This document shows, piece after piece, positions 1-64,000 of a stretch of DNA of 64,000 nucleotides; position 1 is the stretch's first letter; each line of letters opens with the position of its first letter. Location of the stretch: positions 62,001-126,000 of the IMG/VR virus record IMGVR_UViG_3300020195_000009; one strand, given 5' to 3'. This stretch comes from a virus. The notes below the pieces were generated by a model. It searched no databases, was not told where the DNA came from, and saw nothing but the letters and a program-made list of their open reading frames with translations. The translations under genes were made by a program, and so were the position numbers.

Positions 1-1326
1 AACGGCGGGGCGACCTGGAAGCCTCTTCTTGCTGGCGTTACCCGCCAGCTTGTCAAAGGCAGAGTCGATGAGGCCCTGAACGGCCGTGTTGCTGGTGAAC
101 CCAAGAGCTGCCCGAAGAGCTGTCTTGTAAGCGCTCGCTTCAACCGGATCCGACACCCCATCATTGTTGGTGTCATCGATCTGAATGAGAGTGAGGAAAC
201 TCTGAGCCCGGTGAACGAAGTCGAGCAAGAAGTACAATCGCTCAGCTTCGGATGAGAACGGGTCTACAGACACGTCACGTGTCGTAGAGCCTGGAACCAA
301 GCTGATTTCTTGGTTCACCCGCTGGATGGCCGTGATGAAATCAGCCGTGACGTTGAACTGGGTTCGACCAGGGAGGTCGCGGATAGCCGTGTCAATGGTG
401 AGTGGAGCCCCAAGAACCTCTTGGGAGAAGGGGCTCTCAATCTCGATACTCGTTGAGCTATCAAAGTAGACGCCAGTTACAACGTAGAAGATGGGGTCTG
501 CGTCCGAGACGTTGTTAAATTGATCCTCATTCAAGATCCCAGCCCCACCCGATCGGATATGCCGGAAGGTGATGAACTTGGTGAGAGTCCTGTCTTGAAG
601 AGTCGCGCTGAACTTGAGGTCGTTAGTGAATTCGATCGCGGAGTATTTCCGGTCCAGTCGAACCCCTAACTCATTCCCGAAAGAGTCTTCCTCACTAACG
701 CGAACACGAACGAAATCCCTGCTTTCAGTCGCCCATACAACCGAGTCAGCTCCAATTTCAAAGAGGTCTTCCTCGAATACATCGGAGGAGGCGGTAACGA
801 TATTCTCGTTGATCCTGTAATACCCGCTCGTACCCCCAGGGGTAACAGAGGCGTAAAAGTTAAATCCAACAAAGTTGTTCCCGGTGGGCCCACCCGCCGA
901 CCCAAGCACATCGCGAGGGATCGCCGCAAGAATGTCCACAGCATCACGGCGACGATGTACTCGAATCCCAGATGGTGGGTCGACCGTAGCGATGTCCGCC
1001 GCTCGAACCTTGGTGACTTTGACGGATGATGCCCCGCTCACTCCTCCAATGATGTCGATCGTTCGGATGAGGATGGTGTTGACGCCAGGCTCCAGAATGA
1101 GCCCCGTCGGGTAGCTGTCTGGGTTCGGGATCGTAAAGGCTGGGAGATCAAATTTCACCAACGTGGGGTCAGAGACGAACGCACCCCCGTTGACCGAAAT
1201 TTGAATGTCCGCCGTGCTGACGTCTACCAGACCCTCGATGAAGATGGCCTCCTGGTTCGTTGTGAACGTCAATGTCTGAGTGAACCCAGACCCATCTCTC
1301 AGTGCTATTTGCGGTGCGAAGGCCAT
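1..1326 (-). CDS. Baseplate J-like (gp6-like) wedge protein, N-terminal part, truncated by window edge
   Basis: The reading frame is open for 442 codons from the ATG at 1326 to the left edge, so the C-terminus is missing. Residues 1 to about 110 are beta-rich and Ig-like, and about 130-200 resemble a fibronectin-type domain. A helical segment follows, containing ISLVPGSTTRDVSVDP, SEAERLYFLLDFVHRAQSF and IDDTNNDGVSDP, which is the kind of linker that precedes the J domain in large-phage baseplate J proteins. The gene starts one base after the stop of a gp25-like gene, and the W-then-J order is standard in contractile-tail clusters. I infer that it joins the wedges that link hub to tail fibres. 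The diagnostic J domain itself would lie outside the window, so the family call rests on context and the linker. Confidence 0.55.
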   Translation of the reverse strand, partial: MAFAPQIALRDGSGFTQTLTFTTNQEAIFIEGLVDVSTADIQISVNGGAFVSDPTLVKFDLPAFTIPNPDSYPTGLILEPGVNTILIRTIDIIGGVSGASSVKVTKVRAADIATVDPPSGIRVHRRRDAVDILAAIPRDVLGSAGGPTGNNFVGFNFYASVTPGGTSGYYRINENIVTASSDVFEEDLFEIGADSVVWATESRDFVRVRVSEEDSFGNELGVRLDRKYSAIEFTNDLKFSATLQDRTLTKFITFRHIRSGGAGILNEDQFNNVSDADPIFYVVTGVYFDSSTSIEIESPFSQEVLGAPLTIDTAIRDLPGRTQFNVTADFITAIQRVNQEISLVPGSTTRDVSVDPFSSEAERLYFLLDFVHRAQSFLTLIQIDDTNNDGVSDPVEASAYKTALRAALGFTSNTAVQGLIDSAFDKLAGNASKKRLPGRPAV

Positions 1327-1327
1327 G

Positions 1328-2467
1328 TCAGCTCACTAGAGTGAAGTCACGGAGGGTTTGCCGGAACACGCCCTCTAGCTGCGTGGAACCAAGAAGGTCT
1401 TCAGGTTGGGGCAAACGGATCCCTCTTGTTAGTTGAAGAGCCTGTAGAGAACGGCTCTGCACCTCTAGGTTGACGAAGATCACGGTCGGGTCTTGCTGGC
1501 TCTGGTCCAGCGTCACTGAGACCAACCTAAAGGGAAATTCTCCATCCTCCACGAACTGGCCGACTGCTTCTTCTTGTTGCCGCTTGATCGATTGCCAGCG
1601 ACCAAAGGTCGTGTAGATGTCCGAAGTGATGGCGTTCTGGACGATCCCCCTAGCAGACAACTTCTGCCCGATCTGTTCCACAATGGTGGCCCCGTACCAC
1701 GGATGAAAAGGGTTGGACCCTCGAACTGTATAGAAGACCTTCTGGAGTTCCTGGATGAGGAGAGCTTCTTGTCGGACCTCAGCTACCGACCCGTTCGTCC
1801 CATAACGCCAGTCGTTCTCCACCCCAACCCCACCGCACCGTCGGCACTCCTGCCGGACGGTCGTGTAGTTGATCTCTGCGTAATCATTGAAACCACGGAG
1901 GGGGGAGTCGAAGATAATCTGACGGACGGGACGATCCAGCTCCGTGTTGGGATCGTTCACAAGCGTCCAACCTGGAGCAACCTCCTGCCCTCGAAACACA
2001 CGGTTCGCTTTGACTCCTATCGTTGAAGTCAACGTACTGGAAGGATCGATGAAGACCGTCGCATCGCGTCCTGAAAGCTCGGAACGAAGTCTAAGAAAAT
2101 TCCGATCAGCAAAGAATCGAACGCCTGGAAGTAGGGCGGTTAATTGATCTGCAACCCGAGAGACCGGCATCCTTACGCTGGTAGGAAGAACCGCAGTCTG
2201 AAGAGGGCCACCGTTGATCCGAACATGCAACAGGTTGTTGACCCCTGCCGTGATGGTGAAAGGGCCTTCTTTCGTCCCACCCGATTGAGCCGGAATGTGA
2301 ATCCCGGATGATGGGATGGTCAGCTCGCCGTTTAGGCGAACGACAACCGAGTTAGCAGAAGAGATCGGCCGTATGGGGATGACCGTCTGTCCATCCGTTT
2401 GAACAAGCAAGAACTCTTCGGCCACGAGATGGGGGCAGAGTTGGTCGATTTGACGATCGAAACTCAT
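1328..2467 (-). CDS. gp25-like (GpW/gp25 family) baseplate wedge protein with extra N-terminal domain
   Basis: This 379-residue protein is about three times the length of T4 gp25. The last 150 residues look like the gp25 fold, with an ALLIQELQKVFYTVRGSNPFHPWYGA segment (a region where gp25 homologues read NPxFGS) followed by a long helix and a closing beta region. Residues about 65-165 hold a separate beta domain beginning FTITAGVNNLLHVRINGG, the same type that recurs in the tail sheath of this phage. A CRRC pair near residue 210 may bind zinc. Its ATG overlaps the stop of the upstream gene (ATGA), implying translational coupling. gp25 homologues seed sheath polymerisation and join the wedge to the hub. 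The N-terminal extension is the odd part. Confidence 0.7.
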   Translation of the reverse strand: MSFDRQIDQLCPHLVAEEFLLVQTDGQTVIPIRPISSANSVVVRLNGELTIPSSGIHIPAQSGGTKEGPFTITAGVNNLLHVRINGGPLQTAVLPTSVRMPVSRVADQLTALLPGVRFFADRNFLRLRSELSGRDATVFIDPSSTLTSTIGVKANRVFRGQEVAPGWTLVNDPNTELDRPVRQIIFDSPLRGFNDYAEINYTTVRQECRRCGGVGVENDWRYGTNGSVAEVRQEALLIQELQKVFYTVRGSNPFHPWYGATIVEQIGQKLSARGIVQNAITSDIYTTFGRWQSIKRQQEEAVGQFVEDGEFPFRLVSVTLDQSQQDPTVIFVNLEVQSRSLQALQLTRGIRLPQPEDLLGSTQLEGVFRQTLRDFTLVS

Positions 2468-3225
2468 GCCGTAGAGCCCCCCTCGCCGGAGATGACGGCA
2501 CCCTCACCACCACGTTCGACTACGAGACCATCCGGGTTGGCACGATCCGGCCCGGGATCGAGACCAGCCTGAGGGGCATACGTCAGCTTAGCAAATTCAT
2601 CGTTGCCCTTGTCGTCACTAACCGCTCGATAGTTACGGTCAGCAAAGAGAAGGCCGACCTCTGTGACGATATTCTCCAGAGATCCGTCCGTTTCGGCCGA
2701 AGCTTGGAGAGTTTGAAGAGCATCAATCTCAGATTGGAGTTGGTCTCCGTAGTCGAGCATCCGACGAATCTTGCGCTCAAGAGCTGCTCTTCGATCAAGC
2801 ATGTGGGACACCCCAGACTTGAGCTGACCCACAAGTTTAGACGTGGGTGCATCCGCCAAGCCGATCCCAGGAATAGGCTCTCCGTTGGACATGACCTTAG
2901 GGGCAGACACTTCCGTTCCCTTTGGAAGGAAGACCGCTTGGTCTTCCTTCGCTCGGGTCTGAAGCTCATGGAACGGATCGCCCCCCATGGCTTCATAAGC
3001 CCCCATGAGCTTGCCGATGTAGGTCGGGGAACCCCCTTCTGATCCAGTTGAGTAGGCCGTCGGGCGACCCGCAGAATCGAAGGTGAACCGCAGGAAACCT
3101 ACACGCGTCTGTTCGTTGACGAGATGCTTGATCCTAGGGTCCACATGGGCGGCCTGGTCTCGGACAAAGGCCACCAGCCGGTCAAACTGACTCCGGTTAA
3201 AAGTGCCGAGAAAGTCGAAAGCCAT
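2464..3225 (-). CDS. Baseplate-region virion protein, helical (unknown family)
   Basis: I do not recognise the family of this 253-residue protein. Residues 1-80 are mixed alpha/beta with a stretch LRFTFDSAGRPTAYSTGSEG. Residues about 130-190 form a charged helical, probably coiled-coil segment (DRRAALERKIRRMLDYGDQL). The acidic, glycine-rich C-terminus (residues 225-253) is probably disordered. It lies between a 724-residue virion protein and the gp25-like wedge gene and its stop overlaps the gp25-like start, so a baseplate or wedge-assembly role is inferred from position only. Confidence 0.6.
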   Translation of the reverse strand: MAFDFLGTFNRSQFDRLVAFVRDQAAHVDPRIKHLVNEQTRVGFLRFTFDSAGRPTAYSTGSEGGSPTYIGKLMGAYEAMGGDPFHELQTRAKEDQAVFLPKGTEVSAPKVMSNGEPIPGIGLADAPTSKLVGQLKSGVSHMLDRRAALERKIRRMLDYGDQLQSEIDALQTLQASAETDGSLENIVTEVGLLFADRNYRAVSDDKGNDEFAKLTYAPQAGLDPGPDRANPDGLVVERGGEGAVISGEGGSTA

Positions 3226-3261
3226 GGGTAGGGACCTAGGGACCTACCATGAACCCTGGTA

Positions 3262-5436
3262 TCAAAAGATGATGCTAAACGCAGTGCTGAATGCGTCGAT
3301 GTTGGGGCCGGCATATGCCAAAGCGATACCCGCCGAATAACCACCGGGCCCAGACGGAGGCCTCGTGCCCCCTGCGTTGTCGATAGCCTCCACCCACCCT
3401 GGGATGCCCTTGTCCGTAGCTGGGACAGACAAGAAGAAGAACCCAGCCGAGAAACTATCGAGATAGTTGAGGATGTCGATGAGGAACTTCACGAACCTCT
3501 CCAGAACATCGATTTTTCGTATGAGTAGGTCGATAAAGGCGGCGATTTCATCGATAATGCTCTTGAAAGCAGCCAAGAGGGCGTCGATTCGAGCGAGAAG
3601 CTCGTAGATGAACTGCCCCGAGAAAGGGATGATGTCTCGGAGTAGGCTGATTGAGACCCAATCGGGTGGGACACCTCCGAGCGTGAACGACTTGATGAAT
3701 TGAACCGCAGCGACGATGTTGAGTCGCGTACCCAAATCAGAAAACGCTATTGCGTACGTCTTGTAGACCTTGGGGTCATACGTCTCTGGGAAGCCGTCTT
3801 GGATTGTGATGAATTTGGTGACGAGCTTCTCGATGGAGGTGACATCCTGATCACTGGCGAGGTAACCATCCCCCTTGATCGGCTTCGGGAGTGACCCTTG
3901 GTACAAATCCCGCAACGGAATCAACATCCCGCTGTTCTCCAAGAGAGACCCTGCAACCGCGTTCGTCAGCCGAGAGGCATGGGCCTTCACACTGATGAAG
4001 TTGTGGGTAACGTCTGGGTATTTTCCCGTTACGGGATCCGGCGTGGGAGACGCATTTGTAGCTGTAGCGCCCGGATCAGGGGCCGCACCAAAGAGGGCCC
4101 CAAACTCCAACTTGGGGAAGAGTCGACCCAATGGGCCAGCTAGGTTAGTTAGCAGGCCTTTCCCGACGTCAGCAACATGCGTGTCATCTGCTGCTGGAGA
4201 CCCGTCCTCATTGAAGGTGGCCCCTGCTGGCACCTCAAGATGGAACCCGAGCGCAAAGGCAGCTCGGAAGGTGGCGTTCAGGACCGCGATGACATCGAAG
4301 TCAGCGGGGATGTTCGGGACACGACCCGTGATGATGCCTGAAGGTCGCCCCATGATGACGGGGTCGTTGGGGTCCGTAGCGGGCCACGTTTGGATGAGTT
4401 CCCCCGAAGGCTTGTTAACGATGGGCGCGGGGAGCGTCATCGTCCCGCTTGAGCCCACATCTAAAGACCCACTAAAGGCTCGGATCCGGTAGTAGTAGGT
4501 CTTGTCCTTGGTCACATCCGTGTCGATATACCGGAACTTACCGAGCTGCCCAAGGAGGAACGTTGCCGTTTGCGTAGACGGGTCGATGATGATGTACTTC
4601 TCGAAGACGCGGAAGTAGTCGCCAGACTCATCTCGTAGACGCTTGGATCGTTTGATGCGCTTACCCTTCTTGTCCTCGAAGCTAGTCTCCTCCGGCTTGA
4701 GGACATTTTCCGGCCCCCCGCTATGCCCGGTCCTCTCGATGAGCCACTTTTGAGGGATGAACTCACTTGCGATCGTAGGTAGAAGGTCAGTGTATCCAGG
4801 ATCGGGTGGAAACTGATTCGTCGCAAGAGTCCACTCAACCGCGAGCCCTTCCAACTTGACCCCGAAGACACTAGCTATTGAGAGGATGGGGTCTGGGCTG
4901 GACTTACCTGGCTTCGTCCCAGCGGGAAACACCTTCACATTCGCCGGGGCCGTGTACTGCGGTGAGATCAACTCCTTACCGAAAAAGCGGAGCAGGATCT
5001 TGATGAGACGGAGCATCCCGAAGACAGTCCCTGCGTCCGCAACGATGAGGACAAAACCGCTACTGTTGATGCCAGCCGCAGGTTGGGGCCGGAAAGGATC
5101 CTTACTGTCAAAGAGAGACGCCTTGAAGCGTTCCGTGAAGGCCTGGTAACCTCCTTTGAATCGGTCGAACCCAGGATCAACAAGAGGGTTGGGTATATCG
5201 AAGTACCCGAATAACCCGGTCCTCTTGAGAGACTCAAAAAGCTGCAATATAAGCTTTAGTAGGGCTTCAAGCAACGCTCGCAGCGGGTTCCCGAAGTCGA
5301 TTAGGAACGCTTTAATTGTCTCCAGGATTGCCTTGATGATCTCCAAAAAGACAAGCAGGGTCTCAAGGATGCCCCTGACAGACTCCAGGAGATCCTTCCC
5401 AGGGATCTTTATTTCAAAGGCTTTCCAATCAGACAT
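3262..5436 (-). CDS. Large baseplate-region virion protein with fibronectin-like domain and amphipathic helical ends
   Basis: The 724-residue product starts with about 70 residues of strongly amphipathic leucine/isoleucine-rich helix (ILETLLVFLEIIKAILETI and following). A second such region lies near residues 590-650 (IIDEIAAFIDLLIRKIDVLE). Between them, residues about 150-310 look like a fibronectin type III module interrupted by an insertion, ending in YYYRIRAFSGSLDVGSSG. The helices are not clean transmembrane spans because charged residues recur every turn, so bundle formation is more likely. The gene lies among baseplate genes just downstream of a tiny gene and the 2072-residue protein. 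I infer a structural baseplate component; the exact counterpart in T4-type baseplates is unknown. Confidence 0.65.
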   Translation of the reverse strand: MSDWKAFEIKIPGKDLLESVRGILETLLVFLEIIKAILETIKAFLIDFGNPLRALLEALLKLILQLFESLKRTGLFGYFDIPNPLVDPGFDRFKGGYQAFTERFKASLFDSKDPFRPQPAAGINSSGFVLIVADAGTVFGMLRLIKILLRFFGKELISPQYTAPANVKVFPAGTKPGKSSPDPILSIASVFGVKLEGLAVEWTLATNQFPPDPGYTDLLPTIASEFIPQKWLIERTGHSGGPENVLKPEETSFEDKKGKRIKRSKRLRDESGDYFRVFEKYIIIDPSTQTATFLLGQLGKFRYIDTDVTKDKTYYYRIRAFSGSLDVGSSGTMTLPAPIVNKPSGELIQTWPATDPNDPVIMGRPSGIITGRVPNIPADFDVIAVLNATFRAAFALGFHLEVPAGATFNEDGSPAADDTHVADVGKGLLTNLAGPLGRLFPKLEFGALFGAAPDPGATATNASPTPDPVTGKYPDVTHNFISVKAHASRLTNAVAGSLLENSGMLIPLRDLYQGSLPKPIKGDGYLASDQDVTSIEKLVTKFITIQDGFPETYDPKVYKTYAIAFSDLGTRLNIVAAVQFIKSFTLGGVPPDWVSISLLRDIIPFSGQFIYELLARIDALLAAFKSIIDEIAAFIDLLIRKIDVLERFVKFLIDILNYLDSFSAGFFFLSVPATDKGIPGWVEAIDNAGGTRPPSGPGGYSAGIALAYAGPNIDAFSTAFSIIF

Positions 5437-5446
5437 GACCTAAAAA

Positions 5447-5644
5447 TCAACCTCCGTAGGTCAAGCGGTCCAGCTTGCGTCGAAGCATGGCCAACTCCTC
5501 TTCGGTGGCCTCTATGGTCTTGTGGACAAGTTCCTTCATCCGCCCGGTGATGGCGAACTCCGTCTTGTACTCCCACTGAGCTTGAGGTTCCTCTTTGGCG
5601 GGCTCCGCCTTGATCTCTTCCACCGGATTTGTTTCGTCAGGCAT
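5447..5644 (-). CDS. Small acidic/helical protein, possible chaperone or baseplate accessory
   Basis: This 65-residue product has an acidic, proline- and glutamate-rich start (EEIKAEPAKEEPQAQ). A short WEYKTEF strand follows, then a helix with heptad-like spacing (KTIEATEEELAMLRRKLDRL). The start is supported by a GGAG six bases upstream that overlaps the end of the preceding 2072-residue gene. It is packed between two virion genes with gaps of 3 and 10 bases, so it is very likely expressed with them. No family is recognised. Size and charge would fit a fibre- or baseplate-specific assembly chaperone, which is only an inference. Confidence 0.6.
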   Translation of the reverse strand: MPDETNPVEEIKAEPAKEEPQAQWEYKTEFAITGRMKELVHKTIEATEEELAMLRRKLDRLTYGG

Positions 5645-5647
5645 GCG

Positions 5648-8600
5648 CTACTCCACTGCTTGCAGTTTGATGAGTTGGTCCAGCACCTTTTGCTGCGACT
5701 TGATCCGCTCAGCAACAGCTCTCAATTGCTTGACGAGGATACCCTTCTCCAGGTTGATCCTAGCGTCAATCCATACCATCCGCTTGTCGTAGAGGCGATC
5801 TCCGGAGGACACGAGCTTCTCCACCGCTGCAATCCCCGTTGTATCAAGGTAGGCCCCTCTAGTCAGAACCGTAGTCTCTCGTGAAACCAAGTCCGTCAGT
5901 AAGAACCCACGAGCAAAGTACGAGGGGTCTACAGTGCTAGGAGGAACCAGGACGTCAACGGCCGTGGTGAGCAACGTCTGCCAACTTAAGATCGACTGCA
6001 AGTAGGTCTGGGCCTCCTGGCGGACGGCAAACAGCTCTTTCAAGGCCTGGGCACTGACTCCGAATACTTGGACGATGCGGAAGGTGAGAGCCTGAGGGAA
6101 GCTTGGGAAGCCTGGGGAATCGCTGATCTTCAAGGTGAGAGAATCCACAACCTCCCCGACCGTGTAGATGCCCTCGTTGGTTTGACTTGGGGGGATGTAC
6201 ACGAGGTCCCCAGCAACCACTTCCGAAGTGATGAAATTGACCCCAATTCCAACAAGAGTGTCGGCTGCCGTAGCGTTGCCGCTAGCGAGAGCCGGACTCA
6301 GCCGATCCGTGAAGACAGCAGAGAAGAAGTTGTCGATGGAGTTCAACTCGCTGGTCGGGTTGGAGCTGAGGATCGCAATTTGGGAGGTCAGGCTCCCCGT
6401 TGCCCCACTGAGGTTGCTATACGTGTTGAGGTTGTTGACGACTCGGTAGGTCGCTGGGGTAGTTGTATCGGAGAAGGCCGCTGTCAGGGTGAGTTGGGTA
6501 GCCGAATCAACGGAGGCCACCTGCCTCCGTTCAAGCTTGGCGGGATGCACTGCTTGAGTCAGGACAACCGTGTGCCCTGCTTGGACGCCGTTTACAGCAA
6601 AGTTTGCAAAAAGGTCCGTAACGATAGGACCCACTATCGAAGAGAAAGTACCCGTCTGAAGATCGGTGGCTGTAGTGATGAGGAAATTGAACCCCGAGTC
6701 CGTGATCGAGAACGGTACGTCCACCGTGACCGTCGTAGGTGTCGCTACAGACACGCGACGAAACTGAGTTAGCCCGTTGAGGCCATCGAGGATGCGCACC
6801 AAGTCCCCGATTTGAGGAAGAGGCGCTACGAAAGAGGCCGTGAGAATGGTGGCCGTCCCATCCAGAGATCCAACCCCAACAAACGGAGGAGTCGTGTTGG
6901 TTGCGATCGAACCTCCCGCACCGAGGTAAGTAAGCTCAGTTGAGAGTAGGTTCGGCTTGGCTCCTGGTTCTGTGGTGGGGGCGGTCTCTCGGGTGTAATT
7001 TGGGTTGAGGAGCGGGAGCCTTTGGTCGCCGCTATCATCGAACGGCTGGCCTTGGAGAGCTGGGACCTTGAATGGAGCCACCAAGGAGTTGTTGTAGGTG
7101 ACGATGGATTGGAGCAGCTCCTCTGAGGCTGGATTTTGAACCCGCAACTCGGAGATGACAGCGGGGACAGACCCATCAAACGGAGGGTAGGGTTTGATGT
7201 ACGTTAAGAACCCATTATCGGCATCCAAACCCACGTCAAATCCGATGCGGTAGCTCTTCTGGTACGAGGTATCCGCTCCAGCAAGATGAACCGTTGACCC
7301 AAGAGGGACCGCACCAGGAAGCACGGGAGCAAGAGTCAGGGATGTTGGCCCCCCAACCGTGATTGTTGCAGGAGAGCCCTCCGTGACGATGTAAGCGCCC
7401 GCAGGATCCCGAACCACGACCTTCATCCCAGTCACAAAAGCTGGCCGTAAAGGTCCAGGCTGCGTTTCTACGGCCGCCGTCGTGTCGACTTGCAAGGTGG
7501 CCGCACCCGTTGATGCAGCGGCCGTCACACGTGCTCGTGGGACTCGACGGAAAGCTGTTGGGGATGTGCTCGTGACCTTCTTGGCGGAGAGATCGAGCAT
7601 TTGGTCCCCGGTCGCCGCACTCGTGTCACTCCCAGCAATCGTGTAACTGAAACTGGTCCTAGCCGTAGGGTAAAACCGACTCTTGGCGTTCGCTTCGTAG
7701 GCCTTGAGGTAGGTTCCAAGGTACTTGAAAGGTAGGAGCGGAGGTGTGAAGTCAATGGGGAACGGGGAGATCCGGAAGAAGTCGTCGATCTGGTTGGTCG
7801 CGAGGGAGAAGTCGCTGACAATCGAACCCGTCGTCCCGTCGAACTTGAACCTCCCGTCGTAGTCCCCCACTACCCGACCATCCATATTTTGCAGGAGGTC
7901 GTCGATGAAGTTGATGTTGTCGTTGTAGAACTTGAGGACAGCCCGAGCGACAAGGTCCTCGTTCGCCAGCCGCCCCTCAGGGAAGTAGACCGACTCCCCA
8001 CCCCTCTCGAAGAGCTTGGCGGTTCCGGCGTTTTCAAGTCGTGGCCCCCCTGAGGGTCCCGACTGCGAGTCGTCATTGTACTTCTGGGCAAGCTCACCAC
8101 GGAAGTTGGTGAGGGTCTCGACCCTGAAGTAGAACGAATCCGGGGAGTAAGTCGTGAAGCTTGCGGAGAGTCTTTGGTTCTCTATCCCGTTGGTTGCGTT
8201 AGGAGAGATCGCCGCCGTGTAGGACGCACGCAACTGACCTGAGTTGATAATCTCGTGCTTCGAGTAGAGGATTGAGAATTCCTCGCTCGGCAACAAGGAC
8301 TCAGCGAAAATAAGAGTCCCTGCATCGTCGATCGTGAAGTCCGTAGGGGTGGTGAGAATCTCACCGGGGGCACCTTCGACTTGACGGAAGACGCGGATCG
8401 CATCCTTCAACTCCGTGAAGGGCGGGAGAAGGGCGGGAGAAGCACTGGTCTTCACTGTCGTCGTTGACGACTCGAAGACCGGCCGAACGGATCGACTCAA
8501 CGTATGCGTCCCGACGGTATACTGACGTGCGGTCGATTGAGTCAGTACAATCTCCGTGCGATTCAAGTTCACATCAAATGTTGACCCGGTGACGAGATAG

Positions 8601-11600
8601 AAGTCGTTGATGACCGGAGAGCCACCCGTCACATAAAGAGCGACGCCCGCAACGTAGAGCCCCGTCTTGTCCCCAAATAGCTTGAACTTGTTCATCCCAC
8701 GCGGGATGGTGTCGAAGGGATCTGGCTCCAGCACGAAGTAGGCAGGTAGGAACGGAAGAGAGGTCAAACGGACCGGCCCTGAGGAGACGAACAGCTTGGG
8801 TTGAGAGAACCCATCCCTGAAGACCGCTGGAGCTAGGATCGTAACTGTCGTCTCGTTGGTGCCAGCATTGTACGTAGATCCGGCGAGCATGTACGCTTGC
8901 TCATCCACAATCCGAAGCAGGTGGTCCGCCGGGAAGACGGATGTTTGATCTCCTTTCGCCTTGAAACTGGACCCCCCCTCCGTGATTGTGACCTGAAGGA
9001 GGTTGATCGGGGGGAGAAGAACGGTTGTGGTGTTCTCACCCCCGATAGCGTTGAAGACGTTGTAGTCGATGTAGACCCGCTCCGAAGGTTGGACGATGGC
9101 ACCATGGGGCAGAGCGTCCGAGATCGCCATATCCCCTCCTGGTGTCGGCAGAACATCAGGTAGAAACGTAAGCGTAGAACTCGACGGGTTGATTGAAATC
9201 TGAGTCTCATCTTGAGGTCGACCCCCTCGGAATACGGCTGGGGAAGGGTTGATAGCAATCTCTCGACCCAAGGGGTTGAAGGACATCACCGATGTCGGGA
9301 TGGGGTGACTTACGACCTCTTTCCGGACCAAGAAGGTAGCTCGCTCTTCAATGATCGTAACGGGCGGATCTTCTTGAAGAGAAGTGTAGGTCAGAAATAG
9401 CTCGTCCATCGCGAGCAAACGCTCGATGGTTTGGATGAACCCAAGGCGAGGTTCGATCCTGTACTCTACCCCCTGAATGAGCTTCAAGGCTCCATAGATC
9501 GTACCGCCAGGTCCTACATCGATGGAGCTGAAATTCAGGTTCCCCGTGTCTTGGCTAACCTCTACAGCCCCTTGAACCATGAAGCCTGGAACCGTGAAGG
9601 ACCCGTCGTTGGTCACAACCGTAGGCGTAGAGAGAAACGTCAAACCCAGTCGGAAGCGAGAGCGCCCGATGAGGCCGGGGTTGATGTTGAGCCTTGGGGA
9701 ATTGGTGATCGCCCCCAACGCTCTAATTTTCTCGACTTTGGTGTTGGGGTCGACAAGAAGTGCCTCTTGGAAGAATCTGTCCGCAAGGATCTCTTTTCCT
9801 CGACGGATTTCGTAGGCGATCCCTGTATCGACGGAGGGAGCCGGCGGGTTGAAGGTGAAGGTGGAAACCCCCACGGTATCAACCATATAAACACCCTTAC
9901 TTGGCCCTGAGAGCACAAAGAGAAGGTCCCCAAGGAGGACCCCTGCCCCGGCGAAGTCCGCCCCAACCTGGCTAACGGAAGTCAACGTGAAGATGGCCGC
10001 ACCCGTCCCCTCAAGGATGAGCGCACCGTCTGTTTGGATGAACGTGACAAGCCCAGAGAGGGGCTCCAGGAGGGCGTCCAGGTTGAGCGTCAGAGGTACA
10101 AACCCAAGTCCCTGATCCAACTCCAAGATGATGTTGGGGGCATTGACCAAGGGATCCGTCAACGGGACCGCTCCAGTACTTACTGGAATGGGAATGACGA
10201 GATTGTTTCGGCGAATAGCGAAGTTGAACTGCTTTTTGTCAAAGTCGAGAGTGTAACCGAAGCCCGAGGGTGGGGTTGGACCATCGAGTCGAGGAAGAGG
10301 TCCCGTGAAGGTCCCTGTTCCTTGCTCGATGTCGAAGGTCATCGGGTAGGCCGGATCATCAATGGGGTTGACCGGCATGAAAATGAATGGCATCCCCACG
10401 ATAGGGTCGGCCCAAGATGCCCCCGTGGTGGGGAAGAACGCCGAGATGTCCTTCGCATCCGGGTCCTGAGCTGCGGGGTCGATAGGTGTTCGGAAGAACC
10501 GTAGGGAGATGCCTCGTTCGATCGGTAGGTCTCCGAAGATGACCTCGGCTGCCCGAGTACCGTAGGTAGCCACATCAGGGGCGGAGAACTGAACCGCTCC
10601 GCTTGGATCGACCTGAACCTGTCCCGACTTCCCAAGAGTGTCGAATGCAGCCACCCGAACGAAGTCGGGAAACTGAACGATGTCTTTCTCGATCTTGTAG
10701 GTTGCGCCTGTAACGGAAGGGAAAGGGGGGGCTACCGTTACCTGAGTCTCGGATGGTACGTCGGTGATCATCCTGTGGCTTCCGGCGTAAAGACCTCCGG
10801 TAAGCACCACGATATCCCCTGCTTTGACCTCATTCGTCAGGAAGGCTGCACCTCCATCGTTCATCGTGGTGGTGCTTGGAAACGTCCCCGTGCCCGTCAG
10901 GAGAGTCGGAACAGCCCTGAACACGAGATCGGCCCCGTCACTCGGGAGACCGATGATAGAGCTTGGAGCTGCCACGGTCCCAAGGGTCTGTCTAGGGAGT
11001 GTCTTGCTTCGCTCGAACAAGACCCCGTCGTAATACACGGGCTCTCCGTTGTTGTTAGTCAGGTCGGTCGCGTTGAACTTGACCCTCCCCGTGTCCCGAG
11101 CCCACTCGAACGTCCCTTGAATCGGGTTCAAAGAGAATGCAACTTCAGTGGCCACATCGATGGGCGTCAAGTAGAGCCCAAACCCAAACCGAAGGTTCGG
11201 CTTCTGGTAGTTGATACCTAACCCAAGACCAGGGATTGGGGTCAGGAGGATGGTATCTGTACCCGCGATCCCAAGCTGCCCCGAAGATTCCTTGGGAGTG
11301 AAGAACGCTTGACGCTGGAAGAAGACGTCTTGATCGTCGTAGGTTGAAAGGTCCGACACGTTCCAGTTGAGGTTGCCGGTATCAAGACTCAACTCCACCG
11401 AACCCACGGGAGGCCCGGCGAAGGCCCCGTCATTAACCACCGTAACGATAGGGAAGGTGGTCCCACTACCCGAAGACCCTACCGCAAGCCGGTAGGGAGC
11501 CACCCCCAGGGGGAAGTTAGGCTTCTGGACCTTCAGTCTCGTCGTGTTTGCATCCGGCCCGAGGGTACCTACTTCGGCACGAACCGATCCTCGCAAGGGG

Positions 11601-11866
11601 ACGAAACGCGCCTCTGCCCCATCGAAGTCGAAGCGAGCGAAGCCGTCTTCGTTCTTCGTCCACCCGAACTCAGCGTTTGCTAGGTCCCCGTCAACAAGAG
11701 CGAGGGTTAGATACTCAACACGACCTGGATTCGACTCATCTGTTCCGAAAACCGCGTTGTACGACCCAGGGTCGGAGATGAGGTTGTCAGGAGTCGACGT
11801 AAACGTGGAGTTTGCGGACCCCACACGCGGCTTCTCAATGACATACCCCTTCAAAGAAAAACCCAT
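5648..11866 (-). CDS. Giant multi-domain virion protein (2072 residues), likely baseplate-attached fibre
   Basis: This is the longest gene in the window. The first half repeats a beta module with a VELSLDTGNLNWNVSDL-type core, seen again as FEWARDTGRVKFNATDL, VQVDPSGAVQFSAPDV and VEVSQDTGNLNFSSIDV. A second module of the form GD-x-V followed by a VTV or LTL strand occurs several times, for example around KAGDIVVLTGGLYAG and GDLVRILDGLNGLTQFRRV. The last 150 residues turn helical and coiled-coil-like, ending LEKGILVKQLRAVAERIKSQQKVLDQL. A GAGG precedes the ATG by six bases. The architecture of repeated beta modules with a helical C-terminus fits a long fibre or baseplate arm. No enzymatic motif was seen, and receptor binding is not demonstrated. 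Confidence 0.7.
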   Translation of the reverse strand: MGFSLKGYVIEKPRVGSANSTFTSTPDNLISDPGSYNAVFGTDESNPGRVEYLTLALVDGDLANAEFGWTKNEDGFARFDFDGAEARFVPLRGSVRAEVGTLGPDANTTRLKVQKPNFPLGVAPYRLAVGSSGSGTTFPIVTVVNDGAFAGPPVGSVELSLDTGNLNWNVSDLSTYDDQDVFFQRQAFFTPKESSGQLGIAGTDTILLTPIPGLGLGINYQKPNLRFGFGLYLTPIDVATEVAFSLNPIQGTFEWARDTGRVKFNATDLTNNNGEPVYYDGVLFERSKTLPRQTLGTVAAPSSIIGLPSDGADLVFRAVPTLLTGTGTFPSTTTMNDGGAAFLTNEVKAGDIVVLTGGLYAGSHRMITDVPSETQVTVAPPFPSVTGATYKIEKDIVQFPDFVRVAAFDTLGKSGQVQVDPSGAVQFSAPDVATYGTRAAEVIFGDLPIERGISLRFFRTPIDPAAQDPDAKDISAFFPTTGASWADPIVGMPFIFMPVNPIDDPAYPMTFDIEQGTGTFTGPLPRLDGPTPPSGFGYTLDFDKKQFNFAIRRNNLVIPIPVSTGAVPLTDPLVNAPNIILELDQGLGFVPLTLNLDALLEPLSGLVTFIQTDGALILEGTGAAIFTLTSVSQVGADFAGAGVLLGDLLFVLSGPSKGVYMVDTVGVSTFTFNPPAPSVDTGIAYEIRRGKEILADRFFQEALLVDPNTKVEKIRALGAITNSPRLNINPGLIGRSRFRLGLTFLSTPTVVTNDGSFTVPGFMVQGAVEVSQDTGNLNFSSIDVGPGGTIYGALKLIQGVEYRIEPRLGFIQTIERLLAMDELFLTYTSLQEDPPVTIIEERATFLVRKEVVSHPIPTSVMSFNPLGREIAINPSPAVFRGGRPQDETQISINPSSSTLTFLPDVLPTPGGDMAISDALPHGAIVQPSERVYIDYNVFNAIGGENTTTVLLPPINLLQVTITEGGSSFKAKGDQTSVFPADHLLRIVDEQAYMLAGSTYNAGTNETTVTILAPAVFRDGFSQPKLFVSSGPVRLTSLPFLPAYFVLEPDPFDTIPRGMNKFKLFGDKTGLYVAGVALYVTGGSPVINDFYLVTGSTFDVNLNRTEIVLTQSTARQYTVGTHTLSRSVRPVFESSTTTVKTSASPALLPPFTELKDAIRVFRQVEGAPGEILTTPTDFTIDDAGTLIFAESLLPSEEFSILYSKHEIINSGQLRASYTAAISPNATNGIENQRLSASFTTYSPDSFYFRVETLTNFRGELAQKYNDDSQSGPSGGPRLENAGTAKLFERGGESVYFPEGRLANEDLVARAVLKFYNDNINFIDDLLQNMDGRVVGDYDGRFKFDGTTGSIVSDFSLATNQIDDFFRISPFPIDFTPPLLPFKYLGTYLKAYEANAKSRFYPTARTSFSYTIAGSDTSAATGDQMLDLSAKKVTSTSPTAFRRVPRARVTAAASTGAATLQVDTTAAVETQPGPLRPAFVTGMKVVVRDPAGAYIVTEGSPATITVGGPTSLTLAPVLPGAVPLGSTVHLAGADTSYQKSYRIGFDVGLDADNGFLTYIKPYPPFDGSVPAVISELRVQNPASEELLQSIVTYNNSLVAPFKVPALQGQPFDDSGDQRLPLLNPNYTRETAPTTEPGAKPNLLSTELTYLGAGGSIATNTTPPFVGVGSLDGTATILTASFVAPLPQIGDLVRILDGLNGLTQFRRVSVATPTTVTVDVPFSITDSGFNFLITTATDLQTGTFSSIVGPIVTDLFANFAVNGVQAGHTVVLTQAVHPAKLERRQVASVDSATQLTLTAAFSDTTTPATYRVVNNLNTYSNLSGATGSLTSQIAILSSNPTSELNSIDNFFSAVFTDRLSPALASGNATAADTLVGIGVNFITSEVVAGDLVYIPPSQTNEGIYTVGEVVDSLTLKISDSPGFPSFPQALTFRIVQVFGVSAQALKELFAVRQEAQTYLQSILSWQTLLTTAVDVLVPPSTVDPSYFARGFLLTDLVSRETTVLTRGAYLDTTGIAAVEKLVSSGDRLYDKRMVWIDARINLEKGILVKQLRAVAERIKSQQKVLDQLIKLQAVE

Positions 11867-11894
11867 GTCAGTCCTCGACTTGGCTCCACTGTTA

Positions 11895-12464
11895 TCAGAG
11901 GATCGTCCCCACGCCTACACCAGCGGCGGGGTTGGGCCCAGGAGCACCCACAATAGGACTAGGAAGTTGGAGAGCTGTGAAAACGATGTCCAGAGCGCTT
12001 CCAATGGCGGTAGCCATCTTGATCGAACCAGGGTTGGTCATCCCCTGAGTGGCAAAACCTGCGATCATTGCAGGTACCGCCGATGCGGACTTGAAGGTGC
12101 AAACGCAGGCGCCGACCCCCACAGTCGGGTGCGCCGTGACCACGGATGCCTGGAGGAACGCCAGGTTTAGACCCGTTGCCAGCCCCATAATCGTCAGAGG
12201 GGCCATCACCCCAAGGATATTTTGAGCCGCGAAACCGAAAGTTAGGGCAGGGATGAATAGCTGAAATGGGACCAAAAGAGGAACCGTCCCTACACCCGTG
12301 CCCGAGAACCCTGTATCCGCAGTAAGAACCGTGAGGGTGTGCGCCCACGTGTTGATCCCCGCTGAGACACCGGAGGCGAGCTTGATCGCACCTGGTCCGA
12401 TGTGTAGGACGCCCGCTAGCTGGATAGCGAGAATCGCTGTTGCACCTGGAATCGTAAGCGGCAT
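11895..12464 (-). CDS. Hydrophobic, low-complexity protein next to the spike (possible spike-tip partner)
   Basis: The 189 residues are almost all small or hydrophobic (A, G, L, I, V, T, P) with very few charges. Examples are GAGAIKLASG-like runs and FTALQLPSPIVGAPGPNPAAG at the C-terminus. A GACVCTF motif near residue 120 holds two cysteines. The ATG lies four bases after the stop of the 39-codon reading frame that carries the second copy of the spike C-terminus, and no good ribosome binding site is visible, so coupling to upstream translation is likely. Composition suggests either a buried structural part or a membrane-interacting protein delivered by the spike. A PAAR-like tip was considered, but the family signature is not evident. 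Confidence 0.5.
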   Translation of the reverse strand: MPLTIPGATAILAIQLAGVLHIGPGAIKLASGVSAGINTWAHTLTVLTADTGFSGTGVGTVPLLVPFQLFIPALTFGFAAQNILGVMAPLTIMGLATGLNLAFLQASVVTAHPTVGVGACVCTFKSASAVPAMIAGFATQGMTNPGSIKMATAIGSALDIVFTALQLPSPIVGAPGPNPAAGVGVGTIL

Positions 12465-12467
12465 AAT

Positions 12468-12506
12468 TCAAATACTTCGGATGACAGCGCATCCCTGGAG
12501 AGGGAG
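12468..12506 (-). repeat. Diverged direct repeat, copy B (13 codons incl. stop)
   Basis: These 39 bases encode LPLQGCAVIRSI plus stop and pair with the copy at 13426-13464. The protein sequence is identical, but many synonymous positions differ. The final bases, GAAGTATTTGAAT on the minus strand, are identical in both copies. Confidence 0.8.
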
Positions 12507-12587
12507 ACCTGTGGAAATCGCGGCCGACATCAAGGGTACGGGGGCCACGGACACTGGGGCCATAAGATTGACAGGTGTGAGGGGCAT
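12468..12587 (-). pseudogene. Displaced C-terminal fragment of the spike gene (39-codon frame)
   Basis: From the ATG at 12587, one base after the HNH stop codon, a frame of 39 codons ends in LPLQGCAVIRSI. These are exactly the last 12 residues of the spike protein encoded upstream. The codons differ at many third positions (for example CTC CCT CTC CAG against CTT CCA TTG CAA), so this is not a recent duplication. The preceding residues (APVSVAPVPLMSAAISTG) do not match the spike. The simplest reading is that this is the old 3-prime end of the spike gene, left behind when the HNH element arrived with its own version. It could still be translated by coupling to the HNH gene, or it could be a genuine short protein. 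Confidence 0.5.
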
Positions 12588-12588
12588 T

Positions 12589-13407
12589 TCAGGTCGTACT
12601 TTGGGGAACTGGAGCCGCAGACTCCAAGTAGTCAGCGAGACGACGGAACGCTCCGGCATCCATACAGTTCTGCTTCATCGTGTTCGCCAGGTGACTGATG
12701 ACCGCGATATTACCTGGGACGTACCCGAGGGTCGGGTTGATGCGGTCGAGAGTCATCGAGCGTTGACCTACCTTACCTACACCTCGTTCAAAAGGTTCTT
12801 TGGTGATGGGACACTGCCCATCCAAAGGGATGATCTTCACAATGTCCTCAAGGGTGATCGTGAAAGGTAACCCGAATCGACGGGCTCTCTGACGAGCACA
12901 CTTTAGGAGCAGCTTCCCTGGGTAGTTCTGATAATACTCCCGTTCTTTGCGACGAACCTGGTCTCCGTTTTCAAGACGATACTGCCTGGCAACCTCTCTA
13001 AGTTTTTCAGCGTTATCAGCGTAATACTTGTTGTTGTACTCCTTGTACTCTTCGCGATTAGCTTCTCGGTGAGCCTGTTTAGCGATGTGAGTCTTCTCAG
13101 CATTCGCCTCATGCCAAGCCTTCTTTTGGACTCTAATCCGCTCCTTGTTGGCCTCCCGATACACCCTCAGCTGTTCCTTCTTCTCCTCTGGAGTCTGTTG
13201 AATTGCCTTCGTCCGTTGCTCGTAGGCAGTGGCTCCAAACTTGGCGATCCACCAACGTCGGAGGGTTAGCCGGACGATGCCGAAGCGTTGAGCAACTGAA
13301 GTGAAAGTTTCTCGGGTGTGGAACGCTTCGTAGGTCTCTTCAGGACGGACAGGAGAGGGGGGCATGACTCTGATTGCTAACACATCCCTTGAACGATTGC
13401 CAATCAC
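12589..13407 (-). CDS. HNH homing endonuclease, free-standing
   Basis: The C-terminal 90 residues hold an HNH-type nuclease core: CPITKEPFE, then SMTLDRINPTLGYVPGN, then IAVISHLANTMKQ. The DRI-N-GY-PGN-AN pattern is typical of phage HNH endonucleases. Residues about 20-65 look like a helix-turn-helix (FTSVAQRFGIVRLTLRRWW). The middle is a long basic helical stretch with loose repeats of the REAN-KE type, probably lying along DNA. The GTG at 13407 gives 272 residues; the ATG at 13365 is an alternative and neither has a clear ribosome binding site. The gene is wedged between the spike gene and a second copy of the spike C-terminus, which is the signature of a homing insertion. Confidence 0.9.
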   Translation of the reverse strand: MIGNRSRDVLAIRVMPPSPVRPEETYEAFHTRETFTSVAQRFGIVRLTLRRWWIAKFGATAYEQRTKAIQQTPEEKKEQLRVYREANKERIRVQKKAWHEANAEKTHIAKQAHREANREEYKEYNNKYYADNAEKLREVARQYRLENGDQVRRKEREYYQNYPGKLLLKCARQRARRFGLPFTITLEDIVKIIPLDGQCPITKEPFERGVGKVGQRSMTLDRINPTLGYVPGNIAVISHLANTMKQNCMDAGAFRRLADYLESAAPVPQSTT

Positions 13408-13425
13408 ACTCTAAGTGTTTGATAT

Positions 13426-13464
13426 TCAAATACTTCTTATCACGGCGCACCCTTGCAATGGAAG
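13426..13464 (-). repeat. Diverged direct repeat, copy A (3-prime end of spike gene)
   Basis: This is the last 13 codons (including stop) of the intact spike gene, matching copy B at 12468-12506, 958 bases away. The HNH endonuclease gene lies entirely between the two copies. Confidence 0.8.
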
Positions 13465-15609
13465 AGACGTTATCCAATCCAAACTCGGCGAACCAGGGGG
13501 GTGCATCGGCAAACCACGGCAAACACCGAGGACTGCGGGGGGTCCCCCCAAGAGGACTTGAATGGACGTCAACGAGATCGCGATGGCGGCCGTGATGTTT
13601 ACTGCAAGGCCTGCTGTGATGGCAATGGCTCCAGCGGCGGCAGCCATCGAGATAGCTCCGGCTGCCGTGGTCATCGAGATGGCTCCGGCTCCTGTTGAAA
13701 TCGAGATGGCTCCGGCTCCAACCGTGATGGAGTAGGCACCCGCAGCGCAGTTCCAAGCCACGGCCCCTGCCGCAACGGTGTACGTCATCGCCCCGGCAAG
13801 AAGGGTCGTGAGATGAGCCCCGGCCAGCGTGGTGCTGATCTTACCCCCTAGTGCAATCGTCTCCATGTACTGGAGGGCAAAGGTGTTCTGAGTCTTCCCT
13901 GAGATGAAGTTGCTCAGCTCCCCAGCGGTGAGCGCATACCCGTTGAGGGCGTTGATGTTGACCTTGCTGGCTTGAAGAGAATAACCCCCTGAAACCTTCT
14001 TGGTGTAAGCACCGTTGACGGTCTGAGTGTCGTTTCCAGAGATCGTCGTCTCATCGTTGCCCGTGATGCTCGCACTGCGGGCGATGTCATCCTCATCCAT
14101 GACCCCGTGGTAGCTGTTTTGAACCGAGCTTCGGAAGTGGGTCTTGATCGCCTGACCTGTTGAACTCGATCCGCAATCTAGGAAGATGCCGCCTTCACAT
14201 GTCAGGTGGATGGATAGTTTGTCGGGAGTGGCCGCTCCGATGCGAGCCTTGAGGCCGCCCTCCAGGTTGATCTCAGCCGAGACGTTCTTCGTAGGGTAGT
14301 TCTCGACGCTAGAACCTGGGATGTTGACGAAGAGCTTACCCTGCTTGCTTACGGCTACCGCAAATTTGCTCTTTGACGCACTCCTGGGGGGGTTCATCTG
14401 GAAGAGGTAAGCCGCAGCCATGTTGAGGGCCTCATCCACGCCAACACTAGGGGGACGAGCGGCCTCGTCCATTCGGAACCCGCTTGGGTTCCCTATCTGA
14501 TCGAAGTCCTCGAAGAGAACCGGCTTGAGGATACGCCCGTACTGACGTTGACCAAGGGTTGAGAAGGAGTCGTTACCGATGACCGTCCCAAAGACCTGCT
14601 CGATGTAAACCTTGGGGCGGTCCATCGAGAAGCCGTCGATCTCCTCCAGTACCTCTTGACGGAGATCCGTATCGTGCCGGATCTCCAAACGGCGTTCCGT
14701 GAAAGCACGTCCCGAACCACCCGTGAGGGCATCCTCAAAGTTGGTGGCTGCATTACCAGAGGGATAGTAGACCTGTCTTCCGTTGGAGTACGTGAGAGGT
14801 GGGAACTCCTCGTTGTCGTTGATGCGATCGAGGACCTTGCCGGTCTCTGTGTTCAAGTACGTGTTGGGTGGGATCCCTGCGTCAGCAAGCTCATCCCGTC
14901 CAAAGTAGCGTTGCTCGACCGTTCGGACAGTTTTACCGAAGGTCCCGTCCTTTTCCTTTTGGAAGATGTCGAGCGGAAGATTCATCTCCCCTCGTCGGGC
15001 GGCCCCAGAAAACAAGTAGCAGGCCGAGTCGGACTCGACTCGATGAATCGCTTGGGAGATCAGCGTCCGATCAACCGCTCGAAGCTCAATGAGGTCTCCT
15101 GCTTGGTTGCAAAACTTGACGTCGGAGGAGAGGTGCATCTCCGATCCAGACGAACTCATCCCCATGATGTCGCCGGGACGACCCATCATCCGCTTGAATC
15201 GGATGGTCTTCCCGTAGAGTTTGTCGATATCCGCTGACTCCTCGGCCGTAACCGCACCTGGGTCTACGGGAGAATGAGGATCAAACCGAAGCCCAAGCTT
15301 GTTCCCAGTGGGGATGTAGCCGACGATCACAGCATCGTAGAGCTGCTTTTGACGGCGTCGGTATGCGACGATGACAAGAGAATTGACCTCCGGGATCCCG
15401 CCCAAGAAGCTGCGGGGACCGCACATGGCTTGGGTGAGGTCTACCTCGAACCGCTCCTCCGATCCGGTGACCATCCGAAGATCCGCCTTCATGTTGATCT
15501 CATCCACTCGCGTGATGAGGGCGATCTTTGTACCGGAGAACGGAGCATTATCCCCGCTGATGAACTCCTTTCCTGGGATCTTACCGACGGGTTGCTTAGG
15601 GAAGCCCAT
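13426..15609 (-). CDS. Baseplate central spike, gp5/VgrG-like puncturing protein
   Basis: Residues about 25-125 form an OB-fold-like region (ITRVDEINMKADLRMVTG, then VIVAYRRRQKQLYDAVIVGY), as found in gp5 and VgrG. The middle third is a mixed domain without recognisable lysozyme motifs, so the T4-type lysozyme appears absent. From residue about 580, short beta repeats of the AGAISISTGAGAISMTT type run for about 90 residues, as expected for a trimeric beta-helix needle. The end is LPLQGCAVIRSI, perhaps a metal-binding or capping tip. Muralytic activity is instead predicted in the neighbouring 692-residue protein. The last portion may have been exchanged by the downstream HNH element. Confidence 0.78.
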   Translation of the reverse strand: MGFPKQPVGKIPGKEFISGDNAPFSGTKIALITRVDEINMKADLRMVTGSEERFEVDLTQAMCGPRSFLGGIPEVNSLVIVAYRRRQKQLYDAVIVGYIPTGNKLGLRFDPHSPVDPGAVTAEESADIDKLYGKTIRFKRMMGRPGDIMGMSSSGSEMHLSSDVKFCNQAGDLIELRAVDRTLISQAIHRVESDSACYLFSGAARRGEMNLPLDIFQKEKDGTFGKTVRTVEQRYFGRDELADAGIPPNTYLNTETGKVLDRINDNEEFPPLTYSNGRQVYYPSGNAATNFEDALTGGSGRAFTERRLEIRHDTDLRQEVLEEIDGFSMDRPKVYIEQVFGTVIGNDSFSTLGQRQYGRILKPVLFEDFDQIGNPSGFRMDEAARPPSVGVDEALNMAAAYLFQMNPPRSASKSKFAVAVSKQGKLFVNIPGSSVENYPTKNVSAEINLEGGLKARIGAATPDKLSIHLTCEGGIFLDCGSSSTGQAIKTHFRSSVQNSYHGVMDEDDIARSASITGNDETTISGNDTQTVNGAYTKKVSGGYSLQASKVNINALNGYALTAGELSNFISGKTQNTFALQYMETIALGGKISTTLAGAHLTTLLAGAMTYTVAAGAVAWNCAAGAYSITVGAGAISISTGAGAISMTTAAGAISMAAAAGAIAITAGLAVNITAAIAISLTSIQVLLGGPPAVLGVCRGLPMHPPGSPSLDWITSLPLQGCAVIRSI

Positions 15610-15611
15610 GG

Positions 15612-18600
15612 TTAACCTAACTGCGCCATCTCTGCCTGCTTATGGGCGAGGTCTTGTTGCGCTTGAGCGATCTGTTTCCTAAGGCTTTCCGCCGAGTCGG
15701 TGTTTCCGATGGTGGTGTTACCCGGCGTGTTGCTGGAGCTGCCAAAGGTGGAGCGGCCCTTCAAAAGAAGGGTGTTCTCCCTCTCAACAGCGGTGAGACG
15801 CTTGTTGAGTCGATCAATTAGACCCGCGAGGTTGGTGATCTCCTGTGCCAACCCGGCCTTCTTCGCGTTCTTCTTTATGTTATCGCCGAAACTGGAAAAG
15901 GCTTTTTTGAGATCCGACGCGGCCGAGCTTCCCTGTTGAGCTGTTGCAATCGGGTCCCCAAGGCCCGAACGGTTCATCGATCCGTACGGAGGGGCAAAGT
16001 CAGATTGGCCGGAGTCTCCCTCTCGACCCGTAAAGAGGTCCGGTAGAGGTTTTTGGAGACCCGAATCCTGACCTGTCGCATCCCCACGCAACGACTTCTC
16101 GTACGGTTGGTGGACATCATCGAGCGTCTTGTAGAGGTTCCAAAGGAACTCATCCACCCTGTCCTTGATGTTCGCGAACTTGAGGGCTGGATCTTGGGGT
16201 TTGTTGAAGTTTGGAGTCTCCCCTGTCTCCCCGTGGACGTCTTGGCCGAACAGCTCACTCGTGTCCGGACTTGCCGCACTGATGATGTTGCGAAACTGAT
16301 ACCCCACATTGATAAAGGCTAGGTCTGCTCTCCCGATCTGACAGTCGCAGTCGGGATCTCCAGGGGCATCCGCAGACCGGATGGACATCTCCGTAAGAGT
16401 CAACGCTCTTGAGAACTGGCTCGCTTCCACACTGGCTGCATTACCCTTGTAACCAGGGGAACCCAAAGGAACTACGTCGATGAACTTCTCTTCCGTAGCC
16501 GAGAATTGAGCCGGCCTGTCCCCGACAGTACCGCCAGGGGTCAAGACCGCCGCTGTTTGATAATCCTCTGGGAGCATCCTCGCTAGAGCATCTGCGGGGT
16601 TAGCGTAAGCTGAGGTGATGGAGGTCAGACCTTGCGACTGAGCGTTGAGCATCGCGAACAGGTTGCCACTCAACGCCGTTTGAAGGTCGACCCCCTCCCC
16701 ACCCTTCAACCTCTTGTTCGCCTTACCTGGCTCACCCTCGTTGAGAACAAGAGAGCCGTCACGAAGGGCAACCCCACGACCATACCGGAAGTGGCCGACC
16801 ACCTCGAACCCCCTTGCATCAGACACGGGGCGAACCATCGCATTACCGTTAGGGATCGGGCTTTTTTCTATGCCCGTGGCGGTGATGTTTGAACTTGGAA
16901 TGAGGGCGAACTGAGTGATGTCCCCTGACACATCGTGGGCGTACACATAGACGCCAGCTGAGTTGATCCCGTATTGGTAACGGTTCTCACTGTGCTTCTT
17001 CTGGTGAGCGACGAGCTTCTCATCTGCTCTTGCAAGGCCCTCCTTTACTTTAGCCTCCTGTTGAGTCTTGTTGACCTTAGGCGCTTCCTTCACCTTGACG
17101 AATTTGTTAGTCCCTGGCTCCTTCTGTCCGTCGTTGGCCTTATCAAACGTAGCTTGGTCCATAGGGCGGGCGTAGACCATCACGACGTTAGGGTACCCAA
17201 CGATCTTACCGTTCTTAGGGTGCCTTAGGATGAGCGGCTCGTAAGGCTCTGTAGTCTTCCTATCCTCTGGGTTCACATTGATTGGAGGAACGGTTGCGGC
17301 ATCCCCCATTTCAAGAGTGAACGCCTTTTGTGCAAGCCCTTTGATAGTGGGGGGACCCGGATTGACGTTATCCTTCTTCGCAGGTGGGGGTTTCGGTGGG
17401 GACCCTTTGGCCTTCCCTGAGGCTGCGAGTTTGTCAAACTTAGCCTTCGCAACTTGAAAGGCCCTATCAGACAAATCGCCGGTCGTCTTGAGGGTAGCCA
17501 TCCCTTTGATGCCAATGAACTTCTGGCGTCGGGCCGTCAAAGACAAGGTGGTTGTCGCTCGACCCCCAAAGGAGATGTTGTGGCTGATTCCTTTCAAGTA
17601 CCAAACTTGGTCCTTGGGGGCAACATAGACTGGGAACCCGAGACGTAATTCAGGGCGCAACGGGATATTGATGGTTGCTTGGTGTCGCCTGGAATTCAAG
17701 CGGTCCATGATGTCCATCCCGTGGTAGTACATCATCGTTGGATCCGACATCCACTCGCTGTTGTACGAATGGGGACGCCACCCGTACTTCCGAAGCAGGT
17801 GGTAATCAGTTACGGATGACGTCGGGGTCGACTCTTCCCCAAGTCCATAGTCGATGTTACCTCCGAAATTGCCTTGCATTGTCATCTGTGTGACAACCTC
17901 AGCTTCCGAATCTGAGAAGTTCCAGTCGATGATGTCGATGTCTTGGATCCAGGACACGGGCTTGTTGGCGATGATGTCCAAATTGTAGAAGGGGGGCTTG
18001 AAGACGATGTCCCCCGTAACGTCCATAAAGAACTCGAACCCAAGAGCTTCTTTACAGGTGTTGGCGATCTCTAGCTTGGTTTGGTACTCGGCCTGCCAGA
18101 AATTAACCTGACCCGCTTGACTGAACTGAGTCTTGAAAGCGGTTACACCAGGATCGGTAGGATCAAATATGAGCTGCGAGGCATTGGAGCCCCCGTTCGC
18201 ATTTCTGACCGCTGTTGAGGCGACGTGTGGGTTACTTTGGGTAAACTTACCCTTGTCATACGCTTGCGCAAGCGAGTCTCCTCGGACAGCAATCCCATTC
18301 ACCCCATAAAGAAGCAAACTGGACCTAATTCGAGAGAACCGGCTCGACCAGTACTGCATGACATCCCCCAAGACGGCAGTAAACGTCTTGGTTTGTTCGG
18401 TCTCTTTTCGTAGCGTGATGAGCGAGCCAGTCCCTAGGATCACATCACCAAACGCCATCTGCGCCAGGGTCATGATAGTGTCGTAAGGGTTCGTACCGAA
18501 GAGCACGTTACCGAAAATGCTACGACCCGATTGCCCGGCCGGGGCTGTAAATGCCGGGTTGATGTTCATCCGGCAGATTTCCCACCACTTGAGGATGTCT

Positions 18601-19010
18601 GCGCAGTTGATAGTTACCGTGTGCTCCCCAGCCGAGTAGCTGTCACTCACCTCGGTGACAATACCCCAGAAGATCGGGTAGTACTGAGGGATGCCTTCGA
18701 GGAGGTAGTACCCCTTGGCGAAAATCTCGATCTCCATCATCGGGGAGATCATGGGTACCCCGTCGAAGTAGAAGTCTTCGATTTCATGCCGAGGGACCGA
18801 CATGGTGACGTTAGCCGAGCCAGGCACGCTATCGACACTCAAGTCCACTTGAATTTGAGTGATGTATTTGGAGAAGTCGAACTTGCGCTTGCAACTAGGG
18901 CAGCCAATGACATCCTGCTCGCCGTTGAGGTAGACGATAGCATCAGGAGCCGTAACAACCGTCGGTCGGAAGTTCGGTTGAAAGGTTCCTTGAAACGGTC
19001 CACGAGCCAT
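15612..19010 (-). CDS. Baseplate hub protein, gp27/late-control-D-like, with long C-terminal extension
   Basis: The N-terminal half resembles gp27/GpD-type hubs. It has an early beta domain (QIQVDLSVDSVPGSANVTMSV), FWGIVTEVSDSYSAGEHTV, and a second domain around residues 420-490 ending WYLKGISHNISFGG. A CPSCKRKFDF zinc-knuckle-like insertion lies near residue 37. After residue about 560 comes a long extension rich in lysine and proline, then beta segments, and finally a coiled coil at the C-terminus (NLAGLIDRLNKRLTAVEREN). Family members are usually 350-450 residues, so this one is more than twice as long. It lies directly upstream of the spike, as expected for the trimer that carries it. A GGAGG precedes the ATG. 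Confidence 0.75.
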   Translation of the reverse strand: MARGPFQGTFQPNFRPTVVTAPDAIVYLNGEQDVIGCPSCKRKFDFSKYITQIQVDLSVDSVPGSANVTMSVPRHEIEDFYFDGVPMISPMMEIEIFAKGYYLLEGIPQYYPIFWGIVTEVSDSYSAGEHTVTINCADILKWWEICRMNINPAFTAPAGQSGRSIFGNVLFGTNPYDTIMTLAQMAFGDVILGTGSLITLRKETEQTKTFTAVLGDVMQYWSSRFSRIRSSLLLYGVNGIAVRGDSLAQAYDKGKFTQSNPHVASTAVRNANGGSNASQLIFDPTDPGVTAFKTQFSQAGQVNFWQAEYQTKLEIANTCKEALGFEFFMDVTGDIVFKPPFYNLDIIANKPVSWIQDIDIIDWNFSDSEAEVVTQMTMQGNFGGNIDYGLGEESTPTSSVTDYHLLRKYGWRPHSYNSEWMSDPTMMYYHGMDIMDRLNSRRHQATINIPLRPELRLGFPVYVAPKDQVWYLKGISHNISFGGRATTTLSLTARRQKFIGIKGMATLKTTGDLSDRAFQVAKAKFDKLAASGKAKGSPPKPPPAKKDNVNPGPPTIKGLAQKAFTLEMGDAATVPPINVNPEDRKTTEPYEPLILRHPKNGKIVGYPNVVMVYARPMDQATFDKANDGQKEPGTNKFVKVKEAPKVNKTQQEAKVKEGLARADEKLVAHQKKHSENRYQYGINSAGVYVYAHDVSGDITQFALIPSSNITATGIEKSPIPNGNAMVRPVSDARGFEVVGHFRYGRGVALRDGSLVLNEGEPGKANKRLKGGEGVDLQTALSGNLFAMLNAQSQGLTSITSAYANPADALARMLPEDYQTAAVLTPGGTVGDRPAQFSATEEKFIDVVPLGSPGYKGNAASVEASQFSRALTLTEMSIRSADAPGDPDCDCQIGRADLAFINVGYQFRNIISAASPDTSELFGQDVHGETGETPNFNKPQDPALKFANIKDRVDEFLWNLYKTLDDVHQPYEKSLRGDATGQDSGLQKPLPDLFTGREGDSGQSDFAPPYGSMNRSGLGDPIATAQQGSSAASDLKKAFSSFGDNIKKNAKKAGLAQEITNLAGLIDRLNKRLTAVERENTLLLKGRSTFGSSSNTPGNTTIGNTDSAESLRKQIAQAQQDLAHKQAEMAQLG

Positions 19011-19013
19011 CGA

Positions 19014-21092
19014 TCAACCCCCTCCAAGGGTGGGAAGAGCATTCCCTTCCGCTACAGCGTTCCGTTCTGGATTCCCAAGAGCAGGAATGGCATTCCCTGC
19101 CACTACGGCATCCAGTTCTGCTTGAGCCCCTGGCGGTAGGGCAACGGGACCGCCCCCTGTAGAAGTCGAATCTGAGCGAGTCGGATTTGCGGATTGGATG
19201 AATCTTTGCTCGGCCTGCTGCTGATCTGTTTTGGATACCTGGCTTTGGGTGTCGGGTCGGTCGAGGAGGAATGTGGCTCTCACGGTGAATGTGAAGCTGT
19301 ACTCCAACGAGTACGGTTTGTCATCGGACTCCGTGATGTTGAAGTTGTCGAACGACCCGATGTACATAGTGTTGTCGTAGTAAATGTAGATCGAACCCAC
19401 CATGGAGATTCGATTCCACTCTGTTCCATCAAATCGTGGACGAGTATCACCTTCCGTGATGATGCTGGCGTTGTTTCGGTAGAGGAGCCACAAGGACAAG
19501 AAGTTGTGGTACGCCGCTGAGAAGTTACGAGCGACACGGGTGAGCCCAGGCCCTTCTCCTTCCGCATCATCACGAGGGTTGTTGGCGTCTATCGCAAAGA
19601 ATCCCGCCACACGACCGGAGGCTTCGAGCTTGTCCTGCCCATCCCCCCAATGTTCGATGATAGGTCCGTTCCTAGTCCAGTTCCCATCGGCGATGATTTT
19701 CTCGCTACTGACTTTGAAACTGGAGGGATTGACGAGCATCCGCAAGGGCGGAGTGTTCTTCATCGTGTTGATGGCTTCGATCGTGGCGTTGATCTCCGCC
19801 TGCTGACCCGTCAGGAACTTCTCACCCAACGCTACCTGCTTGTCACGAAGGCCATTATCGAAGGTCTTCGACTCCTCTTGCTTCGACTTGGAAGCGTTGG
19901 CGCTTCCCTTAGTCTGCCACTCCCCGTTGGCATTTTCGGAAGGTGAGATGACTTTCTTGGGGGCTGGGACTCCACCTCCTGCACGCGCAACCGCAGCATC
20001 AATCTTCGATCGGATAGCAGCGGAGGGTTTACCTCGAACATACTTCTCTAAGTCGTTAATTTCTACGTAACCCTTACCTCCAGCTAGGCTGGCGTTTAGA
20101 TCGATTGCCCTTTGTTGACCCTCTGGGTCATTAAATTTGTCCCCAGGGTGGTCTGCAAGCCAAGCCGCTTGGCGAGCTTTGCCTGCGTACATCGAGCCGT
20201 CTGGGTTGCTATGATTACCGAAGTTCCTAGCGTAGATTTGTAGCGCGTTCTTACCCGCAACGTTCTGACCTCGCATGAACCTCTCAACGAACGGGAGTTG
20301 TTCCTGAGCTGACAAGTCCTGGTAGGTCGTCCACTGCTCAGGCGTCATATACCCGCCCTGCACTTTTCCGTTTTTCACCGTACCCACGGCTGTGGAACGC
20401 ACAAATTGGTTCAACCCCTGTGCGATAACCTTCCCCTTTTGTATGTTTTGAGCATGAGGGTCAAACCCACTCTCACCGTCAATGACCCCCGCCATGGCGT
20501 AGGGGCTGACTTTGAGTCTATTGCACATACCAACATAATCGTTCCAGAATACGTCGGGTAGATTGGGCCCAGGCCTTTGACTTGCATTACCAAACGTCCC
20601 ATCTTCGTTTGGAATGCGACCAGGACCCCCTGTTGCTGTGGCCCCACCCCCAGCTCCTCTAAGGTCAATGTCCTCAGGGGCACCAACAACCGCACCCACG
20701 GATCCCGAACGATCAAGAAGACGGCCCGTGATGTTCGACGCTGGAGGGATGAGCCCTACCGCAAAGAGCTTGGGGTTTGGTTTGACTTGCGTGACAGGGA
20801 TGAAATCTTGACTGATCGCGTCATCAATGTGAGAGAAGTTCGAGTAGAAGTGAAGTTGAGCGTAGATGTCCGGCCCGTAGTAATCCGCAGCGGATTCGAC
20901 CTGCTCCAGGACTCGATTGTTCCTTGACTCCGCAGGGCGAGGCGCAAAGGCAGCGTTAGGGTTCGACCTAGGAGTAACGGCTCCGCTATTCACTGTCCGA
21001 GGCGGTTGACCTGTCGTAGTGAAGGCATCGACCTTCTCGACGATCGTACCTACAGCTCCTTTGAGAAAACTGGTCTCTCTCTCCTCTGCCAT
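19014..21092 (-). CDS. Tail-tip protein: lytic transglycosylase domain fused to LysM-adaptor-like baseplate domain
   Basis: Residues about 190-360 look like an SLT-type lytic transglycosylase. AGVIDGESGFDPHAQN supplies the catalytic glutamate and GLNQF the following motif, with a QIYARNFGNHSNPDG region after it. Residues about 440-640 are a different domain with LRMLVNPSSFKVSSEKI, PIIEHWGDGQDKLEASG and MYIGSFDNFNITESDDKPY. It aligns by eye with the 298-residue protein encoded just upstream and resembles adaptors between tube and hub (gp53/Afp7 type). The enzyme would cut peptidoglycan during tube penetration. The first 180 residues and the last 50 look flexible. Confidence 0.75.
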   Translation of the reverse strand: MAEERETSFLKGAVGTIVEKVDAFTTTGQPPRTVNSGAVTPRSNPNAAFAPRPAESRNNRVLEQVESAADYYGPDIYAQLHFYSNFSHIDDAISQDFIPVTQVKPNPKLFAVGLIPPASNITGRLLDRSGSVGAVVGAPEDIDLRGAGGGATATGGPGRIPNEDGTFGNASQRPGPNLPDVFWNDYVGMCNRLKVSPYAMAGVIDGESGFDPHAQNIQKGKVIAQGLNQFVRSTAVGTVKNGKVQGGYMTPEQWTTYQDLSAQEQLPFVERFMRGQNVAGKNALQIYARNFGNHSNPDGSMYAGKARQAAWLADHPGDKFNDPEGQQRAIDLNASLAGGKGYVEINDLEKYVRGKPSAAIRSKIDAAVARAGGGVPAPKKVISPSENANGEWQTKGSANASKSKQEESKTFDNGLRDKQVALGEKFLTGQQAEINATIEAINTMKNTPPLRMLVNPSSFKVSSEKIIADGNWTRNGPIIEHWGDGQDKLEASGRVAGFFAIDANNPRDDAEGEGPGLTRVARNFSAAYHNFLSLWLLYRNNASIITEGDTRPRFDGTEWNRISMVGSIYIYYDNTMYIGSFDNFNITESDDKPYSLEYSFTFTVRATFLLDRPDTQSQVSKTDQQQAEQRFIQSANPTRSDSTSTGGGPVALPPGAQAELDAVVAGNAIPALGNPERNAVAEGNALPTLGGG

Positions 21093-21095
21093 GGG

Positions 21096-21992
21096 TCACC
21101 TCTTCCTTGTGGGTAGAGGTTTCTTGGTGAAGAGATCGTGGATCTCGACATCCCTATCAGGTGGGCTCACAACAGGCTGACCTGCGTTGGCCGCCTCTGC
21201 TTTCGCATGCTGAGCCAAGAACTCTTGAGATTTGGCCTGATTCTCCAACTGCAAGTTAGCCTCAATGGCTTCCGCTTTTTGCGCTTGGGCTTCCGCTTTT
21301 TGCGCTTGGGTTTGACCCGGAGTGGCACTCGCCTGCTCAGGGATCTTAAGCGTCTTGAGCTGGTTCTGAGACTGGAACCCTGCGGATCTAACCTTGTAAC
21401 GATCCGCGTTGACCGGGATCTGGTAGATCATTTTGACGACCTTGAAGACCCATGAAAGCTTGAAAACGAACGGAGCTTCGTCCGTCTCTTCCACGGAGAA
21501 TGATCGGAAGTGACCGAGGTAGGTGCCACGGTCGTACATGATCATGATTTGACCTTGGAGGACAATCGCACCGAAGGGGTCGTAAACGCTCCCATTGTTT
21601 CGGTACAAGTCGTAGAGGTCTCTGTACCGATCCCACGCAATGGTCCGTTGTCGAAGAACCGAAGAGAGCCCTGTGGCCAAGTTAATGAAGGCGCCAGTCG
21701 ACTGTTCGACCGAGATTTCACCGAGGTCATCTCCCCAGTGCTGCTCAACGAACCCCCCACGCGTCTGGATGCGTTCGATCTTCTTGTTGAAGGTTTCGGC
21801 AAAGCTCTGCGGGTTTACATGCGTGATGAGGGCGTGAGGTAGCATCGCCCTGAACTCCTCGTTCGGACTTGTTACTTGAAAGGCGAGAGGGATGAACCCG
21901 TCCCGCTTCTCAGCTCCATGCCGGTAGATGGCCTCTCCCGGAGCCGAGAGGGGTTCAAACTGCGATGGGTTCGCCGACCTAATGTATGGCAT
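21096..21992 (-). CDS. Tube-hub adaptor-like baseplate protein
   Basis: The 298-residue protein has a core (residues about 45-200) with MLPHALITHVNPQSFAETF, FVEQHWGDDLGEISVEQSTG and TYLGHFRSFSVEETDEAPF. This matches the C-terminal domain of the neighbouring transglycosylase protein in order and spacing, so the two are paralogues. The C-terminal third is glutamine/alanine-rich helix, including an exact repeat of QAQKAEA. The start codon directly follows the stop of the tape measure gene (TAAATG), indicating coupled translation. Position right after the tape measure fits a distal tube or baseplate adaptor of the type seen in contractile injection systems. Confidence 0.68.
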   Translation of the reverse strand: MPYIRSANPSQFEPLSAPGEAIYRHGAEKRDGFIPLAFQVTSPNEEFRAMLPHALITHVNPQSFAETFNKKIERIQTRGGFVEQHWGDDLGEISVEQSTGAFINLATGLSSVLRQRTIAWDRYRDLYDLYRNNGSVYDPFGAIVLQGQIMIMYDRGTYLGHFRSFSVEETDEAPFVFKLSWVFKVVKMIYQIPVNADRYKVRSAGFQSQNQLKTLKIPEQASATPGQTQAQKAEAQAQKAEAIEANLQLENQAKSQEFLAQHAKAEAANAGQPVVSPPDRDVEIHDLFTKKPLPTRKR

Positions 21993-24900
21993 TTAGGTCA
22001 ACTTCTCTCTTCGCTTGTATTCGTAGATCCCCTCCGCAATCTTGACCTTGAGGAAGTTGGCGAGGTCCTGTCCTCCGATGCCATTCACGGTGAGGTTGAT
22101 GCTGCCACCCCCACCGCCACCAGCTCCAGCGGGAGTGATCTTCTCACCAGGTCCGATCGAGGCAAGACCTTCACCGGGAGGTAACTGTTTGATGTTGGCG
22201 ATGCCGCCACTGACAGAGGTGACGATACCCCCGGTTGCATTCTTCCGGATAGGATCGTCAGACCACGCCTTACCCATCGCCTTGACTTCACTAGGCCCAC
22301 TCTTTTCAATCTGGTCTAGAAGCTTCTTGGGATCCGATGTCGAGTACATAGCGTACTCGAAGAGGCCTTTGCGGATGGCAGCCAGAGACCCTTCTTCAAT
22401 CGCTTTCTTGAAGTGATTCTCGATGGTCATCGTCTTGTCGATCTTGATCCCCTTGACCCGCATCGCGTTCCAGAGGTCTTGAAGGCTCTTGACGACCTCA
22501 ATACCGCCATCCGCGATAGTTTCGGCAACAACCTTGTCCTCGGTTTTTGCTGGGGCGGTTGGCCCAGCAGCAGTTGGTCCAGCAGCCGGAGCTACTGGAG
22601 CAGGAGCCGGTCCAACGACAGCCACGGGCATAGGAGCCGCTCCTGGGGTGCCAGGAGTACCAGGTGCCGGGGCTGCGGATGGAGCGGGAGCACCTGGAGT
22701 GGGGGCGGCTCCGCCTACTTTTTGACCAGCCGCAGCCGCCTGCATCTTGATTAGTTGCTCATCCTGAGCGGCCCAACCGGACTTAACCATCGTCTTCTTG
22801 TAATCCTCATCCCCCATGCTTGCGCGTAGGTCTTTGAAGTAGGCCTCTTCTTTCTTATCTTGTAACTCCTTGGTTTTCCTTTGAATTTCAAGGCTGCCTG
22901 CTCCTGCTACAGCTTTGAACCCCTCCTTGCTCTCATGGGAAAAGGCACCACGTTCCAGTTTGACCTCTGCGGCGATCTTGGCGGCTTCTTCGGGAGTAAC
23001 CGAAGTAATCTCGGTGATCTTGCCCAATGTACCCGCCGACCGGGCGGCTTCTTTGAGCTGGTCTCGTGTCAGATTGGATTGTAGCGATTGAAAGACAGCG
23101 TCTTGTTGCTTCTTCTCCTCGTTCGTCTTGGCGTCCATCTCGATAACACCAACGATCTTCTTCCAACCTGGACTCTCAAGGATATTACCCTTGACCTTTT
23201 GACGGTCACCTCCCGACTTGTTTACAGCGTCGATCAAGTCGTTATTTCGAGTCTTAGCTGTCTGGATCTCCAGCTTGGCCATCTGTCTAGCTTCGTTGTC
23301 ACCCCCAAACAACTTAGAGCTAAGGATGCCTTCGAGCCCGTCCCACAGCGAGACCAGGACCTTGTAGAGCCAGTTGAAGAGGGCGTCGATCACGATGTCC
23401 ATCTTGTCGAGGGCCGACTGAGCGAGCTTTCCAGACTCGTGTGCAGCCTTCATTTGCTCCGCGGCTTCTTTAGCCTGGTCCTCAGCCGACTTGTCCAAGC
23501 TCTTGTAAATCTTGTTTGTACTGGCCTTGTCCACATCCTCCGCGCTGTGCATCCCAGCAGCTTGCACCTGCTCCATCTTCTCCCGCTCATCCTTGCTGAG
23601 CACTTCGTTCTTTTTCCCCGCCTTCTCAAACAGCTTCTTGAGCTTCTTCTTCTGGTCTTCGATGCTATCGAAGAACGCCATGGTCTGGAGTTGCTCCTCT
23701 TGGGAGTAACCCGTCGCTTGTTCGTTGGCGGTGACCCCTAGATCCGACATGTCTTTGAGGGTCTTACCTCCACCAAATCTGAGCATGGTAGCTTTCATCG
23801 CATCGGCGACGCCGGCTGGACCCATATCCGCCATCGCAGAGGCCGTTCCGAGAGGACCCCCACGATCGAGCGACTTCTGACGTTGGGTAAGACGCATTAA
23901 CGCTTCTCGCTCCGCCCCCCCAACCTCACCCGATTCGATAGCCTTCTTCGCCTCGTCTTTAGTCTTCAGACCTTTCTTGCTCATGACCTCTCGAAGGAGA
24001 TCATCCATCTTATCCGTGACGTCTTCTTGGGCTGCTTTTGTGACCCCACCCCCTCCAATCAGAGAGGTCTTGAGTCGGTCCTGCATGCTCTTCCCCTTGA
24101 AGCCTTGAGTGAGCGTCTGCATGAATTTAGCCGCTGTTCTCGGGCTCATCGTCTTACCCATGAGAGCCAAGGTCTTCGTCACGTCTTTCAACCGCATCCC
24201 GTAGAGAGACAGATCCGTAGACACCCCTCGGATGATGTTGAAGAATTTACCGACACCGATCCCCGACTCAACGGCGGCTGTCGTCATACGAGAGTACTCC
24301 ATAGCCATGCCCGTGGCGCCCATTTTCAACTCGGACATCAACTCCCCTTGGAGGGAGCCGATTTCATCGAGCGATACGCCAAACTGCCTAGAATAAGCTA
24401 CAGCCAAACTTGTAAGGCCGGTGTATTTGGTCATCCCCTGAGAGAGAGTCGCAAGAGACTTCTGCCCGGCCGCTGCTGCGGCCTCAGATTCATTCTTGGC
24501 TTCTTCTTGCGATTTACGAAGGGTGTGGGTCGTCATCCCTTCTTTCTTCATGGCATCAATGACGGCGTAGTGGTCCTTGGCCGTCGTTCCCATATCAAAG
24601 TGCATCTTTATAGCAGCAAGACCCTCCGCAGAATCCAAAGTCCCACTGATTTGGTCTTTGATCGTTTGCAACTGGTCCGACAAAATACCAGCGGCGGCAA
24701 CCGGCTTATTGAAATTGGCACCCATGACCGACATGCTGTCCGCAAAGCCATCCGCGAGAGCACCACCTTGCATCAACTCCTTGTTAAGTTGCTTTGCGGT
24801 TGACTCCACGTCGATCATCATCTTGACAATGCCAGCAAATATGCCGGACGCCGCAGACAGGAGAGGGCCCATCTTGGCCAACGTGCCAATTAGGGGAGCC

Positions 24901-25538
24901 ATTTTCCCCAGGATGCTGCCCAGCATCTCCATGCCCTTGCCACCCATCCCGCCCATCTCACCACCCTTCTTTTGAAGGGCCGCTCCACCTTTGGCAGCTC
25001 CAGCACCACCATACCCACCGATAGCCTTCAGGATGCCGGAGCCGAGCTTGCCTCCACCCTTGAGAAGACCAGAGATGTCCTTCGCTTTGAACGAGGCGAA
25101 GCCCTCTTCCAGACCCCCCTTGAGGTCTTCCCCGATGGACTTCTTGAACGCCGTGAGGTCTATCTTCTTGTTGAGGATCTCACCAATCTCATCCGAAGCC
25201 TCTTGAGCGTTCTTGATAGACGCTAGTTTCAACGCCTCGAATTCTTTGATCTGTTCTTGGATCGATTCCCGCTGCACCTCCGTGGAGGCGGCGGCCAGGT
25301 CCTCTCGGTTCTTCAGGATCTCCCGTTCGCTTCGGACGACCTCTGCTCGGAAGTGATTGACCGCCTTCTCCGCCTCCGCAAACTGCTTGGTGTGACCCCC
25401 GCTGAGGGCCTTCCCAAGAGCCCCGACTTGCTGCGAGGACTTCCGAACGCTTTGGTCAAAACCCCTAAGAGCCTTATGGAGATTGCGAGTCTCCATATCG
25501 ATATTGAAGGCAACCCTTACGTCTTCACTCGAAGCCAT
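21993..25538 (-). CDS. Tape measure protein
   Basis: The 1181-residue protein starts with a short beta segment and then long helices (VRKSSQQVGALGKAL and a coiled coil to residue about 130). A glycine/alanine-rich hydrophobic region follows (IGGYGGAGAAKGGAALQKKGG and a membrane-like segment near residue 230). After long helical stretches comes an alanine/proline linker of about 60 residues (PTPGAPAPSAAPAPGTPG and on), and the end carries GGIVTSVSGGIANI with a poly-glycine turn, as in many tape measures. At roughly 1.5 angstroms per residue the tail would be near 170-180 nm. It lies between tail-assembly-chaperone-like genes and baseplate genes. GGAG lies seven bases before the ATG. Confidence 0.9.
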   Translation of the reverse strand: MASSEDVRVAFNIDMETRNLHKALRGFDQSVRKSSQQVGALGKALSGGHTKQFAEAEKAVNHFRAEVVRSEREILKNREDLAAASTEVQRESIQEQIKEFEALKLASIKNAQEASDEIGEILNKKIDLTAFKKSIGEDLKGGLEEGFASFKAKDISGLLKGGGKLGSGILKAIGGYGGAGAAKGGAALQKKGGEMGGMGGKGMEMLGSILGKMAPLIGTLAKMGPLLSAASGIFAGIVKMMIDVESTAKQLNKELMQGGALADGFADSMSVMGANFNKPVAAAGILSDQLQTIKDQISGTLDSAEGLAAIKMHFDMGTTAKDHYAVIDAMKKEGMTTHTLRKSQEEAKNESEAAAAAGQKSLATLSQGMTKYTGLTSLAVAYSRQFGVSLDEIGSLQGELMSELKMGATGMAMEYSRMTTAAVESGIGVGKFFNIIRGVSTDLSLYGMRLKDVTKTLALMGKTMSPRTAAKFMQTLTQGFKGKSMQDRLKTSLIGGGGVTKAAQEDVTDKMDDLLREVMSKKGLKTKDEAKKAIESGEVGGAEREALMRLTQRQKSLDRGGPLGTASAMADMGPAGVADAMKATMLRFGGGKTLKDMSDLGVTANEQATGYSQEEQLQTMAFFDSIEDQKKKLKKLFEKAGKKNEVLSKDEREKMEQVQAAGMHSAEDVDKASTNKIYKSLDKSAEDQAKEAAEQMKAAHESGKLAQSALDKMDIVIDALFNWLYKVLVSLWDGLEGILSSKLFGGDNEARQMAKLEIQTAKTRNNDLIDAVNKSGGDRQKVKGNILESPGWKKIVGVIEMDAKTNEEKKQQDAVFQSLQSNLTRDQLKEAARSAGTLGKITEITSVTPEEAAKIAAEVKLERGAFSHESKEGFKAVAGAGSLEIQRKTKELQDKKEEAYFKDLRASMGDEDYKKTMVKSGWAAQDEQLIKMQAAAAGQKVGGAAPTPGAPAPSAAPAPGTPGTPGAAPMPVAVVGPAPAPVAPAAGPTAAGPTAPAKTEDKVVAETIADGGIEVVKSLQDLWNAMRVKGIKIDKTMTIENHFKKAIEEGSLAAIRKGLFEYAMYSTSDPKKLLDQIEKSGPSEVKAMGKAWSDDPIRKNATGGIVTSVSGGIANIKQLPPGEGLASIGPGEKITPAGAGGGGGGSINLTVNGIGGQDLANFLKVKIAEGIYEYKRREKLT

Positions 25539-25541
25539 CTG

Positions 25542-26840
25542 TCATCTCCGAAAGGGGGTGGTTCGAGGTCGCGAAGGGGGGAGAGGGTGGATATCCGAGG
25601 TGTCCCGGTCAGTGGTCCCAACGTTGGACTTCACACCTGGAGACGACTGATAAGTGTCATCGGAATCCATGTATTTCTGAAGGAAGGCCTCCATCCTCGG
25701 CTCCATCATCTCCGGGTAGACCATCTTGCCTGCAACTCCCTGCGCTTCAAGTTGCCTACGTCGAAGAATGCGCTGTTGAACCTCCTCACGGGAGAGACCC
25801 GCCAGCTCCGTGGTGGCAGATCGCATGGGGTCTCGTTCACGGTCTTTAGAGACCTGATGGATTTTCTGTTGACGTTCTTGAATCGTAGCTCGGATACGAG
25901 CCTCTTCCCGAGTGACAACCTCGTCGTGCCAGTCCTTCTCTCCACGAAGATCCCGCTCCAATTGAGAAGCCAGCTCCTCGACGGTTCGAGCTACGATCTT
26001 TACGGTCCGGCCCTTCTTCTCATCTTCAGGATCTTCACCGAGAAGAATTTGACGGAGGATTTTGTCTTTTCGCTCAAGACGGTTCTCTTTCTCCTTCTTT
26101 CGTCGTTCTTGGTCCTGATTGTGGACCTTCCTGATCTCCTTCCCTCCAACGAAGCATCCGCCGATAAACTTGGCGTAGTCCCACTCTCGTTCCGCTTGGT
26201 CTCGGGTATCCTCGTAGCTGTTGAGTGCTCTCCAAACGAGCTGGGCGAAGTTCATCCCCAACGACTCCGTCCCTTGGACTCCTGTACAACCAGAGGACAT
26301 GAGATCGAGCCCCTTGAGCTGAGCCCATCGGAATCGCGAGGAGACCTCCATTTGGTAAGCCTCCGTCAAAGTGATTGCGTTCGTCGCCTTGCGGTTCACC
26401 TGACTCAAGTAACGGATGATCTTGGACTTGGCTGACATGGGGAGTGCCTCGAAGGTCTCCACAAGCTTCGGGATCCACTTGGCCTGCTCAAGCAAGATGT
26501 TTTGCCCATCAATCATAAAAACGCCGTGGGCAAGGAAGGTGCTGTAGTACCTCTCAAGAGATCGCCGATCTCGACTTTCCATACCCCCCGTTACCCACTG
26601 GAGGTTGTCAAACTCGTTGTGGTTCAACGATTTGAAGACAAACGGAACGTCGTTGATCTCACCTGGTAGAGTCAGGAAGCCCTTGAATAGGAGACGCTCG
26701 ACATCTCGATAGACCTCGGGGTTGACCTCCGGGTCCTTAGGGGCATCAATCCGAATACCCCCCTCATCAAGACCAGAAAGGGCTTCTTCTTCCCCCTCAA
26801 CCACTCGGTTGATGGCGTCGTTGAGATCCCTAGAAGACAC
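25542..26840 (-). CDS. Tail assembly protein upstream of tape measure (chaperone-like)
   Basis: The 432-residue protein is mainly helical. Residues about 60-130 contain KSLNHNEFDNLQWVTGG and a following helical stretch, and the C-terminal half is highly charged (DQERRKKEKENRLERKD). The start is a GTG with AGGAGG five to six bases upstream, 9 bases after the previous gene. In tailed phages the gene or gene pair just before the tape measure usually encodes tail assembly chaperones that coat it; here two separate frames occupy that place. The opening motif, with elements like LPGEINDVPFVFKSL, resembles substrate-type phrasing seen in such chaperones. Function is inferred mainly from position. 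Confidence 0.5.
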   Translation of the reverse strand: MSSRDLNDAINRVVEGEEEALSGLDEGGIRIDAPKDPEVNPEVYRDVERLLFKGFLTLPGEINDVPFVFKSLNHNEFDNLQWVTGGMESRDRRSLERYYSTFLAHGVFMIDGQNILLEQAKWIPKLVETFEALPMSAKSKIIRYLSQVNRKATNAITLTEAYQMEVSSRFRWAQLKGLDLMSSGCTGVQGTESLGMNFAQLVWRALNSYEDTRDQAEREWDYAKFIGGCFVGGKEIRKVHNQDQERRKKEKENRLERKDKILRQILLGEDPEDEKKGRTVKIVARTVEELASQLERDLRGEKDWHDEVVTREEARIRATIQERQQKIHQVSKDRERDPMRSATTELAGLSREEVQQRILRRRQLEAQGVAGKMVYPEMMEPRMEAFLQKYMDSDDTYQSSPGVKSNVGTTDRDTSDIHPLPPSRPRTTPFRR

Positions 26841-26849
26841 TCACGCCTC

Positions 26850-28013
26850 CTAGAACTGCTGGGGCCTACGAAACCTCGCGTTTATACCAGCCACGGGCGG
26901 CTGCTCGAAGATCCTCTCCGCCTCGGTAGGGTTGACCCTTTCGATGGGCCTTGAAAGCTCCATCGGGGTCCGTTCCATACCGGGCGTAGCGGCGACGATC
27001 TGCGTCCCCCCCTGGACGGCTGGTGGAAGTTGCGTCCCTCCTTGGATGGGTGAGGTTGGCTCGAAGGACTCCCCCTCCATCGCAGCGATCTGAGCCGACT
27101 TCTTCAACACGGCTTGGTTGGCTGGAAGCACTGGATTGGCCTGCATCGCCGGGGATGGGGTAGGCACGGGGACCTCGACCTGACGCTGGTTGAGGGGTTG
27201 CCTTGCCTGCATGATCTCATCAGGAGTCGGCTGGTCCTCCTGAGGTAGCGGTTTAGCGACCCTGGGAGCCGCCTCAACAGGCCTTTGAGCAGGTCGAGCC
27301 CTTGGGGTTGGGGCCGTGGCTGCCGCATCAGAGGTCGGTTCTGGAGCCGCCTCAGGGACGGCGGTTCCTGCGGGAGGCTCGGGCTCCGCAATCTTGGAGA
27401 GCTTCTCGTTGGCAGCCTCCAACTCTACCTTAGAGGTCTGGGTGATGTATCCCAAGTCTTCTCGGATCTTTACCGAGATTTCAACAGGGACATGCCCCTC
27501 AAGCTCCTTGGCTTCCGAAAGGAGGCGGCGGTACTTCTCCTCGGGGGTTTCATCAGGGACCGTAAACTTGACCCCTTCCCCAGCCTCCTTTTCAGCCTTG
27601 GCGATGACGTCGTTGAACTTGCGGAAGGCTACGTCTATAGCCTCACGACCCCAAGACCCAAGGACATAATCACGCACAAAGGCGTGTCTCTCAACCTTCA
27701 CTGTCTTAACGACAAGCTTCTTGGTCTTCTCGTCTACATCCTCAACGTCCACTTCAACGAAATCGACCTGACGGAGATCGACTTCGTTGAACTCGCAGAC
27801 GGCACGGCATAGGTGCTCCCGCTTGAAAGCGTTGAGGTAACCTACGCCCTCGGGGACCTCATCGATCTCCGCGTGTATCGTCTCGTACTCATCTGGACGA
27901 AGGCTTTGGAGGACTATGGAGCACCCACTGATGGTGAGTGGCTCCTCAGACCTGCCAACGTTCTGAGCCTTCTTGAGCGCCTCTGTGATCTTCTTCGCTG
28001 AAAGGGTTGCCAT
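26850..28013 (-). CDS. Tail assembly chaperone-like protein
   Basis: Residues 1-180 form a compact domain beginning MATLSAKKITEALKKAQ with SIVLQSLRPDEYETIHAEID and REHLCRAVCEFNEVDLRQVD. This resembles the first of the tail assembly chaperones (the analogue of lambda gpG) in long-tailed phages. Residues about 215-387 are proline/alanine/glutamine-rich and probably disordered (PTPRARPAQRPVEAAPR and similar). The gene lies right after the tail tube and before the second chaperone-like gene and tape measure, the canonical order. No slippery heptamer joining the two frames was evident, so they seem to be independent genes. Confidence 0.6.
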   Translation of the reverse strand: MATLSAKKITEALKKAQNVGRSEEPLTISGCSIVLQSLRPDEYETIHAEIDEVPEGVGYLNAFKREHLCRAVCEFNEVDLRQVDFVEVDVEDVDEKTKKLVVKTVKVERHAFVRDYVLGSWGREAIDVAFRKFNDVIAKAEKEAGEGVKFTVPDETPEEKYRRLLSEAKELEGHVPVEISVKIREDLGYITQTSKVELEAANEKLSKIAEPEPPAGTAVPEAAPEPTSDAAATAPTPRARPAQRPVEAAPRVAKPLPQEDQPTPDEIMQARQPLNQRQVEVPVPTPSPAMQANPVLPANQAVLKKSAQIAAMEGESFEPTSPIQGGTQLPPAVQGGTQIVAATPGMERTPMELSRPIERVNPTEAERIFEQPPVAGINARFRRPQQF

Positions 28014-28188
28014 TCTCTCGCACCTTGGTTTGGGGTGAGGAGAAGGACGGAGCGGTTTGGGAGGCGGTATACATCTTCATCTTGGATTCGGGAGGGGGAG
28101 ACAATTTGGATCCAATCTGATTTATCTACATTTACATCCGTGGCCGCTTGTCCAGTCTCGTTTCTATGTTGCTGGATTACGCCCCATG
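28014..28188 (-). other. Intergenic region between tail tube and chaperone genes
   Basis: This 175-base stretch has no convincing coding frame; frames opened by its ATGs stop within a few codons. It is AT-richer in the middle, where the minus strand reads GATGTAAATGTAGATAAATC. That may be a promoter or a processed leader for the chaperone gene. No strong hairpin was seen. Confidence 0.35.
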
Positions 28189-28917
28189 TCAAAGGGCTCC
28201 AGCAGTCTGGTTCGGAGAGGTTCCACCGGAGAAGCGGAGCGAGTAGCCGGCACCTGCGGAGCCGTTGGCTCCGATCGGCGCAAGGCCAGAGTCGATCCAC
28301 TCCCCGTAGTTGGAGAACCCGTCGATGACGTCGGTGACCGTGACAGAGCTGTTCTCCGCTACCATGGCCGCATCCGACGTGAACGAGGCGCTGTAGCTGT
28401 TGAGCCAGCACCCCTCGTAGAACGTGAACAGAGCCTTGATCGCGTTCGTGGCGAGGTTGGCGACGGCCGTGGGTTGTTGAACCGCCTGCTTGGGCGAGAT
28501 CGGAACACCGGCGATGTCATCCCGGCTGCTGATCTCGGAGAAGACAAGCTCTTGCTTGAGATCGAACGGCCAGCGGTGATGCTTGAGGGAGCGGACGAGG
28601 CCCTCCACGCCACCCTTGTAGCCGAGCACCTGCATAATGTTCACCGTGTACAGGAGCGTCCTGTTCAAGGTGAGGGTCATCGGCTCGGTCACACCCGGCA
28701 CCAGTTCGGCAACCTGGTCACCGAAGCCAACACCACGGACCGGATCGATCGTTCGGGATTCATCAAACCCGAACTCCGACACGACGCCGATCTGCTGAAA
28801 CTTCTGTTTGCCAGTCATGTACCCGTAAATCTTGGTCTTTTGACTGACAGCTACACGTGTGTTGGGAGCCGTTCCCATGCGGTAGATGTAAGTGTCGTTT
28901 TCGCGAGGAGATCCCAT
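28189..28917 (-). CDS. Tail tube protein
   Basis: The 242-residue protein has the size and beta-rich character of a myovirus tube subunit. It contains FGFDESRTIDPVRGVGFGD, ELVPGVTEPMTLTLNRTLL and LKHHRWPFDLKQELVFSE, then a C-terminal part with CWLNSYSASFTSD, as expected for the inner-barrel beta strands. It is followed directly by the chaperone and tape measure genes, which supports the call; in many myophages the tube gene directly follows the sheath, but here five genes come between them. Starts and stops are well placed (GGGAG before the ATG). Confidence would rise with a structural comparison to known tube folds. Confidence 0.75.
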   Translation of the reverse strand: MGSPRENDTYIYRMGTAPNTRVAVSQKTKIYGYMTGKQKFQQIGVVSEFGFDESRTIDPVRGVGFGDQVAELVPGVTEPMTLTLNRTLLYTVNIMQVLGYKGGVEGLVRSLKHHRWPFDLKQELVFSEISSRDDIAGVPISPKQAVQQPTAVANLATNAIKALFTFYEGCWLNSYSASFTSDAAMVAENSSVTVTDVIDGFSNYGEWIDSGLAPIGANGSAGAGYSLRFSGGTSPNQTAGAL

Positions 28918-28920
28918 GAC

Positions 28921-30474
28921 TTACGTGCTCCCTTTCCCGTCTTGAATGAGACTCTGCTTTGCGGCCCCGAAGTGGGCTTGAATCTTCTCGGCCTTGGAGG
29001 CCAGATCCAAGAGCTGAGGTTGAAGGTCATCGTCGGTCAGGGCCTTCAACTGAAGCATCTCAGCGAGCTTGCTGGAGATGATGTGAAGGTCCATCGTGGC
29101 AACCTTGGTGTTCGTTCGAGGGCTGGTCTCGACGGCCTGAAGAGCAGCCTCAACCTTCGTCAACACGGACGTAGCGAGGGCCTCGTTGAGCGTGGCTGTC
29201 TTGAAGGTGTCTTCTTCCACCTTTGCTTCTTCGCTTGCCGAGAAGTTGGTTGTGGGGCGCCCGCTAGACAGCGTCAGGAAGGCCTTACGGACCCGAATGA
29301 GATAGCCGATGTCCGGGAGGTCAAAGGCGGTCCCAACTCGACCAAGGCCATTCAAAACCCCAAGGAGGCTGAAGAAGACCTTGCCCGTCTTCCCGCTCGT
29401 GTAGGCGGCTTGCGCCTTACGAGCGGCTGCCATGATTTCATCCAAACCTTCGAGGACCATCGCGTCCCCGAACTTGGGGGCGGGATCGAGCCCACCAGGC
29501 ATGGGAACTTCCATCTCTGGTTCGCCGGCAGCCGACTTGAACTTGTCCTTGTTCTTGTCGTTCTGCTTCTTCCACTCATCCGCGTCCTCTTTGGACATGT
29601 TCTCGGTGGGGTCGGCCGGCTTACCCTCCTCGAAGCGGGATTCCTTCTCCTCGCTCTCTTTGCTTTCAGCCCCGGCTGCCTTGAAAGAGAGAACAGCTGA
29701 GGGCGCACTTGCCATGATTTCACCTTCGTCGGCCACCTTGATGTGGCTGTAGTTACCTTCTTCAATGAGAACCTTCTCGTGATCGGCGATGTCCTTCGCG
29801 AGAGCCTCACGGAGCGGCTTCGGGAAGAGCGTCTTAGCCTCTCCTCCGAACTCCTTGGCGTACATCTTGGCGCCTTCATCGACCCAGTACATCCAGAGCT
29901 TGGGGGAAAGGTTGTGGTCGTACTTCCCCGACTTCATCTTGCGAAGGATGTTCTTGAGGATGCCCTCCTTTTGAGAGACGAGACGACCCTCGTTGTCCAT
30001 GTACAGCTCAAGCTCAGTCTTGGCATCCTCGTCGACTGCGCCTTCTTTGGCGATAGGATCTACGGACAACCCGTGAGCAAGTTGCTGGAGGGCCCGTACT
30101 TGAGTAGGCGAGGCAGCATTGGTGATGCCTGCTACCAAAGTCTCCAATGCTGCCAACTTGAACTCGAACGGGTTCATCGTGCTTGCGCCTCTGGGAAGGG
30201 GTCGTGAAACCACAGGGATAAGACGATTCTCATGCACCGCCCATCGGGACCTTTTGGGGCGCAAAAGGTCCTCCATCTCCGTGAGATCCACAGAGAGTTT
30301 CGCCTCCCCTTTGGCGAGGAAAGCATCGAGAACTTTGCGAGCGATGGCCCCGCTCGAAACCAAGCTGGTTACGAACTTCAAAACGGAGACGGACCCGAGC
30401 GTGAAGGTCCTTCCGTCCGGTAGATTCACAAAATCCCGGAAGCCGTCTGTGCCCACTGTCACGAGCATCCCCAT
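28921..30474 (-). CDS. Unknown 517-residue protein between helicase and tail tube genes
   Basis: No family is recognised. The start (residues 1-90) is a compact alpha/beta domain (VTVGTDGFRDFVNLPDGRTF, then VSVLKFVTSLVSSG). Residues about 110-240 are helical. Residues about 255-330 are a charged, probably disordered linker (KESEEKESRFEEGKPAD). The C-terminal 150 residues are helical again (MDLHIISSKLAEMLQLKALTDDD). It may be a virion or ejected protein, since it sits between sheath and tube with the UvrD-type helicase. The stop lies three bases from the tube gene start, so both are co-translated from one message. Confidence 0.6.
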   Translation of the reverse strand: MGMLVTVGTDGFRDFVNLPDGRTFTLGSVSVLKFVTSLVSSGAIARKVLDAFLAKGEAKLSVDLTEMEDLLRPKRSRWAVHENRLIPVVSRPLPRGASTMNPFEFKLAALETLVAGITNAASPTQVRALQQLAHGLSVDPIAKEGAVDEDAKTELELYMDNEGRLVSQKEGILKNILRKMKSGKYDHNLSPKLWMYWVDEGAKMYAKEFGGEAKTLFPKPLREALAKDIADHEKVLIEEGNYSHIKVADEGEIMASAPSAVLSFKAAGAESKESEEKESRFEEGKPADPTENMSKEDADEWKKQNDKNKDKFKSAAGEPEMEVPMPGGLDPAPKFGDAMVLEGLDEIMAAARKAQAAYTSGKTGKVFFSLLGVLNGLGRVGTAFDLPDIGYLIRVRKAFLTLSSGRPTTNFSASEEAKVEEDTFKTATLNEALATSVLTKVEAALQAVETSPRTNTKVATMDLHIISSKLAEMLQLKALTDDDLQPQLLDLASKAEKIQAHFGAAKQSLIQDGKGST

Positions 30475-30499
30475 GCACTAGGGAACCCTGACAACAAGA

Positions 30500-31375
30500 T
30501 TAGACTCTCAGGAAGACTCCCAACATGTGTGCGACGAGAACCAGGCTCCCGTCCGAGGGTCCGAACAGGTAGTGCCCCTCAACCCTCCAGTTTGCCTCAC
30601 CCCCAGAGAGACGCTCTAGCTCGTTGAGGTGGTAGGCCGCCTGGTTGAGGTCAAAGGCTACCTTGTCACTCTTTCGAGAAGCGATCACGTGGCGGAAGTC
30701 TCGATCCTCCGGTCCAATGAGGACACCACGCAAGAACCCCTGACGGTACAAGCCCCCCCAAGCATCCAAGGAAGGTCTCTTTGCTTCGGCGAAAACGAAC
30801 CCGTTAGTTCCCACCTCAATGATCCTAGGCTTCGTCATCAACGGCCCCACGTTGGGCAGGTTACCGTCGATCACATACTCCCGAATCCACTGAGTAGCCG
30901 ACGCAATGCGCTCCCCCATCTCTTGTTTGGAGACTCCGGTGGGGAAGAAGTCCATCATCCCTTGTAGGAATCTGGCGAGATCGGCATCGACGTGACCCAA
31001 GAAGGGGAGTCCCTTCCGATGAATCAGATCCACGACCGTGACAAGACCGGGGGTAGACGGGTGAATCGCTAGGTCCCGGTGAAGGAACAGAGCCACCGCC
31101 ATGAGGGTGTCGATCCCCTTGATCGACTTCGTTGCGAACGTAAGCGGGAAGGCCGATCCCTCCAGAAGATCCTCGTAGAAGCGGGTCAATGCTCCGGGTT
31201 CGCGAGGTGAAAACTCTTCCCCGTGGTGCTCGTAGGCGAAGTTGGAAGGCTCTTCAACCTGAACCCTTGAGGCGCCGGTCTCAAAAGAGATGGCCTTTTC
31301 AACCAAGACCGGGGCGGTTGAATCAACCAAGACCTGGAAGTGGATCTCAGCCTTTTGTAGCTCCGCCGATGGCAC
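30500..31375 (-). CDS. Unknown conserved-looking 291-residue protein near the helicase
   Basis: The protein looks like a well-folded alpha/beta enzyme-like domain. It contains NFAYEHHGEEFSPREPGAL, KGIDTLMAVALFLHRDLA and LGHVDADLARFLQGM, with histidine/aspartate pairs at regular places. I do not recognise the family with confidence; a metal-dependent phosphoesterase fold crossed my mind because of the HH and HVDAD elements, but the motif order is not decisive. The start is a GTG. It follows the zinc-motif protein by 8 bases and precedes the 517-residue gene, forming a run with the helicase. Confidence 0.6.
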   Translation of the reverse strand: MPSAELQKAEIHFQVLVDSTAPVLVEKAISFETGASRVQVEEPSNFAYEHHGEEFSPREPGALTRFYEDLLEGSAFPLTFATKSIKGIDTLMAVALFLHRDLAIHPSTPGLVTVVDLIHRKGLPFLGHVDADLARFLQGMMDFFPTGVSKQEMGERIASATQWIREYVIDGNLPNVGPLMTKPRIIEVGTNGFVFAEAKRPSLDAWGGLYRQGFLRGVLIGPEDRDFRHVIASRKSDKVAFDLNQAAYHLNELERLSGGEANWRVEGHYLFGPSDGSLVLVAHMLGVFLRV

Positions 31376-31383
31376 GGCTAGAA

Positions 31384-32205
31384 CTACACCGTTCGGTCGT
31401 ACGTGTACCCCGGTTCAATGACGGCCGACTTTTGACAGCCTCCGCAGCAAGGCTGCCCGTCTGCCCGTACCCCTGTACCCCCACAAGCACAAGGCTCGCT
31501 TGCCGTTCGAGTCCGGCCGATCGTCGACACCGTGATGAATGATCCGGTAGCGTTGTCTCGACCCCTCCAGACGATCTCCCCGACCGTCAGGACTTGAGCC
31601 TGCCCACTTTGGCGTTTTGCCAAGACCCTGTCTCCAGGCTTCACATCGCCTTGGATACGAAGACCCCAATCACCGGATTTGAGCTTGGTGAAGGTGGCAT
31701 TGGCCTCTGGGGCGCTTCGCTCAGGCTCGGGTGTTGGCTCTGGCTCTGGATCTCGATCTCGTTGCTCGGGCTCTGGATCGCGTTCTGGCGTAGGTTCGGA
31801 CCGAACCGGGACTCCGGTTGCTTGTGCCTCAAAGACCGCTTCTTTCTCCTCGTACAGCTCAATGAAGTCCTCGACCCGGTCTTGGAGATTGTTCTTCCAA
31901 CCCTGGGTACGTTTGACGATGGGGGCCTTACCCTTCGTCAGAGGCCAAGACCGGCCTCCCTTCCTAGCAAGGAGCTGAATGCGGATAGCATCGGAACCAA
32001 CGTCTGCTCCCGTGTCTCGGCCTGCTCCGATCGAGGTCCAAATGCGGATGATGACGTTCTCGCTCAACGCAAGGTCATAGTAGACCTCACGGCGTTCAGT
32101 TCCCTGCTTAGGGCGAAGTGCTCGCCAGCTACGCAGGATGAACTTCGCCATCTCTTCGAGGGTTACCTCGGTGAATTGAGCGGCCATACCCTGTTTCTCA
32201 CGAAG
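31384..32205 (-). CDS. Helicase-linked protein with C-terminal zinc-binding motif
   Basis: The ATG at 32205 is chosen because GGAG lies seven bases upstream, inside the end of the helicase gene; the eight-base overlap implies coupling. This gives 273 residues. The first 130 form a domain with EVYYDLALSENVIIRIWTS and GRSWPLTKGKAPIV. A proline/glutamate/arginine-rich linker follows (PEPEQRDRDPEPEPTPEPER). Residues about 190-250 form a small beta domain (GDWGLRIQGDVKPGDRVLAKR). The end has CACGGTG and CCGGC clusters, which suggest a zinc ribbon. A nucleic-acid-binding partner for the adjacent helicase is a reasonable inference, not a demonstrated role. Confidence 0.6.
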   Translation of the reverse strand, partial: LREKQGMAAQFTEVTLEEMAKFILRSWRALRPKQGTERREVYYDLALSENVIIRIWTSIGAGRDTGADVGSDAIRIQLLARKGGRSWPLTKGKAPIVKRTQGWKNNLQDRVEDFIELYEEKEAVFEAQATGVPVRSEPTPERDPEPEQRDRDPEPEPTPEPERSAPEANATFTKLKSGDWGLRIQGDVKPGDRVLAKRQSGQAQVLTVGEIVWRGRDNATGSFITVSTIGRTRTASEPCACGGTGVRADGQPCCGGCQKSAVIEPGYTYDRTV

Positions 32206-35200
32206 CATTGGACGTCTCCCAGGGGTGTTCCCCGTAAAGATCCATCCCTTCCAGAACGCTTGGATCCGATGACGCTTCCTTGAGGGGGGGCTCTGGCTCC
32301 GTAGGTACTGGAGTGGTTGCCTCTTGCTTGGGTACGTTCTCACCTACAGCCAAGCCGGCCTCCATGACGAACGAACTCACTCCGGCCACCTTACCTCCAA
32401 CTTCCTTAGGGCAAATCACCCGGAGATTCTTGGCTGCTCGGGTCAAGGCCACGTAGGCCAAGCGCCGCTCATCCTCCCAGCGCTCCGCTTCCTTTACCGG
32501 ATCCGGCGGGGGTTCACCAGGTTTTGGCTTGAACTCCATGGGGAACTTACCCTTCGGCATCTGAACGAAGGTGGTTTTCCACTGTGCGCCTTTTGTGGAG
32601 TGGACCGTCCCGAGAAAGACGCCGGGGGGTTTTTGACGCTTCTCCGGGGGAAGAGCGGATTGCTCCTTGTTCCACTTGTCCACGTCCGTCCGAAGGTCCC
32701 TCATCTTGGATGTGTACCGGGCCATTTTGGCCGCGAACCCTTGGGGGGTCGTAGGGGGCGTGATGGCGTCATCTTCGTCCGTTGGATCCGCTTGGGCCAA
32801 CTTGTAAAGGAACGCGACATTCCCAAGACCCTTGGTCTCGTCTTCCTCCTCGTCCTCATCTACAGGCTCTTCATCACCGATAGCATTCCGCAGATTTGCT
32901 TGAAGGCTCGCTCGGAAGGTCTGTTCCCTGAAGACACCGCCTTCTATCGTTACGCCTTCCAACCCCAAGATGTCGTCAAACAACGCCTTCGTGGAATACT
33001 CAGGGTCACTAGACCTCGCCTTGATCTCACCCAGAGCGAGCGCCAGGTCTTGAATCTTCTCCTCAAACTTGAACCCTTTGCCGGTTCGGGTAAGTCGAGC
33101 CAGAGAACTAGCGAGCAACCGGACGAACGTGATGTCTTGGAGGGCCTCGATGGGGTTGATGGACTTGATGGTCTGCCCAACCGTCCTTGCGTAGGTAGAA
33201 AGAGCCTGCTCTACAGCCTCAGGGGCCTTCTTCGGATCCGACAAGAAGAAACGGTTGGGGTTGTTGATGGTCTGCCCCAACGCTTGCTGCATCTTATCGA
33301 AGTCGGAGCCAGTCACAAGCTGGACATAACCTAGAACCGCCTTGGTCTCAGGTGAGCCCAAGAAGGAGCCGGCCCCACGGCGGGCGTAGGGCACCCCTCG
33401 GATAATGCAAGACGTTTCGTAAGCATGCAGCTCCTTGTTCGTACGACACAAGACAGCATGGTCCGTGTAGGACTCCCCGAGGACTTGGTTCTGCTTGATC
33501 TCCTCGATAGCCGTGAGGGCGCCATCCACCTCATCATCGGCAACCCGAACATGAACGCTCCCTACTCCGCGCTTTCGACCAGGAGCCGACACTTGAGGGA
33601 TCGGGACATTCCCATCGTTGTTTGAGATGAGTTGATTTGCTGCATCAACGATCTCCGGCTCACACCGATAGTTAGTGCGGATCACACGAGTCTTCCACCC
33701 CTCCTTTTGGAAGAGTTCCTTGAAGAGAGAGGCTTTGGCACCCTGGAACGAGTTAATCGCCTGCTTGTCATCTCCGACAATCCAGCACGACTTCCCATCC
33801 TCACCATCCGTGATGTGACCAGAGATCATGTCGATGATGTCAGCCATCAACGTGTTTCGGTCTTGGGCTTCATCCACGATGATGTGGTCGAACATCCCCT
33901 GAACCTTGGCCTGGACGGCTGGATTTCGCTTCAGGATGTCCCTGAAGATTTTGAGCATGTCAGTGAAGTCCCCAAGACGCTCCGCCTTGGAACCATGCTT
34001 AGCCATGAAGCTCTCGTAGGCCTTTGACGGACAAGGAGGCTTCCAACCCTTACCGTTGGTCCCCTTGAGACCCTCGTAGATTTCGTACCATTTGGCTTGG
34101 GCAGCCTCTTCGGAGCTTGTCGCTTGCTCTGCGGCCATCGCAGGGGAGATGTCGTTACCCGACCATTTCGCCTTGCTCATGACGGCGTTCTTCAACTTGG
34201 GCGGGGGCTCCGTCTTACCGTAGCAATCTTCCCAAATCTTCTGAACAGCATAGGCTACGTTGTTACCGCCCTCTACGAACCCGGCCCCAAGGGCCGCCTT
34301 CTCCACGGGGGTGCCGAACTCCGTGATGAAGCGTCGGAACAGGGAGTGCATCGTTCCAACAGACATCTGTTGGAGGGCGTCTCCACCGGCTGCTCGGCCG
34401 ATCTTTTCCTTCAGTTCCGTGGCGGCCTGAGTATTGAAACTGGTGACCATGATACGACTCGGGTTGACCCGACGATCACGTACCAAATAGGCAACACGAG
34501 CCACCAACGTTGTCGACTTTCCGGCTCCGGCGCCAGCAAAGACCCCAACCCGTCCATCCGTGAGAGCCGCTGCCCGTTGCTCATCATCAAGCCCGCGAAG
34601 GGGCTCTGGGATGTTCTGAGAGTTGGAGGGATCGCTGGTAGCTGCCGCTGCCGCTGCCACCGCAATACCAACGACCTGAGACTTCGTAAGGGGTTCATCT
34701 AGCTCCCCCGCTCGGTCCATCGACTGACGAGCCGCTGCGGTAGCCTCATCCTGAACCTTCAAGAGCTGCTGGGTCTGAGCCTCTTGGGCTTGCTTCGACG
34801 CATCCGCTCCAGAGGATGCCATTTGGTCGATGTTTTGCTCCAGGAGCTTACCCTTCTGGTCTTGAGCTTCCTTGGAGCCAGCCTCGACAACATTGGCTGG
34901 GAGCTGACCTGAGACGGCTGTTTTCGCCGCTAGTTCAATCCAACCAGCAAGACGCATGTTACGGAAGGTGAGCTTAGCGAAGAGGTCGAGCGCAGCATCC
35001 GCGTTGTCCATCTGAGCGGCGGTCATCGCCTCTCGGACCTGCTTCAAAGCCCTATTGGACTGGAAGACGCCCCGCATGGTGGCGGCACCTCCCCGTGAGA
35101 GCAACGTACGCAAACCAAGAGCCCGACGACCCACACCTTGGGGGTTTGTTGCCTTCACTTGAAGGTACTTCAGAAGCATGCGCTTGTGGGTCTCAGTAGC

Positions 35201-35482
35201 GAGATGCTCCTGAATGAACCCACGGATGCTTTCCAGCTCGGAATCTGCGTTACGAAGGAGCCTGAGCCCCTTCGCAATCACCTCATCGAGGGGGTCTTCT
35301 TGGCTCGTAGCCTCTTCGACGTACCGAATGTAGGTGTCGATGGCGAGGAGGAAAATCACGTACTCGGCGACTTGAAGCTCACCGATCGGCTCGTCATCCC
35401 CATCAACGTCTTCAACCGCCTCGACAGTTCGGGCGGGACGGGTTGCTTCCAAAGCCTGGCGAACTGCCTGTCGGACATCCAT
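32198..35482 (-). CDS. UvrD/Rep-type superfamily 1 DNA helicase with about 295-residue N-terminal extension
   Basis: Residues about 296-1094 carry the SF1A motifs in order: Q-motif LDDEQRAAAL, Walker A AGAGAGKST (316-324), motif Ia IMVTSFNTQAATELKEKI, Walker B HIIVDEAQD, motif III SCWIVGDDKQAIN, motif IV TNYRCEPEIV, motif V GTVHSTKGAQW and motif VI RLAYVALTRAAKNL. It is therefore a 3-prime to 5-prime DNA translocase by family. The first 295 residues are helical, without helicase motifs, and contain an AKLTFRNMRLAGWIELAA stretch. UvrD proteins are normally about 720 residues. Its location between sheath and tube genes, rather than among replication genes, is unusual; it may be made late or packaged. 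Confidence 0.93.
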   Translation of the reverse strand: MDVRQAVRQALEATRPARTVEAVEDVDGDDEPIGELQVAEYVIFLLAIDTYIRYVEEATSQEDPLDEVIAKGLRLLRNADSELESIRGFIQEHLATETHKRMLLKYLQVKATNPQGVGRRALGLRTLLSRGGAATMRGVFQSNRALKQVREAMTAAQMDNADAALDLFAKLTFRNMRLAGWIELAAKTAVSGQLPANVVEAGSKEAQDQKGKLLEQNIDQMASSGADASKQAQEAQTQQLLKVQDEATAAARQSMDRAGELDEPLTKSQVVGIAVAAAAAATSDPSNSQNIPEPLRGLDDEQRAAALTDGRVGVFAGAGAGKSTTLVARVAYLVRDRRVNPSRIMVTSFNTQAATELKEKIGRAAGGDALQQMSVGTMHSLFRRFITEFGTPVEKAALGAGFVEGGNNVAYAVQKIWEDCYGKTEPPPKLKNAVMSKAKWSGNDISPAMAAEQATSSEEAAQAKWYEIYEGLKGTNGKGWKPPCPSKAYESFMAKHGSKAERLGDFTDMLKIFRDILKRNPAVQAKVQGMFDHIIVDEAQDRNTLMADIIDMISGHITDGEDGKSCWIVGDDKQAINSFQGAKASLFKELFQKEGWKTRVIRTNYRCEPEIVDAANQLISNNDGNVPIPQVSAPGRKRGVGSVHVRVADDEVDGALTAIEEIKQNQVLGESYTDHAVLCRTNKELHAYETSCIIRGVPYARRGAGSFLGSPETKAVLGYVQLVTGSDFDKMQQALGQTINNPNRFFLSDPKKAPEAVEQALSTYARTVGQTIKSINPIEALQDITFVRLLASSLARLTRTGKGFKFEEKIQDLALALGEIKARSSDPEYSTKALFDDILGLEGVTIEGGVFREQTFRASLQANLRNAIGDEEPVDEDEEEDETKGLGNVAFLYKLAQADPTDEDDAITPPTTPQGFAAKMARYTSKMRDLRTDVDKWNKEQSALPPEKRQKPPGVFLGTVHSTKGAQWKTTFVQMPKGKFPMEFKPKPGEPPPDPVKEAERWEDERRLAYVALTRAAKNLRVICPKEVGGKVAGVSSFVMEAGLAVGENVPKQEATTPVPTEPEPPLKEASSDPSVLEGMDLYGEHPWETSNAS

Positions 35483-35519
35483 GCTGGTAACCCGTTCGGA
35501 TAAGAAGTTCAGGTGTGGG

Positions 35520-35858
35520 TTACACCGTTTCCCCGAGGGACCGCAGCATCACCTTCATCGCCGAGAAAACGGAGCCAGCCGAGTTCTTGAAGTTCTCCAA
35601 CTGGGGCTTGTATTTCCCCGGATCGCTCTTGTACTTAGAGAGCGAGGACCTCATCTGCTTGACCTCGTCTTCGGTACTATCCAAGAGCCGGTCCAGCTTG
35701 GGGAGGTTGACTTCACCTTCGACGGCACCGACCCGGTCCGCAAGCTCCCGAAGTTCCTCAGCCACCCGCTCACGGCTTGGGTTGGGGCTCTCGGCGTACG
35801 AAAGAACCCGACGCAACTCGACTTGCAGGTCACGGGAAGTAGCGAGCTTCTTCATCAC
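35520..35858 (-). CDS. Small coiled-coil protein upstream of helicase
   Basis: The 112-residue product is nearly all helix. VELRRVLSYAESPNPSRERV, then a segment with VGAVEGEVNLPKLDRLLDS and KYKPQLENFKNSAGSVFSAM, suggests two or three helices. It begins ATGATG. No family is recognised. It is the first gene after the sheath and its downstream hairpin, and the helicase follows 37 bases later, so it may belong to the helicase group. Confidence 0.55.
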   Translation of the reverse strand: MMKKLATSRDLQVELRRVLSYAESPNPSRERVAEELRELADRVGAVEGEVNLPKLDRLLDSTEDEVKQMRSSLSKYKSDPGKYKPQLENFKNSAGSVFSAMKVMLRSLGETV

Positions 35859-35885
35859 GAGAGCGGGCTTACAAGTTACTTAACG

Positions 35886-35925
35886 CCTGACGGTATCGGG
35901 AGCTTACCTCACCGATGCCGTCAGG
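35886..35925 (-). terminator. Hairpin after tail sheath gene
   Basis: A 14-base arm (35886-35899) pairs with 35912-35925 across a 12-base loop, with a single G-T type mismatch. It lies 24 bases downstream of the sheath stop on the transcribed strand. No U-run follows, so it may be an RNA-stabilising or processing hairpin rather than a classical intrinsic terminator. Confidence 0.5.
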
Positions 35926-35949
35926 TTATACCAGCCCGTTTACCCGCTG

Positions 35950-38900
35950 CTAGATTCTAGCTCTGAGGTTGAATGTGAGCACAAGGTAGAGGAGCGGGAA
36001 GATCGGCTGGTAGAAGGCCTCTGCCCTCAAGATGGTCGGGTCCTCCGTGTCGACCTGAGCCGAGATGCCCGTGAAGGCCGCCACGATCTCCTGCTGGATG
36101 AGCTGCTTGAAGAGTGAGGTCATCGAGACCTCGACTTCATTGACTCGGGAGGACAGGATCTTGGTGCCGACGAAGGCATCGAGAACCGCCCTGGAGTTGA
36201 TCGACACGAAGTCGGCGATCTGGGTGACCGTCGGAAGCCTCGTGAGCACCGACGTCATGTTCGTGGTGAGACCCTGGCGAACCCGAACGATCGGGTCGAG
36301 GTCTTCCAGGAGAGTCACACCAGCCGTTGCCGTCTGGTTCAGCTCCACCGCATCGAGGATACGTGGGATTCGGGTGAACCCCTGAACCCTTCGACGGGTG
36401 TAAGGAGTCGCCACGTCAATCGCAGGGCTGCATACGGCACCTGCAACGGCCGCCGCGAAGAACGATCCGTCCACCAAGGTCTCGAAGGTCTCCCCCAGCT
36501 CGTTGGAGAGGGTGATGACCGAAGAGTCCGGGTAGAAGGCAACCATTCGCTGGCTGACAAGACCCCGAGCGACCGTTTGGGCCGTCGTGGGAGTCGTCCC
36601 ACTTGCGAACCCGATGAATCCCATCCGTTCCGACTGGTTGCGGATGTTGCTCTGGATCTCGCAGTGTTGGGTGAGGAACGAGTAGACCGCCGTGTCCGTG
36701 GCGAGCGGGATGATGACGTCTGGCTTGATGTTGCCAGGTAGCGGGGTCCCTAGCGCTTGGATCGCGTCGATGAACGACTGAGCCGAGGCTTGATTCGTAT
36801 TCGGAACCTTGAGGACCTGCTTGACTCCAACGAGGACGGCCCCATTGAGAATTGTCAGGAAGGCTCCGAGCGTGACCCGATTCTCAGCCGAGAGTGTCCC
36901 GAAGTTGGCCTGGATCGTCTTGAACTGACGGAAGATCCGGGTGGAAAAGTCCTGCTTCAAGAAGCGGTACGAGATGAAGTAGAAGTCCCCGTTCTTGGGC
37001 TCCACTCCACTCGGGTTGAACGTCTGAAGCGTTGCCGTATCGTTGATCCCGACATTCACCGTGTTGGTAACGATGGTCTCCAACCCAGGAATCGAGAGGT
37101 ACGGTACGGACGGGTTGACGTTCCACGTTGGAGAGACATCCATCGTGAAGAAGCCGCCCGTGTTGTACGATCCATCTGCGCTCGGAAGAACCGTGAACCG
37201 AAGGCCAGACCTGACGTCCGTGTACGTCTGACCAGGGATACCCGTACCCGCCGACCCGATGGGGTTGTTCGAGGTGACGACAAAGTTGTCGTAGACGCCT
37301 TCTCCACTGTCCCCATCCGTACCTGGAACAATCTGCGTTCCAGTCAGGACGTTGAAAGCCGAGTTGGTTCCCGTCACGAAGGCGATTGCAGACGTTGTAC
37401 CCAGCACGACGGACTCGATGGTGAGGTACGTCTGAGCGTCGATGACCGATGGGTAGGTCACGGCACCCGTCGCACTGGGCGTCGGAGGGGACCAGGTGGA
37501 AACCGCAAAGCCTATGGTATCCATGAGGCGATCGACAACCTCTTGGACTGACACTCGGGTCTGGCTTGCGAAGTCGCCTTCGTTGAAGCCGAAAATCGCA
37601 TTGGCCGAGCCGTTGAGGATGAGGACAGCGCTCTGGTCGCTGTTGGTGTTCGAGGTGATGCGAATCTTGTTGAGGTTTGCACCCGTTCCAACGCTGGCCG
37701 TTCCTTGAGAGGAGATGGCCGCGTTGATATCGATCACAACCAGAGCTGCCGTTGTCGACGCTGGGTTGACGATGGCAGTGAAGTCGATCCCGTTGACCCG
37801 GACCTTGAACTCATCACTCACCCCACTCACGACAGAGAAGGGTTGAGCGAGAGTACCGAGAATCGTAGCCGCCTTGTTGACGGCTCCGGTTGTACCGTCT
37901 GCCCGCTGGAAGGTCGTGAACCCCAGCGTCGTCTCCGCAGTACCCTGACGGATAGCGGAGTAAGACGTGTGGTCGAACCCTGCCGGAAGGGCGGTTGGGA
38001 CTGCGTAGCTCCGAAGCACGAAGAACGTGCTGGAAGCACCCGGCCCAGGGATCGGCGTGAACATGTTGTTCGGGGCCGTCCCAAGGAACGTGGCGTTCGC
38101 ATCGATGACTGCATTGACTGCGGTTGCAATCGCAGCCGGAGTGATCGCCGGACCTGCTGGAAGCGTGACGGTGAGATCGACACCGTCGATGGTGATCTCC
38201 AACAAGTCGTTGACGGCTGCTGTGATGAGAACGCCACCACCGCTGAGGGGGACAGCTTGGCTGACGAGATAGCCGCGAGTAGCGACATTCAAGTTGGTAG
38301 CGAGCGTTGATCCGCCGTTGAGAACCGTTCGCCAGGTTGCCGACGAAGGACCATAGAAGGAGAACGGTTGGGCTCCCTTGTTCGTGTACACGGCATTCGT
38401 AGCCGCACTCACTCCGAAGGTGACCGTGACGGTCTCAGAAACCGGCGTACCCCCAAAGTGGAAGACATCCGGGATCTGCTCCACCCCACGAGGCCACTGG
38501 ACCGTGTCCACAAGGCCGCCGCCCTTCGACCCGAACCGGACTTGAAGAACGTTCGAGTTGAAGAGGGAACTGAAAACCTCGAACTGACCCGTTCCGATGG
38601 GACCGGGAGTCTTGTTGGTGAGGATGTACGTGTCGTCCGCGATGCGGTTGTAATAGAAGGTGGCGAACGCCTTATAGTCAGGCGGGACCGCATCCTTCAA
38701 GGTGATCTTGCGGGATACCCCATCGACAGCCAAGACCTTGGCGACTGGACGATTGAGGGCGTCCCGGAGGTTTCGACCCACACGGACCACAACGAGGTCC
38801 GGGCGGTTGGAGATGAGGTCTTGGCGCTGGTTGGTAGCCGCAAAGAACAGATCCAACCCAAGGACCGTGTCACGACCGTTGCCGGTCGTCGGGTTCGTGG

Positions 38901-40248
38901 GGAGGAGGAACTCCGTCGTGGAGGTCCTAGCTGGGACAACCGAGTTGTCGATGAACCGAGCACACTCCGCAAGCCAGAGCTTGTCGTCCACCAAGGTGGG
39001 ACCGATCTGACTGTCATCAAACAGCTCAGCGCCAGGGGTGCGCAACGTCGAAGAGACGGCGTAGCTGGTACCCCAATGGATGATCGACACGTCCGGGGAC
39101 GGGTTCGACACCACGAAGTCCTGGTTTTGAATGAAGTCTGCACGACCGGGAGAGATGCCGGCCCGGATCACGTTGGTGACCAGAGTGTTGGGGAGGTAGT
39201 CGAACGTATCCTGCCAGGTGTTGGCGAAGTACGTGATGAGGACTTCCGAGCCAGGAGCAGGAGCCGTGGGCAACGTAACCGTGCCGTTCGTCCCATCGAC
39301 GGAAGCCGGAATCACCTGGACTCCGTTGACCTTGGCGACAACCTTGCTCGGGTCCGTCGTTGTAAGGCCAGCGCTGGTCCCATCTACAATGGGGCGCTGG
39401 AAGACCTTGTAGGTAGCGTTACGGGCCGTCTTTTGACCGTTGACCAGACCAAGGATACCGTTCGCGTTGCCATCCCCAATTTCAATTGAGGTAGCCGCGT
39501 TGAACTGAAGATGCAGAGTGCCGTCGTTGGCCGTGAAGACACTCGTAGTGAGACCGACGATCGCGGCTGCATCGATCTGGGTCTTGAGGGACGATGCGGT
39601 TGCCGCAGGGGCAACCGTGAACGTAACCGATACCTCGGCTCCCCCGTTCACCTTGATCCTGAAGTTGTCGTTCGCCCCAGCGGTGATGTTGAACGTCTGG
39701 TAGCCGGGAGTGACGATTTCTGCCGTCGTCGTCGTCACCTGGTCGGACAAGTCGTCCGTGAAGGCCGTGTCGCCCCGGTGGAAGAAGTAGGTGCAACGAA
39801 CGACGTCCGTTGGTTGCGGAGGGACTTGGAGGATGACTTCTCCGGTTGAGCCTCGGACGGCTCCAACCGCCACCGGGATCCCGTTGACCGTCACGGTCAC
39901 GGATCGGACGTCGTTGGTCGTTCGACCGAATCCTTGCCCATCTACGATGGGGAAATTCCGAATCTTGAACCGCGTCCGAGTCCCATCATTCACCCCAAGA
40001 ATGGGGTTGGCCGGGTTGGAGTCATCGACAATCCAACGGACCGTGATGTCCTCGTTGACGATCTGCTGGTCAAGAGTCGATGACGAACCTCTCACCATCT
40101 CCAGGTCGAGCTGCTCCAGCTCTTCCTGACCCACACCAATGACGGTGGGGATGCGAAGGCCTGCGATGAGCGCAGCCACATTCGCTTCCGTCAAAGTACG
40201 AGAGTAAACGCCAGGAGGAACGTACGTAGTGAAGGGGCCCAACGCCAT
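35950..40248 (-). CDS. Tail sheath protein, very large, with inserted beta domains
   Basis: The ends are typical of contractile sheaths. The start MALGPFTTYVPPGVYSRTLTE is the usual N-terminal arm. The last 250 residues include RRRVQGFTRIPRILDAVELN, SVLTRLPTVTQIADFVSI and a C-terminal helix-strand pair (LIQQEIVAAFTGISAQVDTEDPTI). At 1432 residues it is about twice the T4 sheath. The extra mass comes from repeated inserts: two domains of the PIVDG-x-T-V-x-VNG type near residues 100-175 and 285-345, and three domains with an F-I-V-x-G-x-ND-x-VNG core (for example FNITAGANDNFRIKVNGG). A GGAG lies upstream of the ATG. Subunits polymerise round the tube and contract on infection. Confidence 0.92.
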   Translation of the reverse strand: MALGPFTTYVPPGVYSRTLTEANVAALIAGLRIPTVIGVGQEELEQLDLEMVRGSSSTLDQQIVNEDITVRWIVDDSNPANPILGVNDGTRTRFKIRNFPIVDGQGFGRTTNDVRSVTVTVNGIPVAVGAVRGSTGEVILQVPPQPTDVVRCTYFFHRGDTAFTDDLSDQVTTTTAEIVTPGYQTFNITAGANDNFRIKVNGGAEVSVTFTVAPAATASSLKTQIDAAAIVGLTTSVFTANDGTLHLQFNAATSIEIGDGNANGILGLVNGQKTARNATYKVFQRPIVDGTSAGLTTTDPSKVVAKVNGVQVIPASVDGTNGTVTLPTAPAPGSEVLITYFANTWQDTFDYLPNTLVTNVIRAGISPGRADFIQNQDFVVSNPSPDVSIIHWGTSYAVSSTLRTPGAELFDDSQIGPTLVDDKLWLAECARFIDNSVVPARTSTTEFLLPTNPTTGNGRDTVLGLDLFFAATNQRQDLISNRPDLVVVRVGRNLRDALNRPVAKVLAVDGVSRKITLKDAVPPDYKAFATFYYNRIADDTYILTNKTPGPIGTGQFEVFSSLFNSNVLQVRFGSKGGGLVDTVQWPRGVEQIPDVFHFGGTPVSETVTVTFGVSAATNAVYTNKGAQPFSFYGPSSATWRTVLNGGSTLATNLNVATRGYLVSQAVPLSGGGVLITAAVNDLLEITIDGVDLTVTLPAGPAITPAAIATAVNAVIDANATFLGTAPNNMFTPIPGPGASSTFFVLRSYAVPTALPAGFDHTSYSAIRQGTAETTLGFTTFQRADGTTGAVNKAATILGTLAQPFSVVSGVSDEFKVRVNGIDFTAIVNPASTTAALVVIDINAAISSQGTASVGTGANLNKIRITSNTNSDQSAVLILNGSANAIFGFNEGDFASQTRVSVQEVVDRLMDTIGFAVSTWSPPTPSATGAVTYPSVIDAQTYLTIESVVLGTTSAIAFVTGTNSAFNVLTGTQIVPGTDGDSGEGVYDNFVVTSNNPIGSAGTGIPGQTYTDVRSGLRFTVLPSADGSYNTGGFFTMDVSPTWNVNPSVPYLSIPGLETIVTNTVNVGINDTATLQTFNPSGVEPKNGDFYFISYRFLKQDFSTRIFRQFKTIQANFGTLSAENRVTLGAFLTILNGAVLVGVKQVLKVPNTNQASAQSFIDAIQALGTPLPGNIKPDVIIPLATDTAVYSFLTQHCEIQSNIRNQSERMGFIGFASGTTPTTAQTVARGLVSQRMVAFYPDSSVITLSNELGETFETLVDGSFFAAAVAGAVCSPAIDVATPYTRRRVQGFTRIPRILDAVELNQTATAGVTLLEDLDPIVRVRQGLTTNMTSVLTRLPTVTQIADFVSINSRAVLDAFVGTKILSSRVNEVEVSMTSLFKQLIQQEIVAAFTGISAQVDTEDPTILRAEAFYQPIFPLLYLVLTFNLRARI

Positions 40249-40260
40249 CTGAATTTCTCC

Positions 40261-40422
40261 TCAGTGTCAGGGATCGCTCAATTGGATTCGATCTTCATTT
40301 TCGATAGAAAGATGAGCGTTCTGGATCTGATTCGATTGGATCTTCATCTTCCGGTAGAACCGGGTGGCGTTTCTTCGTCAAGGTTACAATACAAGGGGAT
40401 TACCGAAGACTGAAATTTACCC
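40261..40422 (-). promoter_or_regulatory. Leader region upstream of the sheath gene
   Basis: This 162-base stretch has no gene. On the minus strand it holds two related segments containing GAAGATCCAATCGAATC (near 40321-40350) and GAAGATCGAATCCAATT (near 40281-40300). It also has a small CCGG hairpin near 40371-40383 and an AT-rich CCTTGTATTGTAAC stretch that loosely resembles the candidate promoter motif at 55713 and 47830. A promoter or stabilising leader for the highly expressed sheath is likely, but no element is certain. Confidence 0.35.
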
Positions 40423-40857
40423 TCAGGGCTTGGGTACGATGGGTTGGTTCTCCATCGTAACGGCGTAATCGACGAGATTTTCGCGAGCTGTCTTACCCCC
40501 AGGGCTCATCGCATCGTACTCAACAAAGCCATCCCCGTCGGAGCGGAGTAGGGCGCCGGACCCACCTTGCTCTCGGACTTGCTTCTTGACCTTCTCTCGC
40601 TCTCGGTACTCCGACCAACGTTCTTCCGCACTACGACCCACGATCTTGTCCGCCGTAGGGTAGTCATGGTCGTGGACGCCTGAGTTCGCTGCCGCTCCGT
40701 TCCCAGCCGAGAAGGCATGGGAGAAACCGTTACCCATAAAAAGGCGAGGAGCCTCCTCTTTACAGGCAGGACATGGATGTGTGGGGTGATCCCCCATTTT
40801 CAACGTTCGCTCAAACCTGGTCGAGCAACTCTGGCAATCAAAGTCGTACTTCGGCAC
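40423..40857 (-). CDS. FmdB-like zinc ribbon protein upstream of sheath
   Basis: The N-terminus is a classic FmdB-type ribbon: MPKYDFDCQSCSTRFE, then HPCPACKEEAP, giving two CxxC pairs. The remaining 100 residues are helical and charged (ERWSEYREREKVKKQVREQ) with a flexible tail. The start is GTG with GGAGG six bases upstream, better than any ATG nearby. Small zinc-ribbon proteins of this kind are common in phage late operons and may regulate or assist assembly; no specific function is known. A second, unrelated-in-tail copy lies at 62389-62793. Confidence 0.75.
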   Translation of the reverse strand: MPKYDFDCQSCSTRFERTLKMGDHPTHPCPACKEEAPRLFMGNGFSHAFSAGNGAAANSGVHDHDYPTADKIVGRSAEERWSEYREREKVKKQVREQGGSGALLRSDGDGFVEYDAMSPGGKTARENLVDYAVTMENQPIVPKP

Positions 40858-40880
40858 GTCAGGCCTCCATCTATCTTCAT

Positions 40881-42077
40881 TTATGCGATTCGTTCGTAGA
40901 AGTTATTGCGTCCCACGATGACAGGCACCGTGGCAAAGAAGAGCCCAGCAGGAGAGGGCTCATCCAGTCTTGTGGGTCTCCCACGCCGATCTGTGGTCAC
41001 GGCAGCTTCGGCGGCTTTTGTCGCAGTCACCGCCTTGCTGATTGTGAATGGGAGAGGGATGTGAATCTCCCAGTCCGCTTGAAGCTGCAACGACAAGGAG
41101 GCGTTGTAGAAGTAGAGGTCTCCCGTCTCATCGTAGGTCTCCTCTGCCTCGCCACCCATTGACACATCGATGATCTCGATTCCCTCAAAGGAGAGGGACG
41201 CTCGTTTCTCCCCCCAAAGGGACATGACGAGAAAGTCCGCAATCTCCTCCATTTGGATGGGGTCTTGAGAGATGACATCAAGGTCAAACGAGGCTTCAAA
41301 CCGCCCACCAAAGGCGTTGGCCGCATCCACCCGATCGTCGTAAACAACGATCGCCATCTTGTCCCCGGGCTTGCCTCGTTTACCGAAGGCCATGACCACC
41401 CCTGGAAGGGTGGTCCAGTCCGCAGTGTTCCAGCGCCACTCAATAGGACCGATAGAAGGGGCCGCGTAACGATAATCTGCGGTCAAGATAGAGTTGGGTT
41501 GCAACCTGGTCTTGATCTTGATGGCCCCAGTCGCGTAGTTGACCTCAAAGTCCCTACCTTCAATGAGAAGAATTTGACGGTCTTCCCAAATGCGAACCGT
41601 TCCCGCAACGGGTTTTTGCGAAAACTGGGCCTCGGTTTCGATACCCGACCGAACCTTGAGTAGAGGCTCATCCGTCGCTGTCAAAAGAGGGTCGATGACG
41701 AACGTTCCCAGCGTCCCTTCCATGGTGGGGGCCGTCAAGCATTCGATGTAGTAGACCCCAGAGGCCGTTGGCATCCGGTCATCGTTTTTCCGAACGCAGG
41801 GGAGGTCTTCCTTGGCCCATTCGAGAAGGTAGGCCGGGGAGTCCAGGTACGCGAGCATCACGTGACTTGCGACCACACCCACAAAGTTCTCACTGGATAG
41901 CTGGACCTTGTTGGCGCTGGATCCCTTGACGACGATTCCGAACTGGGGACGCTCATCAAAGGCATATTTATTCTGAATCCACGGTACGATCTTCTGGTAA
42001 ACGGGGTGACGGGAGAAGCTGTCTTGTAGCTCAAGGATGAGACGCCTCTTGAGGCTACTAATCAAATAGTAGTACAT
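40881..42077 (-). CDS. Neck or tail-completion-type virion protein
   Basis: The 398-residue protein begins with a helical, membrane-independent region (YYYLISSLKRRLILELQDSF) and an alpha/beta domain with PQFGIVVKGSSANKVQLS. A short beta module follows near residues 165-215 (RIWEDRQILLIEGRDFEVNYATGAIKI), which resembles modules in the sheath and 471-residue neck protein. The C-terminal part contains RFEASFDLDVISQDPIQM and ends in basic, flexible sequence. Position between the neck cluster and the sheath suggests a head-tail joining or tail terminator role. Its ATG overlaps the stop of a 39-residue zinc protein gene (TGATG). Confidence 0.55.
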   Translation of the reverse strand: MYYYLISSLKRRLILELQDSFSRHPVYQKIVPWIQNKYAFDERPQFGIVVKGSSANKVQLSSENFVGVVASHVMLAYLDSPAYLLEWAKEDLPCVRKNDDRMPTASGVYYIECLTAPTMEGTLGTFVIDPLLTATDEPLLKVRSGIETEAQFSQKPVAGTVRIWEDRQILLIEGRDFEVNYATGAIKIKTRLQPNSILTADYRYAAPSIGPIEWRWNTADWTTLPGVVMAFGKRGKPGDKMAIVVYDDRVDAANAFGGRFEASFDLDVISQDPIQMEEIADFLVMSLWGEKRASLSFEGIEIIDVSMGGEAEETYDETGDLYFYNASLSLQLQADWEIHIPLPFTISKAVTATKAAEAAVTTDRRGRPTRLDEPSPAGLFFATVPVIVGRNNFYERIA

Positions 42078-42196
42078 CAGGCCGCTCCCGACAGTAACTG
42101 GGGCAGGGCCGGCTGCTTTTGACGAGCCTTAGCGCACGGGCTGCAATGCCCGGACTTGTCCCGTTCCATCGATCCACACTTCCTACAGGGCCGCAT
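42077..42196 (-). CDS. 39-residue zinc-finger-like protein
   Basis: This gene was found by reading the gap between two larger genes. The ATG at 42196 opens a frame of 39 codons whose product starts MRPCRKCGSMERDKSGHCSPC. The two CxxC pairs 14 residues apart look like a small zinc ribbon, and a basic, glutamine-rich tail follows. The TGA stop overlaps the ATG of the next gene, and the start lies 9 bases after the actin-like gene, so it sits neatly in the operon. Upstream AGG gives a weak ribosome binding site. It could be a small nucleic-acid-binding regulator; function unknown. Confidence 0.6.
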   Translation of the reverse strand: MRPCRKCGSMERDKSGHCSPCAKARQKQPALPQLLSGAA

Positions 42197-42205
42197 TGTA
42201 GCCTA

Positions 42206-43228
42206 TCACCCGTCGTGTTCCTGCGTAGCGAGCACGAGGAGACCTTCGGCAACCGCCGTCATCGGGTCTTTCGCCTGACGAATCTCAGAGATTTCGATAG
42301 GGAAACCCTTCTTCTTGATGGCCATGAACTCCTCTTTGAATAGGTCCATGAACCCTTCGGCTAGAGAGGTCCCACCGCTGACCACGAAGGGGACGGCATC
42401 AGGGAGGGTGACCTTCCCCTGCTCCCGCCTGAACTGAATCGCGATCTTCTCCAGGCAATAGGAGATGAGGCTTCGGATGTAGAGAGCGATGGCTTCCGCG
42501 TCCCGGTTACCCTTTCCAGGGTTGGCGAGGTTGAAGCCGCCCTTCTCCTTGGTCGAGCACATCCGAGTCGCCGTTGAACCGACGGCCTTGGCGGCATGAA
42601 GGTCGATCCAATCACCCCCACGAGCGATGGAGAAGTCCATCCCCATCATCGTCTGGTAGGAAAGGGCAACGTTGCACATGCCCGAGCCGAACGAGACAGC
42701 CAGCCCGGAAAACTGCTCTTCCGCACATTGGCTGTAGATGATGGCCATCGCCTCGTTCATCGGGTGCGGGGTATATCGATGCTCCGTGATGATCTGCTTG
42801 AAGACCTCACGGTGATAGGCCACGTCCTGATCGGGGACGTCGATGGGTTCGGCCGGCACGCTGTAGTAGCAGTGCTCGCCAACCTCAAGGGCTTCTCCAA
42901 GAACTTGGAGAACCATCATCGAGAGGATCTCTTGCGACTCCAGCTCACCGGGGGCGATGAGGCCCTTTGCTAAGGGCCGGCGAACTTCCCTCTTGAAGAG
43001 GTTCGCCATGTTGAGGGCACTGTCCCCGATGACGATGAGCTGTCCGTCCTTCTCGACGTAATTCACCTTGGACATCTTGAGCGCCTTCTTGGCGTCGATC
43101 TCAAGGTCGATGAAAGCGTCTCGGACCCTCTTCGTTTTCACGTCCGTCCCGTACTGCCGGGCGGACACGAGGTTCATGGTGCCTACGTCTAGCCCGACCC
43201 CCAGCACAGCATTCGATTCATTTGCCAT
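42206..43228 (-). CDS. Actin/ParM-like ATPase
   Basis: The protein (340 residues from the ATG at 43228, which has AAGGA seven bases upstream) shows the actin/Hsp70 ATPase signature in order. Phosphate-1 is VGLDVGTMN (11-19), connect-1-like SVPAEP (123-128), a helix with NEAMAIIYS (158-166), phosphate-2 LAVSFGSGMCNVAL (176-189), and the adenosine motif VVSGGTSLAEGF (282-293). The size matches bacterial actin homologues such as ParM and Alp proteins. Such proteins make filaments that move plasmids, phage DNA or replicating chromosomes; Hsp70 itself is ruled out by length. Its place among neck genes of a late operon is unusual. Polymerisation is inferred, not seen. Confidence 0.75.
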   Translation of the reverse strand: MANESNAVLGVGLDVGTMNLVSARQYGTDVKTKRVRDAFIDLEIDAKKALKMSKVNYVEKDGQLIVIGDSALNMANLFKREVRRPLAKGLIAPGELESQEILSMMVLQVLGEALEVGEHCYYSVPAEPIDVPDQDVAYHREVFKQIITEHRYTPHPMNEAMAIIYSQCAEEQFSGLAVSFGSGMCNVALSYQTMMGMDFSIARGGDWIDLHAAKAVGSTATRMCSTKEKGGFNLANPGKGNRDAEAIALYIRSLISYCLEKIAIQFRREQGKVTLPDAVPFVVSGGTSLAEGFMDLFKEEFMAIKKKGFPIEISEIRQAKDPMTAVAEGLLVLATQEHDG

Positions 43229-43273
43229 ATTCATATCCTTTTTCATCTGGTTTTAGCGGGGTGAACCCGAAAG

Positions 43274-43978
43274 CTAACGACGTTTCCAGAGATCAGCCGC
43301 CGTCTTAGGTGCCGGCTTCCCTCTTTGGAGGAGCAAGTAAACGTGCTCCTCGTGCTTGTCCTCAATCCCAGCAAGGAGGTTATCTGTACCACGTGAGAGC
43401 CGGTCGACTTGCTCCAAAGAGGCAACCATCTGCTTCACGCAGTCCAAGAACCATCGTTCCGCTTTAAGAGAGGTCGCGATGAACGAGTCGGGGTTCTCAC
43501 CTTCCCCGAAGGTCTCCCCGTCCCCACAGAGGGCCTCCACTACCAGAGCCACTTGCTTGGCTTGGGCACCTGGATGGATCATAGACAGCGGGCTGCCTTG
43601 ACCTACCGCCCGCTCCGCAACTTGGTCGATCTCTCCAACTACATCGTTGTAGAGGCGATCAAAGAGCAAGTGGTCCGCGTAGAAAACACCACCATACGTG
43701 AGCCAGTGGTGGCTTTGGTGGACCATTGCAAGCGACCGAAGGAGCGTCAGGATGGCGGGAAGAACCGCCTCGGGGGCTGCAATTGTGGCCTCAAGGACCC
43801 CCGCTACCACTTCTCGAACCGAAGCTACTCGACCCTTAAGCTCAGGGAGGTAGGGCGGTCCTTGCGTGTACGGGTCGTAAGATGAGGGATCCTGCCAAAT
43901 CGAATGGGAGGCATCCTCGGAAGGTGTTACGGGAGCAAATGGGTAAGCCCCAACCTTTTTCCACGCAAGAGGGTTCAC
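43274..43978 (-). CDS. Dps/ferritin-like protein
   Basis: Residues about 65-215 look like a Dps-type four-helix bundle. LLRSLAMVHQSHHWLTYGG matches the first metal-binding helix (HxxxHW), HLLFDRLYNDVVGEIDQVAER matches the second (H, D and AER), and GTDNLLAGIEDKHEEHVYLLL matches the last. Bacterial Dps proteins are 150-200 residues and bind DNA and oxidise iron. This one has an extra 60-residue N-terminal segment (PFAPVTPSEDASHSIWQDP) and a basic tail (KPAPKTAADLWKRR). It precedes the actin-like gene. The fold call is by motif pattern only; ferroxidase activity depends on residues whose geometry I cannot check. Confidence 0.6.
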   Translation of the reverse strand: MNPLAWKKVGAYPFAPVTPSEDASHSIWQDPSSYDPYTQGPPYLPELKGRVASVREVVAGVLEATIAAPEAVLPAILTLLRSLAMVHQSHHWLTYGGVFYADHLLFDRLYNDVVGEIDQVAERAVGQGSPLSMIHPGAQAKQVALVVEALCGDGETFGEGENPDSFIATSLKAERWFLDCVKQMVASLEQVDRLSRGTDNLLAGIEDKHEEHVYLLLQRGKPAPKTAADLWKRR

Positions 43979-44688
43979 TTGAACCTCTGCTCCATCTGCT
44001 TGGCGACGAGCGCTGCCTTTTCGGCGAGAGTCTTGATCTCAGGCATCACAAGAGCGAGCACCAAGGTGGGGTCTTCGGTTCGCCCCACGCCAACCTTTTT
44101 CAGGCGAGCAGACCTCTGAGCCGCCTCTTTGAGGCCTTTGACGACCTCTCCGAACTGATCCGTCAAAACCTTGAGGGCTGGGTGGCTCTCCCCTTGGTCA
44201 AGGATCTCCGCAGCCATTTCCCACTGCTCTTCGGAGCCTGAGACAATCGCTACTTTCCCCCCTTTAGGGGGTAGCCTTGACGGGGTGGCTTCCTTGTTCT
44301 TCAGTTCCTTACCAACATCATTCAGAGTCGATTTATCGGCCTTGGGGGTGAAGCTCTTGCCGGAATAGGGACTCTTGAGCGTCCCCGTCATCTTCTTCGG
44401 GAGGAAGAACTCCTTGCCGTCCCCATCGACATACTTGAAGAGAGCGCCTTTGACTTTGGCACCCTCTTCCTTCAGTTCCTTGCCAACATCACCCATCGAT
44501 GAGCGTTCTGGCTTCCCCGTGAAGCTCTTGCCGGAATAGGGACTCTTGAGCGGACCTATTTTCTTCTCCGGTAGGTAGAAATCCCCACCCTCTTCATCCG
44601 TGTACTTCCAAAGCACGGCGGCCGAAGTCTTCTCGATGAGATTGGCGGTACGATCGAGAAGGGCCTGCTTGGGATCGGTTGTGAGCAT
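43975..44688 (-). CDS. Twin-repeat protein of the actin/Dps cluster
   Basis: The ATG at 44688 is preferred because GGAG lies seven bases upstream; a GTG at 44709 is the alternative. The 237-residue product has two tandem copies of about 55 residues: a WKYTDEEGGDFYLPEKK / FKYVDGDGKEFFLPKK opening, the shared core LKSPYSGKSFT, and a DVGKELK ending. The DNA shows a 34-base exact repeat inside these copies. The last 90 residues are helical (EEQWEMAAEILDQGESH and following). The repeats look like small beta modules with basic surfaces and could bind nucleic acid or another protein. The stop overlaps the Dps-like gene start by four bases. Confidence 0.55.
   Translation of the reverse strand: MLTTDPKQALLDRTANLIEKTSAAVLWKYTDEEGGDFYLPEKKIGPLKSPYSGKSFTGKPERSSMGDVGKELKEEGAKVKGALFKYVDGDGKEFFLPKKMTGTLKSPYSGKSFTPKADKSTLNDVGKELKNKEATPSRLPPKGGKVAIVSGSEEQWEMAAEILDQGESHPALKVLTDQFGEVVKGLKEAAQRSARLKKVGVGRTEDPTLVLALVMPEIKTLAEKAALVAKQMEQRFK
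44348..44381. repeat. 34-base exact repeat, copy 1
   Basis: This segment is identical to 44519-44552, 171 bases (57 codons) away in the same frame. Both encode the conserved core of the twin repeats in the 237-residue protein. Confidence 0.85.
44519..44552. repeat. 34-base exact repeat, copy 2
   Basis: This is the second copy of the 34-base repeat at 44348-44381. Identity at synonymous sites suggests recent duplication or gene conversion, because the flanking parts of the two protein repeats have diverged. Confidence 0.85.
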
Positions 44689-44742
44689 GGATCGTCTCCG
44701 TAAACCCACCCCGCATAAGAACTTTCAGACGTACTGAGCCTT

Positions 44743-45411
44743 TCATTGACCGCCCTGCTGAGACTTCAACCGACGAAGAGCATTCTTCGCCTGTGAGACC
44801 CCACCGGCTTCCGCAGTGGTCTCCTGAACCGCGATTCGAGAAGCATCAACCCCGTCCGGCTTGATTTGAGAGGGTATGAAGTTGGGAGCAGCCTCTTCTT
44901 GGAACTCAGGCAAACTAGCCCTGGAGCCTTGAACGACGGTCTGCATCACGGTCGGTCGGTCCTTCAGGAGAGTGAGCATCTGGTTCAACTTCTCGTCGGT
45001 CGAATTGGCAGCTTGAGCTTCTTGCTCCAAGCGGACCTTTTCTGCTTTCACGGCCGCCAGCTCGGTTTGTAGTCTTACGTTCTCTTCTTGAAGCTTAGCC
45101 TGGTCTCCCTTGAGAACCTGGTTCTCATCCGTGAGCCCGTTGGTCCGGCTTTGAAGGGCGTGGGCCAAGTCATTGGCGAACCGCTCCTCTTCCACTGCTG
45201 GGGCTCGGGGGGATTTCTTGTTGAAGAGTAGGCTGTTGATGTTGAGCTGAAAGATGATCCCTTGGGAAAGGGCTCGATGGAGGTCGATCGACCGGACGAC
45301 AAGGTCAGCCGGGACTGTAACCGCATGACCCTTGGGGACCGAGAAAGCGATGTCCTCGATGATAAAATCCGAAGTCACCCCGCAAACGACCATATCACCC
45401 GTGTTCGTCAT
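44743..45411 (-). CDS. Virion or assembly protein with long coiled coil
   Basis: The first 70 residues are a small beta-rich domain (VVCGVTSDFIIEDIAFSVPKG) with a following helix. Residues about 85-150 are a clear coiled coil (AKLQEENVRLQTELAAVKAEKVRLEQEAQ). The C-terminus is flexible. It shares four bases with the upstream gp10-like gene, so the two are coupled. It sits between neck genes and the actin/Dps group, and a scaffold or tether role is possible, but no family is recognised. Confidence 0.55.
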   Translation of the reverse strand: MTNTGDMVVCGVTSDFIIEDIAFSVPKGHAVTVPADLVVRSIDLHRALSQGIIFQLNINSLLFNKKSPRAPAVEEERFANDLAHALQSRTNGLTDENQVLKGDQAKLQEENVRLQTELAAVKAEKVRLEQEAQAANSTDEKLNQMLTLLKDRPTVMQTVVQGSRASLPEFQEEAAPNFIPSQIKPDGVDASRIAVQETTAEAGGVSQAKNALRRLKSQQGGQ

Positions 45412-45899
45412 CTGGATGCACCTCTGGCCGCTCGTGAGGCAGCCGCTTGAATCTCCTTGACTACACGCTGACGAATCAACTCTTTAGCTTCAACCTTGGC
45501 CTTCTCAACGAAATCAAACGGCCCTCGGCCTGGGTGGATCCACTTCCCATCCTTCATGGACCGGGCCGAAGCAGTACGAAAGATCAACTCCCCCGTTTCC
45601 GTGATGATCGGGATCGGACGTCTGGCTTTCACAAGCCACGTCATCTGACCCTTCTTTTGGCCCCGGAGCATCATGGCGAAGGCTGGGTGGTTCGACATGA
45701 TTGTCAAGGACGAGGGGCCAACTTGAACGGAAATGGCCTTAGAAAAGGACTTCTTAGCTCGATCAGAGAAGGTCGACTGGAGGAGCTTCTTGCGGACCCG
45801 ATACAGGATCTCCCCCTTCATCAACTGAAGGGCTCGACTAGGGGAATCGGAGATCCCCTTAATTAAAGGCTTGCCGTAGATCGAGGAGATGCGATCCAT
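45408..45899 (-). CDS. Neck/connector protein (HK97 gp10-like)
   Basis: The 163-residue protein has the size and pattern of head-tail connector proteins of the gp10/neck class. It has N-terminal helices, then VQVGPSSLTIMSNHPAFAMML, a beta region with WLVKARRPIPIITETGELIFR, and a conserved-looking WIHPGRGPFDFVEKAKVEA near the end. The C-terminus is a long basic helix. It follows the 471-residue neck protein and precedes the coiled-coil protein. The call is by pattern and position. Confidence 0.55.
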   Translation of the reverse strand: MDRISSIYGKPLIKGISDSPSRALQLMKGEILYRVRKKLLQSTFSDRAKKSFSKAISVQVGPSSLTIMSNHPAFAMMLRGQKKGQMTWLVKARRPIPIITETGELIFRTASARSMKDGKWIHPGRGPFDFVEKAKVEAKELIRQRVVKEIQAAASRAARGASR

Positions 45900-45908
45900 T
45901 AGGAGACC

Positions 45909-47324
45909 CTACACGAACCGAGAAACGGCATGGGCAACCTCCAACAAGGAATACCCCACCAAAAATAGAATGCCGTAGTTAGTGTTCTCCCAAGCTTTAG
46001 TTCGGCCGCGAAGCTCACGCTCATTCCCGATGCCGGGCTTCTCCGTGATGTCCCGACCAGCCTCCAACTCAGGCCCCGTGGGGCCGAACTGGGTAGCAGC
46101 AAACTTGATAGGATCTCCGGCTAGAACCTTGTACCGGATGTCCTTGTCGTCAAAGCTGCCGATGGAAAAGTGCTGCTGGAGAAGGTTGCCTCTGTTTGAG
46201 GGCATTCGGACCGGACCGATCGAGTAGCGGTCCCCATTGATCTTCAGGATGAAGTCTCGCTGGGACAGGAGCGGAGTCGGACCCGTCCAAACCTCATACG
46301 TGTGGACCGTGGTTCGCCCATGTTCCGTTTGTCGGATCGCCGTCTCGGCGTCATCAGGAGCAACGATGATCTCGTAGGGTCCTTCGTAACCCCCGACGAT
46401 CATCGTACCGAAACAAGACAAGCAATCCGCCTGAGCTTGCTTGTGATGGAACGATACACAAGGGCACGGAATGCCGACGTTCTTCCGAAGAAAGACGCTG
46501 ACTCGTTCGCCGCCTTGTTGGAGAATCCAACGGTTCCTACGGATGGCCTCCCGCCAGATGTAGTCGAGCTTCTCCGTCTCGAACGTGTTGGTAGCCGCTG
46601 CATGCTCCAGGGGGGTTTCAACGAGGTCCTGGGGGGTCACTAGCGAAAGGTTGCACCCTGTCGGTACCCCAACCGTGGTTACACGGTAGAAGATGCGTTG
46701 GTTCAAGTCCGTTTTGAGGAAGGACCGTGGGTACCGATAGGTGCAGGTCACTCGACTTTGCTGGGTTGGGACGATTGGAGGAATCGTCTGCTGGCGGCCA
46801 ACATCCGTGTAGGTATTAGAGTCTATTTCGATCTCACCCGTGTTGCCGGAGACCTTGAGGACCCGAACCTGAACCCCATCCACGTAGACCCACACATCAC
46901 GAGTGTTGTTCGTTGGGATGTTTCGAGACCCTTCGGCAACAAGGGGTGTGTGAAGAGTCCTGAAGACGTACCGAGGAGCATCCATCCCACTTGCAGAGCA
47001 ATCACCAAAGAGGGTGAACTTGTCCGAGACGTCCTCTTCTACGATCAGCTCGTTGTCCGTCTGGTCTCTCCAGAACGTAGAGCCAATAGGTAGGTCCGTG
47101 ATTCGCTCGTAAGGTCCGAACTCGGAGTCAAACGAGCGGTACACGTTGACCCCAAGCAAGTGGAACCTACTGTTCAACGTGAGGATCGCGGGATCATCCC
47201 ATCGAAGGTCGATGACCCCTCGTGTCCCATCGAGCATGAACAGGTTGAGCGGGGGAGCCGGCCACGGAAGCTTCGTCAGCTCCAGTAGTTGTGGCGTCCT
47301 ATCTCGCTGCCCAACATCAGCCAC
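45909..47324 (-). CDS. Neck-region virion protein with cysteine cluster and C-terminal hydrophobic segment
   Basis: The 471-residue protein starts with GTG (GGAGG about 10 bases upstream). Residues about 30-110 resemble a fibronectin-like module (GVIDLRWDDPAILTLNSRFHLLGVNVYRS). Residues about 140-215 hold a VWVYVDGVQVRVLKVSGNTGEIEI module of a type that recurs in this phage. A CPC pair and CLSC near residues 305-325 flank histidines (SFHHKQAQADCLSC) and may bind zinc. The end (YGILFLVGYSLLEVAHAVSRF) is hydrophobic. It lies with connector genes, suggesting a neck or whisker role. Confidence 0.6.
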   Translation of the reverse strand: MADVGQRDRTPQLLELTKLPWPAPPLNLFMLDGTRGVIDLRWDDPAILTLNSRFHLLGVNVYRSFDSEFGPYERITDLPIGSTFWRDQTDNELIVEEDVSDKFTLFGDCSASGMDAPRYVFRTLHTPLVAEGSRNIPTNNTRDVWVYVDGVQVRVLKVSGNTGEIEIDSNTYTDVGRQQTIPPIVPTQQSRVTCTYRYPRSFLKTDLNQRIFYRVTTVGVPTGCNLSLVTPQDLVETPLEHAAATNTFETEKLDYIWREAIRRNRWILQQGGERVSVFLRKNVGIPCPCVSFHHKQAQADCLSCFGTMIVGGYEGPYEIIVAPDDAETAIRQTEHGRTTVHTYEVWTGPTPLLSQRDFILKINGDRYSIGPVRMPSNRGNLLQQHFSIGSFDDKDIRYKVLAGDPIKFAATQFGPTGPELEAGRDITEKPGIGNERELRGRTKAWENTNYGILFLVGYSLLEVAHAVSRFV

Positions 47325-47373
47325 GACCGCACCCCCTCCCTTGAAGATAACGGTCGAGAGCCAGGTCCGCCAT

Positions 47374-47393
47374 GGTGCCTCACCAGAGGCACC
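47374..47393 (-). terminator. Small perfect hairpin between two late genes
   Basis: GGTGCCTC pairs perfectly with GAGGCACC across a four-base loop, just downstream of the 119-residue gene. No U-run follows on the minus strand. It may reduce read-through or protect a 3-prime end. Confidence 0.35.
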
Positions 47394-47408
47394 TGATAGA
47401 GGGATCCG

Positions 47409-47768
47409 TCAGGAGGCTTTAGGGGCCCCGTTTTCCTGAGCTTGAGCTTTTTCAGCTTCCTTCTTGGCCAGCATGTCCGGAGTGACGCCATGGATGGGGT
47501 TCATCTTGCCCGTCTTGCCGTCGATTTCGACCGGGAAGTTGGGCGGGAGACCACGGGACAGAAGAAGACCCTCAAACAGCTTTTGCCGCTCTGCATCGAC
47601 GTTGGCTGCTGCCCGAAGCACGCGAACTCGCTCTTGTTCCAAGTCGAGAAGCCGCTCTGCGCACTGCATACGGGCTTGCTGGAGCTGTCCGAACTTCCCC
47701 AGTAGCTCCGGCTCAACCGGATCATCGAGGGTCAGCTTCTTGGCTTCGGGGTTGGCAGGGGTGCTCAT
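47409..47768 (-). CDS. Small helical late protein (119 residues)
   Basis: The ATG at 47768 is preferred over the one at 47774 because GGAG lies nine bases upstream of it. Residues about 15-70 form a helical hairpin (GKFGQLQQARMQCAERLLDLEQERVRVLRAAANVDAERQKLFEGL). The rest is short and flexible, with VEIDGKTGKMNPIHGVTP. No family is recognised. It is preceded by a candidate promoter motif and followed by a hairpin, so it may start its own transcript. Confidence 0.55.
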   Translation of the reverse strand: MSTPANPEAKKLTLDDPVEPELLGKFGQLQQARMQCAERLLDLEQERVRVLRAAANVDAERQKLFEGLLLSRGLPPNFPVEIDGKTGKMNPIHGVTPDMLAKKEAEKAQAQENGAPKAS

Positions 47769-47829
47769 CTTCATCTTCTCCGAGTCTTGATTTATGATGG
47801 CCCTTGATGGGACGCACCGGGGGTTAGCG

Positions 47830-47841
47830 ATAAAAGGATCC
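47830..47841 (-). promoter_or_regulatory. Candidate late promoter motif
   Basis: The plus strand reads ATAAAAGGATCC (minus strand GGATCCTTTTAT). The same 12 bases occur at 55713-55724, and both lie 45-60 bases before a gene start in a region between genes. A phage-specific late promoter is the likely reading; no matching -35 box is evident. Confidence 0.4.
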
Positions 47842-47884
47842 TGGTTTCAACAGTCAGAGGTTTCCTGACCCTACACCGCTACCA

Positions 47885-48775
47885 TTAAACGCCCATGAAT
47901 TTTCGCGGGGACAGGACTCCCCTCCCGACATAGGGGCCGAAGGAGCTTCGGATCCCTGCTCCGTACTTAGGCTGCTGCAAACCCTTGACGAACTTAACCG
48001 TGGCCTTGGCTCGCTCAAGCTGCTTGTCGAACAGGTCGCTAGCCCCTGACTTGAGGGATTCGTACTTGCTCGACTTGTCGATCGTCAAAGAAATTCCACC
48101 GATCGAGTAGTCGAACTCATCCGCCACCCAATTGATCTGAAGGGCTTGGAGGGCGTAGATCATCGCTCCGGTGAGGAGGAGGGTCTTCCACTCTGGGCGA
48201 TACTGCGCCATTTGCTCGATGTTACCAAAGGGGGTACGAGGAGGCGTGGCGATGACCATGTCCAGGGATCGATCTAAGTACTCCAGCAACTCAACGTCTT
48301 CCCAGATGTAGCCAAAAACCCTGCTGAATTGGTTGACTGTCTCCTCGTGGGCGGGGGGCCTGAATTTGTAGAACTTGTCCGGGTTTTGGTCCCTGAGCAG
48401 CATCCGAAGACGGTTGATGAGTTCGATTTCAAGCGGGGAGTAACATACGGGCATCGCTGTCTCGCGATCACGTACGTTGAACTCCTGCACCACGGTTTGA
48501 AGAGGCCCGCCAACGATCTCACGCATAACCCAACGGATTCGGTAATCTCCGAGGTTAGCATCCAGAGGAATGATGAGGCTGGCGTAGTATTCTCCAACCG
48601 TTGGGTTCAACGGGTTCCTCTTGGGGGTACCTACGAGCACTTCGAGGCCGGTCGTGAAGTCGTAGATGGCGTAGTAAATTTCAGCCGCGTTGATAGGGTG
48701 CCCTGACGAGTTGGTCAGGAAGAGGTTGAGGTCGTCTCGGCCTAGCTGTTGTCCTCGAAGGAAGCCTACACCCAT
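47885..48775 (-). CDS. Neck/adaptor-like protein with N-terminal macroglobulin/Ig-like domain
   Basis: Residues 1-110 are a beta domain (QLGRDDLNLFLTNSSGHPIN and VGEYYASLIIPLDANLGDYRIRWVMRE) of the kind that recurs in the next three genes. Residues about 120-260 are helical with PLEIELINRLRMLLRDQNPD, then WKTLLLTGAMIYALQALQ and SIGGISLTIDKSSKYESLKSG. The end is RSSFGPYVGRGVLSPRKF. The fusion of a beta module to a helical adaptor-like part, next to connector genes, suggests a neck protein. No precise T4 counterpart is known to me. Confidence 0.55.
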   Translation of the reverse strand: MGVGFLRGQQLGRDDLNLFLTNSSGHPINAAEIYYAIYDFTTGLEVLVGTPKRNPLNPTVGEYYASLIIPLDANLGDYRIRWVMREIVGGPLQTVVQEFNVRDRETAMPVCYSPLEIELINRLRMLLRDQNPDKFYKFRPPAHEETVNQFSRVFGYIWEDVELLEYLDRSLDMVIATPPRTPFGNIEQMAQYRPEWKTLLLTGAMIYALQALQINWVADEFDYSIGGISLTIDKSSKYESLKSGASDLFDKQLERAKATVKFVKGLQQPKYGAGIRSSFGPYVGRGVLSPRKFMGV

Positions 48776-48776
48776 G

Positions 48777-49265
48777 TCACCACCCGTACTTTCCGCAACC
48801 GGATGGGGTCAAGCACTTCCATTGGCAACTACCCACGGGGTTCAAGTTGGTGCAGCCACAACCCCCAGAGGAGCAACCACAACCAAGTCTCTGGTATGTG
48901 ACACCAGGGAGGTATTGAGCCGTATCGAAGACCTTGAACCCGAAGCGGTCGGAAGCGAACGGAGAGCCGAATGACTCCTGAAACTTCCACTCTACGAACC
49001 AATCCCCTGGTTGACCGCACTGACCAGCAACCCCCGAGACGTAGTACTCCCCGATGTCAGCGTTCACGGGGGTCCGGTCACAAGGGCCAACCCGCATCGG
49101 TGCGCAAGCCCCCTTGGAGTAACGGAAGAGCGTGAATGTGACCTTAAAGGGGCTGACGGGGTTACCTGCTGTGTCCGTGATGAAGATGGGGAGGTCCCCT
49201 CTTTGGAATACATACCCCCACTTGAAGATCCCAGGGCTGACGGATCTAGCAATCATTCTTCTCAC
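48777..49265 (-). CDS. Cysteine-rich virion protein with Ig-like domain
   Basis: Residues about 15-120 form a beta domain beginning YVFQRGDLPIFITDTAGNPVSPF, closely resembling the start of the next-door 296-residue protein. The C-terminal 40 residues are cysteine-rich (RLGCGCSSGGCGCTNLN and CQWKCLTPSGCGKYGW), which could bind metals or make disulfides. A GTG at 49265 gives 162 residues, and an ATG nine bases in is an alternative. It overlaps the previous gene end by 20 or 11 bases. Confidence 0.55.
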   Translation of the reverse strand: MRRMIARSVSPGIFKWGYVFQRGDLPIFITDTAGNPVSPFKVTFTLFRYSKGACAPMRVGPCDRTPVNADIGEYYVSGVAGQCGQPGDWFVEWKFQESFGSPFASDRFGFKVFDTAQYLPGVTYQRLGCGCSSGGCGCTNLNPVGSCQWKCLTPSGCGKYGW

Positions 49266-49656
49266 CCGGCCCGATAAAAGAAGCCTTCATCCCGCTTCCA
49301 AGGGCCACCCCACCCGAAACAACGTCGTAATCCTGAGCTAGGATCTGAGATCCAACAGGGTAAGTGACGAGAAGACGCCAGTAACCCACGGCGTTGGGGC
49401 GCCAACGAACGCTGTAGGGGCCGTTTGGACCGGGAATCTCGTGCCAGTAGACCTTCCCAGAGACGACCTGCGGGTCCAAGATCCCAACACCAGATACGAG
49501 CGCCCAAGTGAGCAGAGAGTTGTTGAAGAAGACCTGAAACACGACCTGACTGATCGTCAACCCGGCCTGTCGAGTGAACCCGTCAAGTTGAAAGAAGTCC
49601 GCCTGGTCGTAGACAACCTGGTTGGACTGTACCAGTCTGCCTCGGGTTGTGGCCAT
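49246..49656 (-). CDS. Ig-like domain virion protein (136 residues)
   Basis: The protein is essentially one beta domain with YDQADFFQLDGFTRQAGLTI, TWALVSGVGILDPQVVSGKVYW and YSVRWRPNAVGYWRLLVTYP. It matches the second half of the 181-residue protein two genes upstream almost segment for segment, including LSWALVSGVGIPDIQV there. These small virion proteins may decorate the capsid or neck. No enzymatic features are seen. Confidence 0.6.
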   Translation of the reverse strand: MATTRGRLVQSNQVVYDQADFFQLDGFTRQAGLTISQVVFQVFFNNSLLTWALVSGVGILDPQVVSGKVYWHEIPGPNGPYSVRWRPNAVGYWRLLVTYPVGSQILAQDYDVVSGGVALGSGMKASFIGPGEKNDC

Positions 49657-49664
49657 CCATTACC

Positions 49665-50219
49665 TCACCCTCGCCAACTGTCATCGAGGACGAAGTTTGG
49701 GTCCTTGATCACGCTGTAGAGGCCCTTAACGTAGGATTCGAGGTCCTGCGTATACCCGTAGGTGTTTGCAGCCGCGTGGAGCTTCTGGGTTGCCGGAGCA
49801 CTCTTCGCTTTCAGGTGGTCGATCTTGTTCGACTTCAACTGGCGAATGCCCCTCTCCATCATCTCCAGCGTCGCCCCTCGGGCGTCTGCATCATCCCCCT
49901 CGGAGTCTTCAACGAGGGTAATGTACGACTTCAAGAGACCCTCGGCCGCCTTTACGGCTTTATCGCTGTTCTCGAATAGTTTGTCGTAAGCTCGGTCGAA
50001 CTTCTTTGCCGCAGAGCTGTCGGCGTTCTCGACCTTCTTCTTCAACGACTCCAGCTCAGAAAACAGCTTCTTGTTCTCTGCGAATCGAGCTTCCGATTGA
50101 TCCGCAGCCTTCCCGGCTGGAGCGTGGTTGACACCCCTCGATCCTTGCCGCCCCAGGAACCTGGAAGCCACACGGCGATGGAGGAGGGCATCTTGAAACG
50201 CTCGAAGGGGCTCAGTCAC
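49665..50219 (-). CDS. Helical late protein (184 residues), unknown
   Basis: Residues about 40-180 are predicted helical, with coiled-coil character (FAENKKLFSELESLKKKVENADSSAAKKFDRAYDKLFE and EMMERGIRQLKSNKIDHL). The N-terminus is basic (FLGRQGSRGVNH). It lies between two paralogous Ig-like genes and overlaps the upstream one by four bases (ATGA). A structural or scaffolding role is inferred from place. Confidence 0.55.
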   Translation of the reverse strand: MTEPLRAFQDALLHRRVASRFLGRQGSRGVNHAPAGKAADQSEARFAENKKLFSELESLKKKVENADSSAAKKFDRAYDKLFENSDKAVKAAEGLLKSYITLVEDSEGDDADARGATLEMMERGIRQLKSNKIDHLKAKSAPATQKLHAAANTYGYTQDLESYVKGLYSVIKDPNFVLDDSWRG

Positions 50220-50761
50220 GGGGTTCTCCGAATGAAAGAAGACCGGAGACCGAGAACACCAGGAGCCCCAGCTTGAGGGACCACGTCGTAAGAGAGTGAA
50301 ACAGCCTGATCAAACGCAGGGTAGGTAAGGATCAAACGCCAGGGGCCAACCATGTTAGGGAAGAATCGAACATTGTAAAAGCCCGTAGAAAACTCCGTCC
50401 AATAGACCTTGCCCGCTGTGACTTGGATGTCTGGGATCCCTACCCCAGACACCAAGGCCCACGAAAGCTGGTTGGCCCCCGCGTAGATCCGAAGAACCAG
50501 ATTGCCAGGTAGGACATCTTGCGAACGAGTCTTGCCGTCCACCAAGAAGAGATCGACTTGGTCAAGGACCGGCCGTCCCGATTGAACCACCCGTAAAGGG
50601 GGTGAATGTCGAACAGGCGCAGCAAAGCCCGTGACCACGGTGAGGTTGGCCCCCATCGTGGCTGATCCAGCGATTCCGGCTGTAGCCTTGAGTTGAACTT
50701 GACCGTCGGCTGTAAGCGTAGAACCGCTGGATAGATCCGCGTCGATGTTGACGATGGGCAC
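50216..50761 (-). CDS. Ig-like domain virion protein (181 residues)
   Basis: Residues about 60-170 form the same beta domain as the 136-residue protein two genes downstream: VDLFLVDGKTRSQDVLPG, LSWALVSGVGIPDIQVTAGKVYW and WRLILTYPAFDQAVSLSYDV. The N-terminal 55 residues are small-residue-rich (DADLSSGSTLTADGQVQLKA), resembling the repeats of the fibre-like proteins farther upstream. That suggests a hybrid of two virion modules. The start is GTG with no strong ribosome binding site. Confidence 0.55.
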   Translation of the reverse strand: MPIVNIDADLSSGSTLTADGQVQLKATAGIAGSATMGANLTVVTGFAAPVRHSPPLRVVQSGRPVLDQVDLFLVDGKTRSQDVLPGNLVLRIYAGANQLSWALVSGVGIPDIQVTAGKVYWTEFSTGFYNVRFFPNMVGPWRLILTYPAFDQAVSLSYDVVPQAGAPGVLGLRSSFIRRTP

Positions 50762-50787
50762 AGGTGTCTTTTACGGAAGGTGACCTA

Positions 50788-51186
50788 TTACCCTTCGGAG
50801 ACCGTAAGTGCTCCGATGGCAAACGACACCTGGTCGCCCGTACCGACGGTCTTGGGGGTGCCAAGGACTCCCTTGTAGAGCATGTTCCCTACGGTCAGGG
50901 CATCCAGGATGGCCGTATGGGTGATCGTCCCCCAGGGGGCCGTCGCTACCGGGAAGGTAACAGCGACACCGTTCGAGACCGAACCCGCCGAGATCGTTCC
51001 CCAGGAGATGGACTGACGGGCATACGACCCACCAGAAACCTCAGCCGCCTGCGAGCCCGTATCCGTGGGATCGGCCGTGAAGAGACCGGAGTACACGGTT
51101 GCTGGGAACGTGTAGGTGAACTGAGCGTTGTTCTTGAGGACTCGGTCGAGAACGCGGTCCTCCAGGAAATCGGTCTTTGCGGTCAT
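50788..51186 (-). CDS. Phage tail fibre family protein (132 residues)
   Basis: The sequence pattern matches a widespread small tail-fibre/virion family: AKTDFLEDRVLDRVLKN at the start, YSGLFTADPTDTGSQAAEVSGGSYARQSI in the middle, and WGTITHTAILDALTVGNMLYKGVL with GDQVSFAIGALTVSEG at the end. Length also fits. AGGAG lies upstream of the ATG. Members are found in tail-fibre or virion surface regions of many phages and lack enzymatic function. Confidence 0.75.
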   Translation of the reverse strand: MTAKTDFLEDRVLDRVLKNNAQFTYTFPATVYSGLFTADPTDTGSQAAEVSGGSYARQSISWGTISAGSVSNGVAVTFPVATAPWGTITHTAILDALTVGNMLYKGVLGTPKTVGTGDQVSFAIGALTVSEG

Positions 51187-51234
51187 CTGAGCATCTCCTC
51201 TTTACGTGGGCTTTGTCTCGGAGTACCGAGCAAA

Positions 51235-51891
51235 TTACTTAGGTTTGAAAGGTTTTCTGGGCGGATTGAGATCAATCATCCCGTTGTTGGCTGACGGGGT
51301 CTTGTTCTTTGACTTGCCACTACCCGTCGCATCAATGAATTGTTGAAGCGTAGTTGCCCCGTTGACCGAGGGCATGGGAGACGGTGCTCCAGGGTGTGGT
51401 GTCCAGGTAATGTCCGCTTGGAAGAAGGTTCCACCGGCTTGAAGATTCGCAAGGATCAACCGGGTAACAAGAAGGTCACCGACTGTGAACCCAGACCCAG
51501 AAGCCGCCAAGGTAGCAGTCAGGAACGCAATCAACGAGGTGTTGAGGTCTGCACTTCCAACAAGGGAGGCACCCAAGGCGAAGGCGGCCTTTACATCCGA
51601 GGAGAATGAGGTGTCTCCTGCAAAGGCAGCTTGAAGAGCAAGAGTTGCAAGGAGATTTGAAGCGTAGGAAGCGTCCCCTGAGAGGGTAGAGTTCACAAGG
51701 AACGCAAGTCCTGCGTCTCCAGACTGGGAAGCACCACCAGAGATTGTAGAGCCCACAGGGAGCGCTAATCCTGCGTCTCCAGACTGGGAAGCACCACCAG
51801 AGATTGTGACACCCAACGGGTAGTTGGCCGTCGCATCTACGGTTTGCGTAGATGACCCATCCAGTGTCGCGTCTACGGCATGATCCGTCAT
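51235..51891 (-). CDS. Repeat-rich fibre-like protein (218 residues)
   Basis: Residues about 20-145 consist of short repeats built on a [LI]SGGASQSGDAGLA core; at DNA level the first copies are 60 bases apart. The C-terminus (WTPHPGAPSPMPSVNGATTLQQFID and NPPRKPFKPK) matches that of the 397-residue protein encoded just upstream, so these are paralogues. The repeats alternate small polar and hydrophobic residues, suggesting a beta-solenoid or fibrous trimer. GGAGC precedes the ATG. Confidence 0.65.
   Translation of the reverse strand: MTDHAVDATLDGSSTQTVDATANYPLGVTISGGASQSGDAGLALPVGSTISGGASQSGDAGLAFLVNSTLSGDASYASNLLATLALQAAFAGDTSFSSDVKAAFALGASLVGSADLNTSLIAFLTATLAASGSGFTVGDLLVTRLILANLQAGGTFFQADITWTPHPGAPSPMPSVNGATTLQQFIDATGSGKSKNKTPSANNGMIDLNPPRKPFKPK
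51709..51807. repeat. 60-base tandem repeat inside fibre-like gene
   Basis: Positions 51709-51747 and 51769-51807 are identical over 39 bases, with a period of 60 bases (20 codons). The copies encode one of the protein repeats exactly, so recent expansion or slippage is likely. Confidence 0.85.
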
Positions 51892-51908
51892 GTAAACCTA
51901 GCTCCGCT

Positions 51909-53102
51909 TCATCCCTCGAAGGAGGTTTTCCGAGGTGGGTTCAAAACGATCGTCACCGCATGTTCCGTCGGAGGCTTCAACCGTTCCTTACTCAAGCCCA
52001 AAGAATCAATGAATTGTTGAAGGGCAAAGGCATTGTTGAGCGTTGGTTTCGGTGTGGGGGCCGCAGGGTGGGGGGTCCAAAGGACCCCCGCCGCTACCTC
52101 GGATTGACCAACCATAGTTGAGGTGACGAAACGGACACATAGAGGGACCGCAGTAATGTCTGAAATACCAGTCAGAATGGCGTCAATTAGATCCGTGAGT
52201 TGAGGAGCTGTGACCGTAGAGTCACCCGCCAATGTAGTTGTCTCGGCGTAGTTGACGGACATGGCCGAGATGAAGTCCGAATCTCCGTTCAACACAGCAT
52301 TGATGGTAAAGGTCAACAAAACATCAGAGAGAACGGAGCCGCTCCCACTAAATATGGATGTAAGGGCGTATATAGCAGTCATGCCAGCGACCACGGATGC
52401 GGCTGCATCGGCATCTGCGAGACCCAAATTAAACTGATCGTAAAGAACGGGGACGTAGAAGTCACCTTCCCCGCTCATCGAGGAAATCGCAGCTAGCTTG
52501 AGGACGATCTCTGAGGTTACAGAGGCGTCCGCAAACAGCGATGTGGTTGTCCTGTAGTGAACCGTCCCGTTAGCCGAAACATCACCAGAACCAGACAAGG
52601 TGGCTTCTGGGAGTAGGATCTTGGTAAGAGTTTGGGTGACCGTACCTCCACCACTCAAAGAGGCATCGACCAAGATTGCAAGCACAGCGCTGGCTGTAAC
52701 CGAAGCCCCCCCGGCTGGGCTTGAGGTTACGAAGAACCCGAGACCGATCGAACCTGAAAGGGTGGCTCCTCCTGGTACAGAAGCAGTAATCGCAAAGTTT
52801 TGACCCAGCGAGGAAGTAACGGTACTTCCACCTGAAAGAGCCGCTGTGATCAGGTCCGTGAGTTGAGGGGCAGTGAGAGTGACCCCACCTGATAGCGAAG
52901 CGGTTACCCCGTAAACAATGGAGAGGTCTGCAAAAAGGGTAGAAGAACCTGCAAAGGAGGCGTCTGCCGCGTAGGCTACCCCTGCATCCGCTGTTTGGGT
53001 TGCCCCCCCTGAGAGAGTGGCGTCGACATCAATCGGGGCGGTCCCAAGTTCGAGATCGCCTAGTAAGGCATCTCCAAGAACGCCAGTGTCCCTATCGGCC
53101 AT
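51909..53102 (-). CDS. Repeat-rich fibre-like protein (397 residues)
   Basis: Residues about 25-330 are made of around ten repeats of 25-32 residues with a [SA]LSGG[AGS][TS]VT core (for example ASLSGGVTLTAPQLTDLIT and ATLSGSGDVSANGTV). The last 60 residues, WTPHPAAPTPKPTLNNAFALQQFID, match the shorter paralogue at 51235-51891. Length and repeat type fit an elongated fibre. The two genes probably arose by duplication and then changed repeat number. Confidence 0.65.
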   Translation of the reverse strand: MADRDTGVLGDALLGDLELGTAPIDVDATLSGGATQTADAGVAYAADASFAGSSTLFADLSIVYGVTASLSGGVTLTAPQLTDLITAALSGGSTVTSSLGQNFAITASVPGGATLSGSIGLGFFVTSSPAGGASVTASAVLAILVDASLSGGGTVTQTLTKILLPEATLSGSGDVSANGTVHYRTTTSLFADASVTSEIVLKLAAISSMSGEGDFYVPVLYDQFNLGLADADAAASVVAGMTAIYALTSIFSGSGSVLSDVLLTFTINAVLNGDSDFISAMSVNYAETTTLAGDSTVTAPQLTDLIDAILTGISDITAVPLCVRFVTSTMVGQSEVAAGVLWTPHPAAPTPKPTLNNAFALQQFIDSLGLSKERLKPPTEHAVTIVLNPPRKTSFEG

Positions 53103-53152
53103 CGCTCAGGCCCTCAGGGTTCGTGAGCGTGGTCGTTTCCGTCGGCATGGCC

Positions 53153-53173
53153 CCTACCCCTAGAAGGGGTAGG
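53153..53173 (-). terminator. Hairpin upstream of repeat-rich fibre gene
   Basis: Nine bases (CCTACCCCT) pair with AGGGGTAGG across a three-base loop. The hairpin sits between the endonuclease VII-like remnant and the fibre-like gene. No U-run follows, so it may be a weak terminator or an RNA-processing site. Confidence 0.35.
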
Positions 53174-53182
53174 CAAGCATTA

Positions 53183-53453
53183 TCAGGGGGTAGATGGCGC
53201 CGAACGAGAGCCCCATCTCTCAAGGTATTCAACGGCAGACCGCAACACCTTCAAGTCGTCCTTCGCGTACCCGAGGACGAGATTGCAGTTCCGGTGGATG
53301 AGGCCCCTCACACACTTACCGCTCTGCTCTGTCCCTAGCTACACACTCGGAGACGTGGCACTTCTTGCACTGAGACCAGAGCTTCCCCGTCTTCTTGTAG
53401 ACGTAGAACTCGGACTCGGCCTTCTCAATCTGACACTTGGTACATCGCCTCAT
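53183..53453 (-). pseudogene. Remnant of an endonuclease VII-type gene
   Basis: The 390-base gap between larger genes holds two pieces of one family. A frame from the ATG at 53453 gives 45 residues: MRRCTKCQIEKAESEFYVYK, then CKKCH, which is the zinc-binding start of recombination endonuclease VII-like proteins. A frame shifted by one base then reads GKCVRGLIHRNCNLVLGYAK and LKVLRSAVEYLERWG up to the stop at 53183, the family's C-terminal part (VRGLLC-x-CN-x-LG, then AAIxYL). The central catalytic HxH/DHD region of about 40-60 residues is missing and the halves are out of frame. The upper half may still be a 45-residue zinc protein. Confidence 0.6.
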
Positions 53454-53494
53454 GCGACGAGCTTACACCGCCCATCCCATGTGACAAACGTTTA

Positions 53495-53749
53495 TCACCC
53501 CATATGGCAGATACTCTTCAATGATTTTATGGCGTTCGCATACGGCTGCGCCGCTACCTTGGCGGTGTTGTTGAACCAGCCGGTCTTCAACTCGTTGATG
53601 TCGGCGATAGCGGTGTCGAAGACGAAATAGACTCGGTTGTTCTCCCGGTCCGTTCGGGTCATCTCGACTCCAGCCGTCTGGAGGTACGCCGCGAAATAGA
53701 GATCGGGGGTCCGAAAGTCCTTCGGACTTGTTGTCGTCTTCGCTGACAT
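53495..53749 (-). CDS. DUF5659-like small protein
   Basis: The ATG at 53749 is preferred because GAGG lies six bases upstream; the ATG at 53782 has no ribosome binding site. The 84-residue product contains PDLYFAAYLQTAGVEMTR, NRVYFVFDT and AQPYANAIKSLKSI, which fits the DUF5659 pattern (a TSDLYLAAFL-like start, then a VxFVF core and a C-terminal helix). Such proteins are common small phage proteins of unknown role. It is the first gene after a hairpin, so it may be separately transcribed. Confidence 0.7.
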   Translation of the reverse strand: MSAKTTTSPKDFRTPDLYFAAYLQTAGVEMTRTDRENNRVYFVFDTAIADINELKTGWFNNTAKVAAQPYANAIKSLKSICHMG

Positions 53750-53831
53750 TTCAGCCTCATCTGATCTGGTTCTTACGTTCATGTGCGAGATTCAATCTGG
53801 GTATGGGATCTGGATTTACATCATATATTTG

Positions 53832-53859
53832 AGGGGCTCCGGGTCAAACCGGAGCCCCT
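53832..53859 (-). terminator. Hairpin after the 259-residue virion gene
   Basis: Eleven bases (AGGGGCTCCGG) pair with CCGGAGCCCCT across a six-base loop, 12 bases after the stop of the 259-residue gene. The downstream minus strand is AT-rich (CAAATATATGATG) without a U-run. GC content and place suggest a terminator or mRNA 3-prime stabiliser. Confidence 0.6.
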
Positions 53860-53871
53860 ACGAGCCAAGCA

Positions 53872-54651
53872 TCACGTCAGGGCGACGGCCGCCGAAAGCA
53901 TGTCGTTCACCTGAACCCGAGCGAAGGTCGTCGTGTTGGCGATGCCTGGAACGAGAGCTGCCGGGATGTTGATGATGGTACCAGCCACGTTGATCGAGCC
54001 TCCACCGGCAACGATCTGAGCCTGAGTGAGCCTCTTGGTCCCATAGGAGGGCGTTCCGGTGCCCGTAAGGACAACCGTGAAGGTGAAGAGCCCGTACGGA
54101 CCGAGATCCGTTCCGGTGATCCGTAGGTCACCCGCTCCTGGGGTATCCTTGTCCGCCGTCGTGATGACGGGAGCCGCGAAGGCGAACGGGGTTGAACCAT
54201 CATCTTGAACGATCGAGATGGCGGCTCCGTTGGCGAGGGCTGGTTCCCGACGTGGATCCGGGTTGAAAGTGGCGGCTCGATAACCCGCCAGGTTGCCGAA
54301 GAGGTAGCTCTTCTTGACCGCATCCGTCTCCACGAACTGCGGAGCCAAGAGTTCTTGAAGGGCAGCAACTTGCGTTGCTGTAGCTCCTCCAAGACCCGCT
54401 ACACCCGTGATGGTGGCCGAAGCCACGTTCACGGGACCACCAACCGGAACGGTCGCCGTGATGAGCGTCGCCGCTACGGTCACGAGACCCTGAGCCTTCA
54501 AGTACGTCTGGATGTTGGTCGCGTTGGGGCGTCCAACATACCGAGCGTTACCACGAGACGCTTCAGTCGAAGAGTTCGACTGCGACTTGGGCTCCACATC
54601 GGCGATGAAGAGTGCCTTACTGATGTCCCCACGAATGACTCCGACGCGCAT
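53872..54651 (-). CDS. Abundant-type virion protein with C-terminal Ig-like domain (259 residues)
   Basis: Residues 1-55 have the look of a virion N-terminus (VGVIRGDISKALFIADVEPK, then RYVGRPNATNIQTYL). Residues about 160-259 are a beta domain beginning ITTADKDTPGAGDLRITGTD and ending IINIPAALVPGIANTTTF. This matches the end of the 209-residue protein at 55039-55668. A strong hairpin follows the gene, common after highly expressed structural genes. It may be a head decoration or capsid-associated protein; no family is recognised. Confidence 0.55.
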   Translation of the reverse strand: MRVGVIRGDISKALFIADVEPKSQSNSSTEASRGNARYVGRPNATNIQTYLKAQGLVTVAATLITATVPVGGPVNVASATITGVAGLGGATATQVAALQELLAPQFVETDAVKKSYLFGNLAGYRAATFNPDPRREPALANGAAISIVQDDGSTPFAFAAPVITTADKDTPGAGDLRITGTDLGPYGLFTFTVVLTGTGTPSYGTKRLTQAQIVAGGGSINVAGTIINIPAALVPGIANTTTFARVQVNDMLSAAVALT

Positions 54652-54668
54652 TTGAACTCCTCCTGACC

Positions 54669-55031
54669 CTAGACGGGCTCTAGTTTACCTCTCGCCTCGT
54701 CGATCTTCAGAAAGCGAAGGATCTCTCCATACGCCGTGTAGAACTCCGAGACAGCCTGACCGAAGGCCAGATGATTCGCACGCCGAACGAAGTGAGCCCG
54801 CTTGAGGATGAGCCCCATCTTCCTCATGAGCCGAAGAAGACGCTCCGCCCGATCGAGCGTTTGAAGCTCGTTTTCCGCTTCTTTGAGGCGGTTGTACCGG
54901 CGGACCATGTCGTTCATCAATTCTTTCGTTTGCAGCTCAAAAAAGAGGTTTTGAGGGCGCCACTTGTTGTCGATCCTTTGGAATGAACCAAGTTCCTGAT
55001 CGATCAAATCTCGAAGGATAGGCGCCCCCAC
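54669..55031 (-). CDS. Helical protein between two Ig-like paralogues (120 residues)
   Basis: The product is nearly all helix, highly charged (KELMNDMVRRYNRLKEAENELQTLDRAERLLRLM). It ends with helices HFVRRANHLAFGQAVSEFYTAYGEI and ARGKLEPV. The gene starts seven bases after the upstream stop and ends 17 bases before the next start. It could be an assembly protein for one of the virion proteins beside it; no family is recognised. Confidence 0.55.
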   Translation of the reverse strand: MGAPILRDLIDQELGSFQRIDNKWRPQNLFFELQTKELMNDMVRRYNRLKEAENELQTLDRAERLLRLMRKMGLILKRAHFVRRANHLAFGQAVSEFYTAYGEILRFLKIDEARGKLEPV

Positions 55032-55038
55032 GTTAGGC

Positions 55039-55668
55039 TCACGTCAGGACCACAACAGCCGTGAGCTGGTTGTCGGCCTTCACTTGAGCGAACGAGGTCA
55101 CCAGAGCCAACCCTGGGACCAAAGCAGCCGGGATGAAGATGGAGGTTGCCGCCACCGTTCCACCCCCAGTGATGATCTGAGCTGCGGTCCGGGTGATAGC
55201 ACCCGTCCCCGTGAAGAAGACGGTCGTGATGTCGGGAGCGAGCGACGTGAAGTTCGTCCCCGTCAAGGTCACATCCCCGGCTCCGGGCGTACCAAGATCC
55301 GCAGTTGCCAGCGTGGGGGCTGCAACGTCGGCGGCTACGAACGAGGTGACGGTGAGGTGCCCAGCCGTTTGAAGACCTTTGATGGTCCCCCTCGCCTGAG
55401 ACATCAGGACCCGATCGCTCTCAGCGACGTCGATGTACCCAGCGACGGTGATATCCCCAATCTTTCGACGGGGGATGTAGCACCTCTGCTTGTCGAAGTT
55501 CACCCCAGGGGACTGGCTGTGATCAGTCCCCAATTGGGAATTCCCATCCCGCTGGTAGCGCTTGGGGGCTCCGACGAGCCGCTTGGCAGTCTTGTTGGCC
55601 AGCCGGTCATCGATATCGTTGATCAGCAAGGCGCCTTGCGCAACCTGGGTGTGGGTCAGCCTCAGCAT
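55039..55668 (-). CDS. Virion protein with C-terminal Ig-like domain (209 residues)
   Basis: Residues 1-105 are a compact domain with LLINDIDDRLANKTAKRLVGAP and CYIPRRKIGDITVAGYIDVAE. Residues about 118-209 match the C-terminal domain of the 259-residue protein: LATADLGTPGAGDVTLTGTN and FIPAALVPGLALVTSFAQVK. Both end with a VVVLT or AVALT. The start has TAGGAG ten bases upstream, and a strong terminator and candidate promoter lie before it, so it likely begins a transcription unit. Confidence 0.55.
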   Translation of the reverse strand: MLRLTHTQVAQGALLINDIDDRLANKTAKRLVGAPKRYQRDGNSQLGTDHSQSPGVNFDKQRCYIPRRKIGDITVAGYIDVAESDRVLMSQARGTIKGLQTAGHLTVTSFVAADVAAPTLATADLGTPGAGDVTLTGTNFTSLAPDITTVFFTGTGAITRTAAQIITGGGTVAATSIFIPAALVPGLALVTSFAQVKADNQLTAVVVLT

Positions 55669-55712
55669 TTCGTCTGCGCTCCTACGAGGAAGGGTTCATC
55701 GAAGGAGCGAGC

Positions 55713-55724
55713 ATAAAAGGATCC
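55713..55724 (-). promoter_or_regulatory. Candidate late promoter motif
   Basis: The plus strand reads ATAAAAGGATCC, the same 12 bases as at 47830-47841. It lies right after the strong terminator and about 45 bases before the start of the 209-residue gene, a good place for a promoter of the next unit. Confidence 0.45.
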
Positions 55725-55739
55725 GCCGGGCTAAAAACG

Positions 55740-55774
55740 AAAGGGGGTCCTGGTTTAGAACCAGGACCCCCTTT
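55740..55774 (-). terminator. Strong intrinsic terminator after the lipase gene
   Basis: A perfect 16-base stem (AAAGGGGGTCCTGGTT against its complement) with a three-base loop is followed on the minus strand by CGTTTTTAG. That is the layout of a Rho-independent terminator. It lies 20 bases downstream of the lipase stop and upstream of the candidate promoter at 55713, so it isolates the lipase transcript from the following virion genes. Confidence 0.9.
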
Positions 55775-55794
55775 AGGTTGGATCATTTCAGGCT

Positions 55795-56736
55795 TCAGTC
55801 CGTGTTGACCTTGCAGTAGGCGTCGTTGATCGCCGTGGTGTTCGTCGGGATCACGAGGTGTAGGACGTTCGACAGCTTGCAGGAGTCCGCATCCGGGTCG
55901 AGGGTGTAGTTGCCGGACCCAGAGCAGTTCAGGTCGTCACCTTGCTGCGTTTGAGGGTTCAAGATGAAGTAACCCCCACACCACGGGGGCACCGTCTTGT
56001 CTCCCGTGCTCACCGTCGCCGAATAGTGAACCGGACCCAGGGTTGTTGACCCTGGCGTCATGTCGTTGGATCCGTCGCCCTGGGGAGCCACCCCGTTCAA
56101 CTTGTGGAGGAACGCGCTGTCCGGACAGACCTCTGGGTTCACCCCGGTACAGGCGCCGGCCAGAGTGCAGTTCGTGATCCCGTTGTGGGTTGGGGCCATG
56201 ACCACGAGGTCATTCACTTGTCGAGGGGAGGCTAGGAACTGCGTGTAGTACCTTGCGACGACCCCGCCTTGACTGTGCGTCACGATGTCGACCATAGGGC
56301 ACACGGTCCCGCCGTCACCGTCAGAAGTGCAGGGCACCTTCTCGTCGATGTACCTCTTGAGGCACTTGGCGTAGCTCTCGTTGACGTACGTGGCGCCCGT
56401 TCCGTCTGGCGCCGCGAGCATCGAGCAGAACCCGTTGCTACCGCAGTATGCGGCCATGGAGATCCGGAACAGGTTCACGTTCTCCGTGTACCCCTTCGCC
56501 GACCAGTTGGAAACGAGGGTGTCCCATCGAGCGCCGGAGTCGTTCCGTCCATGCACGAGGATGACCGGGTGTTGAGGAGTGACGTTCGAGCACGTCTGAC
56601 AGGTCGTGAGTCCAGAGGAGACCTTTCTCAAGGACTTCGCGTTGGGATCGTCCACCTGTTGCTGCGTTCCGCAGCTCGCACACCCGACAATGAACATAAG
56701 TAGCGCTACGGCCACCCAAACGATCTTTTTCAACAT
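55795..56736 (-). CDS. Secreted lipoprotein, alpha/beta-hydrolase lipase-like
   Basis: The start at the ATG 56736 has GGAGGAG upstream. Residues 1-20 are a lipoprotein signal (two lysines, hydrophobic core, FIVGC lipobox). The 313-residue body has the HG oxyanion motif PVILVHGRNDSG near residue 57 and the nucleophile elbow THSQGGVVARYY near 153, as in class-2/EstA-type triacylglycerol lipases. Asp or Glu and His partners are likely (GDKTVPPWC, NVLHLVIP). Many cysteines suggest disulfides formed outside the cytoplasm. Phage lipoprotein lipases are rare. It may alter the host envelope or modify infecting lipid; the host source cannot be told. It has its own strong terminator, so it can be expressed independently. 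Confidence 0.85.
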   Translation of the reverse strand: MLKKIVWVAVALLMFIVGCASCGTQQQVDDPNAKSLRKVSSGLTTCQTCSNVTPQHPVILVHGRNDSGARWDTLVSNWSAKGYTENVNLFRISMAAYCGSNGFCSMLAAPDGTGATYVNESYAKCLKRYIDEKVPCTSDGDGGTVCPMVDIVTHSQGGVVARYYTQFLASPRQVNDLVVMAPTHNGITNCTLAGACTGVNPEVCPDSAFLHKLNGVAPQGDGSNDMTPGSTTLGPVHYSATVSTGDKTVPPWCGGYFILNPQTQQGDDLNCSGSGNYTLDPDADSCKLSNVLHLVIPTNTTAINDAYCKVNTD

Positions 56737-56743
56737 GGTCTTT

Positions 56744-58153
56744 TTACTCCTCCGTCCAGTACACGCCCATCCTAAAAGTAGAAGTGTTGGTTGCGATCTG
56801 CCGGAGGTACAGACCTTGACCTTCTCGTAGAATGATAGGCTTTGTACGGTCCACCAAAGACCCGTCATGGACGGTGTGGGAATGGGCGTCCGTTGACCCC
56901 TGTGCCGTGTTGATCTGCTCTACCCACGTGTACATCTTCGGAGTTGTAGCGTGGTCCGTGATGCCGGTAGGGGCAGACCGAACGACCGCCTGTGCCCCGG
57001 GATCATCCTGATCATACTTAGCAGCGGTGACTGTCGAGCCGGTCGTGATGGCTGTTGCCAACCGCATCTCGAACGGAATGATGACCGTTGCTCCGGAAGA
57101 CGACGGAACTGCGGCCCATACCTCAAAGACGCGGACGATCTTCCCCGAACCACTTGGGTTGAAGATCGAGATCATGTCCTTGCTGTTGGCACCCGCAAGA
57201 GCCGCCTCGGCTATGTAGGTAGCTCTCTCGACTCCAGCTATAGCGAGCGCGTCCTGGTCGCTCGCAAATGTAACAGGGATAGAGGTCGACTTCGTCTTCT
57301 GCCCAATGGTCGGGACCGTTGAGCCGAGCCAAGCTCCAATGTTGGTGTCGAGACGGCCACCTACAAGAGCCGCCGGAAGCTGCCCCGCGGTGTTCGTGTT
57401 GTAGAAGGAGGTGCCATCGCTCAACCGATTCGACCACGGGGCGTTGGCCGCTGCTCCAGCTCCTTGAGCTGCGGTAACGATGTCTACGTTGGTGAGGGCT
57501 CGGATCGCCGTGGGGTCCTTGGCGACCCCACCGTGGTAAATTTGAACGTCGAGACCTTGGTGATCGGCACCTTGAGCCGTCGAAGTGACATCGGCGGCGG
57601 TCGTGGCGCCCTTCGCACCGCCTCGCACGATGGCCTTTTGAGTTCCATCCGTGAGGGTGGCGTCGAGGGCGAGCCCGTTGGTGGTTCCTATGTTAGCGGT
57701 GACGGTACCGTCAACCGTGAGGGATCCACCGTTGTCCGTGACCGGAAGAGCGCTTTGATCCGACGCAAAGGTGACCGGCGTGGAGGCGGCCATCGCCTTC
57801 TGGCCGAGCGTGTTGATCCGAGCCGTGAAGGTGGCTTCGGCCAACCGAGAGGCGAGGGTCGTCTCCGTTGCCGCCCCAGTAGGAAGGGGGAGCGAGGCAA
57901 CACTGACCGGAAGGTCGGTCCCACCCGCAACGCCTTGAATCGAGAGGACACCGCCCGCAGGCGTGCCGGCTACCCCGGCCCCAACAACAACCTGACGCCC
58001 CGTGGTGTCCACGAGGATGAACTGAGCGTTCCCCGAACCGTCGACCCCTACGGAGATGAACCCACGTGTATTGCCCGTCGTAACGAACGCGTCTTTGACG
58101 GCTAGTTCGACGCTATCCGTCGTGAACAGGATGGAGACGAGGGACTTTGCCAT
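56744..58153 (-). CDS. Large beta-rich virion protein (469 residues)
   Basis: The protein is rich in small residues and short strands. It has two repeats of the ASTPVTFASDQSALPVTDN / TSIPVTFASDQDALAIAG type near residues 123 and 293, and TDLPVSVASLPLPTG. The C-terminal 180 residues are a compact beta domain (RVFEVWAAVPSSSGATVIIPFEMRLA and FRMGVYWTEE). Such repeats occur in virion surface and fibre-like proteins. Its stop lies seven bases upstream of the lipase gene start, so the lipase may be expressed with it. No family is recognised. Confidence 0.6.
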   Translation of the reverse strand: MAKSLVSILFTTDSVELAVKDAFVTTGNTRGFISVGVDGSGNAQFILVDTTGRQVVVGAGVAGTPAGGVLSIQGVAGGTDLPVSVASLPLPTGAATETTLASRLAEATFTARINTLGQKAMAASTPVTFASDQSALPVTDNGGSLTVDGTVTANIGTTNGLALDATLTDGTQKAIVRGGAKGATTAADVTSTAQGADHQGLDVQIYHGGVAKDPTAIRALTNVDIVTAAQGAGAAANAPWSNRLSDGTSFYNTNTAGQLPAALVGGRLDTNIGAWLGSTVPTIGQKTKSTSIPVTFASDQDALAIAGVERATYIAEAALAGANSKDMISIFNPSGSGKIVRVFEVWAAVPSSSGATVIIPFEMRLATAITTGSTVTAAKYDQDDPGAQAVVRSAPTGITDHATTPKMYTWVEQINTAQGSTDAHSHTVHDGSLVDRTKPIILREGQGLYLRQIATNTSTFRMGVYWTEE

Positions 58154-58154
58154 G

Positions 58155-58649
58155 TCACGCTATCGTGCGGGTTCGACTCGTCTCGAAGATGCCCGAGTAC
58201 GAGATCGTATCTGTCACGGTCGCGAGAACAGTAGATCCGTCAACGTCATAAACTTTCCACTCGTCGGTGTTGACGGTCTTGTTCGCGTTGTAGGTGATCG
58301 TCTCTTCAACGATCTTGTCGACCTTGGTGTTGTCCACCCACCAGATGATGGAAGTCGGGAACGGGTCGGCCGTGGGGAGGGTCTCTTGGTACGCCCCGGA
58401 GGCGAACCCCTCGAAGGGGCCGCCTTCCTCCGCAAGATGAATGAGCTGGCGAAGGGTCTTGTGATCGTCCGCCGTAATCCCAGTGCTAGCAGACCTTGGG
58501 TTGAAGGTCCCGACGGTATCCCGCATCCAAAAACTGGTGCCGTCGAATGTAACCCCACCAGCTACCGATGGGATTGAAGCCCCCCCGCTTAGACGAAGTT
58601 CTTCATCTTCTTCGAGAGGGCCAGGGCGACGGTCTGGAGTCCGGGGCAC
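58155..58649 (-). CDS. Small virion-type protein (164 residues)
   Basis: The start is a GTG that overlaps the stop of the upstream gene (TAGTG). The middle is beta-rich (VTFDGTSFWMRDTVGTF, then SIIWWVDNTKVDKIVEETI). The end is DTISYSGIFETSRTRTIA. Tight linkage to the 469-residue gene suggests co-assembly. No family is recognised. Confidence 0.55.
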   Translation of the reverse strand: MPRTPDRRPGPLEEDEELRLSGGASIPSVAGGVTFDGTSFWMRDTVGTFNPRSASTGITADDHKTLRQLIHLAEEGGPFEGFASGAYQETLPTADPFPTSIIWWVDNTKVDKIVEETITYNANKTVNTDEWKVYDVDGSTVLATVTDTISYSGIFETSRTRTIA

Positions 58650-59347
58650 TACGCCCTCTTAGGGCTCTTCTTAGAGGTCCCCTTCTTAGGGGGGGCCGTC
58701 ATCTGAGCTTCAGTTGCAGGGGTCTCAGTTGGGGTGAGGGCTTGTTCAAGCCCTGGGACACCCTCAAACGGAGCAGACCCGTTCGCATGACCATTTGCAG
58801 CCCCATTCGGAACTACAGAGGTGACCTCAGCAGCAGAGGCAGCCTCCTCAGCCAAGCGACGCTCCTTGATCGACATCCCAGGTCGGATACCCGGTACAGG
58901 TCTCGGCCCCCCTAAGGCGGGGCCGAGACCTGAAGCCTCTTCAACAATGGCGCCTTCACTCAACGCCTTTTTGAAGTTGGCGACCTTCGTGGCCTCATCT
59001 TCTTGAAACTTCTTCACAATCTTGACCGACATCTCCATCGCTTGAACGCGACCGGAATGGATCAGCCTGTTGTTCTCCGCTTGCTTGGCAAGATTGGCGG
59101 AAACTTGAGATGCTCGAACGAGGTATTTCTTGATGTCCCCTGCGACTTCGAGGCCAAACTTCCCCTCTGCGATGTCCTTGTCAACATGAGTCAAAAGCGC
59201 CTCGACAGCTTGAGCGGCTTGGAGGAAAGCTTGGGTCGCCCCTTCAAACCGAAGGACATCTTTCTGGACGGACTCCAACGTATCATCGAGGCGGCACCCG
59301 AGTTCGTGTGCCACCCCGATCTTCAACTCCGACTTGTCGAGATTCAT
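58649..59347 (-). CDS. Helical late protein (232 residues)
   Basis: Residues 1-120 are mostly helical with a coiled-coil look (LDDTLESVQKDVLRFEGATQ, VEALLTHVDKDIAEGKFGLE, VSANLAKQAENNRLIH). Residues about 125-232 are low-complexity with prolines and a basic end (PPKKGTSKKSPKRA). Scaffold-like or assembly proteins can look like this, but no evidence is direct. An AAAAGGA ribosome binding site precedes the ATG. Confidence 0.5.
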   Translation of the reverse strand: MNLDKSELKIGVAHELGCRLDDTLESVQKDVLRFEGATQAFLQAAQAVEALLTHVDKDIAEGKFGLEVAGDIKKYLVRASQVSANLAKQAENNRLIHSGRVQAMEMSVKIVKKFQEDEATKVANFKKALSEGAIVEEASGLGPALGGPRPVPGIRPGMSIKERRLAEEAASAAEVTSVVPNGAANGHANGSAPFEGVPGLEQALTPTETPATEAQMTAPPKKGTSKKSPKRA

Positions 59348-59381
59348 GTGGGTCCTTTTACATTTGATTTAGAAGTTCAGA

Positions 59382-61316
59382 TCAGGCGTACGGAACGACG
59401 CAGAGCACATCCGGGGTTGCGCCCGTAGACTTCACCGTAAACTCGAACTTGAGCTGCCCGTTGACCAGCGACGTACCAGGGTAGTAGTCGTGGTTTGCGG
59501 AAGCATCCGCTCCACCACGAAGCAGCTCCCCGTTGAGGAACACATCGTAGGACGTGATAAAGTTACCACCAGAGAAGTTGGGGAGCTGTGTATCGAGGTT
59601 GGTGCCTCCACCAACTCCACCGACATCCGTATCAGATCCAGTCGTAGCTGTGACGTTGGCGTAAACCTTGGTTCCACGCTGGGCCGCGTTAGCGGACAAA
59701 TAGATGGCTCGAAGAAGCGAAACCTCTCCGAACGCCGTCTCGAAGTCGTTCCACTCCGCTGTCGTATCCGACAGCTTGATACCGTCCGTCTGAGCCCACG
59801 TCGAACCCGTCTGGTTCGAGTCGTCGAGATACATCTCGCTGAATGCAAGGATCCTCAGATCACCTGCCGTAGTCTCGATCACACCGTCCGAGCTACCCAC
59901 TCGAATCGGTCTGGTTCCAGACGTGTTCGCACGAAGACCCGTAGCGAAGTCGTTGACGATCGCATCGTTGTTGAACGTGTCTACATCGGTGCCGAACTGG
60001 ATCTCGCTGGTGCCTCCCGTGCTTCCTTCCAAAAGGCGGAGAAGGTTGGCGTTAGCGAGGTCTCGGATGATCCAGGTAAGCCCGGCCGAGTTCAGGTCCA
60101 ACGTGGCGTTGTTGCCAAGCTCGACGGCCGTTGTACCCTGGTTGTCGTAAGCCCGCTGCCGGGTGACATCCACACTTGCCGCATGGTCCACGAAAGTCGC
60201 CGACATGAGCCAGCAATCCTCGGGGAGATCGTCGAACTTGATTCGGCGAACATAGGCGTAGTTGATGAACTTCGCCTGAATGTCCGCTACCGGACAGGCT
60301 TCGAGGTCATCCAACGCAACGTTCATCCGGACGAAGCTGATCTTGACTCTGTTTCCAGCCGAGGTGTCGTTGAAGGCGGCGCCGTCGGTGCCCGTGCTCT
60401 CGTACTGGAGGAGTCCGAAGACGTCTCGACCGCTGGACTGAATCTTCTGTCCCGTCGTAACGTCTCGAATCTCCAAAAGGTTCTTGGGGTTGATGGCATC
60501 CGGCCCGGCAATTTCAACCAGCTCGTGGACGTTGAAACCTGCACCAGAGAAGGCGGAGTACTGAACCACCGCACCGTCCTGAGTCAGCGCTACAGCTGCA
60601 ACCAAGGTCGGGGCCTGAAGTGCGTATACGGTCAGAAGCTTCCAGTTCTGACCCGTGGCACCACCGCTCATGCCGGTCACAACGAATCCGGCGCCCACCA
60701 CCGTTTCGGTGATGGCAACGTTACCCGCCGTCCCCCCAGTGTCGTTGATCAGGTTGACCAACGCCGATCCACCGCTGTACGCAGTGACGTTCAACGTAGG
60801 AGCGGCGTTGACAGCCGCGATGATGGTGTCTCGGATGGTGTCGGCCGAGTCACCTCCCGTAAAGACAAGCGCTCGGAGCGTAGCGGTGTTGACGACAGAG
60901 GCGTTGCTGTCGAACTCGAACGTGACCGCAGGATTCACGCCGTCGCTGAGGACGAAGTTCTCACCGTCTACGATGAGAGACCCTGCGATGGTCGTGATGG
61001 TGCCTCTGGCCTGAGCATCCACGGGGATGTCAGTGAGGCTGGTCACTCGACAGAGGGTCTTCTGCTCCTCCAGCTCATCCAAGTCGAAGTTGAGGTCACG
61101 GATACCACGCTTCTTCCCGTTGATGGTTGGGATGTCGTCGTACCAATTGCCAGCCCCGTCATCCCAGATGGCTCGTTTCATCTGCGAACGAAGGCCGTTC
61201 AGATCGAATTCGATCTCGACGCCCGCTGTCTCCAGGGTCGAACCCGCCGCGACGGTATCGTCATACAGATCCGAGTTCTTGATCTGAGTGTCTTGGCGAA
61301 TGAATGTTCTGGACAT
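59382..61316 (-). CDS. Large virion protein with Ig-like and C-terminal fibre-type domains (644 residues)
   Basis: The N-terminus (MSRTFIRQDTQIKNSDLYDD) is typical of virion proteins of large phages. Residues about 100-220 are a beta domain beginning ARGTITTIAGSLIVDGENFVL and holding a DTIIAAVNAAPTLN helix. Residues about 240-500 are beta-rich, and the C-terminus (SYDVFLNGELLRGGADASANHDYYPG) resembles fibre or decoration modules. GGAG precedes the ATG. Its size and beta-rich architecture suggest a fibre-like or head-decorating role; receptor binding cannot be shown. Confidence 0.6.
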   Translation of the reverse strand: MSRTFIRQDTQIKNSDLYDDTVAAGSTLETAGVEIEFDLNGLRSQMKRAIWDDGAGNWYDDIPTINGKKRGIRDLNFDLDELEEQKTLCRVTSLTDIPVDAQARGTITTIAGSLIVDGENFVLSDGVNPAVTFEFDSNASVVNTATLRALVFTGGDSADTIRDTIIAAVNAAPTLNVTAYSGGSALVNLINDTGGTAGNVAITETVVGAGFVVTGMSGGATGQNWKLLTVYALQAPTLVAAVALTQDGAVVQYSAFSGAGFNVHELVEIAGPDAINPKNLLEIRDVTTGQKIQSSGRDVFGLLQYESTGTDGAAFNDTSAGNRVKISFVRMNVALDDLEACPVADIQAKFINYAYVRRIKFDDLPEDCWLMSATFVDHAASVDVTRQRAYDNQGTTAVELGNNATLDLNSAGLTWIIRDLANANLLRLLEGSTGGTSEIQFGTDVDTFNNDAIVNDFATGLRANTSGTRPIRVGSSDGVIETTAGDLRILAFSEMYLDDSNQTGSTWAQTDGIKLSDTTAEWNDFETAFGEVSLLRAIYLSANAAQRGTKVYANVTATTGSDTDVGGVGGGTNLDTQLPNFSGGNFITSYDVFLNGELLRGGADASANHDYYPGTSLVNGQLKFEFTVKSTGATPDVLCVVPYA

Positions 61317-61375
61317 GGGAACTCCTCTTTGGCCGCTGCTTCCTTAAAAAGGAAACATAAGAACCTTCTCAAAGC

Positions 61376-61699
61376 TCAAGGGGTAGTGATGATGTAGTCC
61401 GCGATGAGCTTGTCACCCGGCCTCATGGGTACCCCCATGGTGATTGTATCAAAACCAGTCCCAACCCCACCACTTTCCGAAACCGTGTAGTCATCAAGCA
61501 GGGTTTGTCTGACGCCGTTGTAGTAAACCTGGATTGAAAGGAAAGGGAGATTGTGAACGAAGTTCTCAGAGGAGGGGGTTGTGTAGACGAGGTTGACCCC
61601 ATCCTTTGCACCCAACAACCCCTGCCCCGTCCTGTACCGACCAACAGCTATGAAGAGCTGCTGTGCGGTCTGGAGGTTGAGGAAGTTGATTAGATACAC
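61376..61699 (-). CDS. Small beta-module virion protein (107 residues)
   Basis: The whole product looks like one beta module (GKDGVNLVYTTPSS-like start; IQVYYNGVRQTLLDDYTVSES; VPMRPGDKLIADYI). The same plan, a VNG or YNG strand followed by GD and a TY or DYI end, appears in the sheath inserts and the 471-residue neck protein. It may be a decoration protein or a single-domain relative of those inserts. Confidence 0.55.
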   Translation of the reverse strand: MYLINFLNLQTAQQLFIAVGRYRTGQGLLGAKDGVNLVYTTPSSENFVHNLPFLSIQVYYNGVRQTLLDDYTVSESGGVGTGFDTITMGVPMRPGDKLIADYIITTP

Positions 61700-61733
61700 G
61701 CACGTCTCCCACCGCTTTCAACGAACCGGAGGT

Positions 61734-62387
61734 TTATCGCGGGTTGGCGAAGGTGAACGATGTCGTGAACTGAACAGCGCCTCCCGTGGATCGAACAAAC
61801 ATCGTTGAAACAAGTCCGAAAAACCCAGTGAGTTCCTTCCCAAATGGGATCAGCATCTCCGGCCCACCCGGATCGAAAGCGACGTACAGAGGGTTCGCCC
61901 CATCGAGATTGAGGATGCGAACATTCTCCATAGCTCTTGGTAGATCGAGCTGGAGAGCGTCTGCGATCCCAGTCCCGGTCGGAGCACTCGCCGTGAACCC
62001 CGATTGCAACGGCCCGGTGAACGGGGGGAGCACCAAGGTTGCCGCCCCCGGTGCCGGAGTGACCATTTCGGCGCTTGCCCCATCGATGTAAACAAGCTTG
62101 ATCCAAAACGCATCCGTATCCGACAGGGAGAAGTTGGAAGGCTTGAAAATCATCCGAACGTTCTCGCCCGGTTGAATCACATGCTGAGGGCCCGCTACCT
62201 CAGGGTCCACCTTTCCTGTTCTGGGGACGGTCATCACCGTGGTCGCGAAAAGACCCCCTGGGTTGTTGGCGACATCCGCCTTGAGCCGGTACTGTTCAAC
62301 CAGCTCCGATGCAGGTCGGATCGGAGTGATGAGATCGATCAGGCCGGGTTTGCGACGAAGGATTGAGAACAGGCGGGGGGCTGTCAT
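61734..62387 (-). CDS. Virion-type protein (217 residues), unknown
   Basis: The sequence starts with a basic segment (RLFSILRRKPGLIDLITPIRP), and the remainder is beta-rich (HVIQPGENVRMIFKPSNFSLSDTDAFWIKLVYIDG and STGGAVQFTTSFTF). It lies between an FmdB-like gene and the 107-residue beta module, in a run of virion genes. Head decoration is possible. No family is recognised. Confidence 0.55.
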   Translation of the reverse strand: MTAPRLFSILRRKPGLIDLITPIRPASELVEQYRLKADVANNPGGLFATTVMTVPRTGKVDPEVAGPQHVIQPGENVRMIFKPSNFSLSDTDAFWIKLVYIDGASAEMVTPAPGAATLVLPPFTGPLQSGFTASAPTGTGIADALQLDLPRAMENVRILNLDGANPLYVAFDPGGPEMLIPFGKELTGFFGLVSTMFVRSTGGAVQFTTSFTFANPR

Positions 62388-62388
62388 G

Positions 62389-62793
62389 TCACTTCGACCC
62401 GGCTACAAGATGATCATAGGTTGCAGCCGCCTCGTTACCCTTCTCGGTACGGGCCAGCTCTTGGGCCTCCCTCCAGGAGCCGGTCTCAACCCCCTCGTAG
62501 TTTGCCTGAAGGTTGGCTTTGAAGACGTGGTCCTTCTCTTTTTTGGCCAGCATGTCCCGCCGCTTCGCCCGGTAGGCGTTCTCTTTGATGGACTTGCTAG
62601 CCCACCCCCCAGACTCACCCTCCTTGAGAATGAACCCTAGGTTACCGGGGGCGAAGCCAATTTGAGCTGGAAGGCCGCAGGTCTTGCAGGCGAGGGCTTT
62701 GGTGCCAGCTTTTACTTGGTCGTACTCCGAGTACGACAGGCGTTGGTCGTGGGTTTCACCGCATTCAAGGCATTCGATTTGGTACGTCGGCAC
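62389..62793 (-). CDS. FmdB-like zinc ribbon protein (second copy)
   Basis: The N-terminus shows the ribbon MPTYQIECLECGETHDQ, then CKTCGLPAQ, with two CxxC pairs. The rest is helical and charged, with KENAYRAKRRDMLAKKEKDH. The start is GTG with GGGAG upstream. The N-terminal 40 residues resemble the copy at 40423-40857, but the tails differ, so they are distant paralogues. The function in phages is unknown. Confidence 0.75.
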   Translation of the reverse strand: MPTYQIECLECGETHDQRLSYSEYDQVKAGTKALACKTCGLPAQIGFAPGNLGFILKEGESGGWASKSIKENAYRAKRRDMLAKKEKDHVFKANLQANYEGVETGSWREAQELARTEKGNEAAATYDHLVAGSK

Positions 62794-62806
62794 GGTCGAT
62801 CTCCCT

Positions 62807-63706
62807 TCATTTCATTTTCATTTCACGCTGAATAGCGTGGCGGAAAGCATCCTCTGCGGCGGTCTTCTTCTTGGGGATCTCCCACTTACGAACATGACCA
62901 ATGACAGCCGATACGTGTTTGCAAACCCGATTGATCCTCTCGGGGTCTTTAATGTTCGGAGTTGAAGCCGTACCCACGGGCTTACCGTCTATGTACGCCT
63001 CACCCTTCGCATGGAACTCGGAACCCAACCATCTCCAAGCATGGCAGGAGCATGAGAAGTGGGCGTCCATCTTGGTCAAGGCTTTCACTACCCCTTTGCG
63101 GGTTGCCTTAAGCTTGACCATCTTGGGGCCGTTACCGCAGTTGACAGAGAAGATCCAACGAAGATTGCCAACATCCACTCGTTTGACGGAAACAGCGCAA
63201 GTTTTGGATCGGTCGACGACCTTGGGGTTCAACCCCTCTTCAATCTCGGGAAACCGGGCAGCAATCCGCACCAAACCCTCAAGTGGTACCAAGACCTCAT
63301 GGGCCGTCCGTAGCAACCAGAGCTGCGTCACAGACTCAACGAGGTGGGCGTTGTGACGGTTGGGGATCTTGTCCCGGTACGGGTAACGGGTCTTGGAATA
63401 GTCGTTGTCGGGTCGTTCACCAAGCCCGTTGTAGCTAGGTTGGGCTTTCGAGTGGTCGATCTCGTCCGCCCGCCCTTGGTCCTTCAACAGATCGTCGGCG
63501 TTGTCGACATGGTAGATCGACTGGTTGTTCATGGAAGGCTCTCGGGGAGGCTCGCCGGGTGGCTTTGCAAACGTAGAGGACCCAGGGATAGCGGGGTCCA
63601 AAGACAAGCCCTTCCCCGCCGGGTCACCACTGGGGAGCTTGGACTCCGAAAGTGCCGACCCACCCGCTGTGCCGTAAGGCGGGCGAATAACAAGCGGCTG
63701 GATCAT
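62807..63706 (-). CDS. SWIM zinc finger protein
   Basis: Residues about 219-268 carry the SWIM signature: FSCSCHAW (CxC) and then RVCKHVSAVI (CxH), separated by about 40 residues. SWIM domains bind DNA or protein and occur in phage late and packaging regions. The N-terminal 100 residues are proline/serine-rich and probably disordered. The ATG overlaps the stop of the truncated gene at the window edge (ATGA), so they are coupled. Residues 115-215 form a folded region of unknown type. Confidence 0.75.
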   Translation of the reverse strand: MIQPLVIRPPYGTAGGSALSESKLPSGDPAGKGLSLDPAIPGSSTFAKPPGEPPREPSMNNQSIYHVDNADDLLKDQGRADEIDHSKAQPSYNGLGERPDNDYSKTRYPYRDKIPNRHNAHLVESVTQLWLLRTAHEVLVPLEGLVRIAARFPEIEEGLNPKVVDRSKTCAVSVKRVDVGNLRWIFSVNCGNGPKMVKLKATRKGVVKALTKMDAHFSCSCHAWRWLGSEFHAKGEAYIDGKPVGTASTPNIKDPERINRVCKHVSAVIGHVRKWEIPKKKTAAEDAFRHAIQREMKMK

Positions 63707-64000
63707 GGGGAGGCTGCCTTCCCCCGCGCTCTCTTCTCGGCCTTGTATATCCGATTCTGTTCTCGCCGTCTTGCTTTACGTGCCCGCTCCTCAGGGGGGA
63801 GATGAGCGTCTCTGGCGATTGCATTCGCAGCAACCGTTTCCCAAGCCTTGCGCAACCCCTCGGCGTTAGCCTTCTGCCACTCAGGATCAGCATGCTGCTT
63901 ACGAAGCTGCTCTAGGTTCTGCTTTCGCCACTCAGGATTGGCGAGCTTTGCTTGAGCACCCCTTGAACAAGCGTCCCTGTACTCAAGGTCAGCCGCTCTC
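63703..64000 (-). CDS. C-terminal part of DNA-binding-repeat protein, truncated by window edge
   Basis: The frame is open from the right edge to a TGA at 63703. The visible 98 residues contain three tandem repeats of about 20 residues: ANPEWRKQNLEQLRKQH, ADPEWQKANAEGLRKAW and a looser first copy (LEYRDACSRGAQAKL). Such NPEW-x-K repeats are typical of DNA-binding tails of homing endonucleases (NUMOD-like). The end is basic (RARKARRREQNRIYKAEKRARG). The catalytic part would be to the right of the window. Confidence 0.5.
   Translation of the reverse strand, partial: RAADLEYRDACSRGAQAKLANPEWRKQNLEQLRKQHADPEWQKANAEGLRKAWETVAANAIARDAHLPPEERARKARRREQNRIYKAEKRARGKAASP

Follow-up and report, generated by a model that had tools for sequence, protein, structure and literature searches.

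The locus analysed here lies in a window of 64,000 nucleotides (positions 62,001 to 126,000 of IMG/VR virus record IMGVR_UViG_3300020195_000009), part of a 286-kb virus record, and raises the question of how the end of a phage spike gene comes to be present twice, with an HNH endonuclease gene in between. On the minus strand, the gene order is T, spike, HNH, a 39-codon open reading frame (ORF), D and B (Table 1). The spike ORF (15609-13426, minus strand) terminates in ...LDWITSLPLQGCAVIRSI and a stop codon, and the 39-codon ORF (12587-12468, minus strand) in ...AAISTGLPLQGCAVIRSI and a stop codon. The original prediction was that the HNH element had brought a diverged replacement C-terminus to the spike, leaving the old end behind as a displaced fragment.

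Table 1. Features of the spike-D region of the window.
Feature	Position	Strand	Basis or remark
T (left flank, 1132 aa)	15612..19010	-	groups with L013
Spike (baseplate hub/tail lysozyme-like, gp5/VgrG-type), 727 aa, complete, ordinary C-terminus	13426..15609	-	phrog_694, E=4.9e-10
Spike's own end: LPLQGCAVIRSI + stop, first copy	13426..13464	-	'ITS' variant common to window and L013
Free-standing HNH/endonuclease VII-like gene, 272 aa, at spike-D boundary	12589..13407	-	phrog_3322 and phrog_1035 matches
Chimeric 39-codon ORF (truncated D start + spike tail)	12468..12587	-	ORF and start/end scoring
Truncated D copy, 5' end, MPLTPVNLMAPVSVAP..., at most 25 codons	12513..12587	-	second-best D start; D of L013 best match
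Second spike 3' end, TGLPLQGCAVIRSI + stop, then ATT + ATG of D	12468..12512	-	HNH-empty-type boundary
Gene D, complete (189 aa), with three HHE repeats in one chain; candidate spike-tip protein	11895..12464	-	foreign to left flank by phylogeny
B (right flank, 2072 aa)	5648..11866	-	groups with L013/L008; 65% to each

The repetition itself was confirmed. The same 12 residues plus stop recur behind the HNH gene at an offset of exactly 958 (13426-13464 versus 12468-12506), and they do so in different synonymous codons: the DNA is identical at 29 of 39 positions, and nine of the 13 codons differ, every difference being synonymous. When all 2116 stop-terminated open 14-mers of the window were scored against the spike ends of relatives, the last 14 residues of the fragment came out as the best spike end (31.4) and the real spike end as the second best (29.0); the next scored 9.4 (mean −15.5, standard deviation 5.6). 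With the two ends ranking first and second, the recurrence cannot be put down to chance. The residues before the shared 12 do differ, as had been noted, but they are not a spike region that has diverged; the start of D is among them. The presence of two spike ends from diverged phages, with an HNH nuclease between them, is supported.

Relatives were collected by spike searches of viral contigs, which gave 25 and 34 loci (numbered L001 onwards) and, with the window included, 35 distinct lineages; the depth of searching is that of public viral contigs. The closest relatives found are 73% identical in the spike and 52% in D, with none nearer among the viral contigs searched. In named phages, the spike search gave a single distant match (LR745208.1, 25%), and the DNA of the region gave none. 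Nothing was found with the HNH protein of the window, with a degenerate MPLTPVNLMAPV pattern or with the spike alignment against bacterial genome contigs, and the D protein of the window had no match in viral contigs. The alignment of D proteins is too variable for pattern building. The one contig identical to the window (L001/L009) stops within the spike, and the arrangement is seen in a single copy.

In HNH-free relatives, RG-PM-PPG-PSLDWITGLPLQG---RSI is the conserved ending of most spikes, and D starts no more than a few bases from the spike stop codon, often overlapping it (TGATG). In HNH-occupied relatives, the D start has the same close position relative to the HNH stop codon instead. 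About 25 HNH-free lineages share the spike-end type now attached to the spike of the window (L010, L012, L015-L018, L020-L028, L037-L042 and others), which is the observation that the original prediction had named as its own refutation. A foreign functional C-terminus brought by the HNH gene is accordingly rejected, as HNH-free relatives have the same end. Nor was there a functional swap of the spike tip, since both ends consist of the same conserved 12 residues. The spikes of relatives had been expected to carry the lead-in APVSVAPVPLM, but none of those from HNH-free relatives does; in the fragment, this lead-in follows the D start (MPLTPVNL...). The displaced piece is not a continuous old spike end either: its last 14 codons alone are spike, and the start of D precedes them. 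The attached end resembles that of L013, ITSLPLQGCA-IRS being common to both. This is as expected of a native end, although it may also have come from a clade-mate donor. The spike protein aligns with those of relatives down to its last residues and retains a normal C-terminus.

The remainder of the fragment points to gene D. D proteins begin with MPLTPV-L or similar. The start of the fragment, MPLTPVNLMAPVSVAP, finds its best match in the D protein of L013 (MPLTPVNLTAAITVGL; score 55, next 45), which begins MPLTPVNLTA... and belongs to the locus that is also the closest spike relative of the window. Among the 1103 ATG-opened 16-mers of the window, the start of the fragment is the second-best D start, D itself being the first. 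Homology to D is firm over codons 1-8 and probably extends to about codon 16. The ORF opens one nucleotide after the HNH stop codon (TGA-A-ATG), as expected for a spike-HNH-D arrangement, and its spike tail is followed by the ATT-ATG of the complete D gene, as expected for an HNH-free spike-D boundary. With a D-type start and a spike-type end, the 39-residue fragment is a chimera, in which a truncated D start is joined in frame to the last 14 spike codons of another phage. Either chance or selection for translation may have put the joint in frame. None of the other nine loci scanned that have an HNH gene or remnant showed a second spike end, and the fragment is absent from the other HNH-occupied gaps scanned, so that a conserved independent gene was rejected.

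The spike stub is not the only foreign part; the whole of gene D is also foreign relative to the left side. Identities between the window and L013 are 71% in T, 73% in the spike and 65% in B, but 40% in D; for L008, they are 65%, 67%, 65% and 33%, respectively, while L008 and L013 are 57% identical to each other in D. In the spike tree, the window groups with L013 (98/96) and then with L008 (100/99), and in the tree of 35 rows these three group with L037 and L038 (99). The D tree rejects the group of window, L013 and L008 (p-AU 0.0074 with 18 rows and 0.00036 with 35 rows), as well as the larger group including L037 and L038 (p-AU 0.0158). Derived shared residues in D favour L013 with L008 by 23 to 2 and 2; those in T favour the window with L013. 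B is weakly informative. A breakpoint within the spike of the window was sought by comparison with L013, but none was seen. Across the relatives, spike and D identities correlate at 0.68, versus 0.90 for spike and B, indicating that D is often exchanged in these related phages. From these comparisons, D would be the protein that was truly exchanged.

The D protein was modelled with a pLDDT of 91.5 as three helix-helix-strand units. Profile comparison of its thirds gave probabilities of 95.5% (first and second), 82% (second and third) and 56% (first and third). Searches of the PDB and BFVD with D gave no match below an E-value of 0.001, and the spike and D profiles matched no PDB sequence. The position of this three-repeat chain behind the spike gene suggests that D may be a PAAR-like tip capping the trimeric spike.

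The HNH gene matches the endonuclease family phrog_3322 (E=3.5e-28) and phrog_1035 (1.3e-14), with no convincing match in Pfam. Its motif CPIT...SMTLDRI..GYVPGNIAVIS..AN is intact and conserved among orthologues, and the protein is 54% identical to the HNH protein at the same site in L002/L019. The gene stands alone, with a complete spike gene upstream and a complete D gene downstream. HNH genes or remnants occupy the spike-D boundary in ten of the 35 lineages, the others being empty, and their presence has changed at least seven times on the spike tree. Genes are found at this boundary in L019, L029, L057 and L062, in L046 (with a broken frame) and, as a tandem pair, in L053; remnants are present in L013, L008 and L047 (57 aa in L013 and 31 aa in L008), and an HNH-like ORF stands at the contig end of L014. 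The penultimate serine of the spike is encoded by AGT in seven of ten HNH carriers versus one of 19 non-carriers (Fisher p 0.0005, uncorrected for kinship); in six independent pairs, the association is 3.6 to 0 in favour (p 0.125). The spike stub of the fragment also has an AGT serine codon, given which its source may be a former carrier of the HNH gene. A search for HNH-empty spike ends of the AGY type returned only the carriers L013 and L019.

A parallel case is provided by L058 and L062, which are 99.3% identical over 5374 bp on the left, a stretch that stops close to the spike end, and over 3127 bp on the right. The cassette of L058 consists of the spike tail, D and a 418-aa HNH-type ORF, with the nuclease thus to the right of D. 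That of L062 consists of a diverged spike tail, a 163-aa HNH gene to the left of D, and a D protein 64% identical to that of L058. The changes in the L062 spike tail are scattered from about 220 nucleotides before the stop codon and dense in the last 90. L056 is 72% identical to L062 to the left of D, and then about 86-88% from the D start onwards. These identity steps make the spike-D boundary a recurrent breakpoint. In L058 and L062, nuclease content, spike tail and D change together; the expectation that HNH content changes along with the spike tail in these phages is borne out by this pair.

We consider it likely that the extra spike end is a recombination scar, produced by one out-of-register joint between HNH-occupied and HNH-empty arrangements, and that its spike part is not in use. 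The joint would lie between about 12513 and 12564; it cannot be placed to the base, as no relative exceeds 73% identity in the spike or 52% in D. To its left would be a phage with spike, HNH and its own D (D'), of which the first 8 to 25 codons are left. To its right would be a related HNH-empty phage, from 14 codons before its spike stop codon through the complete D gene. A join out of register, with the HNH gene on one side only, accounts for the doubled spike end and for a partial D gene beside a complete one. The trigger would have been a cut that the HNH nuclease made close to where the spike gene of the HNH-empty partner ends. Long shared homology could then have served to repair one side of the break, the other being closed illegitimately, as in one-sided homing in T4, where homing-nuclease breaks with homology on one side are closed at microhomology on the other (PMC2988022). 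The joint is probably the product of one-sided repair of an HNH-made break; that this HNH nuclease made the break, and that the event was a single one, we infer. As D exchanges often, its exchange could have been a distinct event that came first, which counts against this reading.

Two variants that differ in polarity keep the core of the scar reading, which is common to all, so that the chances given to them do not exclude it. In one, to which we give a chance not far below even, the ancestor had spike, HNH and D', as in L013 and L008, and a foreign spike tail with D entered within the start of D' and took the place of its remainder. This is the most economical variant regarding HNH presence in the clade, and it agrees with D alone being incongruent between flanks that are both L013/L008-like; however, its left joint has no known driver except a break in the donor, and B, one of the two flanks, is the weakly informative one. 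In the other, plausible but given somewhat less credence, the ancestor already possessed the present D, its own spike ended in what is now the stub, and an HNH-carrying clade-mate donated the spike 3' end, the HNH gene and the start of its D, the right side being closed illegitimately and the old spike end displaced. Apart from the lead-in and the replacement of function, this variant is nearest to the original prediction. One-sided illegitimate repair is a known pathway (PMC2988022) and the atp6 hybrids of Glomus and Allomyces mitochondria have a similar layout (PMC3630166). The fragment resembles an HNH-empty target (AGTATTTGAAT-TATG); at the occupied sites, AGTATTTGAATAT is common to the window and L019. 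In L058 and L062, the spike tail changes with HNH content. Against it, a separate earlier D exchange in an L013-like phage is required, the HNH remnants in L013 and L008 point to a prior presence of HNH at the site in this clade, and synonymous-site identity to L013 shows no rise towards the spike 3' end.

Other explanations do without the scar. The 39-residue ORF could be a working small protein, carrying ribosomes from the HNH stop codon to the D start, or its spike-end peptide could be used: the joint is in frame, the ORF opens one nucleotide after the HNH stop and ends three nucleotides before the D start, and genes at this locus are normally coupled (TGATG). Its absence from every other locus scanned and the one-in-three chance of an in-frame joint make this unlikely. 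An assembly chimera is less likely still. The record is metagenome-derived, and the joint is seen in a single copy, the identical contig L001/L009 ending inside the spike, but the ORF stays open in frame over the joint, base composition is alike in the fragment, D and the flanks, and D sits between the flanks with normal spacing. HNH genes are often found in introns, and the HNH region might be spliced out as a group I intron or an intein, with the second end used; we reject this as scarcely credible, as a search of 11000-16000 against Rfam gave no intron, even at E<=5, and the spike is complete ahead of the HNH gene, with its conserved end.

The recombination scar has likenesses to three known systems. 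As with the mob genes of T4-like phages (PMC2988022), a stand-alone HNH gene lies at the boundary of two conserved genes, flanks are exchanged and one side is closed illegitimately, although cleavage and homing are here predicted, and the scar of the window differs in that the downstream gene is left truncated and the upstream gene has its end displaced. Nuclease genes have also been described at the boundaries of genetic exchange between phages, tail operons included (Barth et al. 2023, PMC10448857). Nuclease genes flanking an exchanged structural cassette, as in these homing-endonuclease-gene (HEG) islands, are seen in L058 and L062, whereas the window itself has only the incongruence of D beside an HNH gene; here, the piece exchanged measures about 1 to 2 kb, surrounds a single presumed spike-tip gene and has a visible misjoint. 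In Glomus mitochondria, an endonuclease ORF lies between duplicate C-termini that are about 1 kb from each other and whose differences are for the most part synonymous (PMC3630166). The window shares these features with the mitochondrial hybrids (Allomyces atp6; Glomus atp6, atp9, cox2 and nad3), but in the window the start of the downstream gene precedes the second end, the downstream gene has itself been exchanged and is foreign relative to the left flank, and a single conserved spike family includes both ends. The locus is a new example of a known nuclease-linked exchange, without a functional swap of C-termini.

Mosaic maps are the usual evidence from which homing-nuclease-linked exchange is inferred. 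The scar described here places the HNH-occupied and HNH-empty versions of one site side by side in one genome, and in a second pair of phages, 99.3% identical outside the cassette, the same region changes with the nuclease. A tempting reading is corrected, in that the spike did not gain a new C-terminus. More tentatively, and with a chance that we put somewhat below even, nuclease genes at the spike-D boundary may, among these large phages, be engines that repeatedly exchange the spike tail together with the tip protein D, a new three-repeat spike-tip fold, the window being a misjoined product. If the HNH nuclease cuts the empty spike end, a selfish nuclease would be tied directly to diversification of the cell-puncturing tip; the scar shows how such nuclease genes accompany exchange of the puncturing-tip region between phages.

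Two related viral contigs, L058 and L062, are 99.3% identical on either side of a cassette that comprises the end of the spike gene and gene D, the next gene downstream, but within this cassette both the spike tail and D differ, a case that also includes L063. The nuclease genes differ as well: one phage of the L058/L062 pair has a nuclease to the right of D, the other an HNH gene to the left. In L018 and L019, further zinc-finger/HNH-like open reading frames (242 and 286 amino acids) are located between D and gene B, i.e., to the right of D; either side of D can hold nucleases. At the spike-D boundary of L053, a tandem pair of distinct HNH genes is present, and the two share a few bases of overlap.

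HNH remnants between spike and D
Locus	Positions
L013	6212-6385
L008	6174-6269
L047	

In the L013 and L008 remnants, the C-terminal part of the HNH gene is retained and reaches the start of D, as if it had been preserved by translation into D and the rest of the gene deleted.

The penultimate serine codon of the spike is AGT in seven HNH carriers (the window, L008, L013, L019, L046, L047 and L053) and TCN in almost all non-carriers. The AGT codon would belong either to the target of the nuclease or to flanking sequence carried along.

Searches of D against the PDB and BFVD gave no match. Its AlphaFold2 model (window 11895-12464, pLDDT 91.5) contains three helix-helix-strand repeats within a single chain; the profiles of repeats 1 and 2 match with 95.5% probability. 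D is a candidate for a new pseudo-threefold spike-tip protein, which may be PAAR-like in role, although not in sequence.
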